NCBI GenBank assembly: GCA_003130815.1
Contig: QFDA01000001.1
Span: 138,131 to 202,130 of the forward strand
Origin: Bacteroidetes bacterium SCGC AAA795-G10
GTDB lineage: Bacteria; Bacteroidota; Bacteroidia; Flavobacteriales; Flavobacteriaceae
Length of the DNA stretch: 64,000 nucleotides
Direction: 5' to 3'
Positions 1 to 64,000 of this stretch are shown one piece after another. The notes under the pieces are model-generated. The model did no database searches. It saw nothing but the letters and a program-made list of their open reading frames with translations, and had not been told where the DNA came from. Each line of letters starts with the position of its first letter. The stretch's first letter is position 1. The translations under genes and the position numbers were made by a program.

Positions 1-3000
1 TTAAAAATTGGTACATGATATTCAAAATAACTATCAATCGTATTCATACTTTGATCTCTATTTATATCTTCTGTATCAGGCTCAGTTGTATTACCTCGAT
101 CATTATCGCTGAATTCAATTGGAGTATTGTTTTCAAATCCATTATAATTTTTATATCGCTCAAGTATACTCCCTTCTGCTTGTAGATAATATTCATAATT
201 ATCACCTGCAGGATCATTGGCTGGACCATTTGTGAAAACCTCAGACTCCTCTTGATCACTAAGACCATCTAATCCAACATCCTGTAAAATACGATCCTCA
301 GAATTTGAATTAAAAGCATATACTAAAGATTGGGTAGCAGGGACTCTACCCCAGGGAGTTTCATATGTAGGTGTAATTTCGCTATTACTTGGTAGTCCGT
401 TTTCAAATTGTTTTCTACCATCGCGAAGTATATCTTCAGATATATTACCTAAATGAAATACTAATTCCCCTAATTCGTCATTTTCTGAAGTATTATCTGA
501 AAATGTATCTAGTAACCAAAATTCTATAAACTCAACATTTGACTGTTCAAAATTTGTTGCATTTAGTGTGCGTGTAATCCCAGCCCAGTTTTTTTTTGGG
601 TCTAATAAAAATTGTGATAATTCTGCATTATTATAAGGTCCTTTTTCTTTCGGATAAAATGCCAAATCTAAGGTTGGTAGTCTACTAATCATCCCTTGAA
701 CTAAATCTTGTTCTGGAAAAAGTTCATTTATAGATATACTTCTGGTTTCATTACTCGATATATCATCATTATTTATTCCTGGTGGTTGTCTAGAATAAAA
801 AATTTGATCAATAGAATACCATGCTAGTTTAGATCTTCCGTATCCACTTTCAAGTCCCTGTAGCGATGATCCTAAAACTCCCTTAATCGGAACACTAGAA
901 AGGTTCCATGCATTAAATCCTTTTACATCAATATTTGTTTGTGCCCCTTCAAAATCATCTATATAAACGTTTGTTTCACCATTTAGTCTTGTATTTCTAG
1001 GATCATTTGCATTTATGCTTGCAACTTCACCTCTAAATGAAATTTGAGAGGGAATACTAGTTCTTATAGTTGGCCACTTATTAACCAAACGAGTTAAAAA
1101 GGGAAGTTCAGTAGAAAAATTTGTATTTAAGCCTTTCATTGTATTATTTACTGGTTCGGTTCCATAATTTGCTTTTTGAGTAAGAGGATTTTCACTCAGA
1201 TTTATAAGCGTTCCTCCAACATAGAAATTATCACTTAGCCGATGTTTCAAATTAATTCCAGAGAATCTTTTATTCTGTTGATTAAAAAACGAATTATTTT
1301 CAACTGAAATATCGATTGGAATATTTGATGCTTTAAGACCTTCATCTAATATTTTTACCCTTCCTATTTCATAATTTACTGTATAATCCAATCCTTCCTG
1401 AAGAATTCTTCCTCCTGCTGTAACTCTAACAGATCCTCTTGGAATATTAAAAGCTCCTATATTTATACCATCACCTCCTTCAGACTTATATCTTCCCTTG
1501 AGTTGGAATTTATTTTTTTCGGTAAATTCTAAAGCAGCTGCTTTTGTAAGAGTATACATTTCCTTAAAAACATATTTTTTTTGATTTGCATTAAACGTAT
1601 TATCAATATCATAATTCTCTTTCGCTGAACTTGGATTATCTAAAATCTCAAATAAAAATTCTCCAAATGGCTCAACTTTAGTAAAGATTATTCTTCCAAA
1701 ACGAGGTTCAATAGTAATACCAGGAAGAAAGTCAAAAAATCCGTCTCCACTAGGTACTAAATCTTGATATGCATTTAGTTTATCGAGTTCTAATGTGTTT
1801 AATAATATTTCATTATCTAAATTTTCTGGCCATATGGATTTATCAACTGGAGTTAAATAATTAATTGGTGATGGATCACTATACAAAATATTTAATCGAA
1901 AATCCTCCTCGGAAAGTTGAAATGCTCCTGTATTGTAGATATTTTTCATCATCAAATCCCAAACTGGCTGGCGAACATCAGTTAAACTACTTTTTAACAT
2001 TTTGACAATTAAACTATTTGTTTGAACTTGTTCCTGTTGACCTTGCCCTTGAATGAAATTTTGATTTTGTTGAATTACTGAAGTACCTGGAATATCTCCA
2101 TTAGCAAATTCTCCAACCTGATACGTCTTACCCAAATGAGTAAATTGAAAAGCAACTCCTAAAACTTCATCATTACTTAGACGCTGATTAAGAGATATAT
2201 ATCCTAATTGAGGGTGGAATGTATATTCTTGAGGGCTAAGTTTTCTTGCACTTTCTAATACTGCATAATCAAATCCCTCATTTGCGTTAATATTTTCAAA
2301 AGCATTGCTAACTGTTGCTATGTCCCTTATTTTTGTATTGAGTACACCGTTAAAACCAATTTCGTCTGGATCAAGTTTATTTACGCTGTTATCAGGCGGG
2401 GCAAAAGGATTTGAAGAATTTATAAAACCCTGATAATTATCATCTAATTTAGTATTATCAGGGTTAGGTTCTCCCAAGTCTTGAAGTGCTATTATATTTC
2501 TTACATTTTGAGTTTGGTATCCCCTATTTGTGACCCAAACTTCTATACGTGTAATTTGTACTGGTGAATTAATGTATGGATAATTAGCTAAAAATAGATC
2601 ATAGTTATCTCTAAAATATTGACTAATGAAAAAATGTCGATCTTCCTCGTAATCTAAAGCAAAAAAGTTGAACTCTTGTAATCTTCCTCCTCCTTGGGAA
2701 ACTATATTTTGTGATTGAGATCTTTGTTCTGAAAATACTCCAGATATAGTTGTATTTCCAAATTTTAAATCTGTACGTACACCAAATAAACTTTGTGCAC
2801 CTTGTATTAGATTACTATTTATTGGCATATTGACATTCCCAATATCTATATTTTGAATAATAGCATCTTCTGTTATTTTACCTCTTAAGTATTCTGATAC
2901 CCTGTTTCCTACAAGCTCTGGATTATTAGGAAGCTGTTTTACATTATTTTTAAGATTATCAATTTTTTGTCTTACTTTATTTAATGAATTTTCTGATTCA

Positions 3001-3761
3001 CTTATAGTTTCTTCTGTGTCACCAATTGTTTGACTTATCTCGTTAACAGCTTCATTTATAGTTGAAATATTTGAACCTAATTTACCTGGAATTATTTCTG
3101 TTAATTCCGATAATTTGGGAGGGTTAAATTCTATTTTTACCAAGTTTTGAAAATCAAAAGTAGATTCGGTATCATAATTAGCTGTAATTTGAAGGCGTTC
3201 ACCAATATTTCCTAATAAACTTAAACTGATTCTTTGGTCAAAATCGAAACCTGGTGATCTACGGTTAATAACTGAGGCAATAGGATTATCGCTTCTTTGG
3301 TATCGGTATCCTAAATCCACTCCTATCGAACCTTGAGGTTTTATATCAATGGTATTACTACCAAAAATTGATTCAAAAAACTCATTGTTTACATAAAGCT
3401 CTGGAAGTAAATTTTTTTGTGCATCTTCGATATCTGAGCCGTATCCACTAAGTGCTTGAATTTTTTCTTTAAAATACCTACTCATTTGTTCCTTTAGAAT
3501 AAATGATTCATATTCAGCAACAGTCATGACCATCGGGGTACTAATAGGATAACCTCCTATTTCCTCAGTTAGAATATAGAGATTACTTTCAGGGTCATAG
3601 GTGTATAAGGTTTCAATGCTACTTGACTTTGGTTCAATAATGGAACCTATTTCAGCAGCTTTTTGTCCAAAAACAATTTTACTAACTAGCATCATCAAGA
3701 TGAAAATGATGATGAAGTTTTTGGATGGTTTAAAAACTACATTTTCAGATATTTCAATCAA
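1..3761 (-). CDS. sprA: SprA/Sov, outer-membrane translocon of the type IX secretion system (3' end beyond window)
   Basis: SprA is the very large outer-membrane beta-barrel through which type IX secretion substrates (gliding adhesins, surface enzymes) leave the cell. About 1,250 N-terminal codons of an expected roughly 2,400 are present, open to the left edge, where the frame reads ...SYFEYHVPIF. There is no ATG at the head of the signal peptide: the first ATGs (3695 and 3692) fall inside the hydrophobic stretch FIIIFILMMLVSKIVFGQ. I therefore place the start at an in-frame TTG at 3761, four bases after the ruvA stop, which gives a basic n-region, a hydrophobic core and a cleavage site near FGQ. 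It is the last visible gene of a maeB-ruvA-sprA run. Family identity is from overall sequence resemblance and the familiar ruvA-sprA neighbourhood. The start codon is inference. Confidence 0.88.
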   Translation of the reverse strand, partial: MIEISENVVFKPSKNFIIIFILMMLVSKIVFGQKAAEIGSIIEPKSSSIETLYTYDPESNLYILTEEIGGYPISTPMVMTVAEYESFILKEQMSRYFKEKIQALSGYGSDIEDAQKNLLPELYVNNEFFESIFGSNTIDIKPQGSIGVDLGYRYQRSDNPIASVINRRSPGFDFDQRISLSLLGNIGERLQITANYDTESTFDFQNLVKIEFNPPKLSELTEIIPGKLGSNISTINEAVNEISQTIGDTEETISESENSLNKVRQKIDNLKNNVKQLPNNPELVGNRVSEYLRGKITEDAIIQNIDIGNVNMPINSNLIQGAQSLFGVRTDLKFGNTTISGVFSEQRSQSQNIVSQGGGRLQEFNFFALDYEEDRHFFISQYFRDNYDLFLANYPYINSPVQITRIEVWVTNRGYQTQNVRNIIALQDLGEPNPDNTKLDDNYQGFINSSNPFAPPDNSVNKLDPDEIGFNGVLNTKIRDIATVSNAFENINANEGFDYAVLESARKLSPQEYTFHPQLGYISLNQRLSNDEVLGVAFQFTHLGKTYQVGEFANGDIPGTSVIQQNQNFIQGQGQQEQVQTNSLIVKMLKSSLTDVRQPVWDLMMKNIYNTGAFQLSEEDFRLNILYSDPSPINYLTPVDKSIWPENLDNEILLNTLELDKLNAYQDLVPSGDGFFDFLPGITIEPRFGRIIFTKVEPFGEFLFEILDNPSSAKENYDIDNTFNANQKKYVFKEMYTLTKAAALEFTEKNKFQLKGRYKSEGGDGINIGAFNIPRGSVRVTAGGRILQEGLDYTVNYEIGRVKILDEGLKASNIPIDISVENNSFFNQQNKRFSGINLKHRLSDNFYVGGTLINLSENPLTQKANYGTEPVNNTMKGLNTNFSTELPFLTRLVNKWPTIRTSIPSQISFRGEVASINANDPRNTRLNGETNVYIDDFEGAQTNIDVKGFNAWNLSSVPIKGVLGSSLQGLESGYGRSKLAWYSIDQIFYSRQPPGINNDDISSNETRSISINELFPEQDLVQGMISRLPTLDLAFYPKEKGPYNNAELSQFLLDPKKNWAGITRTLNATNFEQSNVEFIEFWLLDTFSDNTSENDELGELVFHLGNISEDILRDGRKQFENGLPSNSEITPTYETPWGRVPATQSLVYAFNSNSEDRILQDVGLDGLSDQEESEVFTNGPANDPAGDNYEYYLQAEGSILERYKNYNGFENNTPIEFSDNDRGNTTEPDTEDINRDQSMNTIDSYFEYHVPIF

Positions 3762-3765
3762 AAAC

Positions 3766-4347
3766 TCACAATTTATTCAGAGCCTCCTTGATAAGTTCTT
3801 CAACAGAACTTTCTGGAGCACTCTGAATAATGCTATCTAAGATGCGCTCAGACTGCTTCCTTGTGTAACCAAGAACCTCTAATGCTGATAACGCTTCATC
3901 TTTGATTGTATTGTTTCCAAAATTTTGAATTTCACCCTCAACTTGGAGGTTTAACATTTTATCTTTTAATTCAATTAAAACTCTTTGGGCTGTTTTTAAA
4001 CCAATACCTTTAACTGATTTTATAGTATTTAAATCATCTGAAATTATTGCACGCTGGATTTGAAGAGGCTCTAGAGATGACAACATCATTCTTGCTGTAC
4101 TCGATCCAATTCCAGAAACCGAAATTAAAAGCAAAAAAACTGATCTTTCAATAGTTGTATTAAAACCAAATAATGTGTGGGAGTCTTCGCGTACCTGAAG
4201 GTGAGTATAGAGTTTAATATTTTCGCCATCATTAATCTGAGAAAAGGTGTGCAGTGATATATTAACTGCATAACCTACTCCATTACAGTCAATTACAACT
4301 TGTGTAGGGGTTTTTTCAACTAATCTGCCAATAATTTGTGTAATCAT
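3766..4347 (-). CDS. ruvA: Holliday junction branch-migration protein RuvA
   Basis: RuvA binds four-way DNA junctions as a tetramer and loads the RuvB motor for branch migration during recombination repair. The 193 residues match the usual family length. The N-terminal OB-fold begins MITQIIGRL. Two helix-hairpin-helix motifs are visible, around SVSGIGSSTAR (about 75-85) and SVKGIGLKTAQR (about 110-121). The C-terminal RuvB-contacting three-helix domain contains ALEVLGYTRKQ. It starts 4 bases after the maeB stop, and sprA begins a few bases after its own stop, so the three are probably co-transcribed. ruvB is in the same window but about 15 kb away (19026-20045). Confidence 0.97.
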   Translation of the reverse strand: MITQIIGRLVEKTPTQVVIDCNGVGYAVNISLHTFSQINDGENIKLYTHLQVREDSHTLFGFNTTIERSVFLLLISVSGIGSSTARMMLSSLEPLQIQRAIISDDLNTIKSVKGIGLKTAQRVLIELKDKMLNLQVEGEIQNFGNNTIKDEALSALEVLGYTRKQSERILDSIIQSAPESSVEELIKEALNKL

Positions 4348-4351
4348 TTAT

Positions 4352-6622
4352 CTATTTTTTCTTTGTTTGGGCATCAACGACCGCAACAGCAGACATATTT
4401 ACAATTTCAGATACGGAAGCACCTAACTGTAAAATATGAATAGGTTCACTTAGACCCATTAAAATTGGCCCTATCGAATGGGCTTCGTTTAATTCTTTCA
4501 TAAGTTTATAGGTTATATTGGCTGCATCTAAATTTGGAAAAACCAAAATATTTACTTTTTTGTTAGTAAGACTTGAAAATGGAAATCTGTCTTGTAAAAG
4601 TTTCTTATTTAAAGCAAAATCAGATTGTATAGGTCCATCAACAATTAAGTCTGGACTACTTCTGTGAAGCATTGTTACTGCTTTGGAAACTTTTTTTGCC
4701 TGTGGAAAGCGTGAAGATCCAAAATTTGAAAAGGAAAGCATCCCTATCACGGGTTCTAATCCAAAAATTTTTGCCATTTGTCCAGTCATTTGCGCAATTT
4801 TTGCTAATTCTTTTGATGATGGTTCAACGTTAATTGTTGTATCTGTTAAAAATAGCGGTCCTGATTTTGTTAACATCAAATTTGCAGCAGCTACACGACT
4901 TACTCCTTTATTTTTTGGGATGGTTTCTAATATAGGCTTAACAACCGATCTGTAGTTTCTGGAATAACCTGAAATCATGGCATCTGCGTCTCCATTCTTT
5001 ATCATCATAGATGCAAAATAGTTTCTCTCTCGCATTAAGCGTTGTGCATCGTACAATGTGTAGCCTTTTCTTTTTTGTGAATGCCAAAAAAGTTCAGCAT
5101 ATTTATTTCTAATCTTATTTTGTTCGTTTTCTTTGGGATCTATTACTTCAACATCTGCATCAAATTCAATAAGATCACACAATTCTTTAATTTTTTTTCT
5201 ATTTCCTAATAATATAGGTATGGCAATAGATTCTTCAAGAACAATTTGAGCAGCCTTAAGAACATCCATTTGGTCTGCTTCTGCGAAAACCAAGCGTTTA
5301 GGAGCTGATTTAGCACGATCGTGAAGCAATCGAATCATTTTTTGAGTATTGCCTAGACGTTGTTCTAGGTTTTCCCTGTAACGTTCCCAGTTTTCTATTG
5401 GTTCTGTAGCTACACCAGATTCCATCGCAGCTCTTGCAACTGCAGGAGGTACAGTTGTAATTAAACGTGGATCAAAAGGCTTTGGTATAATATAGTCTCT
5501 ACCAAAACTCAATCTTGTTTCATCATAAGCTATGTTTACTTGCTCAGGAACAGACTCTTTTGCAAGATCAGCAATTGCCTTTACTGCTGCCATCTTCATT
5601 TCTTCATTTATCGATGTTGCTTTTACATCTAAAGCACCTCTAAAAATGAAAGGAAAACCAAGTACGTTATTAACCTGATTGGGATGGTCTGAACGACCAG
5701 TTGCCATAATAATGTCATTTCGTGTATTACAAGCATCATTATATCCAATTTCAGGATCTGGGTTAGCCATTGCAAAAACAATTGGATTAATACTCATTTT
5801 TTCAAGCATCTTTTTTTTAAGGATGTTAGGTTGTGACAAACCAATAAACACATCGGCACCAATAATAGCCTCATCCAATGTTTTTAAGTCTTTTTTTGTA
5901 GCAAATTGAGCTTTTTCTCGAGTAAGGTCCTCACGATTTTTTTGAATCACTCCCTTACTATCCAACATTACAATATTTTTGGTTCTTGCACCAAAAGAAA
6001 TATATAGTTTTGCACACGCTATAGCTGCAGCACCTGCTCCAGAAACAACAATTTTCACTTCTTCTATATTTTTACCTGCAAGCTCTAGAGCATTTAAAAG
6101 AGCAGCAGCAGATATAATAGCGGTTCCGTGTTGGTCGTCGTGCATAACAGGAATATTAAGTTCTTCCTTAAGCCTTCGTTCAATTTCAAATGCTTCTGGT
6201 GATCTAATATCTTCTAAATTAATTCCTCCAAATGTTGGAGAAATGGCTTTTACTGCTTCAATAAATTTTTCTGGGTCTTTAGCGTCTAATTCTATGTCAA
6301 AAACATCAATACCAGCAAAAATTTTAAAAAGTAAAGCTTTACCCTCCATAACAGGTTTAGAGGCGCATGGACCAATATCTCCTAGTCCAAGAACAGCGGT
6401 ACCGTTGGTAATAACAGCAACCAAGTTTCCTTTATTGGTATACTTGTAAACATCAGATTTTTGCTTTTCTATCTCAGTACATGGAATAGCAACTCCAGGA
6501 GAGTAGGCCAATGCTAAGTCTCTTTGAGTATTATAACTTTTTGTTGGAACAACCTTTGTTTTCCCTGGTTTAGGTTTAGCATGATAAACTAGAGCAGCCC
6601 TTCTATGTTGCTGGTTTGACAT
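4352..6622 (-). CDS. maeB: NADP-dependent malic enzyme with C-terminal phosphotransacetylase-like domain
   Basis: Cytoplasmic malic enzyme that oxidatively decarboxylates malate to pyruvate with NADP+, supplying NADPH and pyruvate. At 756 residues it is the long MaeB type. The N-terminal malic domain has YSPGVAIPC and the metal/substrate region IPVMHDDQHGTA. The nucleotide-binding domain has VVSGAGAAAIACAKL, followed by MANPDPEI. From about residue 430 (RLVFAEADQ) a phosphate-acetyltransferase-like domain follows, which in known MaeB proteins is regulatory and senses acetyl-CoA rather than acting as Pta. It lies 31 bases downstream of the MFS gene with no obvious terminator between, so read-through from the uptake operon is possible. 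It is followed 4 bases later by ruvA. Confidence 0.96.
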   Translation of the reverse strand: MSNQQHRRAALVYHAKPKPGKTKVVPTKSYNTQRDLALAYSPGVAIPCTEIEKQKSDVYKYTNKGNLVAVITNGTAVLGLGDIGPCASKPVMEGKALLFKIFAGIDVFDIELDAKDPEKFIEAVKAISPTFGGINLEDIRSPEAFEIERRLKEELNIPVMHDDQHGTAIISAAALLNALELAGKNIEEVKIVVSGAGAAAIACAKLYISFGARTKNIVMLDSKGVIQKNREDLTREKAQFATKKDLKTLDEAIIGADVFIGLSQPNILKKKMLEKMSINPIVFAMANPDPEIGYNDACNTRNDIIMATGRSDHPNQVNNVLGFPFIFRGALDVKATSINEEMKMAAVKAIADLAKESVPEQVNIAYDETRLSFGRDYIIPKPFDPRLITTVPPAVARAAMESGVATEPIENWERYRENLEQRLGNTQKMIRLLHDRAKSAPKRLVFAEADQMDVLKAAQIVLEESIAIPILLGNRKKIKELCDLIEFDADVEVIDPKENEQNKIRNKYAELFWHSQKRKGYTLYDAQRLMRERNYFASMMIKNGDADAMISGYSRNYRSVVKPILETIPKNKGVSRVAAANLMLTKSGPLFLTDTTINVEPSSKELAKIAQMTGQMAKIFGLEPVIGMLSFSNFGSSRFPQAKKVSKAVTMLHRSSPDLIVDGPIQSDFALNKKLLQDRFPFSSLTNKKVNILVFPNLDAANITYKLMKELNEAHSIGPILMGLSEPIHILQLGASVSEIVNMSAVAVVDAQTKKK

Positions 6623-6653
6623 GAGTTAATATTATAATGCTGAATTTACTCAA

Positions 6654-8018
6654 TTAAATTGAATCTGCCTTTGCAGGTTGGCTAACAAATAAAGAAAAAA
6701 TTCCTCCTATAATAAGAAAGGTACCCGATAGGCGTATAATATTTATTGGATTTTTTCCTAAAAGATCATAAACAATATACTGAACAGAAAAAATTTGAAT
6801 AATCATTGGGATAACGATAAACATATTGAATATACCCATATAAATTCCCATTTTATTTATTGGAATAGTTGATGCTAACATTTGATAAGGCATAGCCATC
6901 ATGGAGGCCCAAGTAATACCCATACAGAAGGAAAAAAGATATATTTGAGAAATTTCAATACCGCTTCCAAAGGGCAAAACAAATAAAATGTCTGTATCAT
7001 TTAGTAACGGCATGCATAAAAGACCAAAACCTCCAATAACTAAGCTAAAAAAGTGTAATCTTTTTGGTCCAATTTTTTTTGCAATTGGGATCAGTGCAAA
7101 AGCAATTGAAAAGCAAATAATATTATAAGTACCATTTAGATTTCCTGTCAAAAGTTGAGCCTTGTTGAAAAATGATGTTGTTTCGTCTAGAGTACCATAT
7201 AAGGAGAGTGAAAGAGCTGAAGTTAAATATTGCCAATAGCAAAACATTGCATACCAAGGGAAAAACATGACTGGAATTAATTGTTTCATAGTTGCAGGCA
7301 TGTCTCTGAATGCAAAAATAATATCTTGGAAAGTTTTTATTAATAGATTTTTATTTGTTTTGGAGGATTGAATTTCTTTTAACTCTTCTAACGTAGGTGG
7401 ATATTCCGAGGTAGTAATGACCGTAATCAAAATAGTTATAATGGATGCCGCAGCACCAATTATAAAAGCCCAATAAGTTGAAATAGGAATCCCATTTTCC
7501 ATTTTATCCGTTAACGCTAATATGCCAAAGGAAACCAAGATAGCAGGTGTGAAATTGGCTAATGTAGTTCCTAGACCAGTAAAAAAGCTTTGTACTAAAA
7601 AACCAAATGAAAATTGTTTTTTTGGTAATTTATCAGAAATAAATGCCCTATAAGGTTCCAAAGCTATATTATTTGCAGCATCTAAAATCCATAAAAGGCC
7701 GGCAGCCATCCAAATTGAACTAGAGTAAGGCATAGCAATTAAAGCTAAACTTGCAATTATTGCTCCAATTAGAAAGAAAGGCTTTCTTCTACCAAATCTC
7801 GGTGACCAGGTTCCATCACTAATTGCTCCGATTATTGGCTGAACAATAAGACCGGTAACTGGACCTGCTAGCCATAAAACAGGTAACTCAGATTCTTCGG
7901 CACCCAGATACCTATAAATTGCACTCATATTGCTTTGCTGCAAACCAAAGCTAAATTGCACCCCGAAAAAACCAAAGTTCATGGTAATTATCTGCCAGAA
8001 ACTAAGGCTTTTTTTCAC
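6654..8018 (-). CDS. SLC45/GPH-like major facilitator superfamily sugar transporter
   Basis: Inner-membrane transporter of 454 residues with about twelve hydrophobic segments. The N-terminus (SFWQIITMNFGFFGVQFSFG) and the loop DAANNIALEPYRAF with SDGTWSPRFGRRKP are characteristic of the MFS branch that includes SLC45 and bacterial maltose/sucrose-type transporters, commonly found beside SusC/SusD pairs. It starts at GTG (8018), overlapping the 3' end of the haloperoxidase gene by 17 bases, which implies translational coupling. It is the last gene of the susC-susD-VCBS-haloperoxidase-MFS run, so it probably takes up what the outer-membrane system brings into the periplasm. The substrate is not determinable from sequence; a sugar is the best guess. 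Confidence 0.85.
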   Translation of the reverse strand: MKKSLSFWQIITMNFGFFGVQFSFGLQQSNMSAIYRYLGAEESELPVLWLAGPVTGLIVQPIIGAISDGTWSPRFGRRKPFFLIGAIIASLALIAMPYSSSIWMAAGLLWILDAANNIALEPYRAFISDKLPKKQFSFGFLVQSFFTGLGTTLANFTPAILVSFGILALTDKMENGIPISTYWAFIIGAAASIITILITVITTSEYPPTLEELKEIQSSKTNKNLLIKTFQDIIFAFRDMPATMKQLIPVMFFPWYAMFCYWQYLTSALSLSLYGTLDETTSFFNKAQLLTGNLNGTYNIICFSIAFALIPIAKKIGPKRLHFFSLVIGGFGLLCMPLLNDTDILFVLPFGSGIEISQIYLFSFCMGITWASMMAMPYQMLASTIPINKMGIYMGIFNMFIVIPMIIQIFSVQYIVYDLLGKNPINIIRLSGTFLIIGGIFSLFVSQPAKADSI

Positions 8019-9381
8019 CAGTTGTTGTATTTAGGGTTAATAACCTGTCAGAAGTTTTTTTTGTTTTTAATCTGCTAGCAATATATGAACCTACTTTTTG
8101 GCCCTGAGAAACACCCTCAGTAATTGCCATCATGTAATGTATACCTCCATACAGTCTTGATATTGCTGCCTCTTCAGAAGCATGTATAAAAGACTTATAA
8201 CTTCTTTCAGGAAGACCATAGGCTATTTCTGTAGTATCTACAAAACTGAAATTATCTCCGTAGATTTTTGTTAAAGTTACTGCTGCAGCTCTTGAAATTA
8301 CGGAGTGTCCACTTGTATATTCGGGGAATGGAGGGGTTTGTAATAATGGTAGCCATTCCTCATCGTAATGTTCATTAATTAATGTCTCTGGTCTAACGAC
8401 CAAAGTTCTCCATTTTTCATCCCAACAACTTATAAATGCGTCAAACAAAGCAATAGAAACATTAGCATATGCATTTATTGTATCTGCAAAAGAACTTTCA
8501 GCTTTTCTAGTTGCTATAGAAGTTATTCCAATCCAATGTCCTCCAGGTGTGATCTTTTTTGTAGCAAACATAGAATGTCCTTTGTGATGAGTTACATATG
8601 GATTGCAATCCCAAAACTTTGCAATTTCTACTTGTTCTTCAGTAAGTCCATTTATAACATTAAAAACCTCCATCAACTGTTTATGAAAAGGACTGTCTTT
8701 TTTTAAATCAAATGGTAAAGGGTCTTTTGGGGGAAATTGGTTTGACGAATCTAAAACCATAGTTCTAATTTCTTGCCAATGAGGTTCAATTCCATCCATA
8801 TAATCAGGTGGAGTTGGCTTCCAATACTTATCTTCTTCTTTGATAGCATATTTTGGAAATGTACGGGTTTGGCTATACATATCTTTAGAAGCCCATTCTA
8901 GAATAAACTCTGCTACTTCTTCTCCATAATTTTTAGAAGCTTTTATTACTTTTTTTGGAACATTGTACTCGTTTAATTTTTGATAAAATTCATTTTCAAA
9001 AGATTCCATTTTATCTTGTGAAAAAATTAGTTTTTTGCCAACACTATTAAAAGAAAATAGAGCAGCAAGGTTTGGAATTATAGCCTTATTATCTGATTTT
9101 GGAATTTCATTCAAATCTTTGACCTGGCCTGCAAGGCTGTTGAAGCTTTCAGGCTGATACGCAGCGATTATCTCATATGCAGCTATTGTTGGATATAAAT
9201 AGACTCTTGAAGCAACAGGTGGTGAAAAAATATCGTAAACTACAATGTCCGTAAGGTTTTGCATTACAGACTGGAATAATTCAGGATTATCTAATTTTTG
9301 AATATATTCCCTACTTTCATGTTGATTACATGATAATTGGATAAATAAGACTGAAAATATTAAAGCTCTAAGATTCCTCAT
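8002..9381 (-). CDS. Vanadium-dependent haloperoxidase / PAP2-superfamily lipoprotein
   Basis: Exported protein of about 459 residues with a short lipoprotein signal (MRNLRALIFSVLFIQLSC). The open frame extends 15 codons further upstream, but this ATG at 9381 heads a proper signal peptide. The C-terminal half carries the PAP2/vanadium-chloroperoxidase pattern: VVRPET, then PEYTSGHS, then SRLYGGIHY, which supply the phosphate- or vanadate-binding Arg, Ser-Gly-His, and Arg/His. Family members either oxidise halides with peroxide or act as acid phosphatases, and the sequence does not decide which. The gene overlaps the downstream MFS gene by 17 bases. A TAnnTTTG element at 9461-9468 suggests an internal promoter in addition to transcription from susC. 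Confidence 0.85.
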   Translation of the reverse strand: MRNLRALIFSVLFIQLSCNQHESREYIQKLDNPELFQSVMQNLTDIVVYDIFSPPVASRVYLYPTIAAYEIIAAYQPESFNSLAGQVKDLNEIPKSDNKAIIPNLAALFSFNSVGKKLIFSQDKMESFENEFYQKLNEYNVPKKVIKASKNYGEEVAEFILEWASKDMYSQTRTFPKYAIKEEDKYWKPTPPDYMDGIEPHWQEIRTMVLDSSNQFPPKDPLPFDLKKDSPFHKQLMEVFNVINGLTEEQVEIAKFWDCNPYVTHHKGHSMFATKKITPGGHWIGITSIATRKAESSFADTINAYANVSIALFDAFISCWDEKWRTLVVRPETLINEHYDEEWLPLLQTPPFPEYTSGHSVISRAAAVTLTKIYGDNFSFVDTTEIAYGLPERSYKSFIHASEEAAISRLYGGIHYMMAITEGVSQGQKVGSYIASRLKTKKTSDRLLTLNTTTGEKKP

Positions 9382-9460
9382 ACATTTATTCTTACTGAAT
9401 TTAAAACAACCAATGAAAACGATCAAAGTAAAATTCAGTTTTCAACACACTATAGCGAGT

Positions 9461-9468
9461 CAAAAATA
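9461..9468 (-). promoter_or_regulatory. Candidate -7 element (TATTTTTG) upstream of the haloperoxidase gene
   Basis: Perfect match to the Bacteroidetes -7 consensus TAnnTTTG in the 150-base gap between the VCBS gene and the haloperoxidase gene. A start about 7 bases downstream would leave a leader of roughly 70 bases. I see no clean TTG at the -33 spacing, so this is tentative. Confidence 0.4.
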
Positions 9469-9531
9469 GGACATTTAAGTCAAATAAATTGAATATGTAA
9501 TAGTGAAATGATATTTTTTGGGTCCTAAAAA

Positions 9532-12500
9532 CTAAAACTCTTCAAATGCTAGCAGTTTGTTTTGATTTTGAGCTACCAAAATCAAAATTTTACCATTCTT
9601 AAGCCTTAGACTTTTAATCTCTCTAGCATCACCAAAAACATTAAAACCTGAATCTTGTGCGCTTACAACTTTCTCATCTTCATTTTCATCTAAATATAAA
9701 ATGGTACCTTGTAATGCGTCCGTATTCCCTTCAAATGGTGCACCCCCAAAATCATTCCCTACGACAAATACTTTACGTTTATTACCAGCGCCAAAAATAA
9801 GGAAATCATTAATGGGGCCTAACTGGAGTAAATCTGGTAATGAATTAAGTTTATAATTACCTTCACCCAAATTTTCAATCCATTTGGATTCACTGTGTTT
9901 AGCTATCAAAATACTGTCATTATCTATGAATCCTTTTTCTTTGTAATATTCAAAGTTAGCTTTTGAAAATGAATGATAAGAATTGAATTCTTGCCTAAAC
10001 ATAGGGCTTTGTTGGGTTAGATTGTCCCAAAATTGAATTGGGTAAATATCTAATTCGCCTTTGCTGTTTTGTTGGGAATTAAAAATTAAGGGATCAACGC
10101 TACCGTTTTTATCTACATCCTTAGTTGATATATACATTGGGGTTTCTGGAGATAGAGACAGCATGTTATTCTTTCCTAAATTTCCTAAAATATAATCTAG
10201 ATCACCGTCTTGGTCAATGTCAACCTGCTCAATCGCCCTCCAAAGACCTTGAGTATCCTCTAAAGTGTCTGATTCTAATTTTTCAAAACCCTTTACTTTA
10301 TTTAACAATATTGTAACAGGGCTATATTCACCTACAAGAATTATGTCATTTCGCTTATCACCATTGATATCAGTCCATAAAGCATCTGTTAGAATACCAA
10401 ACGAATCTAATGAAGGAATAGTGATATCCGTAACATCTTCAAAAAAACCGTTATTATTTCTTAATAAAAAATTATTGTCAGCTAGTGGATAAGCTCCAGG
10501 TTTGTTATGTCCTCCAACAAACAAATCCAAATCTCCATCATTATCAAAATCAGCTGGTCTAACGATGCAACCATTAACGAGCATCTTTGGGAGTCTGTTT
10601 TGTTGATTTTTGAAATTTCCAAAGCCATCATTGATTAACAATCTATCTTGGTACCACTTAGAGCCAATATCATATTCGTTACCACCAGAAACAAGATAAA
10701 GGTCAAGATCTCCATCTTGATCTGCGTCAAAAAGAGTCATACTTTCAACTTCATATTTTTTATCTTGCTCTTTTTGAAATAAATCTCTCGAAGCGAATTT
10801 ACTGTCGTCACTTTGTATAAAAACCCTAGGTGAAAATGATGATGAACTACCTACTATAAAATCTTCATTGCCGTCACTATTAATATCACCTACTGCAATG
10901 CACGGGCCATTTTGGGACAGTTTGTGTGGTAATAAACGCTGTTTAAAAAAGTCTTGAACGTTTTTTTCGTTGTGAAAATAATTTATGTTGTATTTACTAG
11001 AAACCTCTTTATAAGGAAGAAGTTTTTGTTCTTCCACAAAAGGAAAAATAAGAGAATTAACAGCTAATGCTTCGCTTTGACTGAGTGTTAGTCTTTTATT
11101 AATATCAGGGTTATTTATTTTCGATACAAGTCCGTTTGGCCACAAAATTTCTACAGATACTACATCCTTAAGTTTTCCAAGTCCAAAATACATTATAGGA
11201 TCCGCAGAAGACATATAACCTCGTGATATTTGTTGCTCTTGAAATTGAATTGAATTATCCGAGAGGCGCAAAACAACTTTTGCTCCTAGAGCATCTGGAT
11301 TTAATTTATCTCCTTCAAGCTCAATTTGTAAATAGTTTGGAGGATTTTCTTGTTGGTATAAAATATTTTCAAAAATAAATGCTTTATCATTTATATTATT
11401 TACAACGTAGTCTATATCTCCATCTAAATCAAGATCACTAAAAACAGCTCCGTTGGAAAATGAGGAAATACCTAAGCCCCACTTTTTACTTACATCTTCA
11501 AAAGTTAGGTCACCATTATTCTTGTATGCATAATTAGGTATTTTAACAATAGGTATGGAGTCCAAAAGAGTTGATACCGGAGTGTAAGCACCATAGCTAA
11601 GCCTGTAATTTGCGAAGTCCATATCAGTTATATCTCTTGGGAATCCGTTAGTTATAAACAAATCTCTATTTCCATCATAGTCAAAGTCAGCAAAAAGTGG
11701 TGACCAACTCCAATCTGTTTGGTAAACACCTGAAAATTGTCCTATTTCTGAAAATGGAAGATTTGGTCCATTATTTTTAAATAGCATATTGCGCATATGC
11801 TGGTCTTGATAATCCCATTTTTTGTTCAATACGTTTTGGAAAAAAAAACTTTTAGATATGGTAGTTTTTCTGCGCTCGTGGCTTTCGCCTAGCATATCAA
11901 GAGAAATTAAATCAGTATAGCCGTCATTATTAAAATCTGAGGCATCTGAGCCCATAGAAAATTTACTTTGATGAGACAGGTAGTCTTGGATTTCATTTTT
12001 AAATGTTCCGTTTTTTTGATTTACATACAAAAGATCATTAGTTAGATAATCATTTGTTATGTACAGATCGATCCATTGGTCTTTATTTATGTCAACTGGG
12101 GTAACACTTAAACCAAAACCTTCAAATAATATCCCTGCGTCAAGAGTTATATCACTGAAAGTCCCATCTCCATTATTCTTATAAAATTTGTCATTACTAG
12201 GTGCTGATCCATCAATTATTTTTTTTCTGTAGTTAGTTGGGATAGTCTCGTTTTGTTCATTGTTTAGAACATATAAATCTAAATCACCATCTTTATCATA
12301 ATCAATGAAACATGCCCCCATGGTATTACCGTTATCATCAATTCCAAATTTTTCTGCTTGTTCTTCGAAAACAGGGATGTTTTCTTTATTTAGTCCCTGA
12401 TTTACGTAAAGTCTATTTTTTCTATTATTTGTATTCATGGCTCCGGAAACGTAAACATCCATCCAACCGTCTGAATTTATATCTACAACTGCTGCTCCGG

Positions 12501-12831
12501 TTGACCAAAATCCAGTTGAATTTAATTTTGCACTATCAGTCACATTCTCAAACTTTAAATGACCTTTATTCAAATAAAGCTCATTTGATACCATATTACC
12601 AGTAAAAAATAAATCTGGTAAACCGTCCCTATTAAAGTCAGCTAGTGCGATCCCTCCTCCATTAAAAATATACTCATCCGTAAGTATATTAAAGTCATCT
12701 GTTTCAGTTATTTTATTGTTGAATTCAATACCTGTTTTTTCTGATTTCAATAAAACAAATAGCTTATTTTGTTTTGAACAGGACTGGATTAAAAAAATTA
12801 GTGTGATTAATAAATATTTCTCTTTCATCAT
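9532..12831 (-). CDS. VCBS/FG-GAP repeat lipoprotein with ASPIC/UnbV domain (CRTAC1-like)
   Basis: Large exported protein (1,099 residues) with a lipoprotein signal ending FLIQSC. Calcium-binding FG-GAP/VCBS blades of the form DxNxDGxxDL recur throughout the N-terminal half (DFNRDGLPDLFF, DINSDGWMDVYV, DYDKDGDLDLYV, DFNNDGYTDLIS, DLDLDGDIDYVV). An ASPIC/UnbV segment follows around 500-570 (ALGAKVVLRL, ISRGYMSSADP, FGLGKLKDVVSVEILWPNG). A second propeller follows (DINSDGNEDFIV, DADQDGDLDLYL, DFDNDGDLDLFV, DIDQDGDLDYIL). The architecture is that of the CRTAC1-like family, thought to bind ligands or carbohydrate at the cell surface, but its role here is unknown. The start codon lies only a few bases after a strong terminator behind susD. 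The residues after Cys are not acidic, so surface display is uncertain. Confidence 0.88.
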   Translation of the reverse strand: MMKEKYLLITLIFLIQSCSKQNKLFVLLKSEKTGIEFNNKITETDDFNILTDEYIFNGGGIALADFNRDGLPDLFFTGNMVSNELYLNKGHLKFENVTDSAKLNSTGFWSTGAAVVDINSDGWMDVYVSGAMNTNNRKNRLYVNQGLNKENIPVFEEQAEKFGIDDNGNTMGACFIDYDKDGDLDLYVLNNEQNETIPTNYRKKIIDGSAPSNDKFYKNNGDGTFSDITLDAGILFEGFGLSVTPVDINKDQWIDLYITNDYLTNDLLYVNQKNGTFKNEIQDYLSHQSKFSMGSDASDFNNDGYTDLISLDMLGESHERRKTTISKSFFFQNVLNKKWDYQDQHMRNMLFKNNGPNLPFSEIGQFSGVYQTDWSWSPLFADFDYDGNRDLFITNGFPRDITDMDFANYRLSYGAYTPVSTLLDSIPIVKIPNYAYKNNGDLTFEDVSKKWGLGISSFSNGAVFSDLDLDGDIDYVVNNINDKAFIFENILYQQENPPNYLQIELEGDKLNPDALGAKVVLRLSDNSIQFQEQQISRGYMSSADPIMYFGLGKLKDVVSVEILWPNGLVSKINNPDINKRLTLSQSEALAVNSLIFPFVEEQKLLPYKEVSSKYNINYFHNEKNVQDFFKQRLLPHKLSQNGPCIAVGDINSDGNEDFIVGSSSSFSPRVFIQSDDSKFASRDLFQKEQDKKYEVESMTLFDADQDGDLDLYLVSGGNEYDIGSKWYQDRLLINDGFGNFKNQQNRLPKMLVNGCIVRPADFDNDGDLDLFVGGHNKPGAYPLADNNFLLRNNNGFFEDVTDITIPSLDSFGILTDALWTDINGDKRNDIILVGEYSPVTILLNKVKGFEKLESDTLEDTQGLWRAIEQVDIDQDGDLDYILGNLGKNNMLSLSPETPMYISTKDVDKNGSVDPLIFNSQQNSKGELDIYPIQFWDNLTQQSPMFRQEFNSYHSFSKANFEYYKEKGFIDNDSILIAKHSESKWIENLGEGNYKLNSLPDLLQLGPINDFLIFGAGNKRKVFVVGNDFGGAPFEGNTDALQGTILYLDENEDEKVVSAQDSGFNVFGDAREIKSLRLKNGKILILVAQNQNKLLAFEEF

Positions 12832-12836
12832 ATATC

Positions 12837-12870
12837 AAAAAAAAACCGCGGAGCAAATATACTCCACGGT
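12837..12870 (-). terminator. Rho-independent terminator after susD
   Basis: On the minus strand ACCGTGGAG and CTCCGCGGT form a 9-bp stem (one G-T pair) around an 8-base loop, followed by nine T residues. It lies between the susD stop (12895) and the ATG of the VCBS gene (12831). The T-run ends about five bases before that ATG, so the downstream gene needs read-through or a start signal close to the hairpin. It probably keeps susC/susD transcripts more abundant than the distal genes. Confidence 0.85.
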
Positions 12871-12894
12871 TTTGAACTTTCAAAGATTTAACTA

Positions 12895-14628
12895 CTAGTA
12901 GTTAGGATCTTGTGTTAAAGTTGGCTCACCTTCTGAGAATGATCTATCAATTGCATATGTTGGAATTGGATAGAATTCGTTTTTAGGTGATGTAAAGGAC
13001 TTACCTTGAAGGTAAATTCTGTAACGTGATTCTCTAGATAGGTATTCGTTAAGAACTTGAGCTTGAACACCCCATCTTTGTAAATCAAAGAAACGATTTC
13101 CTTCCATGGCAGTTTCAAGTCTAGTCTCATAACGCACAGCTCTTCTCGCAAGAGCTTGATCTGTCCAAGCTGCAGTATACTCACCAATAACATAGTTAGC
13201 ACCAGGTGCTCCTGTTAAAGAGTAGTCTGCACGAGTTGCACCCTGTGTTGCACCTGGGTTAAAACCGGCTGGATTAGCAGCACGTCTTCTTAGGTCATTA
13301 ATTTGGGCACGAGCATCTTCTAAACGTCCAGCTTCAACATAAGCTTCAGCTAACCAAAGCTTAACGTGTCCTAAACGCATAATTCTAAAGTTGTTTGCAG
13401 AAAGGTTACCCCATCCACCAATACCAAATCCTTCTGGTTCAGCAATGTGCTTTTTAGAAAAATATGGACCTGCATAAGTTAAGTCACGAATGTAATCAAC
13501 TTGCATGATGTGGTGCCTTTTGAACAGCTGTCCTGGACGACCAACAGTGTGGTCAAGTCTTGGGTCAACTCTTGGGTCTCCAATAGGCTCTCCTATATTA
13601 GCTCCAGTAGGATTAGTAATATGAGTAGTTTTCCAAGATTCGTCTAATAATGGTAGTCCATTAGCGTCGGTTTGGAAAAAGTCAACTAAGTCCTGAGGTG
13701 CTTGTAAGAAACCACAACATCCCCAAGGTGCAATATATGGGTGTGCAAGACCAATCTCAGCATTTGATGCATTGGTGTCAGCACTACTAACAGCATACTG
13801 AATTTCAAAAATAGATTCTGAATTGTTTCTAGTAGCTACCAAATAGTTGTCTTCAAATTTGTCGACAAGCGTAAACGGTCCATTGTTAACAATATTCTCC
13901 AAAATTGGAAGTGCTGAAGTGTAGTCACCACTATAGACTAACGCTTTAGCTTGGTAAGCTAATGCAGCCCATTTTGTAGCTCTACCTACCTCTGCTTGAG
14001 TTGCTGGAAGCGCAGCTGCAGCATCCGCAAAGTCTTGGATAATGTTAGCCCAAATCTTCCCTGTATTAGGAACTTTTGAAGCTTCTAGATCATCTAAGCT
14101 AAAGTTAGCTTCGCTAACATACTTAGGAGTTCTATACATTTTCTGCATTTCAAAGTGTTGCCACCCTCTAATGAATTTAGCTTCACCGACAATCTCTGCA
14201 GCTCTAGCCGCATCAATGTCTTCAGCTTCTGCTACACTATTTATAACGTCATTAGCTCTAGCAATACCCCAGTATCCAGATCTCCACTTATCGCGGTTGT
14301 GAACATTAAAAGTGTTAAAGTCATATGTCTCAATAAATGAGTGCTCTGGCTGGTCACCAGCATCAGTTCCTTTTAATGCATTATCAGAAGATATTGCACC
14401 AAAAATCCAGGACCAGGTAGAGTAATACCATGTTCCTCCTCCACTCATTCCGTAACCTGCAAGGGTACGGTAAGCAGAGACAAGTTTCCCTTCAACACCA
14501 TCAGAATTAGCTAAAGCTGGTCCAGAAAGTGAAGCCTGGGGTTCTTTTGTTAAAAATTCTTCATCACAAGCAACTGTAAGAGTTACAATGGCTAGTGAAG
14601 CAAAAAATAGATTTTTCAAATTTTTCAT
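12895..14628 (-). CDS. susD: SusD/RagB-family outer-membrane lipoprotein
   Basis: SusD-like proteins sit on the outer face of the outer membrane as a lid on the SusC transporter and bind the incoming glycan or other ligand. The 577 residues begin with a lipoprotein signal (VTLTVAC) followed directly by DEEF, an acidic stretch that acts as a surface-export signal in this phylum. Typical family features include the N-terminal FLTKEPQASLS, internal TPR-like helices (GEAKFIRGWQHFEMQK, WAALAYQAKALVYSG), and the C-terminal pattern RRAVRYETRLETAMEGNRFFDLQRWG near an ending of FYPIPTYAIDRS. It follows susC by 19 bases and is itself followed by a strong terminator. The symbol denotes the family, not starch specificity. 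Confidence 0.95.
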   Translation of the reverse strand: MKNLKNLFFASLAIVTLTVACDEEFLTKEPQASLSGPALANSDGVEGKLVSAYRTLAGYGMSGGGTWYYSTWSWIFGAISSDNALKGTDAGDQPEHSFIETYDFNTFNVHNRDKWRSGYWGIARANDVINSVAEAEDIDAARAAEIVGEAKFIRGWQHFEMQKMYRTPKYVSEANFSLDDLEASKVPNTGKIWANIIQDFADAAAALPATQAEVGRATKWAALAYQAKALVYSGDYTSALPILENIVNNGPFTLVDKFEDNYLVATRNNSESIFEIQYAVSSADTNASNAEIGLAHPYIAPWGCCGFLQAPQDLVDFFQTDANGLPLLDESWKTTHITNPTGANIGEPIGDPRVDPRLDHTVGRPGQLFKRHHIMQVDYIRDLTYAGPYFSKKHIAEPEGFGIGGWGNLSANNFRIMRLGHVKLWLAEAYVEAGRLEDARAQINDLRRRAANPAGFNPGATQGATRADYSLTGAPGANYVIGEYTAAWTDQALARRAVRYETRLETAMEGNRFFDLQRWGVQAQVLNEYLSRESRYRIYLQGKSFTSPKNEFYPIPTYAIDRSFSEGEPTLTQDPNY

Positions 14629-14647
14629 TTTACAAAATAATTAATTA

Positions 14648-17600
14648 TTAAAATAATGATAGATTCAATCCTACAGTCAGTGTTCGTGAAACCGGCATAA
14701 ATCCTCCGTCGTATCCTAATTGAATATCATTAGTTGTCTGAATTTCTGGGTTTAGACCAGAATAGTTCGTGACAGTTAATAGATTTTGACCTTGGAAATA
14801 TATGTTTCCTCCACTTATACCTAGAGTATCGTTTAATGCGTCACTAAATGTATAAGTAAGTTGTACGTTTCTCAATCTGAAATATGAACCGTCTTCAATT
14901 AGATAAGAAGAAGTTCTACTACTAATCTGATCGTTTGCATCCATAATAGGAGACGTAGCATCAGGGTTTGCAGCTGTCCATTGTGATCTTGGAGCTGACG
15001 GGTTGCTTGGTTGCCAAGCATCGTTAAGTGCTCTTGTAGATCTATTACCCTGGAATGTGTTGAAGTCAGCAAAGTATCTTACGTAATTGTAGATATCGTT
15101 TCCTTGTACTCCATTTCCAAAGACAGTCAAATTGATATTTTTATAAGTTAAACTCAAGTTTATACCATATGTAAAGTCAGGGTGTGGATTACCGATAACA
15201 GTTCTGTCATCGTCATTAATCTCACCATCATTGTTAACATCAGCATACTTGAATTTACCGGGTGCGTTATATCCTGTTGAACCATAAGGTGCGTGAGCAT
15301 CAGCTTCAGCTTGAGATTGGAAGATACCTTCCACTTCAAAACCATATAGTGAAGATATTGGATCACCTACTTGAGTAACAGTTAGGGCAGGAACCCTTCT
15401 GTTAGATCCAAAGATTGGTGTAGAAAATTCATCTAAAGCAAGTATTTCATTTCTATAAGTAGAAATGTTACCTGTAACAGATAAGTTAAGATCACCAAAG
15501 TTGTCATCATACGTAAGTCCAAAATCAATACCCTCGTTATACATCTCACCAATGTTAACTGCTGGAGCACTTGCGTCACCTGCAGAATAGATAACTGGTA
15601 CAGTAAGAAGTAAGTCAGTAGTAGTTCTGTTCCATAAGTCTAATTCAACAAATAGTTTTTGACCTCCTAATGCTGCATCCAAACCAATATTGTTTGAAAG
15701 AGTTGCTTCCCATTTTGCAGCAGGGTTACCAAAGGTAGATGGGTCGTAACCAAGCGTTGCCGCTGAAGAACTACCATCAATTGGGTAACCTGAGTTATAA
15801 GAAGAAGATCTAAACTGAGTATAGGCATTATAGTCTCCAATCTCTTGGTTACCAGTTTTACCCCATCCATATCTAATTTTAAGATCGTCTATAAAAGATA
15901 TTCCAGACATAAAGTCTTCTTCAGATAGCCTCCAACCAACACTAAACGCTGGGAAAAATGCACTGTTTGTCGCTTGTCTAAATCTTGAAGATTGGTCATT
16001 ACGAACAGTTACTGTAGCAAGATATTTCTCATTGTACTGATAGTTAGCTTGAGCAAACTGTGACCATAAAGAAAAGTCTTTAGAAATATTACCAAAGTTT
16101 GCAGCAGTACCTTGGTTACCAAGGTCTAGATAACTAATAATAGAAGTAGTTTCAAATGGGAATCTTTGTCTTGAAGCACCGAAGTATTCTGAGAAACCTT
16201 GAATCGCCTCAACACCAGCATAAGCACTAATGTCGTGAACATCAGCAATAACTTTAGACCAAGATAGAGTATTTGTAAATGTCCACTCATATCCCCAGCT
16301 TTGTTCTGCTCTAGAACTATTTATAAAGTTACCTTCAACATATTCAGGTTGAGGTCTTCCAATATCAAGACGTCTGCTTGTAGTAACGTCAGCACCAAAG
16401 CTTGATCTCAATTTGAAATCATCAGCAATTGTTAATTGTGCATAAGCATTACCAAACATTCTAGCTCTTCTAACTCTGTCGTCTTGGTTTCTAGACTGAG
16501 AAGCGTAAGGGTTAAAGTTGTTACCAAGGTTTAGACCCCTAGAACCAGCAAAGTTTCCGGCAATATCATAATTAGGAAGAAGTGGGTGGTGCTTGTATGA
16601 ACCAGAAACAGCATTTTGCTCGCCGTCGTTTCCATAACCACCTTTTCTGTTATCAAGGTTTAATGATAAGTTTTCACCAACTTCTAATTTACCTCCAAAT
16701 GTCTTAGTAGAAGAGTTTACACGAAGTGTAGCTCTCTCATATCCTTGATACTTAATTACAGCATCTTGTTTGAAATAAGAAGCACTAAATGCATATTGAG
16801 AATTCTCATTAGCACCACTTGCGTCTATTTGATGTTGTAGGATTGGAGCGTTATTATTTGTCAATAACTCCCACCAGTTAGTATCAGCTGATCTAGTGAT
16901 CGCATATATATTGTCTGGAGTTAATGAGTAAAGAGATTCGTCAACTGAACTAGCTCCACTAGGGAAAACATAGTTAGGTATAGTAATCTGTGGATTTTCT
17001 GGTGTTCCGCTAAATCCATACTGACCGTGAGAAGGAGTTTTACCTGCATAGTAGTCAGCTAAATATAGGTACTCTCCTAAGCCTTGTGCATCAAGCGCTT
17101 CAACGTCCTTCTCTGGATTTTGCCAACCGTAGAAAGTACTGTAACGGATTGTTGGAGAACCAATTTTACCTTTTTTAGTTGTAATGATGATTACACCATT
17201 CGCCGCACGAGAACCATAAATAGAAGCCGCAGACGCATCTTTAAGAATTTGTAAAGATTCAATATCTTGCGGGTTAAGGTTACCTTGAGACTTAGATGGT
17301 ACACCATCAATAACGTAAAGTGGTTCGTTGTTTCCAGTTGTTCCGAAACCACGGATACGAACTGTAGCTTCACCACCGGGTGTTGCATCACTTACAATAG
17401 AAATACCAGACGCTCTACCTTGCATTTGCTGCGAAAATGTTGTCGCAGGAACTGCAGTAAGGTCATCAGCTTCTATTGTTGATACTGCTCCGGTAATGTC
17501 TCTTTTAGATTGCGTACCATAACCAGTAGTTACGACAACTTCGTCTAAAAGATTACCTAGAGCCATTGTTATGGTTAAATTATCACCATCAACTGCAACT

Positions 17601-17842
17601 TCTTGAGTCTCATAACCAACAAAAGAAACAATCAGGATATCTCCTTGGGCTGCTTCGATTGAAAAGTTACCGTCAAAATCAGTTGTGGCGAAATCATTTG
17701 TCCCCTGAACTAGTACAGTAGCACCAGGAAGTGGACCGTCATCGCTCGTTACGACTCCCGTAACTGTTTGAGCGAAAATTCCCACACTCAACATAAAAGC
17801 GAAGAAGAATGAGAATTTCTTAAAGAACTCTTTTTTCATCAT
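14648..17842 (-). CDS. susC: SusC/RagA-family TonB-linked outer-membrane transporter
   Basis: TonB-dependent beta-barrel that pulls ligands captured by its SusD partner into the periplasm. The 1,064 residues start with a signal peptide ending SVGIFAQ, then a CarboxypepD_reg-like domain (TVTGVVTSDDGPLPGATVLV...FVGYETQEV) and the SusC plug signature DEVVVTTGYGTQSKRDITGAVS. The plug ends in GSRAANGVIIITTKKG, and the C-terminal barrel strands finish with SRTLTVGLNLSLF. It is the first gene of the uptake operon, preceded by a 236-base gap after queG. No sigma/anti-sigma pair or hybrid sensor adjoins it, so its regulator must be elsewhere. No glycoside hydrolase or sulfatase is nearby, so the substrate may not be a typical polysaccharide. 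Confidence 0.96.
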   Translation of the reverse strand: MMKKEFFKKFSFFFAFMLSVGIFAQTVTGVVTSDDGPLPGATVLVQGTNDFATTDFDGNFSIEAAQGDILIVSFVGYETQEVAVDGDNLTITMALGNLLDEVVVTTGYGTQSKRDITGAVSTIEADDLTAVPATTFSQQMQGRASGISIVSDATPGGEATVRIRGFGTTGNNEPLYVIDGVPSKSQGNLNPQDIESLQILKDASAASIYGSRAANGVIIITTKKGKIGSPTIRYSTFYGWQNPEKDVEALDAQGLGEYLYLADYYAGKTPSHGQYGFSGTPENPQITIPNYVFPSGASSVDESLYSLTPDNIYAITRSADTNWWELLTNNNAPILQHQIDASGANENSQYAFSASYFKQDAVIKYQGYERATLRVNSSTKTFGGKLEVGENLSLNLDNRKGGYGNDGEQNAVSGSYKHHPLLPNYDIAGNFAGSRGLNLGNNFNPYASQSRNQDDRVRRARMFGNAYAQLTIADDFKLRSSFGADVTTSRRLDIGRPQPEYVEGNFINSSRAEQSWGYEWTFTNTLSWSKVIADVHDISAYAGVEAIQGFSEYFGASRQRFPFETTSIISYLDLGNQGTAANFGNISKDFSLWSQFAQANYQYNEKYLATVTVRNDQSSRFRQATNSAFFPAFSVGWRLSEEDFMSGISFIDDLKIRYGWGKTGNQEIGDYNAYTQFRSSSYNSGYPIDGSSSAATLGYDPSTFGNPAAKWEATLSNNIGLDAALGGQKLFVELDLWNRTTTDLLLTVPVIYSAGDASAPAVNIGEMYNEGIDFGLTYDDNFGDLNLSVTGNISTYRNEILALDEFSTPIFGSNRRVPALTVTQVGDPISSLYGFEVEGIFQSQAEADAHAPYGSTGYNAPGKFKYADVNNDGEINDDDRTVIGNPHPDFTYGINLSLTYKNINLTVFGNGVQGNDIYNYVRYFADFNTFQGNRSTRALNDAWQPSNPSAPRSQWTAANPDATSPIMDANDQISSRTSSYLIEDGSYFRLRNVQLTYTFSDALNDTLGISGGNIYFQGQNLLTVTNYSGLNPEIQTTNDIQLGYDGGFMPVSRTLTVGLNLSLF

Positions 17843-17895
17843 TTGGTTTTAAATTATTTTTAATTAATTCTTTTTGATTTCGTTTAATCAACCTA

Positions 17896-17903
17896 CAATT
17901 ATA
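17896..17903 (-). promoter_or_regulatory. Weak candidate -7 element (TATAATTG) upstream of susC
   Basis: One mismatch from TAnnTTTG, about 54 bases before the susC ATG in the 236-base gap after queG (17843-18078). There is no convincing TTG at -33. The rest of the gap is AT-rich with no strong hairpin or open frame. Confidence 0.25.
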
Positions 17904-18078
17904 GTAATGTTTTTTTTAATTTCTTAATATTTTGTTAAGAAAATGACGATATCACATATTTTAGGGGTTTTGTTTAAGAATTTATATTTCCTGATAAACA
18001 ATCAGACTTTTACACGGTTTCTAAAATATGATATGATGTGCTTTAATTTCAAGATTTTGATATTTTGAGCTTAAATGG

Positions 18079-19008
18079 CTAGCTTTTAAGAAATTTGATG
18101 TTTCGCTTAAGCCCATCAAATTTTGTCCTTTTGATAGCACTATTTTTAAACACCTTGTCAAAAACCTCCTCTGTAATCTCACTCCATTCATTCTTTGTCA
18201 TTTTTAAAAGTTCTTCTTTCGGAGTAAAAGATTCTTCCTCATGCTCATTTGCAAATCGATTCCAAGGACATACAGTCTGACAAACATCACATCCAAAAGC
18301 CCAATTATCCATTTTATCTTTAAATTCATTTGGTATTTGATCCTTAAGCTCTATTGTAAGATAGGAAATACACTTACTACCATCAATTTGATAAGGTGCT
18401 ATTAAGGCTTCGGTAGGACATGCATCAATGCATTTAGTACAACTCCCACAATGGTCAGTGGTTGGGCTGTCATATTCTAATTCTAAGTCGACAATTACTT
18501 CTGCAATAAAGAAAAAAGAACCTGTTTTTTTTGAAATTAGATTTGTATTCTTCCCTATCCAACCTAAACCACTTTTTGAGGCCCAAGCCTTTTCCATAAT
18601 AGGTGCTGAATCAACAAATACTCTTCCTCCAACATCACCAATCTCACTTTTAATGTAATTCATCAATTCTTTCAATTTTCTTTTAATAACAAAATGATAA
18701 TCCTCTCCAAATGCATATGTTGAAACTTTTGGTGATTGGTTATCCTCCTGTTTTTTATTGGTATAATAATTAAAAAGAAGAGAAATGACACTTTTTGAAT
18801 CTGGAACTAGTAGTCTTGGGTCGAGTCTTTTATCAAAGTTTCTTTCCATGTATGCCATTTTTCCATTAAGGTTTTGATTTAACCATTTTTCTAATCGAGG
18901 TGCTTCCTCTTCCAAAAAATCAGCTTTTGAAATTCCACAAGAAATAAAACCAAGTTCTTTAGCTTTATCTTTGATTAGTTTTGTGTTGTTTTGGATGTTT
19001 GAATCCAT
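18079..19008 (-). CDS. queG: Epoxyqueuosine reductase QueG
   Basis: Catalyses the last step of queuosine tRNA-modification synthesis, reducing epoxyqueuosine to queuosine in a cobalamin-dependent reaction with two [4Fe-4S] clusters. The cluster ligands are clear: [12 protein letters not shown] and, further on, [11 protein letters not shown]. The N-terminal DUF1730 region contains [19 protein letters not shown]. Its 309 residues match the short QueG form. It follows ruvB by 17 bases on the same strand, so the two are probably co-transcribed. The last gene before the susC promoter gap. Confidence 0.95.
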
Positions 19009-19025
19009 AAATAATATTTGGATCT

Positions 19026-20045
19026 TTAGAAAAGGCCTCCCTGACTATTTTTTATTCTTCCAAGATGTTGATAAGCTCGCGTGGTTACTTCACGACCCCT
19101 TGGAGTTCGAACAATAAACCCTTGTTGTATTAAAAAGGGCTCGTATACTTCCTCTATTGTTTCAGCATTTTCAGAAACAGCAGTTGCTAGGGTTGTGATT
19201 CCCACAGGACCACCCTTAAACTTATCTATAATTGAGGTTAGGATTTTATTGTCCATTTCGTCTAATCCAAAGGCATCAACTTGGAGTGCCTTTAGACCAA
19301 ATTGAGTAATTTTCTTATCAATTTTTCCATTTCCCTTTATCTGCGCAAAGTCTCTTATCCTTCTAAGTAATCCGTTTGATATTCTTGGTGTACCTCGACT
19401 TCTTCTAGCTATCTCAATTGCAGCTTCATAATTTATTTCTACGCTTAATATGTTAGCGCTCCTTTCAAGTATTGTTGCCAATAGTTCAGTGGAATAATAC
19501 TCTAAACGATTACTAATACCAAAACGGGCTCGCATTGGAGCTGTTAAAAGCCCTGAACGTGTAGTTGCGCCGACTAAAGTAAAAGGCTCCAAATTAATTT
19601 GAACAGTTCTCGCATTTGGTCCTGACTCGATTAAAATATCAATTTTATAGTCCTCCATTGCAGAATATAGGTACTCTTCAACAATAGGGCTTAATCGGTG
19701 AATTTCATCAATAAATAAAATATCTCTAGGTTGAAGATTTGTCAATAAACCAGCTAGGTCCCCAGGTTTATCTAAAACAGGTCCTGAGGTAAATTTGATG
19801 CCCACTTCCAATTCATTGGCTAAAATATGAGCTAAAGTTGTTTTGCCTAAGCCTGGTGGTCCATGAAATAAAGTGTGGTCTAGAGCCTCCTCCCTTTGTT
19901 TAGCAGCGGTAACAAAAACTTTTAAATTCTCTAAAATACTCTCCTGTCCAGCAAAGTCGTCAAAACTGATGGGTCTTAATGCTTTATCAATTTCGTTATC
20001 TTCCTTGGAAAATTGCTTATCAGTAGGATCTAAATGCTCATTCAT
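19026..20045 (-). CDS. ruvB: Holliday junction helicase motor RuvB
   Basis: AAA+ ATPase that drives branch migration of Holliday junctions with RuvA. The 339 residues show Walker A ([10 protein letters not shown]), Walker B ([10 protein letters not shown]), sensor/arginine-finger region ([19 protein letters not shown]), and the C-terminal winged helix ([18 protein letters not shown]). A TATATTTG element lies six bases before the ATG, so its transcript may have almost no leader. It is 94 bases downstream of the cytochrome oxidase genes and 17 bases upstream of queG. ruvA is elsewhere in the window, as is normal in this phylum. Confidence 0.97.
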
Positions 20046-20050
20046 TTTCT

Positions 20051-20058
20051 CAAATATA
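20051..20058 (-). promoter_or_regulatory. Candidate -7 element (TATATTTG) of ruvB-queG
   Basis: Perfect TAnnTTTG match in the gap between ctaD and ruvB, with six bases between its final G and the ruvB ATG. If used, transcription would begin at or just before the start codon. No TTG is seen at -33. Confidence 0.35.
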
Positions 20059-20139
20059 GCAAATCACATGGTCTTGTGAAAAGGCTTAATAAAGAAAACA
20101 ACCAAGATTCAATACACTAACATTTCTTGTCTTAATAGA

Positions 20140-21927
20140 CTAATGTTGTAGTTCTTCTTCTCCCTTTTGAAGTGGTATGTGTTGAGGCATGAAATCTTCT
20201 TTATGTCCCGGTTTTGAATAATCGTATGCCCATCGATGTACATGAGGGATCTCACCTTTCCAATTTCCATGAAAATGCTCTATGGGTGCAGTCCACTCCA
20301 AGGTATTTGATCTCCATGGATTTTGAACTGTCTCCTTACCATAAAACATACTGTGTATAAAGTTATACAAGAATACAAGTTGAGCAAAACCAGCAACTAA
20401 GGCGAAGACTGTAATTAAAACGTTTATATCTGCAAGATCATCAAAATATGGAAAGGCAGTGTTAGTGTAATAACGTCTTGGCAAACCTGCCATTCCAATA
20501 AAGTGCATTGGGAAAAATACACCGTAAGCACATATAGCTGTTACCCAAAAATGAAAGTAACCCATATTCTTATTCATCATTCGTCCAAACATTTTAGGGA
20601 ACCAATGGTAAACCCCAGCAAATAATCCGTATAGCGCAGAGATTCCCATAACTAAATGAAAGTGAGCCACAACAAAGTATGTATCGTGTACATTAATGTC
20701 AAGAGTGCTATCTCCTAAAATAATTCCTGTTAAGCCTCCTGTTATAAAAGTAGAAACTAATCCTATGGAAAAAAGCATTGCAGGGTTTAACTGAAGGTTC
20801 CCCTTCCATAGTGTAGTAATGTAATTAAAAGCCTTAACAGCAGAAGGAATGGCTATAAGTAAGGTAGTAAAGGTAAAAACAGATCCAAGAAATGGATTCA
20901 TTCCCGAAATAAACATATGGTGTCCCCAAACAATTGTAGATAAAAATGCAATTGCTAAAATTGATGCAACCATCGCACGATAACCAAAAATTGGCTTTCT
21001 TGCGTTTGTAGCTATAATTTCGGATGTTATACCTAGAGCCGGAAGTAATACGATGTAAACTTCTGGGTGACCCAAAAACCAGAATAAATGTTCATAAAGA
21101 ACTGGTGAACCACCTTGATAATGGAGTACTTCACCTTGAATAAATATATCTGAAAGGAAAAATGAGGTACCAAAACTTCTATCCATGATTAAAAGTAAAG
21201 CAGCTGAAAGAAGAACCGGAAAGGAAACTACACCAATTATTGCAGTGACAAAAAATGCCCAAATGGTCAAAGGCAAACGAGTCATAGTCATTCCTTTAGT
21301 TCTAAGATTAATCACAGTAACTATGTAGTTCAGTGACCCTAGAAGAGAAGATGCAATAAAAATTGCCATCGATACTAACCATAACGTCATTCCAGTACCT
21401 GAGCCAGGTTGAGCTTGTGGTAAAGCAGAAAGTGGTGGATAGATTGTCCATCCCGCAGCAGCTGGTCCAGCTTCTACAAAAAGCGACATAACCATTATTA
21501 CACTCGAAAGGAAGAAAAGCCAGAAAGAAATCATGTTCAATAATCCTGATGCCATATCACGAGCTCCAATCTGCAAGGGAATTAAAAGGTTACTAAATGT
21601 TCCACTTAGGCCTGCAGTTAATACGAAAAATACCATTATTGTTCCATGAATGGTAACTAGGGCAAGGTAGACATTTGGGTCCATTACCCCGTCTGGTGCC
21701 CACTTTCCAAGTAGAACTTCAAAAATGCCAAATGGTTGTTCAGGCCACGCTAATTGCAAACGAAATAATAGAGACATTGCTATCCCAATAATACCCATGA
21801 ATAAACCTGTTATTAAATACTGTTTAGAGATCATCTTATGATCTTGACTAAAAATATATTTTGTTACAAATGTTTCCTTATGATGATGTCCGTGATCCTC
21901 TTCTGTGTGTGCTACTGCTATTGACAT
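20140..21927 (-). CDS. ctaD: Cytochrome c oxidase subunit I
   Basis: Catalytic heme-copper subunit of the terminal oxidase, reducing O2 to water and pumping protons. The 595 residues contain the CuB/heme ligands and diagnostic motifs: GHPEVYIVLLP, the His pair in TIVWGHHMF, and VAHFHLVMG. Twelve or so membrane helices are visible. The cytoplasmic N-terminus is His-rich (HTEEDHGHHHKE). It directly follows subunit II by 23 bases as the last gene of the act-cta operon. Subunits III and IV are not adjacent. Confidence 0.97.
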   Translation of the reverse strand: MSIAVAHTEEDHGHHHKETFVTKYIFSQDHKMISKQYLITGLFMGIIGIAMSLLFRLQLAWPEQPFGIFEVLLGKWAPDGVMDPNVYLALVTIHGTIMVFFVLTAGLSGTFSNLLIPLQIGARDMASGLLNMISFWLFFLSSVIMVMSLFVEAGPAAAGWTIYPPLSALPQAQPGSGTGMTLWLVSMAIFIASSLLGSLNYIVTVINLRTKGMTMTRLPLTIWAFFVTAIIGVVSFPVLLSAALLLIMDRSFGTSFFLSDIFIQGEVLHYQGGSPVLYEHLFWFLGHPEVYIVLLPALGITSEIIATNARKPIFGYRAMVASILAIAFLSTIVWGHHMFISGMNPFLGSVFTFTTLLIAIPSAVKAFNYITTLWKGNLQLNPAMLFSIGLVSTFITGGLTGIILGDSTLDINVHDTYFVVAHFHLVMGISALYGLFAGVYHWFPKMFGRMMNKNMGYFHFWVTAICAYGVFFPMHFIGMAGLPRRYYTNTAFPYFDDLADINVLITVFALVAGFAQLVFLYNFIHSMFYGKETVQNPWRSNTLEWTAPIEHFHGNWKGEIPHVHRWAYDYSKPGHKEDFMPQHIPLQKGEEELQH

Positions 21928-21950
21928 ATCTTTACTTTTTTTTAGTTTAA

Positions 21951-23015
21951 TTATTGAATTACTTCTGCGAAGGTCTGCTGTTCAGACATCCATTTGGTAT
22001 ATTCTTCTTCTGATTCTACAATTATTTTCATCTGCATGTTGTAGTGCGATGCACCACAAATTTTATTACAAAGTAAAAGAAAATCAAATTCATATGGGTC
22101 TAAAGCGACATCGCCATTTAAAATTAGTTCTTTACTTTTTTCTGCTCTTAATTTATTAATTTTTTTTACTTTGGAAATAATATCAGGATCTTGACGCATT
22201 TGTTCTGTTGTCTTATTTGGTGTAAATGCAAATTCAGTTATCATTCCTGGAACACAATTCATTTGTGCCCTGAAAAATGGCATATAAGCTGAGTGTAAAA
22301 CATCTTGTGATCTCATTTTAAAGATCACCTCTCTTCCGACAGGTAGGTGGAGTTCTTGCACTACAACGTCATCAAAACCGTTTGGATCAGTCGCATCAAT
22401 TCCGACCAAATTTTTTCCATCAAAATCTTGTAAAAATCTTACGTTAGCATCTCCTAAAACACCGTCGTCTCCAGCATACCTAGCCTTCCAATTGAATTGT
22501 TGGGCATAAAGCTCTACCGTCAAAGCATCTTCATTTTCTTCGACAGTCATGATATCTGTCCAAGTATAAAGGCCAACTAAAATCAATCCTGCTAAAACAA
22601 TTACTGGAATTATTGTCCAAATTGCCTCTAACTTATCATTGTCAGCGTAAAATAATGCTTTTTTCCCTTTTTCACCTCGGTATTTGTAAGAAAAGTAATG
22701 CAAAAGCGCTTGTGTAATTGTTTGAACAAAAAAGATAATCGCAAAAGAAACCCACATTAGATTATCGTAATCTGAACCGTGTTCTGAAGCTGCCTGAGGT
22801 AGCAGGACGTCTCCATATGAAACAAAAGAAAAAATAGTGATCCCATAGATAAAAATTAAAAATGCAAACATCAATTTACCATTCCAATTATTATCATTGT
22901 CATCAGCAATTTGACTATATATTTTCTTTCCTTGAGAAAGTTCAAATATTTTAGTCACCTGCCAGATTGCTATTGCAATCAAGATAAGAATGGAAAATGC
23001 TAATACTATATTCAT
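21951..23015 (-). CDS. ctaC: Cytochrome c oxidase subunit II (CuA subunit)
   Basis: Periplasmic CuA-bearing subunit that accepts electrons for subunit I. The 354 residues have an N-terminal helix, two further membrane helices, then the cupredoxin domain with the first CuA histidine in DVLHSAYMPF and the remaining ligands in CNKICGASHYNM. The position normally held by Glu between the two cysteines is Lys; that ligand acts through its backbone carbonyl, so CuA should still form. There is no fused cytochrome c domain. It sits between actF and ctaD with short gaps, in line with electron transfer from the Act complex. Confidence 0.95.
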   Translation of the reverse strand: MNIVLAFSILILIAIAIWQVTKIFELSQGKKIYSQIADDNDNNWNGKLMFAFLIFIYGITIFSFVSYGDVLLPQAASEHGSDYDNLMWVSFAIIFFVQTITQALLHYFSYKYRGEKGKKALFYADNDKLEAIWTIIPVIVLAGLILVGLYTWTDIMTVEENEDALTVELYAQQFNWKARYAGDDGVLGDANVRFLQDFDGKNLVGIDATDPNGFDDVVVQELHLPVGREVIFKMRSQDVLHSAYMPFFRAQMNCVPGMITEFAFTPNKTTEQMRQDPDIISKVKKINKLRAEKSKELILNGDVALDPYEFDFLLLCNKICGASHYNMQMKIIVESEEEYTKWMSEQQTFAEVIQ

Positions 23016-23027
23016 CTATTTTAATTA

Positions 23028-24440
23028 TTAGTAATGAAAATTTTTACTTTCCTGAACATACGGGTCTCCTGTTGTCAGAAGAGGAGCTTTTGTTAATTCT
23101 TTAAATACTATAAAGACAAATAATCCTAAAAAGAATAAAAAACCTCCTATCTCGGGAACCCCGATAAACCATTTGTCACCAACAGCAGATGGCATAATCA
23201 TATTAAAAACATCCATATAATGCCCGAGTATTATTACTATCCCTGCCATTACAATAAAATAATTTATACGCTTGTAATCACTGTTCATTAGTATTAACAA
23301 AGGGAAAATAAAGTTCATCACTAGCATTCCAAAAAAGGGTAAATTGTAATCTTCAATTCTTGAAATAAAGTAAGTAACCTCTTCAGGAATATTTGAATAC
23401 CAAATCAACATAAACTGTGAAAACCATAGATAAGTCCAGAAGATACTTATTCCAAACATAAATTTCCCTAAGTCGTGGATATGACTATCATTAACAAATT
23501 CCAAATAGCCATTAGATTTTAGGTAAATAGTTATCAGTGCAATGGCTGTGATTCCAGATACGAACATGCTTGCAAAGACATACCAACCAAAAAGAGTACT
23601 GAACCAATGGGGGTCCACTGACATGATCCAGTCCCAAGACATAATTGATTCAGTTACTATATAGAATACTAAAAAGGCTGCAGAAATTCTAAAGTTTTTT
23701 TTATGATTTGAAATGTCAGAAGCCTTGTCTTGCGCTAAGGAAAACTTTCTTGAAAAGAATCTATATAATGACCAACCCCCAAGAAAGAATATTGCTCTTG
23801 CTAAAAAGAAGGGTGCATTCAAATATCCGGTCTTGCCTGCTATTAATTTATCGTGAGCAACAACCTCAGGGTCCATCCAAATAAAAAGATGATTTAAATG
23901 AAGTGATGATAAAAATAAAATAACTAAAACAATAATGCCACCAGGTAACATGTAGGCTGTAATTCCTTCCATAACTCTAAAAAGTACAGGTGACCAACCC
24001 GCTTGAGAAGCACGTTGGATGGCATAAAATGCTAACACCCCTAACGATACCATAAAAAAGAAAAATGCAGAAACATAAAAAGCCGCCCAAGGCTTATTTG
24101 CAAGTTGATGAAAAACATGTTTGTCATGTGCATCTCCATGGCCTTCACTGTGGGCTTCTGTATTATTTAGGTTTGTGTCTAAATTTGAATGTAATTCATC
24201 GTTGTGATGATTTTCTGAACCTTCACTAATTGTTGAGGCTCCATGTGATTTTAAATTATCTTCATCATGTTCTGCGCTATGATGATCACCATGGTTCGCT
24301 TCAATCATAGCTTTAGATTGCTCTATGGTTTTTGGTGCACTCAGAAATCCATAAGCCAAACCAAAAAAACCTACAATCATAAAAGCGATTGCTATTTTTT
24401 TTATTTTATTTGGAAATATGTACATCATTTGTTTTTCCAT
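23028..24440 (-). CDS. actF: Alternative Complex III subunit ActF (NrfD-like membrane subunit)
   Basis: Integral membrane subunit of the quinol:cytochrome c/oxidase oxidoreductase Alternative Complex III. It has 470 residues and about ten hydrophobic helices, with the ActC/ActF-type pattern SIMSWDWIMSVDPHWFSTLFGWYVFAS split over helices. Between the first helix (ending near residue 35) and the second (from about 118) is a histidine-rich hydrophilic segment with 13 His in roughly 65 residues, also rich in Asp, Glu and Ser. It follows actE by one base. Confidence 0.93.
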   Translation of the reverse strand: MEKQMMYIFPNKIKKIAIAFMIVGFFGLAYGFLSAPKTIEQSKAMIEANHGDHHSAEHDEDNLKSHGASTISEGSENHHNDELHSNLDTNLNNTEAHSEGHGDAHDKHVFHQLANKPWAAFYVSAFFFFMVSLGVLAFYAIQRASQAGWSPVLFRVMEGITAYMLPGGIIVLVILFLSSLHLNHLFIWMDPEVVAHDKLIAGKTGYLNAPFFLARAIFFLGGWSLYRFFSRKFSLAQDKASDISNHKKNFRISAAFLVFYIVTESIMSWDWIMSVDPHWFSTLFGWYVFASMFVSGITAIALITIYLKSNGYLEFVNDSHIHDLGKFMFGISIFWTYLWFSQFMLIWYSNIPEEVTYFISRIEDYNLPFFGMLVMNFIFPLLILMNSDYKRINYFIVMAGIVIILGHYMDVFNMIMPSAVGDKWFIGVPEIGGFLFFLGLFVFIVFKELTKAPLLTTGDPYVQESKNFHY

Positions 24441-24441
24441 A

Positions 24442-24990
24442 TTATTTCACAAGTTTACTCCTTAGTTCCATAACATGTTGAGCAATCTGCCAACGCTCTT
24501 CTGAATTAACTTGGCCTGCATGAGATCCCATAGCATTTTTACCATACATTAAAACATGATAAATGCTCCCTGGAGTAATTTCTCTATCTGCATAACTAGG
24601 TATTCCTAAAAATTTTTCTCTTTTCATCAAAATTCCTTGGCCATCACCTTTATTTCCGTGACAGACTGCGCAATATATCCCATAAAGTTCCTTTCCGTTT
24701 TTTAAATTAGTATCATTCACCTCTAACGGTGAGATTAAATTTAATTTTGCAGCTTCATATCCTTCGTTTGAATCTGGATAATCATAAGGTTCCCATCCTC
24801 TAGCAATTGTACCTTCGACAGGTATCTGAGCTTCAATATTGTTATTAAATGCATCTGACTCAGAGTAAGTGTCATAACCAATAGATTCGTACATATTTGG
24901 AAAATATTGATAGTTAGGACGAGAGGAATCTGCACAAGATTTGAGTAATATTCCTAGAAAAGTAAGGGCAAAAATAATTTTATATCTCAT
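24442..24990 (-). CDS. actE: Alternative Complex III subunit ActE (monoheme cytochrome c lipoprotein)
   Basis: Periplasmic cytochrome c subunit of the Act complex. The 182 residues start with a lipoprotein signal (LGILLKSC) and contain one heme c site, CAVCHGNKGDGQG, with a later methionine in YGKNAMGSHAGQV as probable axial ligand. Its start abuts the actD stop codon with no gap, so translation is likely coupled. Confidence 0.95.
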   Translation of the reverse strand: MRYKIIFALTFLGILLKSCADSSRPNYQYFPNMYESIGYDTYSESDAFNNNIEAQIPVEGTIARGWEPYDYPDSNEGYEAAKLNLISPLEVNDTNLKNGKELYGIYCAVCHGNKGDGQGILMKREKFLGIPSYADREITPGSIYHVLMYGKNAMGSHAGQVNSEERWQIAQHVMELRSKLVK

Positions 24991-25521
24991 CTATTCTGAT
25001 TTTTCAATTACTGAGACTTCAATAGCCCCTGATTTTTTTAAAAGACTGGTAAGGCCTTTTTCATTATCACTAAGTTCAATTTCAACTAAAAATTTATCGT
25101 CAGTGGTTAAAGGATTGGGGTTTTCTGCCTTTTTAAAAGGCCAAAGTTTACTCCTTAAATAAAACGTAATAACCATAAGATGAGCAGCAAAAAATACTGT
25201 CATTTCAAACATGATAGGGACAAAAGCAGGCATATTTTCTAGGTAAGAAAAACTTGGTTTACCGCCAATATTTTGTGGCCAATCTTGAATCATAATAAAA
25301 TTCATCATTACTACCGCAATAATAAGTCCTAAACAGCCGTATATAAAAGCCATAATTGAAATACGAGTTTCCTCAAGACCTAATGCCTTATCTAGCCCAT
25401 GAACAGGAAAAGGTGTATAAACTTCTTCGATATGATAATTTTCAGAACGAATGTTCTTTACCGCTTTTAAAAGCGTATCATCATCATCGTAAAGTGCATG
25501 TATAAATCTATTACTACTCAT
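24991..25521 (-). CDS. actD: Alternative Complex III subunit ActD (DUF3341)
   Basis: Small membrane subunit of the Act complex with a cytoplasmic ferredoxin-like domain and two transmembrane helices. The 176 residues show the DUF3341 pattern: YTPFPVHGLDKALG near residue 35-48, followed by helices around 55-80 and 95-120. Its ATG overlaps the actC stop by one base (TAATG). Confidence 0.94.
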   Translation of the reverse strand: MSSNRFIHALYDDDDTLLKAVKNIRSENYHIEEVYTPFPVHGLDKALGLEETRISIMAFIYGCLGLIIAVVMMNFIMIQDWPQNIGGKPSFSYLENMPAFVPIMFEMTVFFAAHLMVITFYLRSKLWPFKKAENPNPLTTDDKFLVEIELSDNEKGLTSLLKKSGAIEVSVIEKSE

Positions 25522-26906
25522 TATTTTACGTCCCTAATTTTTTTATATTTCTCCCCCGATGACTTAAGTATTGTCTTGACTTCGGCCTGGGCAATTACTG
25601 GGAAAGTTCTTGCATACAATAAAAATAAAACAAAGAAAAAACCTATTGTTCCTATAAAAATTCCTATGTCTACAAATGTCGGAGAAAACATTGTCCATGA
25701 TGAAGGTAAATAATCTCTATGAAGAGAGGTTACTATAATCACAAAGCGCTCAAACCACATTCCAATATTAACAACAATAGATATGATAAATGAAAACATA
25801 ATACTTGTTCTCAACTTCTTAAACCACATGAATTGTGGAGAAAAAACGTTACAAGTCATCATTGACCAATATGCCCACCAATAGGGGCCTGTTGCACGAT
25901 TCAAAAATGCGTATTGTTCATATTCTACACCTGAATACCAAGCAATAAAGAGTTCAGTAATGTATGCGACTCCTACTATTGATCCAGTAATCATAATCAC
26001 AATATTCATCAATTCTATATGCTGTACGGTAATATAATTTTCTAAATGTGACACTTTTCTCATAATTATTAGCAAAGTATTCACCATAGCAAATCCAGAA
26101 AAAATTGCTCCTGCAACGAAATAAGGTGGGAAAATTGTTGTGTGCCAACCTGGAATAACAGAAGTAGCAAAGTCAAAAGATACAATAGTATGAACTGAAA
26201 GAACTAAGGGTGTAGCTAAACCTGCTAGTACAAGAGATACTTCTTCGAATCTTTGCCAGTCTTTAGCTCTTCCTGTCCACCCAAAACTCAAAAGGCTATA
26301 AATTTTCTTTTGGAAAGGAAGTACAGCACGGTCTCTTATCATAGCAAAATCTGGTAACAATCCTGTCCACCAGAAAACTAAAGAAACGGTAAGGTAAGTT
26401 GAGATAGCGAATACGTCCCAAAGCAGTGGTGAGTTAAAATTAACCCATAAAGAACCAAAACCATTAGGAATAGGTAAAACCCAATAGGCTAGCCAAGGCC
26501 TACCCATATGAATTATAGGAAAAAGTCCAGCCTGTATAACTGAAAAAATTGTCATTGCCTCAGCAGATCTATTTATTGCCATTCTCCATTTTTGTCTAAA
26601 AAGCAGAAGAACAGCAGAAATTAAAGTTCCAGCATGACCAATTCCTACCCACCAAACGAAATTGGTGATATCCCAGGCCCAGCCAACTGTTTTATTGAGC
26701 CCCCAAGTACCAATTCCTGTAGATATAGTGTAAATTATACAACCTAAGCCCCAAAGAAATGCACTTAAAGCTATACCAAAAACAGTCCACCATTGGATAT
26801 TGGCTGCTCCTTCAACAGGTGCGGCAATATCGACAGTTACATCGTGATAAGACTTATCTCCTGTGACTAGCGGCTTTCTTATAGGTGCTTCGTAATGCAG
26901 TGCCAT
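25521..26906 (-). CDS. actC: Alternative Complex III subunit ActC (NrfD-like quinol-binding subunit)
   Basis: NrfD/PsrC-family integral membrane protein, the quinol-oxidising partner of ActB. It has 461 residues and about ten helices, with diagnostic stretches VWWVGIGHAGTLISA, WRMAINRSAEAMTIF, and SVHTIVSFDFATSVIPGWH. The histidines in WWVGIGH and SVHTIVSF lie where quinone-site residues are placed in NrfD proteins. It follows actB by 18 bases and overlaps actD by one base. Confidence 0.95.
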   Translation of the reverse strand: MALHYEAPIRKPLVTGDKSYHDVTVDIAAPVEGAANIQWWTVFGIALSAFLWGLGCIIYTISTGIGTWGLNKTVGWAWDITNFVWWVGIGHAGTLISAVLLLFRQKWRMAINRSAEAMTIFSVIQAGLFPIIHMGRPWLAYWVLPIPNGFGSLWVNFNSPLLWDVFAISTYLTVSLVFWWTGLLPDFAMIRDRAVLPFQKKIYSLLSFGWTGRAKDWQRFEEVSLVLAGLATPLVLSVHTIVSFDFATSVIPGWHTTIFPPYFVAGAIFSGFAMVNTLLIIMRKVSHLENYITVQHIELMNIVIMITGSIVGVAYITELFIAWYSGVEYEQYAFLNRATGPYWWAYWSMMTCNVFSPQFMWFKKLRTSIMFSFIISIVVNIGMWFERFVIIVTSLHRDYLPSSWTMFSPTFVDIGIFIGTIGFFFVLFLLYARTFPVIAQAEVKTILKSSGEKYKKIRDVK

Positions 26907-26924
26907 TTTTAACTGAATATTAAT

Positions 26925-29900
26925 TTAAACTTCATCCGAATTTCTGACTTTAACTTGGTACATAACATTTGGTTTCGTTCCAACGTGTTCCAATAAATGA
27001 TACATGCGGTCATCTTCCCGAAGTACTGAAACTTTACTGTTTTTATCATTGACATCTCCAAATACCATTGCACCTGTGTTGCATGCATTGGAACAAGCAG
27101 TTTGGAAAGCACCGTCTTCGATTTGTTCACCCTTAAGTTTTGCATCAAGAATTGTCTTTTGTGTCATTTGAATACACAGGGAGCATTTTTCCATAACTCC
27201 TCTTGAGCGAACAACTACATCAGGATTGAGGACCATTCGGCCAAGGTCATCGTTCATATGATAATCAAACTCATCATTTTTATTGTAGAGAAACCAATTG
27301 AATCTACGAACTTTGTAGGGACAATTGTTCGCGCAGTATCTTGTTCCTACACATCTATTGTAAGCCATATGATTTTGTCCTTGCCTTCCATGAGATGAAG
27401 CAGCGACAGGGCAAACAGTTTCACATGGTGCGTGGTTACAATGCTGGCACATGACAGGTTGGAATACCACTTGAGGATTTTCAGCAGCTTGCTCCATTTT
27501 ACCAAAAGTTGTTAAAGAATCTCCAACCCCAGAGATTGATTCTTTAATTTCATTATCCTCTTCAAATGTTGACACTGAAGAATAATAGCGGTCTATTCTT
27601 AACCAATGCATATCTCGGGATCTTCTAACTTCACGCTTTCCTACTACAGGAACGTTGTTTTCTGAATGACAAGCAATAACACATGCACCACACCCAGTAC
27701 AAGCATTTAAATCAATGGAAAGATTAAAATGATGCCCTATAGAACGATCAAATTCTTGCCACATATCTACTTCTCTAGAGGTAACGTCAAATTCTATATG
27801 ATTTTTCGAAACTTGGGGCATTGGATTCCAATATTTTTTATCTTTAGTATTGAATACTTCAAGCGTTGTCTCTTTTACAATGTCACCTCGACCCATTAAA
27901 GTGTTATGTAATTGGACACATGCGAACTCGTGCTGTCCGTCAGCTTTAGTTATTTCTACACTCTGGACATTATTAAAATCTTTATACAAATTATAGGCAT
28001 TTACTCCAGTTTGCATTTCGTCTTTTAGACCTATTTGTTTTCCATATCCAAACGACAAACCAACAGTACCTTTCGCTTGACCTGGTTGGATAATTACAGG
28101 CACTTTCAGGTTTTTATCATCTAATTTTACATTCGCATAACTACCGTTCAATGCTCCGTTAGAGGTATTTGTGTTTTTAAGGCCAATTAAATCAGCATCA
28201 TGTTTAGAAATAGTAAGATAATTATCCCAGCTGACTCGTGTAATAGGATCAGGAAATTCTTGCAACCAGGGGTTATTTGCTTGTTGTCCGTCACCCATAC
28301 CTATTTTACTGTACAAAATTAAACTCATCTTTTTTTCAGATGAATTTCTTAAAGAAGTTAAATCGATATTAGCAAAATTTGGGCGTCTTATTTGAATAGA
28401 TTTTTTGGATATGGCATAACCATCGTGCAAAGCTTTACTCCAGGAGCTTCCATTTAAAATATCTGAATTCCAATGTTCTTTTATGGCATCGTAATATTTA
28501 AAAGTTTTACCTGATAATTTTAATAATATATCTTGAAATTGCTGAGTGTTGAATAAAGGTCTTATTGTAGGTTGAGATAAAGCAAAATACCCTGACTTTA
28601 ATTCAAAATCACCCCAGGATTCAAGATAATGTGGAGTAGCAGCAACGAATTTTGAGACATTTGATGTCTCATTCATTTTTGATGTAAATACTAGCGAAAA
28701 TTCAAGATTTTTGATTGCTTCATTTAATTCAGCTCCTTTAAAAGTTGTAAATACAGGGTTCAACCCAAATGTAATTAAGCCACTGGCATTCCCATTTATA
28801 ATATCATCTATTGCTGAATTAACCTTCGAGGAGTTACCTTGACGAATAAATTTTGGCTGTTCAGGCTGGAATGCTTTACTATTTAATAAACTATTTATTT
28901 CCAAAACAACACTTTGTGCAACTTCATCATCAATGCCAGAAACTATAACTGCATTGGTACCTGAATTAAGCAGTCGATTTGCAGCTTTCTTTGCTTGTTT
29001 TTCGAGCTGAGCAGGTAAACTTGTAGAAGGTGAAACCCCTCTAACTATATCATGCAAATATGCTAATACTTTTTTTTGTTCTGCTGGGGTACAAGGAACA
29101 CGATGATCAGCATTAACTCCAGTAAGCGACATATTAGATTCAAACTGCATGTGCCATAACATTTCTGCCTTATTATTGAGCTTTTTGAGCCTTTTAGCTT
29201 CAGCATAGTCCTTTTCATATCCACCACCTTGCCAATCTCCTAGAAAATCAGAATCAATTCCAACAATAGTATCTACCTTTGAAAAGTCATAATCAGCTAA
29301 AGCTCGAATTCCATAATATTTTTCGAATGCATTTAAAGCAGAGTCAGAAGATATTGAATCGTAAATAACATGAGTAATATTTGGAAAAACTTTTACAAAA
29401 TCATCAATAATTTTCTTCGTAGTTGGGCTAGCTAATGTAGGGGTCATCATGATGACTTTCTTATTCAATGATGATAAGCCATTAAGTGCAGCTGTTATTT
29501 CTCGATAAAAGTTGTCCCATGTGATATCCCTACCCTCAAGTAAGGGACCTTTAAGTCTTAAAGAATCGTAAAGTGATAGAACTGATGCATGAACTCTTGC
29601 ATTGGCAGAGCCAAGAACCGGTGAATCTGTATTGCTCTCAACTTTAATTGGCCTTCCCTCCCTTGTTTTAATTAATATACTTGCAAAATCATAACCGTCA
29701 GCTATTGTTGTTGCATAATAATTAGCTATTCCTGGACGTATTTGTTCGGGCTGAAAAACATATGGGACTGATTTTATTATAGGCCCTTCACAAGCAGCAA
29801 TAGTTGCTGCAGCTGTGCTGAATCCAGCATATTTTAAAAAATCTCTTCGAGATGTAGTGTTTTTATCAAGCGATTTTTCGTCACCTGAAAAATCTTCAGG

Positions 29901-29999
29901 AAGTTTTGAAACAAATTCATTTTGCCCAATTTTATCTAAATCCTTATCCGAAGGATTTAATTGATCCATGCTTTTCCAATATGTTTTATTTGATGCCAT
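26925..29999 (-). CDS. actB: Alternative Complex III subunit ActB (molybdopterin-like plus iron-sulfur subunit)
   Basis: Periplasmic iron-sulfur subunit that passes electrons from quinol towards cytochromes. The 1,024 residues begin with a hydrophilic leader and a twin-arginine signal (SRRDFLKYAGFS) around 50-60. The N-terminal two-thirds resembles molybdopterin oxidoreductases but, as in known ActB, is expected to bind no cofactor. The C-terminal ferredoxin-like part holds four clusters: CTGCGACVIAC (767-777), CQHCNHAPCETVC (851-863), CVGTRYCANNC (883-893), CSLC (939-942) with CSNAC (969-973). It follows actA by 20 bases. Confidence 0.96.
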   Translation of the reverse strand: MASNKTYWKSMDQLNPSDKDLDKIGQNEFVSKLPEDFSGDEKSLDKNTTSRRDFLKYAGFSTAAATIAACEGPIIKSVPYVFQPEQIRPGIANYYATTIADGYDFASILIKTREGRPIKVESNTDSPVLGSANARVHASVLSLYDSLRLKGPLLEGRDITWDNFYREITAALNGLSSLNKKVIMMTPTLASPTTKKIIDDFVKVFPNITHVIYDSISSDSALNAFEKYYGIRALADYDFSKVDTIVGIDSDFLGDWQGGGYEKDYAEAKRLKKLNNKAEMLWHMQFESNMSLTGVNADHRVPCTPAEQKKVLAYLHDIVRGVSPSTSLPAQLEKQAKKAANRLLNSGTNAVIVSGIDDEVAQSVVLEINSLLNSKAFQPEQPKFIRQGNSSKVNSAIDDIINGNASGLITFGLNPVFTTFKGAELNEAIKNLEFSLVFTSKMNETSNVSKFVAATPHYLESWGDFELKSGYFALSQPTIRPLFNTQQFQDILLKLSGKTFKYYDAIKEHWNSDILNGSSWSKALHDGYAISKKSIQIRRPNFANIDLTSLRNSSEKKMSLILYSKIGMGDGQQANNPWLQEFPDPITRVSWDNYLTISKHDADLIGLKNTNTSNGALNGSYANVKLDDKNLKVPVIIQPGQAKGTVGLSFGYGKQIGLKDEMQTGVNAYNLYKDFNNVQSVEITKADGQHEFACVQLHNTLMGRGDIVKETTLEVFNTKDKKYWNPMPQVSKNHIEFDVTSREVDMWQEFDRSIGHHFNLSIDLNACTGCGACVIACHSENNVPVVGKREVRRSRDMHWLRIDRYYSSVSTFEEDNEIKESISGVGDSLTTFGKMEQAAENPQVVFQPVMCQHCNHAPCETVCPVAASSHGRQGQNHMAYNRCVGTRYCANNCPYKVRRFNWFLYNKNDEFDYHMNDDLGRMVLNPDVVVRSRGVMEKCSLCIQMTQKTILDAKLKGEQIEDGAFQTACSNACNTGAMVFGDVNDKNSKVSVLREDDRMYHLLEHVGTKPNVMYQVKVRNSDEV

Positions 30000-30019
30000 A
30001 GACTCTTATTACTTGCATT

Positions 30020-31342
30020 TTAGTAGTGACATTTTCCACATTCAAGCCCCCCCATTTGAGCTACAGTTAATTTTTCTACTCCATATTTTTTAGAAAGTGC
30101 CTCATGGATCTTGGCATAATATTCATTGCTTTCAACTTTTAAATTTGTTTCTCTGTGACAATTTATGCACCAACCCATAGTTAGTGGTGAATGTTGATAC
30201 ATGATTTCCATTTCTTGTACAGGCCCATGACATTTCTGACATTCTATTTCCCCAACCTGAACGTGTTGAGCGTGATTAAAATATACAAAGTCAGGTAGGT
30301 TGTGAATACGGACCCACTTTACTGGCTGGGATTCACCTGTATACTTTTGATTTTCTTCATCCCACCCCACAGCAGCATAGAGCTTTTTTATCTCTTTTGT
30401 ATAAAAATCTTTAGTATATCCATTTTCTAAATCTTCTTCTCCATTATACTCAGCAATATTTTGGTGACAGTTCATACATACATTTAATGAGGGTATTCCC
30501 GAATGTTTTGAAACTCTTGCAGAAGAATGACAATATTTACATTCGATTTGATTTGCACCGGCATGAATTTTGTGCGAATAATGTATTGGTTGAATCGGCA
30601 TATATCCTTGATCAACACCAACTTGCATAAAGTATCCGTACACAAAATAAGCACTACTTAAGAGTAGAAATATAACCCCCGTTAAAACGACAAATTGATT
30701 TTGAACAAATGCCATCCAAATTGGAGTCCTTTTGGGTTTAACTTCAGGCTTTATATCTACGCCACTAAGTTTTGCAATTCGCATCAATGTTCTTTGAACT
30801 AAAAACAGCATTACTACAAGAATTGCGAATACCAATGATAGAGCAATAAGAATTACAGTATTATTTATACTTGATGATGAGCTGACAGGTACTGATGCCA
30901 CTGAGTTAGTTGAAATAGCAACTGGTGCCGGAGGAATATAATCGGTGTAAGCTAAAATGTTATCAATATCGGAGTTCGATAGCTGAGGGAATGAAGTCAT
31001 AACAGACCCATTATATTCTTCATAGACTGCAACAGCTTGTGGATCACCAGATTTTACCATTGCAGTACTATTTTTTATCCAGCTATATAGCCAATCTCTA
31101 TCATATTTTTCTGAAACACCTTTTAGTGCTGGACCCACCGCACGTTTATTCAACTTATGACAGGCAGCACAATTCGCATTAAATAATTTTTTTCCAGCTT
31201 GTACTGCTGCAGTATTGTCTGCAGAGGTTAGTTCCTGAGCAGAAATAACAACACTGAAAGAGGTGGCAAGAAAAAAGAAAAATAGAGGCTTAATAAATCC
31301 TATAAAAACTTGTCTATAATTCGAGTATAAAATATTCCCCAA
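30020..31342 (-). CDS. actA: Alternative Complex III subunit ActA (six CxxCH sites)
   Basis: Multiheme cytochrome c subunit and first gene of the act operon. The 440 residues contain six heme-attachment motifs: CAACH at 58-62 in an N-terminal monoheme domain, then CKYCH (268), CMNCH (289), CQKCH (368), CINCH (392) and CGKCH (435). Membrane helices fall at about 161-183 and 217-239. The N-terminal cytochrome domain fused to the pentaheme part is the arrangement I expect in Bacteroidetes. No ATG precedes the signal peptide; TTG at 31342 is the only standard start upstream of FFFFLATSFSVVISAQ. Confidence 0.93.
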   Translation of the reverse strand: MGNILYSNYRQVFIGFIKPLFFFFLATSFSVVISAQELTSADNTAAVQAGKKLFNANCAACHKLNKRAVGPALKGVSEKYDRDWLYSWIKNSTAMVKSGDPQAVAVYEEYNGSVMTSFPQLSNSDIDNILAYTDYIPPAPVAISTNSVASVPVSSSSSINNTVILIALSLVFAILVVMLFLVQRTLMRIAKLSGVDIKPEVKPKRTPIWMAFVQNQFVVLTGVIFLLLSSAYFVYGYFMQVGVDQGYMPIQPIHYSHKIHAGANQIECKYCHSSARVSKHSGIPSLNVCMNCHQNIAEYNGEEDLENGYTKDFYTKEIKKLYAAVGWDEENQKYTGESQPVKWVRIHNLPDFVYFNHAQHVQVGEIECQKCHGPVQEMEIMYQHSPLTMGWCINCHRETNLKVESNEYYAKIHEALSKKYGVEKLTVAQMGGLECGKCHY

Positions 31343-31364
31343 AACATATATCTAAAATCCATAA

Positions 31365-31372
31365 CAAAAATA
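31365..31372 (-). promoter_or_regulatory. Candidate -7 element (TATTTTTG) of the act-cta operon
   Basis: Perfect TAnnTTTG match 22 bases before the actA TTG start, in the 154-base divergent gap to the SPOR gene. No clear -33 TTG is seen. The rest of the gap is AT-rich without genes. Confidence 0.35.
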
Positions 31373-31496
31373 AGTCATAGACCGCTTTTTATATAGCTTA
31401 GGATTATAGAATTTCGTAATTTATATTGATTCTAAATAAAGGAGATAGTTTGTTAAATTTACAAATAGTAATTAGAAAATTTTGTTTTTTTGTTCC

Positions 31497-31883
31497 ATGA
31501 AAAATAATCTTTCAAATACATTGTTTTTACTAGTTTTTTTTGGTTTTAATTATTATGTTTTTTCTCAAGACCAAAAAATTAACATTAAACAAAATGATAA
31601 AATTGATAGCCTGGTAAAAATAAAAATTGCATTGGACAAAGAGCGCTACGAAAAAACTTATTTTACTCTTCAATTGTATTATGGAAACCTAAAATCTGGG
31701 AATGAAATTTTAGCAAAATGCAAGTCTGAGTTTCCTCACTTGCCCGTTGATTTAAGTTTTGAAACTCCAAATTATAAAGTACAGGCTGGTTATTTCAAGG
31801 ATAAGTTAGTAAGTCTAAAAACTTTAGATACAATAAAAAAGGTTTTCCCTGCAGCCTTTTTACTGAAAAAAACTAACAACTAA
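31497..31883 (+). CDS. Small exported SPOR-domain protein
   Basis: Protein of about 128 residues with a signal peptide ([18 protein letters not shown]...FSQ) and a C-terminal SPOR domain: [19 protein letters not shown], then [15 protein letters not shown] domains bind peptidoglycan stripped of stem peptides, often at division sites. I use the ATG at 31497 because it heads the signal peptide; an upstream in-frame start adds five residues. It diverges from the act operon and its stop codon overlaps that of infB by four bases, on opposite strands. A small SPOR gene here is a common neighbour of act and infB in flavobacteria (from memory). Confidence 0.8.
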
Positions 31884-34510
31884 AGAGATTTTTTTACTGC
31901 GATCTGTTGGTAACATTCTAAAACGTCTCCTATTTTGACATCATTATAATTCCTTATCTGTAAACCACAATCATAACCTTTTGCAACTTCCTTAACATCA
32001 TCTTTAAATCTTTTAAGAGAAGCCAAATCCCCTGAGTAAATTACTACGCCTTCCCGTATAATTCTGATGCCTGAATTTTTAAAAATCTTTCCACTAGTAA
32101 CCATACAGCCCGCAATCGTTCCTACTTTTGATATTTTATACGTTTCCCTAATTTCAACTGTCCCTGTAACTTCTTCTTTTATTTCTGGAGATAGCATTCC
32201 TTCCATTGCGTCTTTAACATCATTAATAGCGTCATATATAATTGAGTAAGAGCGGATGTCAATTTCTTCTTTTTCTGCAACAGATCTTGCATTACCCATT
32301 GGACGAACATTAAAACCAATTACAATTGCATCAGATGCCGAGGCTAAAAGTACATCGGATTCAGTTATAGCACCAACTCCTTTATGAATAATGTTTACCT
32401 CTATTTCACCCGTAGAAAGTTTTTGTAATGAGTCAGTTAGTGCTTCAACAGATCCATCCACATCTCCTTTAAGTATAATATTAAGTTCTTTAAATTCGCC
32501 TAAGGCAATTCGTCTTCCGATTTCATCAAGAGTGATATGTTTTTGGGTTCTAACATTCTGTTCACGAAGCAATTGGGTTCTTTTAGCTGCAATTTGCTTA
32601 GCTTCTCTCTCATCATTTAAAACCAAGAATGTATCACCAGCTTGGGGTGCTCCGTCTAATCCTAATATTGAAACTGGAGTAGCTGGTGGAACTTTATCTA
32701 AATTAACTCCTCTTTCGTTAAAAATAGCTTTAACTTTTCCACTTTGTTTTCCTGCTAGAATGTAATCCCCCATACATAAAGTTCCATTTTGAACCAAAAT
32801 GGTGGAAACATACCCTCTACCTTTATCCAAAAAAGCTTCGACAACAGTTCCCTTAGCTTTTCTATTAGGATTTGCCTTTAATTCCAATAACTCTGCTTCC
32901 AAAAGAACTTTTTCCAAAAGCTCATTAATCCCAGTTCCATTAATGGCTGATATATCTTGAGATTGTATTTTTCCTCCCCAATCCTCAACCATCAGATTCA
33001 TTCCTGCTAGAGCCTCCTTAATTTTATCTGGGTTAGCATCTTGTTTGTCAATTTTATTGATTGCGAAAACAATAGGCACATTTGCTGCTTGTGCATGGCT
33101 AATTGCTTCTTTAGTTTGAGGCATAATATTATCGTCTGCAGCTACAACTATAATTGCAATGTCAGTTACTTGAGCACCTCTTGCACGCATAGCCGTAAAC
33201 GCCTCATGCCCCGGTGTATCAAGGAAAGTGATTTTTTCATCATTTTCTAGGGTTACACTATATGCTCCTATGTGCTGAGTTATACCTCCTGACTCTCCAG
33301 CAATTACATTTTCTTTCCGAATGAAATCTAAAAGGGAAGTTTTCCCGTGATCTACATGGCCCATAACAGTGACAATAGGAGCACGTGAGACCATGTCTTC
33401 GTCTATGTCCTCATCTACATCTATATTTTCTTCAAGTTCAGTTTTTTCAAAACTTACTTCATAACCAAATTCCTCGGCAACAATACTCAGGGTCTCAGCA
33501 TCAAGTCTCTGATTCATTGTTACCATTATACCTAATGTCATACATGTGGAAATGATTTCAGTGGAAGAAACATTCATCATAGTTGCTATTTCTCCAACAG
33601 TAATGAACTCAGTTATTTTTAAAACGTTACTCTCAGCTTCCATTTGGGCCAACTCCTCTTCCGATTTTTGTTTATGCTGAGTCCTCTTATCTCTTCGATA
33701 CTTAGCCCCCTTAGACTTAGATGATTTTCCCTGTAGTTTTTCTAGAGTCTCACGAATTTGTTTTTGAACTTCCTCTTCTGATGGTTCCTCTTTTTTTGGA
33801 GGGGTGGGGCGATTAGTCTTTCTTCTAGATATTTCACCAACTTTTGAATTCTTTACTTCTTTGTTTATTCTTTTTCGTTTTCTTTTTCTTGCATCTTCAA
33901 CAGTTTTTTCCTTTTCTGTAACTTCTTCTAAATTTATTTTTTGTCCAGTTGGCTTTGGTCCAGAAATCTTTTGATAGTTTGTTTGTAATGTTTCTTTTTC
34001 CTCGTCCTCAGTTTTATCTTCAATAAGCTTATTTTCTTCGGATTTGACCTGAACATCCTTATTATTTTGAGAAACTATTTTTGTTTTTTCAGTCTTGTCA
34101 TTAGAAAAATCAGAAGAACGGTCTTTGGTTTCTTTTAAGTCTGTTTTGCTTAATTCATCCAAATTAATTTTACCTAATGTTTTTGGCTTTTCAAGAGCAA
34201 CTCTATTAGTTTTAAGTTCCTCGCGTTTTGCAATTCTGTCTAAACGATCTTGTTCTTTTTTCTCTTGAATTATCCTTAGTGATTCCTTTTCTTTTCTTTT
34301 CTCCTCACTAACCTCGTGGGATTCAACTTTTTTTGATTTATCTGTTTCAAACTCATTAGATAGAAGTTTGTAGACTTTTGTATTGATTTTTGTAGTTGGG
34401 CGAGCATCAATTTCTATTCCCTTATAATTCAAAAACTCCACAGCACGATCAAGAGATATGTTTAACTCTCTTAGTACCTTATTTAATCTAATGCTTGGAT
34501 TGTCTTCCAT
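31880..34510 (-). CDS. infB: Translation initiation factor IF-2
   Basis: GTPase that positions initiator tRNA on the 30S subunit. It has 876 residues: an IF2_N-like N-terminus, a long charged low-complexity linker to about residue 375, and the G domain with GHVDHGKTS (G1), [15 protein letters not shown] (G3) and NKIDK (G4). The C-terminal domains end [11 protein letters not shown]. It is the last gene of rimP-nusA-infB, 42 bases after nusA. Its stop overlaps that of the convergent SPOR gene, and no terminator is visible between them. Confidence 0.97.
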
Positions 34511-34552
34511 CTCTCAATTAAAGTTTATAAAAATAATAAAAATTTATGCTGC

Positions 34553-35785
34553 CTATTCTTCAAATTCTTCTCTAAGTATACGCAAAACCTCGTCGACTGT
34601 TTCATCTTCTAAATCAGTTCTTTTTATTATATCTGCCTTTTCTAGTTCTAAAATACTTTTCGCTGTGTCTAATCCTACTTTTTTAAATTCTTCGATAACC
34701 CATTCTTCTATCTCATCACTAAATTCCTTAAGTTCAATGTCTTCTTCAACACCTTCACGGAAAACATCAATTTCATAACCTGTTAATTTACCCGCAAGAC
34801 GAATGTTAGAACCCCCTTTACCAATTGCTTTTGATACTTCCTCAGGATTTAAAAAAACTTCAACTTGTTTATTTTCTTCATCAATTTTAAGTGAACTAAT
34901 TTTTGCAGGACTTAGTGCCCTTGAAATAAAGAGCTGAAGATTATTTGTATAATTAACGACATCGATATTTTCATTTCCTAACTCTCTAACAATACCATGT
35001 ATACGTGACCCTTTCATTCCGACACAAGCACCGACTGGATCTATTCTATCATCATATGAATCTACAGCAACTTTTGCTTTCTCTCCAGGAATTCTAACAG
35101 CTTTTTTTATTGTGATAAGTCCATCAAAAACTTCAGGAATTTCTTGTTCGAAAAGTTTTTCTAAAAAAACTGGTGAAGTTCTTGAAAGTATAATTCTAGG
35201 CTTGTTACCCCTAAGTTCAACACTTTCAATAATACCTCTTACATTATCTCCTTTTCGAAAAAAATCACTTGGAATCTGACGATCTTTTGGAAGTATTATT
35301 TCGTTACCGTCGTCGTCTAAAAGGATAATTTCTCTGTTTCTAATGTGATGAACTTCAGCTGTGAATAAATCTCCTTCCCGATCCTTAAATTGTTTAAAAA
35401 TATTTGTGCTATCGTGTTCAAAAATTTTGGCGACAAGATTATGTCTTAAATATTGAATTGATCTTCTCCCTAAATCTATGAGCTTTACCTCTTCAGATAC
35501 ATCTTCTCCAACTTCGAAATCAGGTTCTATTTTTTGTGCTTCGCTTAGTTCAATTTCTTGATTTGGATCTTCGACTTTACCGTTTTCAACTACTACCCTG
35601 TTTCTCCAAATTTCCAAATCTCCTTTATCTGGATTAATTATGATATCAAAATTTTCATCAGATCCAAATTTACGTTTTAGAGTATTCTTAAATACATCTT
35701 CCAAAATAACCATTAATGTTACTCTATCAATTAACTTATCATCTTTAAATTCTGAAAAAGAATCAATTAAGGCAAAATTTTCCAT
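34553..35785 (-). CDS. nusA: Transcription termination/antitermination factor NusA
   Basis: RNA-polymerase-binding factor controlling pausing, intrinsic termination and antitermination. The 410 residues show the N-terminal polymerase-binding domain, an S1 domain (about 130-200), and two KH domains with ARTSPVFLEKLFE-like entry (SRTSPVFLEKLFEQ) and the motifs VGACVGMKGSRI and AIGKGGSNIRLA. It lacks the two C-terminal acidic repeats of E. coli, as is usual outside proteobacteria. It follows rimP by 14 bases. The leader hairpin at 36264-36292 may subject its own operon to NusA-dependent control. Confidence 0.97.
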   Translation of the reverse strand: MENFALIDSFSEFKDDKLIDRVTLMVILEDVFKNTLKRKFGSDENFDIIINPDKGDLEIWRNRVVVENGKVEDPNQEIELSEAQKIEPDFEVGEDVSEEVKLIDLGRRSIQYLRHNLVAKIFEHDSTNIFKQFKDREGDLFTAEVHHIRNREIILLDDDGNEIILPKDRQIPSDFFRKGDNVRGIIESVELRGNKPRIILSRTSPVFLEKLFEQEIPEVFDGLITIKKAVRIPGEKAKVAVDSYDDRIDPVGACVGMKGSRIHGIVRELGNENIDVVNYTNNLQLFISRALSPAKISSLKIDEENKQVEVFLNPEEVSKAIGKGGSNIRLAGKLTGYEIDVFREGVEEDIELKEFSDEIEEWVIEEFKKVGLDTAKSILELEKADIIKRTDLEDETVDEVLRILREEFEE

Positions 35786-35799
35786 TTTAAAATATTACT

Positions 35800-36261
35800 T
35801 TATACTAATACAATTGTTTTAACAACTTCGTCATACGAAAGTTTTTCTTTTTTTTCTACTGTTCTCTTACCCTTCCCAATAGGCTTAGGTTCTCTTTGTT
35901 TCCATTTTAATGTAAATCCAAAATCATCGGCCGCATCTAATAACCCTTGTATAGAAGAACCATTTAGCAGTTCAACTTTAAGTTTTCTTCCAATATTCTT
36001 TAGGAATTGTCTGCTATTTTTTAAAGGATTACCAACCCCTGAGGATGTAACTTCAATTGAGAAATCTTTATCATCTCTATCTAATTGATGTTCAATAAAT
36101 CTACTTGTTTTGATACAATCATTTAATGTAACCCCATTATCACCATCTAGAACAATATTTATAGAATTGTCAACTCCTATTTTAAGTTCAATCAAGAAAA
36201 GTGACGGGTTTTCGTCTAATATTTCCGACAATAAGTTCTCTACTTTTAAACGTAAACTCAT
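35800..36261 (-). CDS. rimP: Ribosome maturation factor RimP
   Basis: Needed for late assembly of the 30S ribosomal subunit. The gene encodes about 153 residues with the RimP N-terminal alpha/beta domain (IVLDGDNGVTLNDCIKTSRFIE, SIEVTSSGVGNPLK) and the Sm-like C-terminal domain (GRKLKVELLNGSSIQGLL). I start at ATG 36261 (MSLRLKVENLL), the usual beginning in this phylum. The frame stays open 18 codons further upstream, but that part is the leader hairpin and lies near or before the predicted transcription start. First gene of rimP-nusA-infB. Confidence 0.92.
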   Translation of the reverse strand: MSLRLKVENLLSEILDENPSLFLIELKIGVDNSINIVLDGDNGVTLNDCIKTSRFIEHQLDRDDKDFSIEVTSSGVGNPLKNSRQFLKNIGRKLKVELLNGSSIQGLLDAADDFGFTLKWKQREPKPIGKGKRTVEKKEKLSYDEVVKTIVLV

Positions 36262-36263
36262 AT

Positions 36264-36292
36264 AAAAAAAAAGGGGACTTTTAGTCTCCTTT
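36264..36292 (-). terminator. Terminator-like hairpin in the rimP-nusA-infB leader (possible attenuator)
   Basis: On the minus strand AAAGGAGACT and AGTCCCCTTT pair over ten positions (one A-C mismatch) around a 3-base loop, followed by a run of nine T whose end is two bases before the rimP ATG. It lies between the best promoter of this operon (36313-36343) and its first gene, so it would act as a leader terminator rather than end an upstream unit. Confidence 0.6.
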
Positions 36293-36312
36293 ATTTGCAA
36301 TATTATTTTCAA

Positions 36313-36343
36313 CAAATATAAGGGAAATTGTTAAAACGACCAA
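36313..36343 (-). promoter_or_regulatory. Promoter of rimP-nusA-infB
   Basis: TATATTTG (36313-36320) matches TAnnTTTG exactly and is preceded, with a 20-base spacer, by TTG (36341-36343) as -33 element. The predicted start near 36306 gives a leader of about 45 bases that contains the terminator-like hairpin. Confidence 0.6.
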
Positions 36344-36490
36344 TTTTAGTTTTGTATTAGAAATTTGAAATTATGTTTATTTAATTTTTACATTTTAAAA
36401 ATTTTATTGATTTAATTTATTAATTACTTAATTGTTTGATAACAGTTTTGGAAATTAGAATATAATTTAAATTTCTAGATCAAAAAATTG

Positions 36491-36498
36491 TATTTTTG
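36491..36498 (+). promoter_or_regulatory. Candidate -7 element (TATTTTTG) of the VWA/AAA+ pair
   Basis: Perfect TAnnTTTG match, six bases before the ATG at 36505, in the divergent gap to rimP. Transcription would start at or next to the start codon. No clear TTG at -33. Confidence 0.35.
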
Positions 36499-36504
36499 GC
36501 GGCT

Positions 36505-37629
36505 ATGAAATTACAATCTATTGGTACTGGGTTAAGTTTTACCAGACATCAAAAAAAAATTCAGACTCCCTTTGAACGTTTATTCGAAATCTTCAAAGAA
36601 CTAATTACTCACACATCTGGTGACTTTGATGAGGCTATAGATTGGCTCAGAGAACTTGATAAAGAATACAAACTTACTGATGAAGACTATACAATTGATA
36701 ATTTCATAGAGGACTTGCTTAAAAAATCATATATAAAACAAAATAATCAAAAAGGTGATAATGGAGAAGGGTTGTCATTGACCCCAAAAACCGAAAAGCT
36801 ACTAAGAGAACATGCTCTTAAACAGATTTTTGGAAAATTAAAAAAATCTAAGTCAGGAAATCACAAAACACAGAAAATAGGTCAAGGAGAAGATAATACA
36901 GGTGAGTACAAAGCATACCAATTCGGAGACCCGTTAGAAAAAATTGATATAACTCAAAGTATTAAAAATGCTCAGATTAGGTCAATAAGTAATGACTTTT
37001 CAATTCAACATGATGACCTTGTAGTTGAAGATAATTTCTTTAAAACTCAAATGAGTACGATATTAATGATAGATATAAGTCATAGTATGATATTATATGG
37101 AGAGGATCGTATTACACCCGCTAAAAAAGTTGCCATGGCTCTAGCTGAAATGATAACAACCCAATATCCTAAAGATACACTCGATATACTCGTATTCGGT
37201 AATGATGCATGGCCAATTTCTTTAAAAGAATTACCATATTTGAAAGTCGGTCCGTATCATACAAATACCGTTGCTGGACTAAAGCTAGCTCTGGACCTAC
37301 TTAGAAGAAAAAAAAATACTAATAAGCAAATTTTTATGATAACTGATGGCAAACCGAGTTGTTTAAAAATGCCTGATGGTAATTACTATAAAAATAGTGT
37401 TGGATTAGATGAAAGTATTGTAGAAAAATGCTATAACATGGCTAGGCAAGCAAAAAAACTACAAATTCCTATAACAACTTTCATGATAGCACAAGACCCT
37501 TACCTTCAACAATTCGTTCGCACATTCACAGAAGTTAATAAAGGAAAAGCCTTCTTTACTGGTTTGAAAGGTTTAGGACAAATGATTTTCGAAGATTACA
37601 ATAAAAACAGAAGAAAAAAACTAGAATAA
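36505..37629 (+). CDS. VWA-domain protein (partner of the adjacent AAA+ ATPase)
   Basis: Cytoplasmic protein of about 374 residues with no signal peptide. The C-terminal half is a von Willebrand A domain with a MIDAS metal site: DISHS (DxSxS), a threonine near NTVAGLKLAL, and ITDGKPS. The N-terminal half is helical and charged (PFERLFEIFKELI). The start is ATG 36505; a TTG three codons earlier is also open. With the next gene, 11 bases downstream, it forms a VWA/MoxR-like ATPase pair of the kind that assembles or inserts metal into target proteins (magnesium chelatase, MoxR and CoxE systems). No target protein is encoded nearby. Confidence 0.85.
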   Translation: MKLQSIGTGLSFTRHQKKIQTPFERLFEIFKELITHTSGDFDEAIDWLRELDKEYKLTDEDYTIDNFIEDLLKKSYIKQNNQKGDNGEGLSLTPKTEKLLREHALKQIFGKLKKSKSGNHKTQKIGQGEDNTGEYKAYQFGDPLEKIDITQSIKNAQIRSISNDFSIQHDDLVVEDNFFKTQMSTILMIDISHSMILYGEDRITPAKKVAMALAEMITTQYPKDTLDILVFGNDAWPISLKELPYLKVGPYHTNTVAGLKLALDLLRRKKNTNKQIFMITDGKPSCLKMPDGNYYKNSVGLDESIVEKCYNMARQAKKLQIPITTFMIAQDPYLQQFVRTFTEVNKGKAFFTGLKGLGQMIFEDYNKNRRKKLE

Positions 37630-37640
37630 GAACTATAAAT

Positions 37641-39104
37641 ATGGAGTCACCAAAAATTGCAACATTAGGAGAATTAAGAAAAACTGATTATAAATCAGAA
37701 AGCATACAGCAAGAACTAGCTGGTAATTTGAGACAACGCTTAAGTAACGGTTTAAGTACATTTGACGGATTAATTGGGTATGAAAATACAGTAATCCCTG
37801 ATATCGAGAGAGCTTTATTATCTGGACATAATATAAATCTCCTTGGATTAAGAGGACAAGCTAAAACTCGAATTGCTCGTCAAATGACCGAATTATTAAA
37901 CGAGTGGGTCCCTATAGTAGATGGTTCTGAAATAAATGATTGTCCTCTTTCACCAATTAGTCAGGAGGCTAAAGAATTAATTTCTAAAAAAGGAGAGCAA
38001 ACTCCAATTAAATGGCTACATCGTCATGATCGATTTTTTGAAAAACTTGCTACACCAGATGTTACTGTTGCTGATTTAATTGGAGATGTAGACCCAATTA
38101 AGGCAGCTAACTTAAGACTCTCTTATGCTGATGAGCGTGTTATACATTTTGGTATGATACCTCGAGCCCATAGATGTATATTTGTTTTAAATGAATTACC
38201 CGATTTACAGGCAAGAATCCAAGTAGCTCTTTTTTCAATTTTACAAGAAAAAGAGATTCAAATTCGTGGATTCAAATTGAGGCTTCCCATTGAAACACAA
38301 ATCATATTTACTGCCAACCCAGAAGACTACACTAACAGAGGTAGCATTGTAACTCCACTTAAGGATAGAATTGGTTCACAAATTTTAACGCATTATCCAC
38401 ACTCAATCGAAATTGCTAAGGCAATTACAAAACAAGAAGCAAACATAAAAAACACCAACAAAACAAAAATTCATGTTCCTGAGTTGGCAAGAGACATTCT
38501 TGAACAGATAAGTTTTGAAGCACGTAAAAGTGATTATGTTGATTCTAAAAGTGGAGTTAGTACGAGGATGAGTATTACAGCATTTGAAAATCTAATAAGT
38601 ACTGCGGAGCGAAGAATTTTAATTAATGGAGAAAAAAATACATGTATCCGTATGGCAGATTTTTTAGGAATTATTCCATCCATTAATGGAAAAGTCGAAT
38701 TAGTATATGAGGGTGAGCAGGAAGGCGCGGAACAAATTTCCTATCATTTAATTTCTGAGGCTTGCAAAACTCTTTTTCCTTCTTATTTTCCTGAGATTAA
38801 AAAACTTGAAAAAGAAGATCAAAAAAGTCCATATGATAAACTTTTAGGATGGTTTTTAAGTGATAATGAAATCTTTCTCGAGGACACCCTCAGTGAGAGT
38901 GCATATAGAGATACTTTAGAAATGATCCCAGATATTCAAAATATTATAAAAAAACATCACCCTAAATGTGAAAAAGATGATATCTATTTTATGATGGAAT
39001 TTCTTCTTTGGGGACTTGAAGCCAACAAACGTTTAAATAAATACAGAACTCTTGAAGGTTTTCAGTTCAAAGACACGCTTGGGAGTTACATAAGTGGTCT
39101 ATAG
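37641..39104 (+). CDS. Magnesium-chelatase (ChlI)-like / MoxR-type AAA+ ATPase
   Basis: A 487-residue AAA+ ATPase. Walker A reads GLRGQAKTR. The Walker B region reads IFVLNELPDL, where Asn replaces the usual Asp before Glu; I recall this NELPDL form as typical of the subfamily rather than a defect. Sensor-1 is in IIFTANPEDYTNRGS, and the arginine-bearing PLKDRIGSQI follows. It is not the chlorophyll-pathway enzyme: no ChlD/ChlH or porphyrin genes are present. It follows the VWA gene by 11 bases, and the two very probably form a chaperone-like complex of unknown target. Confidence 0.85.
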   Translation: MESPKIATLGELRKTDYKSESIQQELAGNLRQRLSNGLSTFDGLIGYENTVIPDIERALLSGHNINLLGLRGQAKTRIARQMTELLNEWVPIVDGSEINDCPLSPISQEAKELISKKGEQTPIKWLHRHDRFFEKLATPDVTVADLIGDVDPIKAANLRLSYADERVIHFGMIPRAHRCIFVLNELPDLQARIQVALFSILQEKEIQIRGFKLRLPIETQIIFTANPEDYTNRGSIVTPLKDRIGSQILTHYPHSIEIAKAITKQEANIKNTNKTKIHVPELARDILEQISFEARKSDYVDSKSGVSTRMSITAFENLISTAERRILINGEKNTCIRMADFLGIIPSINGKVELVYEGEQEGAEQISYHLISEACKTLFPSYFPEIKKLEKEDQKSPYDKLLGWFLSDNEIFLEDTLSESAYRDTLEMIPDIQNIIKKHHPKCEKDDIYFMMEFLLWGLEANKRLNKYRTLEGFQFKDTLGSYISGL

Positions 39105-39161
39105 AATTTAAGATTAGTTATTTCAATAAATACTCACGAAATTTGAATTTTGGTAAAAGCT

Positions 39162-40175
39162 ATGATTAGAACAGACATTATTATTATTGGCGCTGGTCCA
39201 GTCGGCCTTTTTGCGGTTTTTGAAGCTGGCCTAATGAAGCTCAGGTGCCATTTAATTGATGCGATTGCAAATCCTGGAGGACAACTTTCAGAGATCTATC
39301 CAAAAAAACCAATCTATGATATCCCTGGCTACCCAACTGTTTTGGCCGGTGAGCTTGTTGACAATTTAATGGAGCAAGCCAAACCCTTTAAGCCAGGTTT
39401 TACTCTTGGTGAAAGGGCTGAAAAAATAAAAAAGCAAAAAGATGGGTGTTTTATAGTCACTACTAGAGAAGGGACAGAACATATAGCTCCTGTTGTAATG
39501 ATAGCCGGTGGTTTAGGGAGCTTTGAACCAAGAAAACCAATAATTCAAAATTTAACACAATTTGAGAGAAAAGGGGTTGAATTTATTGTCAAAGAACCTG
39601 ATTTATTTAAGGGAAAAAAAGTATTTATTTCGGGTGGTGGAGATTCAGCATTAGATTGGGCCATATTTTTTGCAAATCAAAGTAATACATCAGTCGGATT
39701 AGTTCATAGAAGTGAATCATTTAGAGCTCATAAGGATTCCGTGGAGAAAATATATGAATTGAAAAATGAAGGTAAATTAGAATTGTATACTAATGCAGAG
39801 GTGGTAGGCCTTAAAGGAGAAAAAGTTTTGTCAGAAATTGAAATAGAACAAAAAAATGGAAATAATAAGGTTGTTAAAGTTGATTTCTGGTTACCACTAT
39901 TTGGTTTGTCTCCAAAATTAGGACCTATTGTTGATTGGGGTTTAGAAATTGAGAAAAATGCAATTAAAGTTGATAATACGATCGACTACCAAACCAATAT
40001 CCCAGGAATATTTGCTATTGGAGATATCAACACTTACCCGGGAAAATTGAAGCTGATATTATGTGGTTTTCATGAGGCAACACTCGCTGTTCAAGCTGCT
40101 TATAAAATTATTAATCCAGAAAAGAAGTTCACTTTAAAATATACAACGGTTCAAGGCATACAAGGATTTGATTGA
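39162..40175 (+). CDS. Ferredoxin-NADP(+) reductase, thioredoxin-reductase-like type
   Basis: FAD- and NADPH-binding flavoprotein of about 337 residues that exchanges electrons between NADPH and ferredoxin or flavodoxin. The FAD site is IIGAGPVGLFAVFEAG near the start, followed by NPGGQLSEIYPKKPIYDIPGYP. The NADPH site is KKVFISGGGDSALDWA. The FAD-binding GIFAIGDINTYPGK is near the end. The redox-active CxxC of thioredoxin reductases is missing, which marks the FNR branch. The ATG at 39162 is chosen over an in-frame TTG four codons earlier because the Rossmann strand begins immediately after it. Confidence 0.92.
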   Translation: MIRTDIIIIGAGPVGLFAVFEAGLMKLRCHLIDAIANPGGQLSEIYPKKPIYDIPGYPTVLAGELVDNLMEQAKPFKPGFTLGERAEKIKKQKDGCFIVTTREGTEHIAPVVMIAGGLGSFEPRKPIIQNLTQFERKGVEFIVKEPDLFKGKKVFISGGGDSALDWAIFFANQSNTSVGLVHRSESFRAHKDSVEKIYELKNEGKLELYTNAEVVGLKGEKVLSEIEIEQKNGNNKVVKVDFWLPLFGLSPKLGPIVDWGLEIEKNAIKVDNTIDYQTNIPGIFAIGDINTYPGKLKLILCGFHEATLAVQAAYKIINPEKKFTLKYTTVQGIQGFD

Positions 40176-40215
40176 GTTCTTTCCAATAAAATTCAAAAAG
40201 TAATTATATTTAACA

Positions 40216-41004
40216 ATGACCTATTCTGTTTATCAAGTTGATGCATTCACCACTTCAATTTTTAAAGGAAATCCGGCTTGTGTGGTTCCTTTAGATAAAT
40301 GGTTGGAAGATGAAATACTTTTAAATATAGCAAAAGAAAATGCAGTGCCTGAGACTGCTTTCTTTGTTCAAGATAAAGACACAATTCATTTAAGATGGTT
40401 TACTCCTGACCTAGAGATGGACCTCTGTGGACATGCAACTCTTGCAACTGCTCACGTTATAAAAAAACATTTACAAAATCCTGAGTCAAACCTAATTTTT
40501 ATGACTCTTAGTGGAAAAGTTAGTGTTAATGTTGAAAAAGATTATTATTTTTTAAATTTTCCTTCTCGCATGCCAGTAAAAGCGGAACTGCCATCGAATT
40601 TAGAAAAATCTTTAAGTAAAAAACCACAAGAGGTTTTTAAATCAAGGGACTTTGTTTTAGTTTATGAGAACTTTGATGATGTAAAAAATATTCAAATTGA
40701 AAGAAATATTTTTGATACTTTAAATCTAGGTACTGGTGGAGTTATAATAACAGCACCAGGAGATAATGTTGATTTTGTTTCTCGTTTTTTCACTCCAAGA
40801 GCTACTTTACTTGAAGATCCTGTTACTGGTTCTGCACATTGCTCTTTAATACCTTACTGGGCAAAAAAATTAAACAAACAGGAAATGCAAGCTAAACAAC
40901 TATCTCAGCGAGGTGGTGAATTATTATGTCATAACCTTGGAGACCGAGTGTTGATTGGTGGAAAGGCAAGAACTTATTTAAAAGGAGCTTTAAAAATAAA
41001 ATGA
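40216..41004 (+). CDS. PhzF-family isomerase/epimerase-like protein
   Basis: PhzF-fold protein of 262 residues, related to trans-2,3-dihydro-3-hydroxyanthranilate isomerase and diaminopimelate epimerase. The family start YQVDAFTTSIFKGNPACVV and the catalytic glutamate in VPETAFFV (about 46) are present, as is DLCGHATLATAHV and the second-half motif DPVTGSAHCSL. Most such bacterial proteins have no known substrate. It lies 40 bases after the FNR gene and ends 7 bases from the convergent sugar-isomerase gene. Confidence 0.9.
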   Translation: MTYSVYQVDAFTTSIFKGNPACVVPLDKWLEDEILLNIAKENAVPETAFFVQDKDTIHLRWFTPDLEMDLCGHATLATAHVIKKHLQNPESNLIFMTLSGKVSVNVEKDYYFLNFPSRMPVKAELPSNLEKSLSKKPQEVFKSRDFVLVYENFDDVKNIQIERNIFDTLNLGTGGVIITAPGDNVDFVSRFFTPRATLLEDPVTGSAHCSLIPYWAKKLNKQEMQAKQLSQRGGELLCHNLGDRVLIGGKARTYLKGALKIK

Positions 41005-41011
41005 ATAAAAA

Positions 41012-41902
41012 TTAGATTAGGTTTTGAAGATTTTTCTTAAAGAATTTTGCTGATGTTGCTGCACTTTTCATTGAATTATATTTAAAATTACCCCCTTGCT
41101 CTATGAAGTAATATTCTAATCCGCTTTTTTCAGAATTAGGAAGAAGTTTAGCGTAATCAATTGATCCATTACCCAATTCACTATAATCTCTTGTGGTTTT
41201 ATCCATATCTTTTATATGCCACATCGTATAACGTCCTGGATGTTGGTCAACTAGCTCTTTTGGAGTTTTCCCTGAATGTACAACCCAATACATGTCCATC
41301 TGGAGTTTGACAAAATCAGAATCTGTTACTTTAATTAAAATTTCGTGACCTGTTGTACCGTTCCAATCTTCGAATTCGTAACCATGATTATGATACGCAA
41401 ATTTCAAACCAGCAGAATTTACTTGTTCTCCAATCTGATTAAGCTTGTTTGCTAAAATTTTGAAACTTTCTGAATTACGCTGATCAGGATGTACCCATGG
41501 CCAGGTTATATAGGATGCTTTAAGTTTTTTAGATGCCTCTATGCAACTATCAACAAACCACTTTAGTTTATCTTTATTAGAATTAAAATAATCAGAAAAT
41601 CCAAAATGACCACTAGTGGTTGAAAGACCTAGATCCTTTAAAATTTGACTGAAATCAGAAATATTTAAACCGTAAATTTTATTAGTATTTGGATCGTAAC
41701 CATAAGTTTCAAAATCTTCATAACCCATTAACTTCAATTTTTTAAGGGTTTCAATTGGATCTTTTTCCATTGCATCACGAACACTAAAAAGCTGAAGACC
41801 CATTTTATATTTTGAAAATGAATTACATGCTTCTATTGGAAGCCCTGCAAGTGATATCCCACCTAAAAGTCCAATTTGATTTAAAAAATTACGTCTTCTC
41901 AT
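41012..41902 (-). CDS. Exported sugar phosphate isomerase/epimerase-like TIM barrel
   Basis: AP-endonuclease-2/xylose-isomerase-like TIM-barrel protein of 296 residues. The N-terminus has a twin-arginine signal (RRRNFLNQIGLLGG) followed by AGLPIEACN, so it is probably folded in the cytoplasm and exported, perhaps as a lipoprotein. Metal-site residues fit the family: FAYHNHGYEFE, LQMDMYWVVHSG, MWHIKDMD, YYFIEQGG. Related periplasmic TIM barrels act in keto-sugar/glycoside conversion together with GMC oxidoreductases, and one such gene lies 7 kb away at 49096. It diverges from the PTS operon across 96 bases. Confidence 0.88.
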   Translation of the reverse strand: MRRRNFLNQIGLLGGISLAGLPIEACNSFSKYKMGLQLFSVRDAMEKDPIETLKKLKLMGYEDFETYGYDPNTNKIYGLNISDFSQILKDLGLSTTSGHFGFSDYFNSNKDKLKWFVDSCIEASKKLKASYITWPWVHPDQRNSESFKILANKLNQIGEQVNSAGLKFAYHNHGYEFEDWNGTTGHEILIKVTDSDFVKLQMDMYWVVHSGKTPKELVDQHPGRYTMWHIKDMDKTTRDYSELGNGSIDYAKLLPNSEKSGLEYYFIEQGGNFKYNSMKSAATSAKFFKKNLQNLI

Positions 41903-41998
41903 CTTCGAAAAATTTAAAATTAATTAAAAAAAGCTATCAAAAAGCGAGAAAAATGTAATTTTAGTTACCAATAAATGTGTAATTAATATTAATATCGT

Positions 41999-43390
41999 AT
42001 GAACTTTCTTGATGACGCAGAACCATTTCGAATAAAAATGGTGGAGCCAATTAGAAAAACCACAAGAGAAGAAAGAGAGAAACTAGTTAAAGCAGCAGAT
42101 TTCAATATTTTTAAAATACCTGCAGAAAATGTATTTATAGACATGTTGACAGACAGTGGTACTTCGGCAATGAGTAGTAAGCAATGGGGTGGTATAATGA
42201 CGGGTGACGAATCTTATGCAGGAAGTTCAAGTTTTTATCATCTCAGAGATTCAGTACAAGACATAATGGGTTTCCCATATGTTCAACCTACCCATCAAGG
42301 CAGAGCTGCAGACTTCATAATGTCGCAACTTTATGCTTCCAAAGGTGGATATATATTGGGCAATTTACATTTTGACAGTTTTAAAGGTCACTCAGAAATT
42401 GCAGGGTCAATACCTGTAGATCTAATAATTGAAGAAGGCAGAACGGCTAATTCAAATCCTTATCCATTTAAGGGAAATATGGATTTGGAAAAACTTGAAA
42501 AATTTATTTCAGAAAAGGGGAGCCAAAATATTCCACTCATTATAATTACAGTTACATCAAATGGAAATGGAGGACAACCCGTTTCAATGGAAAATATTAG
42601 GAGCGTTTCATTAATAGCTAAAGCAAATAATATTCCTTTAATGATAGATGCTGCAAGATTTGCAGAAAATTGTTACTTCATAAAAAAAAGAGAAAAAGGA
42701 TATGATAATAAATCGGTTAAAGAAATTGCCAAAGAATTATTCTCTTATGCAGATGGATGCGTAATGAGTTCTAAAAAAGATGGATTAGTAAACATTGGTG
42801 GATTCATTTGTACACGACACGAAGAATTATTTCCAATGATTAATCAATTGGCAATTATCAACGAAGGTTTTGTCACTTATGGTGGCATGAGTGGAAGAGA
42901 TCTGGAAGCACTAGCGATTGGTCTGCAAGAAGGGATTGATGAAGAATATCTTAAATATAGAATCGAACAAGTTCAATATCTTGGGGAAGAATTATTTAAT
43001 CGAGGTATACCTATTATTCTTCCCACGGGTGGGCATGGAGTATATATTGATGCACAAAAATTTTATCCACACATTCCTCAAAAAGAATTTCCTGGTCAAG
43101 CTCTAGTAATAGAATTGTACAAGACAGCTGGTGTTAGGGGTGTTGAGCTAGGCTCCTGTGCTTTTTCAAAAAAAGATAAAGAAACTGGAAAGATAATTTT
43201 TCCTGATTTAGAACTGGTACGTCTCACAGTTTCAAGAAGAGTTTACACAAATAGACATATGGATGTTGTAATTAATGCTCTAGAAGATGTTTTTAAAAGG
43301 AGAGATAAAATGAAGGGATTAAAACTTACCTATGAAGGTCCTATTATTAGTTTACGTCATTTTACTGCAAAGTTTGAGATGATAACATAA
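41999..43390 (+). CDS. Tryptophanase/tyrosine phenol-lyase family PLP enzyme (TnaA-like specificity residues)
   Basis: PLP-dependent beta-eliminating lyase of 463 residues, a family that cleaves tryptophan or tyrosine to indole or phenol, pyruvate and ammonia. Family landmarks: FRIKMVEPI, LLTDSGTSAMS, PTHQGRAAD, the PLP lysine in MSSKKD (Lys260), and Arg408 in VRLTVSRRVYT for the substrate carboxylate. At positions that separate the two enzymes it resembles tryptophanase: Asp126 in HFDSFKGHS, Leu384 in GVELG where tyrosine phenol-lyase has Arg, and His454 in LRHFTAKF where that enzyme has Phe. Other stretches look more like tyrosine phenol-lyase. It is first in an operon with a sugar-type PTS, 10 bases before the alcohol dehydrogenase, which is odd for an amino-acid lyase; the real substrate may differ. 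Confidence 0.85.
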   Translation: MNFLDDAEPFRIKMVEPIRKTTREEREKLVKAADFNIFKIPAENVFIDMLTDSGTSAMSSKQWGGIMTGDESYAGSSSFYHLRDSVQDIMGFPYVQPTHQGRAADFIMSQLYASKGGYILGNLHFDSFKGHSEIAGSIPVDLIIEEGRTANSNPYPFKGNMDLEKLEKFISEKGSQNIPLIIITVTSNGNGGQPVSMENIRSVSLIAKANNIPLMIDAARFAENCYFIKKREKGYDNKSVKEIAKELFSYADGCVMSSKKDGLVNIGGFICTRHEELFPMINQLAIINEGFVTYGGMSGRDLEALAIGLQEGIDEEYLKYRIEQVQYLGEELFNRGIPIILPTGGHGVYIDAQKFYPHIPQKEFPGQALVIELYKTAGVRGVELGSCAFSKKDKETGKIIFPDLELVRLTVSRRVYTNRHMDVVINALEDVFKRRDKMKGLKLTYEGPIISLRHFTAKFEMIT

Positions 43391-43400
43391 AACAAGAAAT

Positions 43401-44558
43401 ATGGATACTACTTCATTTAATTTTTTCACTCCCACTAAACTTATTTTTGGTGGTGGAAGTCTTAAAAATATAAAGCAAATTGCGCCACTTTATGGTAAAA
43501 AATGTTTGCTAGTATCTCGGCCAAAAGACGGAAGTTTAAAGGCTATTTACAAACAAATTGAAACTCTACTTGATTCTACAGGTGTTTCTGTAAGTTTTTT
43601 TGATGAGATTGTCCCTAATCCAACTTTAGAAGGTATAAACAGGGGGGTTAAAATTGCAAGTGAAAATAAAGTAGACTTTGTTTTAGGTGTAGGTGGTGGA
43701 TCAGTAATGGACTCTGCAAAATTAATTGCATTATTATATGAATCAAATGGGATAGTCGACTGGAATAATGCTTTTTCAAACTATAATCATCCTTTTGAAT
43801 ATGTTGCCTCAAAAACTTCAAGTCTACCCTTTATTGCAATTTCAACAACTTCAGGCACTGGATCACAGTGTACTCAAGCAGCGGTTGTAAGTGACACTAA
43901 AAACAAAGAAAAAATTACACTTTTCCATAGAGATCTCTTTCCTAAAGTTGCCATAATAGATCCCGAACTGATGCTTTCTGTTCCTGCTGGGGTAACAGCT
44001 GCGACAGGTTTTGATGCTTTTACTCATGCTTTTGAAAGCTACCTAGGACAAAGGACATCTCCTTTAACAGAATATCTTTCTCTAGAAACAATTCGACTAG
44101 TTGTTGAATATCTACCAAAAGCAATTCAAAAACCTAACTCTATTGAATTTAGAACAAAATTAGCTTGGGCGGACACAGCCGCTGGTATATGCTTATCAAA
44201 TGGTGGTGCAGATTTACCTCATCCACTAGGCGAAATAATAGGTGGAATATGTCAGAGAATAGCTCATGGTGAAACTCTAGCTATTGTTTACCCTGCATTC
44301 CTAGAATTCAAGGAAAAAATTGCTGCAGAAAAATTCAGAAATATTGCTTCTTATCTAGGAATAGAAAAAACTCCGAAGGCACTAACCAATGAAGTAATTG
44401 GGTTATTAAAAACTACTGATTTAATTAGATCAAAATCTCGTGCTCTAATTACTTTAAATGAACAAGAAGAAATTCTTTCTCATCCTTTGTTGAAAAAATT
44501 AGATCCAAAAAATAGTCAGAAAATATTAAGTATAATGAGTCAAAGTATCGAAGAATAA
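43401..44558 (+). CDS. Iron-containing (group III) alcohol dehydrogenase
   Basis: NAD(P)-dependent metal alcohol dehydrogenase of 385 residues. The nucleotide-binding part has FGGGSLKNI near the start and GVGGGSVMDSAKL around residue 97-110. The metal ligands are expected from TGFDAFTHAFESY, ADLPHPLGE and RIAHGETLAIVYP. Family members reduce or oxidise aldehydes, keto groups or polyols such as lactaldehyde, 1,3-propanediol or 4-hydroxybutyrate; the sequence alone does not say which. It lies between the TnaA-like lyase and the epimerase-like gene with gaps of 10 and 7 bases, so it probably works in the same pathway. Confidence 0.9.
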   Translation: MDTTSFNFFTPTKLIFGGGSLKNIKQIAPLYGKKCLLVSRPKDGSLKAIYKQIETLLDSTGVSVSFFDEIVPNPTLEGINRGVKIASENKVDFVLGVGGGSVMDSAKLIALLYESNGIVDWNNAFSNYNHPFEYVASKTSSLPFIAISTTSGTGSQCTQAAVVSDTKNKEKITLFHRDLFPKVAIIDPELMLSVPAGVTAATGFDAFTHAFESYLGQRTSPLTEYLSLETIRLVVEYLPKAIQKPNSIEFRTKLAWADTAAGICLSNGGADLPHPLGEIIGGICQRIAHGETLAIVYPAFLEFKEKIAAEKFRNIASYLGIEKTPKALTNEVIGLLKTTDLIRSKSRALITLNEQEEILSHPLLKKLDPKNSQKILSIMSQSIEE

Positions 44559-44565
44559 AGTATCA

Positions 44566-45267
44566 ATGAGAAAAATCAAAATAGCTGCTGGATTAGCACA
44601 TGTCGACTATGGAAATATTGCAGATTTAGTAAAGCAAGTAACAGTGGCTGGAGCAGATTACATTCACTCAGATGCAGCTGATATGCATGATTTAAAAAAT
44701 ATGCAACTTATGGGTGGACACCAAATAATTAGTGGAATTCGAAAGCAAACTAAACTACCCATAGAATGTCATATTTATACCAAAACTTGTGATCTTTTAT
44801 TTATTGACAAGTTAGCTGAAGTGGGAACAAACATGCTAATAATACCTGCTGAACATTTCATTGGGGCTCCCCTTGCTTACATAATTAATTGGTGTAGAGA
44901 AAGAAATATGAAGATCGGACTAACTATAGGTCTTTACACCCCACTCTCATTTGTTGAAGAGTCAATTTATGATATTGATAGATTACACATTGTAGTTCAT
45001 GGGGTAGATGAAACCGATGGTAAAGATAATTGGGGTTGGAGAAAATCATGCTTGGATCTTTTACAAAGAGCAAGAAAGCTAGTTGACGAAAAAAATCCAA
45101 ATTGTGAAATTGCTATTGATGGCGGAATAAGGGCTGATAATTTAAATCCTCTTATTTCATGTAATCCAGATGTAGTAGTCCTATCATCAGCCATCTTTAA
45201 AGATCCTGATGGAATCCAAAAGGCAATGATAAAATGTAGAAATGCTATTGAAAAAGCCCAACGTTAA
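44566..45267 (+). CDS. Ribulose-phosphate 3-epimerase-like TIM barrel
   Basis: A (beta/alpha)8 protein of 233 residues in the Rpe/AlsE/SgcE superfamily. Acid and metal-binding positions are seen in ADYIHSDAADMHD (His and Asp, as in the IHVDVMDG of Rpe), in the second His of IECHIYTK, and in the catalytic Asp of IAIDGGIRADN. It departs from housekeeping Rpe around these motifs, and a pentose-pathway rpe is probably elsewhere. Related enzymes in PTS operons (AlsE for allulose-6-phosphate, SgcE in E. coli) act on phosphorylated ketoses, so an epimerase for the imported sugar phosphate is a reasonable inference. It is 10 bases before the EIIA gene. Confidence 0.82.
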   Translation: MRKIKIAAGLAHVDYGNIADLVKQVTVAGADYIHSDAADMHDLKNMQLMGGHQIISGIRKQTKLPIECHIYTKTCDLLFIDKLAEVGTNMLIIPAEHFIGAPLAYIINWCRERNMKIGLTIGLYTPLSFVEESIYDIDRLHIVVHGVDETDGKDNWGWRKSCLDLLQRARKLVDEKNPNCEIAIDGGIRADNLNPLISCNPDVVVLSSAIFKDPDGIQKAMIKCRNAIEKAQR

Positions 45268-45277
45268 ATTTTAAAAA

Positions 45278-45715
45278 ATGAATCTGCTTTCTCCAGCTTT
45301 TATTGAGCTTAACTCTGAATTAAAAAATAAATCTCACGCTTTAAATTTTCTTGTAAACAAATTAGATGATAAAGGATGTTTATCTGACAAAAGGGAATAT
45401 TTTGATGCTGTTTTAAAACGTGAAGAATTATTGTCAACTTATTGCGGTTATAATATTGCAATACCTCATGCGGTTTCAAAAGCAGTTAAAAAAGTAAGCT
45501 TCGGTTTTTGCCGAACCGTTAGTTTGGAATGGGATAAAAATGATGATGAAGTTAAATTTATATTAATTCTTGCAATACCGTATTCAAATAAAAAGGAAGA
45601 TAATCTTCATATAGATTTGATGTCTCAGATAGCTAGCTTAGCATTAGAGGAAAAAGTAAGAAAGTCTTGGGAAGAAGCAAAATCTATCGAAGAAATTTCA
45701 AAAACATTTCAATAA
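45278..45715 (+). CDS. PTS EIIA component, fructose/mannitol family
   Basis: Cytoplasmic phosphocarrier of 145 residues that takes phosphate from HPr and passes it to EIIB. The phosphorylated histidine is His64 in YNIAIPHAVS, the standard IPH motif of this family. The rest (FVLNFLVNKL-type helix early, ILILAIPYSN and HIDLMSQIASLA later) fits the fold. It is a free-standing domain, as are all other PTS parts in this operon. EIIC follows after 10 bases. Confidence 0.9.
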   Translation: MNLLSPAFIELNSELKNKSHALNFLVNKLDDKGCLSDKREYFDAVLKREELLSTYCGYNIAIPHAVSKAVKKVSFGFCRTVSLEWDKNDDEVKFILILAIPYSNKKEDNLHIDLMSQIASLALEEKVRKSWEEAKSIEEISKTFQ

Positions 45716-45725
45716 ATTATTTACT

Positions 45726-46787
45726 ATGGATTTTTGGAAAGAAACAGGAAATATTTTTAGAGAAACTGGAACTCACTTTAGAACTGGAGTTTCCTATATG
45801 CTGCCAATTCTCCTTATAGGGGGTATGGTAGGAAGTCTAGCTGTATTGGGAGGCGGAAGTTACGAAGATGATTCTATTTGGAAAATATTTAAAGATGTTG
45901 GCACGATAGGCTTAACTTATTTTGTGCCTATTATGGCTGCCTACACAGCATACAGTATTAGTGATACTCCAGGTATTGCACCTGGATTCATAGTTGGTGT
46001 TTTAGCCCAACAAATTGATACAGGTTATCTAGGAGCACTACTCGGTGGGATTTTAGTAGGTTATGCTACCTACATGCTTATGAAACTAGAACTTCCAGAA
46101 ATACTTCAGAGCACTTGGGGATTTGTAGCTCCAGTTCTTAGTACACTTATAGTAGTAATCTTTATGGTATATCTCCTCGGTCCGCCAATTGCCTGGCTCA
46201 TGGGAGTTATTTCCTCTTTCCTTTCTAATTTAGGCGAAGAGGGCTCTGCAATTATGGGGGCAGTTATGGGATTTTTGGGAGGAATTGATTATGGAGGTCC
46301 CTTTAGTAAGACTCAAAGTACCTTTGCAACAGCAGTTATGGATTTAGATTTATATGTACCATTAGGAATTTGTGGAAGTATTGTTATCATACCTCCTCTT
46401 GGAATGTGTTTAGCAACATTTTTAAAACCAAAACTTTACACAAAAGTAGAGCGTAATTATGCTAAGAGTTCCTGGATATATTCAATAATTGGGGGGTTTA
46501 CTGAAATTGTTATCCCATTAGCAGTGGGTGATATTGTACGTGTAACAATAGCTACTGTTTTGGGGTGTACAATTGGAGGTACTATTGCTGGTATTTTTTT
46601 ATTAGAGTTAAGTACTCCTGTCTTGGGAATTGCACAATGGTTTTTTTATGACAAGCCATTAATATTTGTTATTTGTGTAGTAATTGGTTCTCTAGTTACT
46701 GCACTGACAGCAAATTTTCTAAAAAGCATAAGCAATAGAGATATTGATGCACTCGATGCTACAGATGCTGAATTAAATGAAACCTAA
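45726..46787 (+). CDS. PTS EIIC membrane permease, fructose-like family
   Basis: Integral membrane sugar permease of 353 residues with about nine to ten hydrophobic segments. Family motifs: TGVSYMLPILLIGGMVGSL in the first helix (residues about 20-38), SDTPGIAPGFIVG, GALLGGILVGYA, and GGIDYGGPFSKTQS. It moves the substrate across the inner membrane while EIIB phosphorylates it. It is shorter than fused EIIBC proteins because EIIB is the separate next gene, 10 bases downstream. Substrate specificity cannot be read from the sequence. Confidence 0.92.
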   Translation: MDFWKETGNIFRETGTHFRTGVSYMLPILLIGGMVGSLAVLGGGSYEDDSIWKIFKDVGTIGLTYFVPIMAAYTAYSISDTPGIAPGFIVGVLAQQIDTGYLGALLGGILVGYATYMLMKLELPEILQSTWGFVAPVLSTLIVVIFMVYLLGPPIAWLMGVISSFLSNLGEEGSAIMGAVMGFLGGIDYGGPFSKTQSTFATAVMDLDLYVPLGICGSIVIIPPLGMCLATFLKPKLYTKVERNYAKSSWIYSIIGGFTEIVIPLAVGDIVRVTIATVLGCTIGGTIAGIFLLELSTPVLGIAQWFFYDKPLIFVICVVIGSLVTALTANFLKSISNRDIDALDATDAELNET

Positions 46788-46797
46788 ATAAATAATT

Positions 46798-47109
46798 ATG
46801 AAAATTGCATTAATTACAGCTTGCCTAGCTGGAGTAGCACACAGTAAAATGGCAGCTTTAGCTTTAAAAAAAGAAGCCAAAATAAGAGGTCACGAAATAT
46901 GTATAGAAGAACAAGGAGGGCATAAAATTCCTGTGAAGATCTCAAAAGAACAAATTGAACAAGCGGATGTTGTTATAATTGCAAAAATGGTTTCTATCTC
47001 AGGTAAGGACCGTTTTAAAGGGAAAAACATTTTGGATGTAAGTGTGAATGAGGCTTTGCGAAAACCTAGTCTTATAATGGACAAAGCAGAATTGTTAATT
47101 AAAAAATAG
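46798..47109 (+). CDS. PTS EIIB component, fructose family
   Basis: Phosphocarrier of 103 residues with the phosphocysteine Cys9 in ITACLAGVAHSKMAA, matching the TACPTGVAHT-type loop of fructose-family EIIB. EEQGGHKIP corresponds to the usual ETQGS stretch. It donates phosphate to the substrate bound in EIIC. A stand-alone EIIB is less usual in this family, where it is often fused to EIIC. HPr follows within a few bases. Confidence 0.92.
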   Translation: MKIALITACLAGVAHSKMAALALKKEAKIRGHEICIEEQGGHKIPVKISKEQIEQADVVIIAKMVSISGKDRFKGKNILDVSVNEALRKPSLIMDKAELLIKK

Positions 47110-47113
47110 GTTG

Positions 47114-47377
47114 ATGATTAGTTTTTCAATAAACATTGAGGATGACATTGGTTTTCATGCAAGAACAGCCTCTTTATTTGCGAAAAAAGCCTCTACATTT
47201 AATTCTGATGTTTTTGTGGAATTCAATGGTAAAAAAGTAAGTGCGAAGAGTACATTATCGTTAATGACTCTTGGGGTTAAATCTAGGGACCAAATTATGC
47301 TTATAGCTGAAGGAAGTGACGAAAAAGAAGCACACGAAGCTTTAGTATCATACATTAAAAATAATTTCAAAGAGTAG
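47114..47377 (+). CDS. ptsH: PTS phosphocarrier protein HPr
   Basis: General PTS phosphocarrier of 87 residues. Started at ATG 47114, the active histidine falls exactly at His15 (GFHARTAS, with Arg17), and the regulatory serine falls at Ser46 (AKSTLSLM), the numbering of classical HPr. An in-frame TTG just before the ATG is also possible. The intact Ser46 leaves room for HPr-kinase control, but no hprK is in this window. The gene ends in TAG, and the reading frame continues without interruption into enzyme I. Confidence 0.93.
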   Translation: MISFSINIEDDIGFHARTASLFAKKASTFNSDVFVEFNGKKVSAKSTLSLMTLGVKSRDQIMLIAEGSDEKEAHEALVSYIKNNFKE

Positions 47378-47380
47378 ACT

Positions 47381-49009
47381 ATCAAAACACTTCAAGGAAT
47401 AGTAGCAAGTTGGGGATTAGCTATTGGTGAGGCACAGATATTATACTCCAATGATCCTATTGAGATAAAAAAACAAACAGGTATTAATTCAGAGAATGAA
47501 ATAAGTAACCTAAAAAAAGCTATAGATAAGACATTAAAAAAAATAGATTCTCAAAAAGTAAATCTTTCTGTAAACCTTTCGGAAAAAGAACTTGAAATTT
47601 ACACAGCATTTAACAGCATTGTTAACGATCCAGAAGTTTTGGATCAGACCATAGAGTTAATTAAAAAACAAAATTTTAACGCTGCATATTCGTATTATCA
47701 AGTAACTCGAAATTTTATTTCTGAATTAGAAAGCCTTGATGATGAGTATCTCAATAGAAGAGCCGAAGATCTAAAAATGCTTTCGGATATGGTTTTAAAA
47801 TCGTTACTAGGTAATGAAAAAGTTACTTCTAAAATTAACAATCCCTCAATAGTTATTGCTGAAAAGATAGACCCTAGTCAAATTGCAGAGATAAATCAAA
47901 CAAACTTATTAGGCATTATTACAACGGAAGGTGGAGTTACAGATCATTCATCAATTATTGCCAAAGCATTAGGTATTCCCTATATTTTGGGAGTAAAAAA
48001 TGTTGTTAATATTATCAGAAACGGGGATAAAATAATACTGGATAGCAAAAATAAATGCATTCATATAAATCCTGAAAAAGAGATTTGTCAAAAATTTGAG
48101 AAAGAGATTTTAAAGGAAAAATCTATAAATAAAAATCAACTCATTAAGTCAAAATATGAAGCAATTACAAAGTCTGGTATAAGGGTTGACATTATGGCAA
48201 ATGTTGGATCACTAGATGATGCTATACAAGCAAAAAGATTTGGCGCTGATGGGATCGGATTATTGAGAACTGAACTTTGCTTTCTTGAAAGTTATAAAAT
48301 GCCAGACGAAAAATCACAGCTTGAACTTTATTCTAAAATTATAAACAACTTACCTGAAAAAACTCACACTTTAAGACTTATTGATTTTGGAAGCGATAAA
48401 AAGGTTTCTTACCTACCTTTACAAAATGAGGAAAATCCAGCCTTGGGTCAAAGAGCCCTTCGTTTAGGTTTTTCTTATTACGAAACTCTTTTAAAACCAC
48501 AAATAAGAGCTTTTTTAAAACTTTCTAAAGATTTTAATATAAAAATTCTTTGCCCAATGATTGCAAATTCCAATGACTTGGATAAAATTATAACTGCAAT
48601 TCATAAGGAACAAAAAGAGTTAAACCAACAGGGTGAGAATATTGAAAAATTACCTCCTATTGGAATTATGGTTGAAGTTCCTAATGTAGCCTTAAACCCT
48701 AATGATTTTATTTCAAAAGCAGATTTCTTTTCTTTTGGAACTAATGATCTTGCTCAATTTTTGATGGCTGCAGATCGTACAAACAAAAATGTTTCACATT
48801 ATATTGAATCTGGTAATCGAAGTGTTTTAAAACTAATTCGGAATTTTGCTTTAGAGGTAATTCCCAAGAAAAAAGAAATTAGCATTTGTGGGGAACTAGC
48901 TTCTAATATTAATTACTTGAATGAATTTATTGGTATAGGCATAAGTAGTTTGAGTATGCCTCCAATGTTAATCCCCAAAATAAAAGAAGAAATAAGATCA
49001 CTAAAATAA
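47381..49009 (+). CDS. ptsI: PTS enzyme I, with apparent ATC start codon
   Basis: PEP:protein phosphotransferase that starts the PTS cascade by phosphorylating HPr. From the codon at 47381 the protein reads IKTLQGIVASWGLAIGEA, aligning with the usual MKTLKGI...SPGIAIG start of enzyme I, with ATC in place of ATG. On this numbering the phosphohistidine in GGVTDHSSI is residue 189, as in E. coli. Later motifs are intact: MVEVPNVAL, DFFSFGTNDLAQFLMAADR and the catalytic Cys of ISICGELAS. Total is about 542 residues. No ATG, GTG or TTG exists in frame between the HPr stop (47375-47377) and a TTG at 47639, which would remove 86 residues. Options are an ATC start, read-through of TAG giving an HPr-EI fusion, or a base error. 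Confidence 0.88.
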   Translation: MKTLQGIVASWGLAIGEAQILYSNDPIEIKKQTGINSENEISNLKKAIDKTLKKIDSQKVNLSVNLSEKELEIYTAFNSIVNDPEVLDQTIELIKKQNFNAAYSYYQVTRNFISELESLDDEYLNRRAEDLKMLSDMVLKSLLGNEKVTSKINNPSIVIAEKIDPSQIAEINQTNLLGIITTEGGVTDHSSIIAKALGIPYILGVKNVVNIIRNGDKIILDSKNKCIHINPEKEICQKFEKEILKEKSINKNQLIKSKYEAITKSGIRVDIMANVGSLDDAIQAKRFGADGIGLLRTELCFLESYKMPDEKSQLELYSKIINNLPEKTHTLRLIDFGSDKKVSYLPLQNEENPALGQRALRLGFSYYETLLKPQIRAFLKLSKDFNIKILCPMIANSNDLDKIITAIHKEQKELNQQGENIEKLPPIGIMVEVPNVALNPNDFISKADFFSFGTNDLAQFLMAADRTNKNVSHYIESGNRSVLKLIRNFALEVIPKKKEISICGELASNINYLNEFIGIGISSLSMPPMLIPKIKEEIRSLK

Positions 49010-49021
49010 TCTTAAGTTTAA

Positions 49022-49052
49022 TTGAGCGAAATTCTAAATATTCCCTATTTTG
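49022..49052 (+). promoter_or_regulatory. Candidate promoter of the GMC oxidoreductase gene
   Basis: TTG (49022-49024) and TATTTTG (49046-49052), a one-base-short version of TAnnTTTG, are 21 bases apart in the 86-base gap after enzyme I. This suggests the GMC gene can be expressed apart from the PTS operon. Confidence 0.3.
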
Positions 49053-49095
49053 GAGTGAAAACAACTAATTTAATATCTGATTTAGTGAAACTCGA

Positions 49096-50781
49096 ATGAA
49101 TAAAAACTTTGATGCCATAGTTGTTGGATCTGGAATAAGTGGTGGTTGGGCGGCTAAAGAACTTTGTGAAAAGGGATTAAAAACATTGGTTCTAGAAAGA
49201 GGACGAATGGTTAAGCATATCGAAGATTACCCTACAATGAATCTTGACCCATGGGATGTAAAACACGGTGGAAGAACTACTCAAGAGGAATTAAAAAACT
49301 ACAATAAACAAAAAAGGTGGGGTATTCACGAAGGCAATAGACATTTTTACAACAAAGATTCAGAATATGACTACGATGAAATTAAACCCTTTGACTGGAT
49401 TAGAGGAACTCAAGTAGGTGGTCGTTCTCTAATTTGGGGACGACAAACATATCGATGGAGTGATGATGATTTTGAAGCAAATTTGAGAGATGGTATAGCC
49501 GTTGATTGGCCAGTAAGATATAAAGAGATTGTACCATGGTACTCTTATATTGAAAAATTTATTGGAGTAAGTGGTGAGGCTCTAAACCTGCCTCAACTCC
49601 CTGACAGTGAGTTTCTACCACCTATGGAACTAAATTGTGTAGAGAAAGAATTACAATCATCTATAGCAAAAAATTACACCGATAGAGTTTTAACCATTGG
49701 TAGGGTTGCTCATATAACTGAAGGAACTAAAAATGGATCAGGAAGAAAAGCTTGTCAATATAGAAATAGGTGTGACAGAGGTTGTCCCTATGGCGCTTAT
49801 TTTAGCTCTAACTCGTCTACTATTCCTGTAGCAGAAAAAACCGGGAAACTAACATTGCATCCAAATTCAGTTGTGTCAGAGGTAATTTATAACAAAGACA
49901 AAAAGAGAGCTACAGGAGTAAGAGTAGTTAATACAATTACAAAAGAAATTTCTGAATTTAAAACGAAAATTATTTTTTTATGTGCTTCATCAATGGCTTC
50001 TACCGCAATTTTAATGAATTCTAAATCAGATAGATTCCCCAATGGTCTTGGAAATGATTCTGGAGAATTAGGACATAATATTATGGACCACCAATTAGGA
50101 AGTGGTGCATCAGGAAAATATGAAGGCTTTAAAGATCGTTATTATTATGGCAGAAGACCGAATGGATTCTACATACCAAGATTCAGAAATATTGGTGGAA
50201 AATCAAAAAATTTAGATTTTATTAGGGGATATGGATACCAAGGAGGAGCAAGTAGAGGAGATTGGTCAAAAGCTATCAAAGAACTTAGTTATGGTTCTGA
50301 TTTTAAAAATGCTATTCTAAAACCTGGGGGTTGGAGTATCGGAATGGGAGGCTTTGGAGAAGTATTGCCTTATCACGAAAACCGTATGTTTTTAGATTAT
50401 GATAAAATTGATTCTTATGGCTTACCCAAAATAGTTTTTGATGCTGAATTCAAAGAGAATGAAAAAAAGATGAAGGAAGATTGGAAAATTCAGGCAGCTG
50501 AAATGCTTGAAAATGCAGGTTGCAAGGATGTGACTATTAATGATTCAAATGCACCGATTGGAAAAGGAATCCATGAAATGGGAACAGCACGAATGGGTCG
50601 TGATCCTAAAACATCTGTATTAAATAAATACAATCAGATACATTCTGTCAAAAATGTGTTTGTCACAGATGGCGCTTTTATGACTTCCTCAGGAACCCAA
50701 AATCCGTCTTTGACATACATGGCTTTTACTGCAAGAGCAGTAGACTATGCTGTTTCAGAACTTAAAAAACTTAATATTTAA
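49096..50781 (+). CDS. GMC-family FAD-dependent oxidoreductase
   Basis: Flavoprotein of 561 residues that oxidises an alcohol group, usually of a sugar or polyol. The FAD motif VVGSGISGGWAAKEL is at the very N-terminus with no signal peptide. RGTQVGGRSLIWGRQTYRW resembles the GMC signature near residue 108. The catalytic pair is His in GIHEMGTARMG and Asn in GTQNPSLTYMAF. A Cys-rich loop (CQYRNRCDRGCPYGAY) occurs in mid-protein. Relatives are often paired with a small gluconate-dehydrogenase subunit-3-like protein, but none is encoded beside it. It lies 86 bases after the PTS operon and 31 before the amidohydrolase. Confidence 0.9.
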   Translation: MNKNFDAIVVGSGISGGWAAKELCEKGLKTLVLERGRMVKHIEDYPTMNLDPWDVKHGGRTTQEELKNYNKQKRWGIHEGNRHFYNKDSEYDYDEIKPFDWIRGTQVGGRSLIWGRQTYRWSDDDFEANLRDGIAVDWPVRYKEIVPWYSYIEKFIGVSGEALNLPQLPDSEFLPPMELNCVEKELQSSIAKNYTDRVLTIGRVAHITEGTKNGSGRKACQYRNRCDRGCPYGAYFSSNSSTIPVAEKTGKLTLHPNSVVSEVIYNKDKKRATGVRVVNTITKEISEFKTKIIFLCASSMASTAILMNSKSDRFPNGLGNDSGELGHNIMDHQLGSGASGKYEGFKDRYYYGRRPNGFYIPRFRNIGGKSKNLDFIRGYGYQGGASRGDWSKAIKELSYGSDFKNAILKPGGWSIGMGGFGEVLPYHENRMFLDYDKIDSYGLPKIVFDAEFKENEKKMKEDWKIQAAEMLENAGCKDVTINDSNAPIGKGIHEMGTARMGRDPKTSVLNKYNQIHSVKNVFVTDGAFMTSSGTQNPSLTYMAFTARAVDYAVSELKKLNI

Positions 50782-50812
50782 ATAACAACAAATTAAACAA
50801 GATGTCTTTTTC

Positions 50813-52240
50813 ATGAAAAAACTTATTCTTTTTTTTCCATTATTTATTTTTTCTTGCTCAGAAGAAACTATTTTTTTTGAAAACTCCTTTGTTATTGAAA
50901 ATATTAACATAATTGACCCCGTTGATGGTCTTAGTAATAACAAGACTGTTGTTATCACAAAAAATAAAATAACTGAAATTTTTAATTCAAATGAAGTTAA
51001 AGTTTCTAAGAAAAATAAAATATTTAATGGTGAGGGTAAATTTTTAATCCCAGGCCTTTGGGATGCACATGTACATTTTGCTTATCAAACAGAATTAGCC
51101 GATTCGATGATGGATCTTTTTCTACTACACGGTATAACAAGTCTAAGGGACACTGGGGGGCCTTTTGATTTTGTAAATAGCTATAAACAAAACTCATTAG
51201 AAAATCCAAAAACAAAAGCTCGTTTAAAAATTGCGGGACCCTTATTAGACGGTAAATTTAATGTTTATGATGGCAGTGATCATACTCATCCCGTTCTATC
51301 AATAAAAAATGTTGATGACAACGAATTAAGAAAAAATGTGGAAATGCTAATTGAAAATAAAGTTGATTTTCTCAAAGCATATGAAATGTTAAGTCCGTCA
51401 CAATTCAAGCTTCTAACAGAGTTAGCTAAAAAAAATAATTTAAAACTTACAGGCCATGTACCTCTTAGCATAAATGTAGAAATTGCATCTAGCTCCGGTT
51501 TAAACAGTATAGAGCATTTTAGGAATATAGAACTTTCAATGACCAAAATGACCAATGATCTTTTAAAAGAAAGAAAAACAATTTTAAAGAATAAATCCGC
51601 ATTAAGGGGCGCCAGTCTAAGGTCCTTATTGCATAACAAACAACGTATGAGGTCTATTTATAATCTTGATTCTTCCAAAATTAAAAATGTTGTAGATATC
51701 CTAGCAAAAAATGACACATGGCAAATTCCCACTCTGAAACTTTATAAAAACTTTGCCTCGAAAAGTTATAAATCAAAGCAATATGATTCTAATTTAAATC
51801 TTCTTCCAAAAAATATTGGAGAAAAATGGAGAAAAACTATCAGTCAATTGGAAGATAATGAAGATAAGGAAAGAATGGATTTCACTAAATGGCAATCCAG
51901 TATGGTGAAATATATGCACAAAAAGGGAATTACATTTATGGCAGGAACAGATACTCCAATTGGATTTTTGGTACCTGGGTTAAGTTTACATCAAGAAATT
52001 GAAGAATTAACCAACTCTGGCCTAACTAACTTGGAGGCTTTAAAGGCAGCTACAATAAATCCATCAAAATATTTCAATCTTCAAGATTCCTTAGGAAGGA
52101 TAAAACCAAATTATATTGCTGACCTGATAATTTTAAATCAGAATCCTTTGATTGATATTAAAAACACAAGGAAAATAAGTGCGGTTATAAAAGATGGTTT
52201 TTTTATGAATAGAAAATATTTAGATTCAATAAAAAACTAA
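50813..52240 (+). CDS. Amidohydrolase-family lipoprotein
   Basis: Exported metal-dependent hydrolase of 475 residues with a lipoprotein signal (MKKLILFFPLFIFSC) followed by SEE, an acidic stretch that could favour surface display. The TIM-barrel metal site is complete in outline: DAHVHF, the carboxylated-lysine candidate in FLKAYEM, His in TGHVPLS, His in NSIEHFRN and Asp in MAGTDTPIG. The C-terminus has the beta-sandwich return GRIKPNYIADLIILN. This branch includes imidazolonepropionase-like enzymes and prolidase-type peptidases; the substrate is unknown. It follows the GMC gene by 31 bases and is probably co-transcribed. Confidence 0.88.
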   Translation: MKKLILFFPLFIFSCSEETIFFENSFVIENINIIDPVDGLSNNKTVVITKNKITEIFNSNEVKVSKKNKIFNGEGKFLIPGLWDAHVHFAYQTELADSMMDLFLLHGITSLRDTGGPFDFVNSYKQNSLENPKTKARLKIAGPLLDGKFNVYDGSDHTHPVLSIKNVDDNELRKNVEMLIENKVDFLKAYEMLSPSQFKLLTELAKKNNLKLTGHVPLSINVEIASSSGLNSIEHFRNIELSMTKMTNDLLKERKTILKNKSALRGASLRSLLHNKQRMRSIYNLDSSKIKNVVDILAKNDTWQIPTLKLYKNFASKSYKSKQYDSNLNLLPKNIGEKWRKTISQLEDNEDKERMDFTKWQSSMVKYMHKKGITFMAGTDTPIGFLVPGLSLHQEIEELTNSGLTNLEALKAATINPSKYFNLQDSLGRIKPNYIADLIILNQNPLIDIKNTRKISAVIKDGFFMNRKYLDSIKN

Positions 52241-52322
52241 AAAAATTAACTAGGAAAATAATGGTTAGTTTTTAAGGCCTTCTATTATTTTAAATAAAAA
52301 AATGTTGATGGACTCAAAATAG

Positions 52323-52395
52323 TTGGCCTACTAGGGATCGAACCTAGACTCTTCTGAACCAAAATCAGACGTGTTGCCAGTTACACCATAGGCCA
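52323..52395 (-). tRNA. tRNA-Gln (anticodon UUG)
   Basis: On the minus strand a 73-base cloverleaf runs from TGGCCTA to TAGGCCA plus discriminator A. The acceptor stem pairs fully, the anticodon stem is TCTGA/TCAGA around TTTTGGT with anticodon TTG, and the T-arm carries GGTTCGATCCC. CCA is not encoded. It sits alone in the 273-base gap between the amidohydrolase and DUF2723 genes, opposite to both. Confidence 0.95.
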
Positions 52396-52404
52396 ATTGA
52401 GCTG

Positions 52405-52435
52405 CAAATTTATATGAAAGTTTTTTTTACACCAA
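52405..52435 (-). promoter_or_regulatory. Promoter of tRNA-Gln
   Basis: TAAATTTG (52405-52412) is a perfect -7 element and TTG (52433-52435) lies upstream at a 20-base spacer, the same geometry as the rimP promoter. The tRNA 5' end is about ten bases downstream. Confidence 0.6.
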
Positions 52436-52513
52436 GTTTTATTAAAAAAACCATACAATCCAAAATTCATTTTCTCTTCCTCTATTAATCATTAAATTCG
52501 TAAAAAAAAATTA

Positions 52514-55500
52514 ATGCAAAAAACAAATGGATCATATCGAATTTGGAATCTGGTTTTTGGATGGTCAGTTTTTGCAATAGCACTATTTACATTTGGAAGT
52601 ACAGTCGAACCAACTGCAAGTTTTTGGGATGCAGGAGAGTATATCTCAACCTCTGCTAAACTTCAAGTAGGACACCCCCCTGGAGCACCATTTTTTCAAA
52701 TGATGGGTGCCTTTTTTGCCTTATTTGCTTCAGGACCAGAAAAAATAGCTTTGATGGTAAATTATATGTCTGTTTTTTCATCAGCATTTACTATTCTATT
52801 TCTTTTTTGGACACTAACACTTTTATTAAAAAAACTTCCCTTTTTTAAAACTTTAGATTCAATTCCGGATCACATAGGTTTTTTTGGTAGTGCTGCAGTA
52901 GGATCATTATCGTTTTGCTTTTCTGACAGTTTTTGGTTTAACGCAGTTGAGACTGAAGTATATGCAATGGCTACGCTGATTCTTTCAATATTATTTTGGT
53001 TGGGTTTAAAATGGGAAGAAGAAATGAATACTTCAAGGGGAGACCGATGGCTATTAATGATCGCTTTTGTTATAGGACTTTCATTTGGTGTTCACTTTAT
53101 GGGCCTTTTAACTATTCCTGCACTAGGGATGATTTATTACTTTAAAAATTACAAAAAGATAACACTCAAAGGTTTCATTTATGCTAATCTGATTTCAACT
53201 GCAATTTTACTTATCATCTTCAAATTGTTACTCCCTTCAACTTTAGCATTTTTTGGAAAAGCTGAAGTGTTTTTTGTAAATACAATGGGGCTTCCATTTA
53301 ATAGTGGTACAATAATAGCCGCTTTGATTATTATTGGATTGTTCTATTTTGGTTTGAAATTTTCTCAAAAACGTAATCTTGTAAACTTAAATACTGGAAT
53401 TTTAGCAATACTATTTGTTTTTTTGGGCTTTTCATCATGGATTATGATTCCTATCCGTGCCAATGCAAATACTGTAATTAATGAAAATTCTCCATCAGAT
53501 GCGCGTCTACTTTTAGCTTATTATAACTTAGAACAATATCCAGAAACTAAACTTTTTTATGGACCAATGTTTTCTGATGTATATGCTGGGCAAGATCCTG
53601 ATAGACCTTATATAGACGATAAGCCCAAATATGAAAGAGATTATAAAACAGGGAAGTATAAGATTGTTAATTTTTGGAAAGATGCTAGATTTAATTCTAA
53701 TAGTGCTCATAACGGTATACTGCCACGCCTTTGGAGTAGTGAGCATGCCGGTAATTACATGAATTTTACAGAGCCTTTAGAATTTAGTATTAAGCCTGAA
53801 TATCGCTCTAATGCACAATTGAAAAATAGAATTGATCAATTCCGTGAAGATATTTCAGATGGATCAATTGATGGAGATCAATTTCATGAATTTTTAAAAA
53901 CTTTCAGTCCATATTTAGATATTGAAAAGCCATCTTTTTTTTCTAACCTGAGATTTTTCATAGAATATCAACTAGGTTATATGTATTGGAGATATTTTAT
54001 GTGGAATTTCACTGGTAGACAGAACGACAACCAAGGGGAATATAATATTCTTGATGGTAACTGGATAAGTGGAATACCATTTATTGATAAAATCCGCCTT
54101 GGAAATCAAGAGAATTTAAATGACGATGCCTTAAATAATAAGGCCCGAAATACATATTTCTTTCTACCCTTTCTTCTAGGCCTTGTCGGATTATATTTTT
54201 TGTATAATCAAGATCCAAAAAGATTTTGGGTTCTAATGCTTTTTTTCCTGTTTACTGGTGTTGCATTGAAAGTATATCTTAATGAGCGACCATTTGAACC
54301 GAGAGAGCGAGATTATGCCCTTGTAGGTTCTTTTTATGTTTTCAGCATATGGATTGGTTTAGGATGCATGGGGGTAATCAAAAAAATAAGTGAATATATT
54401 TCAAATCGTATCGCTTCACCACTTGTGGTTATGACATGTTTATTAGCTGTTCCTTTTCTAATGGCTTTTCAAAATTGGGACGACCACGACCGTTCTAACC
54501 GTTACACTGCACAGTCGCTCTCACGCTCATACTTGCAATCAATTCAAAAAGATAAAGGAGCAATAATTTTTACAATTGGCGATAACGATACTTTTGCTTT
54601 ATGGTATGCTCAAGACATTGAGGGGTACAGAACCGATGTACGTACTATAAATTCAAGTTTGTTAGGTACCGATTGGTATATAGATCAGATGAAGAGAAAA
54701 ACTTATGAAAGTGAACCTATACCTTCACAAATGACACATGATTTGTATGCATATGGAGTAAGAGATGTGATAAGATATCAGCCAGTTTTGGATTCAGTGA
54801 GATGGGATATTAAAGACTTTATGAATTGGATTTCAAGTGACCACCCACGCACTAAGATTAAAGATTTTTTAACTAAAACAGGTCGAGATCCCAACCAGCT
54901 CCCTAAAAGTCAGCAAGAAGGAGTTTTTTATCCAACAAGAAAAATTCGTGTTCCGGTGAATAAGGAAAATGTTTTGAAAAGTGGTATTGTCAAACCTGAG
55001 GATGCTGACAAAATTTTGTCATATATAGATATAGATCTTCCAGAAACTGCTCTTTTGAAAAACCAAATGATGATGCTAGATATTCTAGCCAATAATGACT
55101 GGGAAAGACCCATTTATTTTACAGGTGGAAGTTATTCAGATTCTGAATATATATGGATGAAAAAATATCTCCAACTAGAGGGACTAGTTTATAAGTTGGT
55201 TCCTATTGAAACTAACTTAGGTAAAGAAAATCCATACCTAATGGGAAGAATAGATAGTGATTTAATGTATGACATTGTACTTAATTGGAATTGGGGTAAT
55301 TCAGAGCGGACAGATATCTATCATGATCCTGAAACAAGGAAAAATAGTATTTCATTTAGAAGTAATATGGCTCGTTTAGCAGAAAAATTGATAAATGAGA
55401 ATAAAACTGAAAAGGCAAAAAAAGTAATGGATCTTGCTATCGAAAAAATGCCTTTAGACTATTTTGGTTATTACAGTTTACTTGTTCCCTTTGTTGACGG

Positions 55501-56062
55501 TTATTACAGGATAAATGATGTTAAAGTTGCACGAGATTTATCGAAAAAAATTGGTTATAAATATTTTGACCGGCTTGAATATTTTAATTCTCTATCCGCA
55601 GAAAGACAATATGAGTTAGGTGAGGAAATTGTAACTGAAATTGAACGTTACAGATCTCTTATTGAAGCCGAATTAAAACACGCTGACAAATCAGACTTAA
55701 AGCCCTCTTTAAATAATTTTACAACTGCTATTCGTCCATTTAAATATCTTTATGGAGATTACGAGTTTTATACGAATCTTGTAGATGTAGCAGAAGGTTT
55801 TTTCATTATTGATGAAATACAATTAGCACAAAATTTAAGTACCCAAATCGCTAATGAGTATAGTGAAAGAATGGAATTGTATGCCCAATTCCCTATTTCA
55901 AACAGGGCGCAACTAAAAGATAGAATTGAAAAAGAGTGGGTTGCCTATAATTATTTTCTTCAAATTGTAAACAAGTATGATAATTCTGAATTTTTTAAAA
56001 AATTAGAAGCTCAATACAATCAAAACGTAGTTAGATTGAATGAAAAAAATAAAAAAGAATGA
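52514..56062 (+). CDS. DUF2723-family membrane protein (TMEM260-like putative O-mannosyltransferase)
   Basis: Large inner-membrane protein of 1,182 residues. The N-terminal DUF2723 part (about 1-250) has the acidic first-loop pattern PTASFWDAGEYISTSAKLQ and VGHPPGAPFFQM, where GT-C glycosyltransferases carry their catalytic acids. Many membrane helices follow to about residue 660, then a large soluble domain (from about 680) and a helical C-terminus. The animal homologue TMEM260 is a protein O-mannosyltransferase, so a role in O-glycosylation of exported proteins is plausible but is inference. It ends three bases from the convergent thioredoxin-like gene, and no terminator is seen. Confidence 0.85.
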   Translation: MQKTNGSYRIWNLVFGWSVFAIALFTFGSTVEPTASFWDAGEYISTSAKLQVGHPPGAPFFQMMGAFFALFASGPEKIALMVNYMSVFSSAFTILFLFWTLTLLLKKLPFFKTLDSIPDHIGFFGSAAVGSLSFCFSDSFWFNAVETEVYAMATLILSILFWLGLKWEEEMNTSRGDRWLLMIAFVIGLSFGVHFMGLLTIPALGMIYYFKNYKKITLKGFIYANLISTAILLIIFKLLLPSTLAFFGKAEVFFVNTMGLPFNSGTIIAALIIIGLFYFGLKFSQKRNLVNLNTGILAILFVFLGFSSWIMIPIRANANTVINENSPSDARLLLAYYNLEQYPETKLFYGPMFSDVYAGQDPDRPYIDDKPKYERDYKTGKYKIVNFWKDARFNSNSAHNGILPRLWSSEHAGNYMNFTEPLEFSIKPEYRSNAQLKNRIDQFREDISDGSIDGDQFHEFLKTFSPYLDIEKPSFFSNLRFFIEYQLGYMYWRYFMWNFTGRQNDNQGEYNILDGNWISGIPFIDKIRLGNQENLNDDALNNKARNTYFFLPFLLGLVGLYFLYNQDPKRFWVLMLFFLFTGVALKVYLNERPFEPRERDYALVGSFYVFSIWIGLGCMGVIKKISEYISNRIASPLVVMTCLLAVPFLMAFQNWDDHDRSNRYTAQSLSRSYLQSIQKDKGAIIFTIGDNDTFALWYAQDIEGYRTDVRTINSSLLGTDWYIDQMKRKTYESEPIPSQMTHDLYAYGVRDVIRYQPVLDSVRWDIKDFMNWISSDHPRTKIKDFLTKTGRDPNQLPKSQQEGVFYPTRKIRVPVNKENVLKSGIVKPEDADKILSYIDIDLPETALLKNQMMMLDILANNDWERPIYFTGGSYSDSEYIWMKKYLQLEGLVYKLVPIETNLGKENPYLMGRIDSDLMYDIVLNWNWGNSERTDIYHDPETRKNSISFRSNMARLAEKLINENKTEKAKKVMDLAIEKMPLDYFGYYSLLVPFVDGYYRINDVKVARDLSKKIGYKYFDRLEYFNSLSAERQYELGEEIVTEIERYRSLIEAELKHADKSDLKPSLNNFTTAIRPFKYLYGDYEFYTNLVDVAEGFFIIDEIQLAQNLSTQIANEYSERMELYAQFPISNRAQLKDRIEKEWVAYNYFLQIVNKYDNSEFFKKLEAQYNQNVVRLNEKNKKE

Positions 56063-56065
56063 TTT

Positions 56066-56365
56066 TTAATCTATGTGATCTTTCAGAAGACTTATTAATG
56101 TATTAGCATCTTGTTCACCACTTTGACGCCAGACCATTTCACTAAATTTATATATCATAAGTGTTGGTAGCACTTTAATTCTTAGTGCCTCTGATAGTTG
56201 TTGATTTTTATCAACATCAATTTTAATTACCTTGCCTTTATCACCGATGGCAGCAGCCACATCTTTTAAAATGGGATTCATGTCCTGCGAGGCTTCTTCT
56301 TGGCTTCTAAAAAAAGCAAGAAGAATTGGAATTTTTTCATCTAAAAGCTCACCGAATTTTGACAT
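56066..56365 (-). CDS. Thioredoxin-fold protein lacking cysteines
   Basis: Cytoplasmic 99-residue protein with a thioredoxin-like layout: FGELLDEKIPILLAFF, KVIKIDVDKN, the cis-proline loop KVLPTLMIY and a final helix. The active-site CxxC is replaced (FFRSQEEASQDM), and the whole protein has no cysteine, so it cannot be a disulfide reductase. It may be a chaperone-like or binding thioredoxin. Preceded by a TACATTTG promoter-like element and located after the metallophosphoesterase on the same strand. Confidence 0.8.
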   Translation of the reverse strand: MSKFGELLDEKIPILLAFFRSQEEASQDMNPILKDVAAAIGDKGKVIKIDVDKNQQLSEALRIKVLPTLMIYKFSEMVWRQSGEQDANTLISLLKDHID

Positions 56366-56383
56366 TCACTTAAAAATTTAAAA

Positions 56384-56391
56384 CAAATGTA
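56384..56391 (-). promoter_or_regulatory. Candidate -7 element (TACATTTG) of the thioredoxin-fold gene
   Basis: Perfect TAnnTTTG match 18 bases before the ATG, in the short gap after the metallophosphoesterase stop. No TTG at -33, which would fall inside that gene. Confidence 0.4.
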
Positions 56392-56401
56392 AAAAAATCA
56401 A

Positions 56402-57628
56402 TTAAATGCTTGATTTTGACTTTGATAAAGTTATGACTGAAACTTCTGGCCACATTCCAACTCTCCCAGGGTAGGCTAAGTAACCAAACCCCCTGTTGAC
56501 ATTTAAATACTGATTTTTTTCACTATATACTCCTGCCCATTGTTTATAGCGCCATTTTGCTGGACTCCATTTTATAATCCCGGGTATTTCAATTCCAAAT
56601 TGCATGCCGTGAGTATGCCCGCATAAAGTAAGATGAATTTTAAATGGATGCGGAATAACTTGTGCCTCCCAATGGGAAGGGTCATGGGTCAACAGAATTT
56701 TAAAATCATTTTCGGAAACCTTATTGAGAGCTTTGTTAAGATCTCCCGCTTTTTTAAATCCAGATCCCCAATTTTCAACACCAATTATAGCTAATCGATC
56801 TCCATCTTTTTCTATAAAACGAGATTCATTAAGTAGTAAATCCCACCCCATTTCGTTGTGAGCATCATATAAATCTTCCATATTTTTTCTCTTTGCAGCT
56901 GGACTTTCCCAACGCATATAATCGCCATAGTCATGGTTACCCAAAATCGAAAAAACACCAAATTCTGCTTTAATTTTATTAAATATTTTAATCCATGGCT
57001 TAATTTCATCTGCACGATTGTTGACAAGATCACCTGTGAATAGGACTAAATCTGATTTTTGTTGATTAACTAAATCTACACCATACTGAACTTTAGTTTG
57101 GTTATCAAAACTCCCACTATGTATATCTGAAATTTGTGTAATCTTGAATCCATCAAATGCATCAGGGAGGTCCTCAAATTCTAAGTTATATGACAAAACT
57201 TTATAATTATATTTTCCACGGTACATGCCATATAAAAGTGATGCGAATGGGATTGAAGCTAGACCAAGTGCAATTTGAGAAATAATTTTTCTGCGAGAAG
57301 GAATAAATTGTGTTTGCTCTGGTACCCTTTTTAAAAAACTATATAAAGCTTGGGGAATCCTAAAAACATCCTCAGCTAGAAGTATCACACTTACAAGCAG
57401 TTGAAAAATTAAAAGAGAAAGAAAAAAACCAATTGCATACATAAGGCGAGGTTCGTTAGTTGTATTTCTTTCTAAAATCAAAGTATAGAATAAAAGATTA
57501 CCTATAATGATTACAGTAAAAAATACATAACCATAAAGTATCCAACGATTTGATATAGCAGTTTTTAAAGCTTGGTAGCTATACCACTGAAAAAAAACTA
57601 AAAGTAGCAGGGTTATTAGCCAGCGCAT
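56402..57628 (-). CDS. Membrane-anchored metallophosphoesterase
   Basis: Protein of about 408 residues with four N-terminal hydrophobic helices (to about residue 90), a further hydrophobic stretch around 120-140, then a calcineurin-like phosphoesterase domain. Metal-binding motifs are complete: DIHSG, TGDLVNN, GNHDYGDY, and CGHTHGMQFG. Relatives (YkuE/YaeI-like) hydrolyse phosphodiesters in lipids or nucleotides. The ATG is preceded two codons earlier by an in-frame TTG, which I do not use. It lies 50 bases after the dGTPase gene on the same strand. Confidence 0.88.
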   Translation of the reverse strand: MRWLITLLLLVFFQWYSYQALKTAISNRWILYGYVFFTVIIIGNLLFYTLILERNTTNEPRLMYAIGFFLSLLIFQLLVSVILLAEDVFRIPQALYSFLKRVPEQTQFIPSRRKIISQIALGLASIPFASLLYGMYRGKYNYKVLSYNLEFEDLPDAFDGFKITQISDIHSGSFDNQTKVQYGVDLVNQQKSDLVLFTGDLVNNRADEIKPWIKIFNKIKAEFGVFSILGNHDYGDYMRWESPAAKRKNMEDLYDAHNEMGWDLLLNESRFIEKDGDRLAIIGVENWGSGFKKAGDLNKALNKVSENDFKILLTHDPSHWEAQVIPHPFKIHLTLCGHTHGMQFGIEIPGIIKWSPAKWRYKQWAGVYSEKNQYLNVNRGFGYLAYPGRVGMWPEVSVITLSKSKSSI

Positions 57629-57641
57629 ATACAATTTTCGT

Positions 57642-57649
57642 CAAAGGTA
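57642..57649 (-). promoter_or_regulatory. Candidate -7 element (TACCTTTG) of the metallophosphoesterase gene
   Basis: Perfect TAnnTTTG match in the short gap after the dGTPase stop, about 13-20 bases before the likely start codon. No clear -33 TTG. Confidence 0.35.
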
Positions 57650-57678
57650 AACAGTAAAAAGATAATTAACGAATCTAT

Positions 57679-58998
57679 TTAGCCTCCAATATCTTTTGCC
57701 ATTCTCAATGCTTTACCATCAGATAAGCTTGCAACAAAACAGCTTGAATTCAATAAAGTTTCATAAAGTGTTTCCCCAGCCATTGAAATTCCCTCTGGGA
57801 TTAAAGAAAGGATCAATTTATCATGAACATTAGCCTTATTGTTGAAGCTTCTTACTGCTGCCTCACAATAGTATTCTAGTAATGTGGTTATAGCCCTATG
57901 CCCCATGACCTCTTTTTGAATTACTTCTTTTGATTGATAAACATTCTCAACACTTATTTTAATAATATCCTCAATCTGGGGTTTGAATCTACTTTTTTCC
58001 AAAAGGCTTTGACTAAAAGTTCCTAATAGTATACTTTGTTCATTGTCAATAAATGTATCAACAGCATCTTTGATCATGCTGTTTATGGCGAGTGCTCTTA
58101 AATAACTTAATCTTTGCGGTTTAAAAGCAAGTTGTGCATATTTTTTAGAATCAATTTGGTCTTTTACTAGATTGATTAAATATTCTAATGCAAATTCTTC
58201 TGATATCCATCCTAAGTTGATTCCATCTTCAAAGTCAATAATCGTATAGCAAATATCATCTGCAGCTTCAACCAAATAGGTCAATGGATGACGAAAAGTT
58301 TTTTCTCCATCAATTAATGATAATTCATCTGCTACTTCTTTGAAAAATGTTTTTTGCGATTGAAAGTAGCCATATTTTTTATCCGCTACATGGGGTGTTG
58401 GTTTTACAGGTAAACTAGCTTTTGGATACTTAACAAATGCTCCTAAAGTGGCATAACTAAGTCTAAGTCCACCTTGTGTTCCTGGATGAGATTCAGTTAA
58501 AATTTTAAACCCATTAGCATTACCCTCAAAATCACACAAATCTTGATATTCCTTATCGGTTAACTTATTCTTGTACTTTACACCCTCTCCTGAACTAAAA
58601 AAGTGGCCAATAGCTTTTTCACCACTATGACCAAATGGGGGATTTCCTATGTCATGAGCTAAAGAAGCTGCAGCAGTTATAGCACCAAAATCATTTGATT
58701 GATATCCTAATGATTGCTTTAAATGTGGATGTTTCTGCAAGATGGCATGGCCAGCCATTCGCCCTAAACTTCTTCCAACAACTGAAACTTCAAGGCTATG
58801 TGTTAGCCGAGTATGAACAAAATCTGTTTTGGAAAAAGGTATTACTTGTGTTTTATCCTGAAGGCTTCGAAATGCATTTGAAAAAACTATTCTGTCGTAA
58901 TCTACTTCAAATCCCAAACGTAAATTGTCCTGCTCAATTCGAAGGCGCTTGTTGGTATCTCCAAAACGTTTTAATGAAAGAAGTGATTCCCAAATCAT
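57679..58998 (-). CDS. dgt: Deoxyguanosinetriphosphate triphosphohydrolase (dGTPase)
   Basis: HD-domain hydrolase that splits dGTP to deoxyguanosine and tripolyphosphate, affecting dNTP balance. The 439 residues contain FRSLQDKTQV, the first metal His in RLTHSLEV, the HD pair in SLAHDIGNPPFGHSGE, and the later Asp in EAADDICYTIIDFEDG. It diverges from the beta-helix lipoprotein across 161 bases and is followed by the metallophosphoesterase. Confidence 0.94.
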   Translation of the reverse strand: MIWESLLSLKRFGDTNKRLRIEQDNLRLGFEVDYDRIVFSNAFRSLQDKTQVIPFSKTDFVHTRLTHSLEVSVVGRSLGRMAGHAILQKHPHLKQSLGYQSNDFGAITAAASLAHDIGNPPFGHSGEKAIGHFFSSGEGVKYKNKLTDKEYQDLCDFEGNANGFKILTESHPGTQGGLRLSYATLGAFVKYPKASLPVKPTPHVADKKYGYFQSQKTFFKEVADELSLIDGEKTFRHPLTYLVEAADDICYTIIDFEDGINLGWISEEFALEYLINLVKDQIDSKKYAQLAFKPQRLSYLRALAINSMIKDAVDTFIDNEQSILLGTFSQSLLEKSRFKPQIEDIIKISVENVYQSKEVIQKEVMGHRAITTLLEYYCEAAVRSFNNKANVHDKLILSLIPEGISMAGETLYETLLNSSCFVASLSDGKALRMAKDIGG

Positions 58999-59127
58999 AA
59001 GGTAAAGTTACCAAACATCATCCTTATGTTATCCTAAGATTATCAAAATTAATTTCAATTAATATTTATTTAATTCTGAGGTGTTAAAATTTAACTTTCT
59101 GATAAAAAAATAATTAGGGTTGTAAAA

Positions 59128-59135
59128 TAAATTTG
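59128..59135 (+). promoter_or_regulatory. Candidate -7 element (TAAATTTG) of the beta-helix lipoprotein gene
   Basis: Perfect TAnnTTTG match 24 bases before the ATG at 59160, in the 161-base divergent gap to dgt. No TTG at the expected -33 distance. Confidence 0.4.
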
Positions 59136-59159
59136 AACAAATATTTAATCTAATAAAAA

Positions 59160-60467
59160 ATGAAAATCTACAAATTATTTTTTTTCTTTCTATACACTTT
59201 ATTAATTATAGCGTGTTCTGAAGAAGACCCAGTTATTGAATATGTTACTGTTACTGAAACTGTGACTGAAACAAATACAGTTGAAGTAGATCCATTCGCA
59301 GATTCAACTCTTGAGGGTAACATTACAGAAGATAAAACCCTAGATGCTTCAAAGATATGGCTAATTAAGGGTAGAGTTTCTGTAACTGATGGTACAACAT
59401 TGACCATACCTGCAGGAACAATTATAAAAGCAGCATCAGGAACCGGTGCTGATGCCTCAACATTAATAGTTGCTAGAGGGGGAAAAATTATCGCAAACGG
59501 AACAGCTGACAATCCAATCATAATGACTGCCGCAGCTGACAATATTGAAGTTGGAGGTACTTATCCTGAAAGTGGTCCAGCTTTAAACGTTGATACTCGT
59601 GGTCTTTGGGGAGGACTTTTAATATTAGGAAAAGCACCTTGTTCATTTAAAAGTGATGTAACTGAACTTCAAATTGAGGGTATACCAACCTCAGATACAA
59701 ATGGACTTTACGGCGGCTCAGTAGCTGATGATAACTCTGGTTCTTTTCAATATATTTCTATCCGTCATGGAGGAGCTGAAATTGGTGAGGGTAACGAAAT
59801 TAATGGTCTGACTTTAGGTGGGGTTGGATCTGGTACTACCATCAATCAAATTGAGGTTGTGGGAAATGTCGATGATGGAATTGAATTTTTTGGTGGTACT
59901 GTTAATGCAACAAATCTTCTTGTTTGGGGGCAAGGCGATGATGCAATAGATATAGACCAAGCGTATGCCGGTACAATAGACGGCGCCCTAATTGTCTTAA
60001 CTGCTGCCTCAGATCATGGCTTTGAAATTGATGGTCCTGAAGGATCAGCACCTGGAAGATTTACCCTTAAAAATGCAACAGTAATTGGAGCAACTGATGA
60101 CTGTGATGCTGAAGGTGTAGATGGTGAGATGGCTGATTTTAGAAAAGGGGCAACTGGTGATGTATTAAATGTTTTATTCAAAGATTTTGCTGGTGGTAAA
60201 GATGTTGAGTTAGATGCCTCTGCTGATGCTTCAACATATACGGCTGGAACCCTAACTTTTGCAAACATAGATATACTGCATCCACTAGATGATAATGGAA
60301 ATGTTTGTTCAGATGTTGAATCAGTCGATAAAATTTTTGATGATAAATCCGATGAGAGCACATTTGAAACAGATGCCTCTACTTTTGCTGAAATTGTTAC
60401 AGCTCAAAAAGAGGGTAATGGGTTATCCGATGATTCTACTTTTTCATGGACTTTTTATAAGAGATAG
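59160..60467 (+). CDS. Surface lipoprotein with right-handed beta-helix-like sequence
   Basis: Exported protein of 435 residues with a clean lipoprotein signal (LLIIAC) followed by SEED, matching the S(D/E)3-type surface-export signal of flavobacteria. After a short Thr/Val/Glu-rich linker (YVTVTETVTETNTVEV) come repeated beta-strand turns typical of a beta-helix: GTTLTIPAGTIIKA, GGKIIANGTADNPI, NQIEVVGNVDDGIEFFGGT, WGQGDDAIDID. No enzyme motif is recognisable. In this phylum such proteins are commonly encoded just before a TonB receptor, as here (from memory), and may capture its ligand. The gene is followed by a terminator at 60501-60535. Confidence 0.8.
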   Translation: MKIYKLFFFFLYTLLIIACSEEDPVIEYVTVTETVTETNTVEVDPFADSTLEGNITEDKTLDASKIWLIKGRVSVTDGTTLTIPAGTIIKAASGTGADASTLIVARGGKIIANGTADNPIIMTAAADNIEVGGTYPESGPALNVDTRGLWGGLLILGKAPCSFKSDVTELQIEGIPTSDTNGLYGGSVADDNSGSFQYISIRHGGAEIGEGNEINGLTLGGVGSGTTINQIEVVGNVDDGIEFFGGTVNATNLLVWGQGDDAIDIDQAYAGTIDGALIVLTAASDHGFEIDGPEGSAPGRFTLKNATVIGATDDCDAEGVDGEMADFRKGATGDVLNVLFKDFAGGKDVELDASADASTYTAGTLTFANIDILHPLDDNGNVCSDVESVDKIFDDKSDESTFETDASTFAEIVTAQKEGNGLSDDSTFSWTFYKR

Positions 60468-60500
60468 TTATTAACAATTTTTCTCTATTTATCTTATTAA

Positions 60501-60535
60501 GTTGCCTAGTTAAATAATCAGGCAATTTCTTTATT
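60501..60535 (+). terminator. Terminator between the beta-helix lipoprotein and TonB receptor genes
   Basis: GTTGCCT (60501-60507) pairs with AGGCAAT (60520-60526), seven pairs including one G-T, around a 12-base loop and followed by TTTCTTTATTT. It lies 34 bases after the lipoprotein stop, and a promoter-like TATTTTTG follows at 60539, so the two genes may be separately transcribed. Confidence 0.55.
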
Positions 60536-60538
60536 TAA

Positions 60539-60546
60539 TATTTTTG
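60539..60546 (+). promoter_or_regulatory. Candidate -7 element (TATTTTTG) of the TonB receptor gene
   Basis: Perfect TAnnTTTG match just after the terminator and 16 bases before the ATG at 60563. No TTG at -33. Confidence 0.4.
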
Positions 60547-60562
60547 AAAGATGAGTTAATTG

Positions 60563-63400
60563 ATGCAATACAGATCAAAATATTTAATACTTTTTTTTAC
60601 TACTATATCATTTAAATTATTTGGTCAGTATGGAATTATTGGAAATGTAATCGATGGAGACTTCAATGAACCCTTACCTTTTGCAAATGTACTTGTCAAA
60701 GAAACCGCTAATGGTGTAACTACAGATTTTGATGGTAAATACAATATTGAATTACCTCCAGGAAATTATAGTCTGATTTTTTCTTTTGTTGGATATGAAA
60801 CCAAAGAGCTAAATAATATAAATGTTGGTGATAATGACTATACTTATATAGACGTAGTTTTAAACTCAGTAGCTCAGGGACTAGAGGAAGTTGTTGTTAC
60901 AGTAGATGCAAGAAGGAATACTGAATCTTCCGTATTAGAAATTCAAAGAAAATCAGCGAGTTTATTAGATGGTATTTCAGCTCAAGCATTTAGAAAAATA
61001 GGAGCAAATGATATTGCAAGTGCTGTAAAAAATGTTCCTGGAGTATCTGTTCAAGGAGGTAAATATGTCTATGTTAGAGGTCTTGGTGATCGTTATTCGA
61101 AATCAATCCTTAACGGAGTAGACATTCCGGGTTTAGACCCAGACAGAAATACAATCCAGATGGATTTGTTCCCAACCAATTTATTATCAAATGTTCTAGT
61201 TATTAAGTCAGCAAGAGCTGACCTTCCAGCAGATTTTACAGGTGGTGTAATTAATATTATAACTAAGGACTTTCCATCTAAAGAAGAAATTTCAATTTCA
61301 ATTAGCACATCATTTAATCCTGATATGCATTTTAATAACAGTTATCTCTCCTATGAAGGGGGTAGAACTGATTTTTTAGGGTTTGATGACGGGACAAGAA
61401 AAAATAAAATTTTTAATTCTTTTTTGGGAAATGTATTTGATCCTAGACTAAATAATTCGGTTAGTGGATTAAATACTATCAATAGAGTTTCAAATCAATT
61501 TAATCCTTTAATGGCTCCCAAAAATGACATAAGTGGTATGAATTATAATTTAGCCGTCAATTATGGAAACCAATTTAATTTTGAAAACGGCCACTCTTTT
61601 GGATATTTAGGCTCACTATCATACAGAAGAGAACAAACCGTCTATGAAAACTCTCAGGATAATATTTTCAATTTTAGTCCTGACAGGTCCGAACTAAACT
61701 TCGAAGAAAATAGACTTCAATATGGTACCATTGGAGGAGAAAACATAATATTAAGCGGTCTATTTGGAACAACCTATAAAACAAATAATTCGAAGTTCAG
61801 ATTTAATGCGATTCATATTCAAAACGGAGAAAGTACCTCTGGTAGTTTTCGCCAGCTAACTCGATTTTCCGATTTCGTTGATTTTAACAAATTTAATTTG
61901 GAATATAACGAAAGAGCTATTTCAAATGGAATACTTTCAGGCTTGCACAACTTTGATGAATCAAAATTAAAATTGGAATGGAAACTCTCTGGCACACTTG
62001 CCAAAGTGCATGACAAAGACGTAAGAAACACAACATTTCAAGATGAGGAGGGGATTTTTAGCTTTCAGGAAAATACTGAGCCTAAAAGAATTTGGAGAAC
62101 ACTTGATGAATATAATCTTGTTGGGAAAGTTGATTTAACAAAACGTTTTGTCTTTCTTGGAGAAAATGCTGTGTTAAAGTTTGGTGGATATAGTTCTTTC
62201 AAAGAACGCGACTTCGCGATTGCTCAATATTCAGTTAGCAGTAATTTTACATCCGAAAGTGATTGGGCAAATTATGGTGGAGATCCAAATCAACTTTTTA
62301 ATCCCACTAATTTAATCTCATCGACAAACCTTGATGGAACCTATATAAATCCGCAAACAACAATAAAACAAGATGCAAACATTTTTAATGCAAGACAACA
62401 AAATTTAGCTGGTTATATTTCTAATGAATTTAATTTGAGTTCAAAATTGAAGTCTATTATTGGATTGCGATTTGAAAATTACCAGGTATTTTATACTGGT
62501 GAAAATAGTCAACTTGGACAAGTATTTGATAATAATAAAATTATAAGTGAAAACAACTTATTCCCTTCAACAAATTTTATTTATAGTTTAACAGATAACA
62601 AGAATTTGCGACTGGCTTATTCATTAACAACCGCTAGACCCAGTTTTAAAGAAGCATCAATTGCTGAAATTTATGATCCCCTTTCAAATTTATTTTTTAT
62701 TGGGAATATTAATATCAGACCTACTTACATAGATAACTTTGATCTTAGATATGAATCTTTTGGTGAGGATGCTCAGCTTTTTGCAATGAGTCTGTTTTAC
62801 AAAAATTTAACCGATCCCATTGAAATTGGATTTGTAGCAGCTTCTACTTCGAATTATAAACCTCTCAATCTTGAAAATGCGAATGTCATTGGTTTCGAAG
62901 TTGAATTAAGAAAAAAATTAAGTGATTGGTTTAAGGGGATTAAAAATTTAAATTTGAATTTTAATGGTTCTTACATCATTTCTGATGAAAAATTTAGTGA
63001 GGATGAGCTAAAGCTCAGGACTTTAGGGCTTAGAGAAGGCGAAACTTTAGGCGACTCAAGACCACTGCAAGGTCAATCCCCATATCTAATTAATGCTGGA
63101 CTTGATTACAATAATCAACAAAAAGGAATTCGAGGAAACTTATATTTTAATGTACAGGGAAAAACTTTAGAAGTTGTTGGAGATGGATTTTATCCTGACG
63201 TTTATACCATGCCATTTAACAGTTTAAATTTTAATTTAAGCAAACAATTTAAAAACAATACAAATCTAACATTTAGAATAAGAAATTTACTAAATGACGA
63301 AAGAGAAAGTTTATTTGAGGGATATGGCGGGACAAAAGAGTATTTTAGATTTAGAAATATTGGAAGGACTTATTCTCTAGGCTACTCTGTTAAATTTTAA
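60563..63400 (+). CDS. TonB-dependent outer-membrane receptor with carboxypeptidase-like domain
   Basis: Outer-membrane active transporter of about 945 residues. It has a signal peptide ending FKLFGQ, a CarboxypepD_reg-like domain (IIGNVIDGDFNEPLPFANVLV...SFVGYETKE), the TonB-contact region GLEEVVVTVDARR, and a plug with VKNVPGVSVQGGKYVYVRGL, GDRYSKSILNGVDIPG and FTGGVINIITKDF. The barrel ends NIGRTYSLGYSVKF. It is not of the SusC type. Started at ATG 60563; a TTG one codon earlier is also open. The upstream lipoprotein and the PiT transporter 15 bases downstream suggest uptake of a phosphorus-containing solute, which is inference from position. Confidence 0.93.
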   Translation: MQYRSKYLILFFTTISFKLFGQYGIIGNVIDGDFNEPLPFANVLVKETANGVTTDFDGKYNIELPPGNYSLIFSFVGYETKELNNINVGDNDYTYIDVVLNSVAQGLEEVVVTVDARRNTESSVLEIQRKSASLLDGISAQAFRKIGANDIASAVKNVPGVSVQGGKYVYVRGLGDRYSKSILNGVDIPGLDPDRNTIQMDLFPTNLLSNVLVIKSARADLPADFTGGVINIITKDFPSKEEISISISTSFNPDMHFNNSYLSYEGGRTDFLGFDDGTRKNKIFNSFLGNVFDPRLNNSVSGLNTINRVSNQFNPLMAPKNDISGMNYNLAVNYGNQFNFENGHSFGYLGSLSYRREQTVYENSQDNIFNFSPDRSELNFEENRLQYGTIGGENIILSGLFGTTYKTNNSKFRFNAIHIQNGESTSGSFRQLTRFSDFVDFNKFNLEYNERAISNGILSGLHNFDESKLKLEWKLSGTLAKVHDKDVRNTTFQDEEGIFSFQENTEPKRIWRTLDEYNLVGKVDLTKRFVFLGENAVLKFGGYSSFKERDFAIAQYSVSSNFTSESDWANYGGDPNQLFNPTNLISSTNLDGTYINPQTTIKQDANIFNARQQNLAGYISNEFNLSSKLKSIIGLRFENYQVFYTGENSQLGQVFDNNKIISENNLFPSTNFIYSLTDNKNLRLAYSLTTARPSFKEASIAEIYDPLSNLFFIGNINIRPTYIDNFDLRYESFGEDAQLFAMSLFYKNLTDPIEIGFVAASTSNYKPLNLENANVIGFEVELRKKLSDWFKGIKNLNLNFNGSYIISDEKFSEDELKLRTLGLREGETLGDSRPLQGQSPYLINAGLDYNNQQKGIRGNLYFNVQGKTLEVVGDGFYPDVYTMPFNSLNFNLSKQFKNNTNLTFRIRNLLNDERESLFEGYGGTKEYFRFRNIGRTYSLGYSVKF

Positions 63401-63415
63401 TACCTTGATAAACTT

Positions 63416-64000
63416 ATGGACAGCATATATTTATTTATAGTTATCCTGTTAAGTCTATTAGCTATTGGTGATTTAATAGTTGGGGTAAGTAACGATGCTG
63501 TGAATTTTCTAAACTCTGCTATTGGATCTAAGGTTTTTTCGTTTAGAAAAATTATGATTTTTGCTAGCGTAGGCATTCTTTTTGGAGCACTATCCTCTAG
63601 CGGTATGATGGAGGTTGCAAGAAAGGGAATATTTAACCCTGGGGCATTCTTTTTTGATGAGATCATCTTCATCTTCATGGCTGTAATGATGACAGATATT
63701 TTATTATTAGACTTTTTTAATACTATCGGTTTACCAACGTCAACTACCGTCTCTATTGTTTTTGAGTTACTAGGTGCTGCTGTTGTAATGGCAATAATTA
63801 AAATAGCTAAGTCTGATCAACTGCTGTCTGATTTATCAACCTATATAAATACAGAAAAGGCAACTCAGATTATTTTGGGCATCTTACTTTCAGTATTTAT
63901 AGCCTTCTCTATCGGAGCATTAGTGCAATGGATATCCCGAATTATTTACACATTTAATTTTGAAAAAAAACCATCTTGGTTAAATAGTCTTTTTGGGGGA
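63416..64000 (+). CDS. Inorganic phosphate transporter, PiT family (3' end beyond window)
   Basis: N-terminal 195 residues of a low-affinity phosphate permease, open to the right edge. The family signature GVSNDAVNFLNSAIGSK lies at about 22-38 and GLPTSTTVSIVFELLGAA follows, with at least five hydrophobic helices visible. Bacteroidetes members are often long (over 700 residues), but the length cannot be judged here. It starts 15 bases after the TonB receptor stop, so it is probably co-transcribed with it. Confidence 0.92.
   Translation, partial: MDSIYLFIVILLSLLAIGDLIVGVSNDAVNFLNSAIGSKVFSFRKIMIFASVGILFGALSSSGMMEVARKGIFNPGAFFFDEIIFIFMAVMMTDILLLDFFNTIGLPTSTTVSIVFELLGAAVVMAIIKIAKSDQLLSDLSTYINTEKATQIILGILLSVFIAFSIGALVQWISRIIYTFNFEKKPSWLNSLFGG

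Follow-up and report, generated by a model that had tools for sequence, protein, structure and literature searches.

What would a marine flavobacterium take up through a complete sugar phosphotransferase system (PTS) encoded together with three enzymes? The 64,000-nucleotide stretch of DNA analysed here (the window), from Bacteroidetes bacterium SCGC AAA795-G10, carries a co-directional run of eight genes on the + strand at 41999–49009. An initial annotation had described it as one operon encoding EIIA, EIIC, EIIB, HPr and EI as separate proteins, with gaps of about 3–11 bases. This is confirmed, with measured gaps of 10, 7, 10, 10, 10, 1 and 3 bases (range 1–10). Families of the eight products were assigned by Pfam and NCBIfam profiles:

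41999..43390, + strand: TnaA/TPL-fold PLP beta-eliminating lyase with a changed pocket, 463 aa (PF01212; NCBIfam subfamily PRK13238 above cut-off; residues; tree)
43401..44558, + strand: iron-type alcohol dehydrogenase (Fe-ADH), RpeL-linked subfamily, 385 aa (PF00465/PF25137)
44566..45267, + strand: Rpe-like protein (RpeL), Rpe fold with catalytic set retained and phosphate loop exchanged, 233 aa (PF00834; residue table; tree; predicted fold)
45278..45715, + strand: EIIA, fructose-type, His64, 145 aa (PF00359)
45726..46787, + strand: EIIC, divergent member of the fructose family, 353 aa (TIGR01427 above cut-off)
46798..47109, + strand: EIIB, Cys9, 103 aa (PF02302)
47111..47377, + strand: HPr, His15/Ser46, start TTG 47111 or ATG 47114, 88 aa (PF00381; TIGR01003 above cut-off)
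47381..49009, + strand: EI, His189, Cys503, probable ATC start codon, 542 aa (TIGR01417 above cut-off)

The PTS cassette and its occurrence in flavobacteria

The EI, HPr and EIIA histidines, the EIIB cysteine and EIIC are all encoded, making up a complete PEP:sugar PTS. The catalytic residues reported previously are intact: EIIA His64, EIIB Cys9, EI His189 and HPr His15/Ser46, the last two numbered from the second Met (numbering from the first Met makes them His16/Ser47). No regulator gene directly adjoins the operon in the window copy, and Pfam profiles identified no peptidase among its products. By eye, several relatives show a TAnnTTTA-like element, a candidate motif, ~45 bases upstream of the lyase start.

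The 5′ end of the EI gene has no ATG, GTG or TTG start, and the ORF list alone yields a 456 aa fragment. Because the HPr stop codon (47375–47377) lies in the EI frame two codons upstream of ATC 47381, this ATC is likely to be the EI start, judging by the sequence. Separately, AUC or AUU appears as the EI start in most flavobacterial copies, the exceptions being L030 (TTG), L031–L033 (ATG) and L027, which has a TTG alternative.

EI is rare in the family, being found in 3 of 149 sampled genomes. Within this sample, the earlier view that a complete PTS is usually missing in flavobacteria is borne out, in agreement with a passage in PMC2405797 that states the PTS to be absent from Bacteroidetes. 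The operon copy is the sole EI found in this draft genome, as might be expected if the PTS served phosphorylation-based regulation alone, with no transport. We find that reading barely credible, given a full EIIC membrane protein that is conserved about like EIIB; with both EIIC and EIIB present, transport is encoded.

Of 19 other flavobacterial loci, 18 have all eight genes, arranged identically; the flanking genes differ among loci. The order is therefore not unique to this genome, as the initial annotation had asked to be checked, and the gene run is not due to chance. The lyase, as first gene, is conserved as much as EIIC and EIIB across these loci. One flavobacterial MAG locus (L031) is without lyase and Fe-ADH; L032, which has the same flanks, has both. 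Within the genus, 15 of 38 genomes have EIIC, as do 2 of the 7 most complete ones, so that it is accessory. Counts for flavobacteria and Bacteroidota, and for Clostridiales, are from samples of genomes.

By our own placement, the cassette-bearing marine flavobacteria belong to the NS5/MS024-2A group. The main text of an NS5 niche study (PMC9122927) does not mention phosphotransferase, PTS, fructose or tryptophanase, and we found no description of the eight-gene set in the open-licence literature. According to a part of PMC10942906, the cultured sponge bacterium Maribacter halichondriae Hal144 has fruAb, fruA, ptsH, ptsI, tnaA and hxlA, which are missing in five Maribacter genomes compared there; its PTS genes are read as a fructose (and GlcNAc) system. 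This set is probably the same operon, which opens the substrate to laboratory study in a cultured strain.

Divergence of the lyase and the Rpe-like protein

For the lyase, 12 of the 18 flavobacterial loci with this gene were taken into the comparison. Lys260 and Arg408, which we take to be the PLP lysine and the substrate-carboxylate arginine, are present in 13 of 13 operon lyases. The PLP and acid–base sites match tryptophanase; Asp126 and His454, for example, correspond to Asp137 and His463 of the E. coli enzyme. The operon lyase thus shares fold and PLP chemistry sites with tryptophanase and tyrosine phenol-lyase (TPL), but differs in its side-chain pocket and in two one-residue insertions. 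At 22 positions, a residue invariant among the 13 operon lyases occurs in none of the 26 other TnaA/TPL-like proteins compared; examples are Ser127/Phe128 in place of Thr-Thr and Leu384 at the TPL Arg381 site. The lyase misses three equivalog cut-offs (TIGR02617, 532 of 826 bits; TIGR02618, 566 of 721; NF053783, 592 of 750), and the operon lyases form a clade of their own in the tree (support 100/100). The predicted structure was poor (mean pLDDT 56) and was not used.

These residues support the earlier suggestion of a lyase with changed specificity, as far as sequence comparison can indicate it, and identification as a plain tryptophanase or TPL is unsupported. If the lyase were nevertheless one of these enzymes, the operon would couple amino-acid breakdown to PTS signalling. 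The matching PLP and acid–base sites and the NCBIfam subfamily named 'tryptophanase' speak for this, whereas the missed cut-offs, the 22 positions, the separate clade and the presence of EIIC and EIIB make it improbable.

The Rpe-like protein shows a comparable pattern. We aligned RpeL from 11 of the 19 flavobacterial loci with homologues from elsewhere, leaving a partial RpeL (L079) out of counts and tree; one of the 20 Rpe loci used for comparison (L046) was without a usable ORF. Compared with ribulose-phosphate 3-epimerase (Rpe) and D-allulose-6-phosphate 3-epimerase (AlsE), RpeL has the same fold and retains, in 19 of 19 sequences, the counterparts of E. coli Rpe His34, Asp36, His68 and Asp177, presumably the metal and acid–base residues. 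By contrast, Ser9, Met38, Met70, Met139 and Gly199, retained in 20 of 20 Rpe, are replaced in 19 of 19 RpeL, and the NPGFGGQ phosphate loop is exchanged, with loss of the phosphate grip. Here we take Ser9 and Met38/70/139 to be active-site residues, and the phosphate-binding residues as assigned in Rpe.

RpeL scores 91.7 bits on TIGR01163, below the curated cut-off of 212.6. It is 71–74% identical to its Clostridiales homologues, 57% to that of Photobacterium and ≤32% to the other matches listed, and forms a single clade (support 100/100) spanning three phyla. The predicted structure (pLDDT 83) has Rpe as its nearest folds and is for that reason uninformative on the substrate; its low-confidence segments, 39–48 and 147–150, coincide with the two altered loops. 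Identity as a plain Rpe or AlsE finds no support in the residue table. At the level of sequence, both RpeL and the lyase have demonstrably departed from the types after which they are named.

EIIC and the question of a fructose PTS

EIIC scores above the cut-off of TIGR01427 (fructose-specific EIIC), and the authors of PMC10942906, in the part cited above, name similar genes a fructose PTS. The operon shares with fruBKA the EII family and the order of phosphoryl transfer. It could then be an ordinary fructose PTS with passenger enzymes. However, fruBKA has fruK, and NCBIfam profiles identified no 1-phosphofructokinase (1-PFK) in the operon; above the TIGR03168 cut-off, 1-PFK was found in 0 of 38 genus genomes, with weaker matches in 37 of 38. 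EIIC is just 28% identical to E. coli FruA, no nearer than to FrwC (33%) or MngA (33%), with 32% to FrvB and 25% to FryC. An Acinetobacter EIIC (34% identical) does, by contrast, adjoin a 1-PFK gene. One Clostridium EIIC is 50% identical, and its operon also encodes two M29-type proteins and an ABC transporter of the oligopeptide type, besides EIIA and EIIB; this peptide-linked EIIC was found in 1 of 218 sampled clostridial genomes. By these identities, EIIC and the fruK-linked fructose permeases do not form a tight group; such a grouping is what the initial annotation had named as a refutation of its reading. As three enzymes also accompany the PTS in 18 of 19 loci, we regard an ordinary fructose PTS as very improbable.

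RpeL–Fe-ADH modules and a proposed pathway

The operon Fe-ADH has Asp205, His209, His274 and His289, reaches no NCBIfam equivalog cut-off, and is 42–45% identical to RpeL-linked Fe-ADHs and 28% to an unlinked one. In Clostridia and Photobacterium, too, RpeL and this Fe-ADH subfamily occur together, there beside a PTS of the glucose family and an M20 dipeptidase. Six clostridial RpeL loci encode EIIBC (6), a PepV-like M20 dipeptidase (6), a PRD regulator (6), Fe-ADH (5) and an FSA/TalC aldolase (4); in one, L086, Fe-ADH and FSA are absent within ~9 kb. In Photobacterium, a single run encodes HAD, RpeL, Fe-ADH, HAD, Tal, Tkt, RpiA, PepV-like and EIIBC. An RpeL–Fe-ADH–PTS module is thus present in the window, in 5 of 6 clostridial loci and in Photobacterium. 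Among 72,556 plasmid records, the sole Fe-ADH match at E ≤ 1e-60 adjoins the sole listed RpeL match above 30%, in one record. E. coli genomes probed with the Photobacterium RpeL–Fe-ADH DNA gave no match.

These modules (L067, L078, L085, L087–L089) resemble the flavobacterial cassette in combining RpeL and the Fe-ADH subfamily with a nearby PTS and an amino-acid-related enzyme. They differ in having glucose-family EIIBC and an M20 dipeptidase, where flavobacteria have a fructose-family EII and the TnaA-fold lyase; the cassette has EI and HPr, genes we did not notice in these stretches on inspection without a profile search. The lyase is not part of them, its homologues there (48–54%) sitting elsewhere. 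We found no published description of the modules, and a portion of PMC11203769 does not mention a pairing of dipeptidase with lyase. The initial interpretation as an undescribed system is thereby partly supported: the gene order is shared, EIIC stands apart from fruK-linked permeases, and RpeL and Fe-ADH are PTS-linked elsewhere, but a PTS-linked lyase was seen only in flavobacteria.

There is good support for reading these genes as a genuine catabolic operon that fits no known pathway. More tentatively, at somewhat short of an even chance, we propose that its products are dedicated to importing and degrading one kind of compound, probably a conjugate of a sugar with an amino acid or short peptide. 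A substrate combining sugar-like and amino-acid-like parts is plausible from the gene content. Phosphoryl groups would pass from PEP through EI, HPr, EIIA and EIIB to EIIC, a chain complete by sequence, and EIIC would bring in and phosphorylate the solute, most likely a sugar- or polyol-like moiety that carries an amino acid or small peptide. The lyase would cut off the amino-acid part by PLP-dependent beta-elimination, giving pyruvate, ammonia and a sugar-phosphate. RpeL may then shift a proton beside the carbonyl (epimerisation or enolisation, metal-dependent like Rpe), and Fe-ADH would perform one redox step to a product entering the pentose-phosphate/triose pool. The RpeL–Fe-ADH pair would be the core, with interchangeable carrier and amino-acid-side enzyme: in flavobacteria a fructose-family PTS and the lyase, in Clostridia and Photobacterium a glucose-family PTS and the M20 dipeptidase. 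As peptidase and lyase chemistry differ, 'amino-acid side' is meant as an analogy.

Possible, if doubtful, is that what enters by the PTS is simply a rare sugar or polyol, that RpeL and Fe-ADH feed the pentose-phosphate pathway, and that the lyase and peptidases serve nitrogen supply and do not act on the imported compound. Tal, Tkt and RpiA in the Photobacterium module, the aldolase in 4 of 6 clostridial loci and a pentitol link proposed for E. coli sgc in a part of PMC13343008 are consistent with this. Against it, each of the three kinds of neighbourhood includes an enzyme of amino-acid or peptide metabolism, and the flavobacterial lyase is the first gene, as conserved as EIIC and EIIB, with a pocket unlike those of the 26 compared lyases.

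A broader form of the conjugate pathway is more speculative, and we think it unlikely. RpeL and Fe-ADH would mark an undescribed pathway in at least three phyla, with conjugates of sugars and amino acids or peptides entering by any available PTS, the lyase acting as a sugar-conjugate beta-lyase and RpeL carrying out new Rpe-fold chemistry, for example 2,3-enolisation of a phosphorylated ketosamine, expelling the amine. Fe-ADH and, in Clostridia, FSA would complete sugar breakdown.

To our knowledge, the orphan PTS operons of E. coli have long been unexplained. The gene company of fry, frv, sgc and frw resembles that of the RpeL and lyase cassettes: a PTS with metallopeptidases (YpdE/FrvX/SgcX, M42; YpdF, M24), with an Rpe-family protein (SgcE), an FSA-type aldolase and GldA close by, all under putative annotations. 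Their parts are, however, non-orthologous and include no TnaA-type lyase, and SgcE, which has a very long branch in the tree, is not placed within the RpeL clade. The parallel makes an old question testable, and if the broader pathway is true, fry, frv and sgc would gain a substrate class by the same logic. For marine flavobacteria, a conserved, self-contained PTS cassette points to a nutrient pool overlooked by SusCD/TonB searches.

An eight-gene PTS operon and its upstream region

The eight-gene run proposed in the initial annotation, joining a PTS to three enzymes, proved to be co-directional and closely spaced (10, 7, 10, 10, 10, 1 and 3 bases between genes), and family scans bore out every identity. 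It lies in a draft genome of 1.93 Mb (88.7% complete).

41012–41902, − strand: divergent neighbour, a xylose-isomerase-like TIM barrel protein with a signal-peptide-like N terminus (by eye)
41999–43390, + strand: TnaA/TPL-fold PLP protein (lyase)
43401–44558, + strand: iron-type alcohol dehydrogenase (Fe-ADH)
44566–45267, + strand: Rpe-fold protein (RpeL)
then to 49009, + strand: EIIA, EIIC, EIIB, HPr and EI

The phospho-sites of the PTS proteins are intact, as first claimed, and EI is the only protein in the genome to match PF00391 and its sole EI-family match. Judged by sequence, the phosphoryl-transfer chain is complete, and gene linkage, retained catalytic residues and altered specificity residues are all evident.

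The TIM barrel gene also lies upstream in L017, L019, L021 and L022, and is absent there in L023, L026, L028–L030, L032, L034 and L036. By eye, a TAnnTTTA-like element, possibly a Bacteroidetes −7 promoter box, is visible ~45 bases 5′ of the lyase start (about 41950–41960) and in several relatives. In Maribacter (L036:2543–3316), a Nudix-type NrtR/AraR-like regulator with NrtR_WHD and AraR_C matches sits just 5′ of the operon; none lies directly beside the window copy.

EI has a conserved non-AUG start that ORF listing overlooked. The codon, directly behind the HPr stop, is ATC in the window (47381–47383) and in eight relatives (L017–L024). It is ATT, again directly behind HPr, in seven others (L025–L029, L034, L036), with an in-frame TTG also available nine codons upstream in L027; L030 has TTG and L031–L033 have ATG. 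Starts in L027, L030–L033 and L036 were assigned by alignment extension. As AUU and AUC starts are rare (infC), EI may be held at a low level or its translation coupled to that of HPr.

Spread and conservation among flavobacteria

The window's group is, by our own placement, presumably the NS5 marine group. Within the genus, 15 of 38 genomes carry EIIC (2 of the 7 that are at least 90% complete); across the order, 1 of 246 sampled genomes does, the window's own. A scan of genome contigs yielded 20 loci: one is clostridial and the other 19 are flavobacterial. Near-identical copies occur on contigs of uncultured marine Bacteroidetes/Flavobacteriaceae; the EIIC of a MAG titled Flavobacteria bacterium MS024-2A is 80% identical. 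Flavobacteria were expected normally to lack a complete PTS; this agrees with an EI above the model threshold in 3/149 family genomes, two of them in this genus, and with the absence of PTS from Bacteroidetes stated in a 2008 survey (PMC2405797).

The gene order is not unique to this genome: the full set recurs, with order and strand unchanged, in 18 of the 19 flavobacterial loci, counting L033, whose EI reaches the contig end. L031 lacks the lyase and Fe-ADH 5′ of RpeL (L031:8249–9547), whereas L032 has both (L032:5663–9535); because these two MAG loci share flanks, the gap seems to reflect either a clean deletion or an error of assembly. Flanking genes vary between subgroups; the eight genes therefore act as one unit. 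Identity between the window and Maribacter L036 is uneven: 85% for RpeL, 78% for EIIB, 76% for the lyase and 74% for EIIC, against 59% for Fe-ADH, 55% for HPr, 47% for EIIA and 45% for EI. Constraint is thus strongest on the components that probably contact the substrate, and lower on Fe-ADH.

A cultured carrier is probably Maribacter halichondriae Hal144. Its published gene list includes fruAb, fruA, ptsH, ptsI, tnaA and hxlA (3-hexulose-6-phosphate synthase), all missing, like an M24 peptidase also present in Hal144, from five compared Maribacter (PMC10942906). Its authors interpret those PTS genes as serving fructose uptake and propose a PTS for GlcNAc as well. From that list alone, we read these genes as this operon, with RpeL named hxlA.

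Divergence of RpeL, lyase and Fe-ADH

Beyond flavobacteria, the best RpeL matches are in Clostridiales and Photobacterium. Clostridiales homologues are 71–74% identical and occur in 6/225 genomes of one order, including the Clostridium genome G631, which is also the single carrier among 348 genomes of a phylum sample; that of Photobacterium sp. DA100 is 57% identical. Among the matches listed for 395 sampled Bacteroidota genomes, no other exceeded 32%. G631 also holds a second, truncated RpeL (L079:9397–9879; 63% over 158 residues), and a neighbouring ORF has no Pfam match.

Full-length RpeL form a single clade (support 100/100) on a very long branch. We compared 19 RpeL (the window, 11 of 19 flavobacterial loci, six clostridial, one Photobacterium) with 20 Rpe (19 Bacteroidota, E. 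coli). Catalytic His34, Asp36, His69 and Asp185 are retained in all. In 19/19 RpeL, Ser9 is Gly, the methionines at E. coli positions 38, 70 and 139 are Ala, Tyr and Val, and Gly199 is Ser; the NPGFGGQ loop is replaced by one four residues longer (HGVDETDGKDNWGW in the window). E. coli AlsE, by contrast, still has most of the Rpe features lost by RpeL. The AlphaFold model (pLDDT 83) has Rpe as nearest structures. RpeL should therefore retain metal-aided proton transfer on a substrate gripped differently.

The lyase falls in the NCBIfam tryptophanase subfamily, yet under all three equivalog cut-offs. Of 247 genomes sampled in the class, 80 have homologues (E ≤ 1e-100), counting that of the window; outside the operon, the closest lyase is 57% identical. 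Thirteen operon lyases, from the window and 12 of 18 loci, group in their own clade (100/100), separate from 26 others (22 from 19 Bacteroidota loci, two Clostridium, one Photobacterium and E. coli TnaA), of which four show TPL-type residues. Tyr73, Arg102, Asp126, Asp217, Arg220, Lys260, Arg408 and His454, which serve PLP and acid–base chemistry, are present in 13/13. The suggested change of specificity is favoured by 22 positions with a residue common to all 13 and found in 0/26, although the Bacteroidota set comprises best matches and remoter members could share some of these residues. Among them are Ser127-Phe128 (Thr-Thr in 26/26), Gly189-Asn190, Cys387-Ala388 and Leu384, which aligns with TPL Arg381, along with two one-residue insertions. 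Positions come from alignment, the predicted structure being too poor for mapping.

Fe-ADH retains four residues that serve as metal ligands. It is 42–45% identical to RpeL-adjacent Fe-ADHs of Clostridia and Photobacterium, and 28% to an unlinked Fe-ADH in clostridial stretch L088. Among 72,556 plasmid records it matched (E ≤ 1e-60) in Photobacterium only, where Fe-ADH is the next ORF after RpeL, 43 bases away.

Other PTS neighbourhoods and a proposed pathway

Gene content of RpeL neighbourhoods outside flavobacteria
Photobacterium L067, run: HAD, RpeL, Fe-ADH, HAD, transaldolase, transketolase, RpiA, PepV-like M20 dipeptidase, EIIBC (malX/glucose kind)
Six clostridial loci (L078, L085–L089; L078 and L089 from one genus), either strand: EIIBC 6/6, PepV-like 6/6, PRD regulator 6/6
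Same six loci, either strand: Fe-ADH 5/6, FSA/TalC aldolase 4/6, HAD 3/6

Two EIIBC scanned reached no curated cut-off. On the opposite strand ahead of the L067 HAD–RpeL–Fe-ADH run, a regulator (L067:8167–8934) exceeds the cut-off for UlaR, the ascorbate regulator (325 versus 244 bits); no ula genes were noticed among the ORFs of that stretch. The neighbours of the one clostridial EIIC (L035/L100; 50% identity, 1/218 genomes) are EIIA, EIIB, a PRD regulator, two M29-like proteins and an ABC transporter of the oligopeptide type that includes an SBP_bac_5 protein. Linkage of the three enzymes to PTS genes thus extends elsewhere to RpeL and Fe-ADH (clostridial loci, Photobacterium), the lyase not being among the parts there. 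In each of three dissimilar PTS settings, then, an enzyme of amino-acid or peptide metabolism is present, supplied by non-homologous parts.

E. coli orphan PTS operons are similar: M42 and M24 peptidases occur in fry, an M42 peptidase in frv, and an M42 peptidase and an Rpe-family protein in sgc, while frw has fsaB and gldA nearby. A 2026 study (PMC13343008) reports sgc induction on nitrogen-containing carbon sources, no growth defect in mutants and no known substrate; a connection with pentitols is suggested by its authors. Since the parts are not orthologous, these operons are a parallel, not members.

The eight genes very probably constitute a real, dedicated catabolic operon. More tentatively, and with somewhat less than even confidence, we propose as PTS substrate a sugar- or polyol-like part joined to an amino acid or small peptide. 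The PTS would import and phosphorylate this conjugate, so a kinase would be unnecessary; 1-PFK exceeded the cut-off in 0/38 genus genomes, 37 of which have weaker PfkB-family matches. The lyase would then strip off the amino-acid part, RpeL would shift a proton and Fe-ADH would perform a redox step. The product may enter the pentose-phosphate/triose pool, since relatives carry Tal, Tkt, RpiA or FSA.
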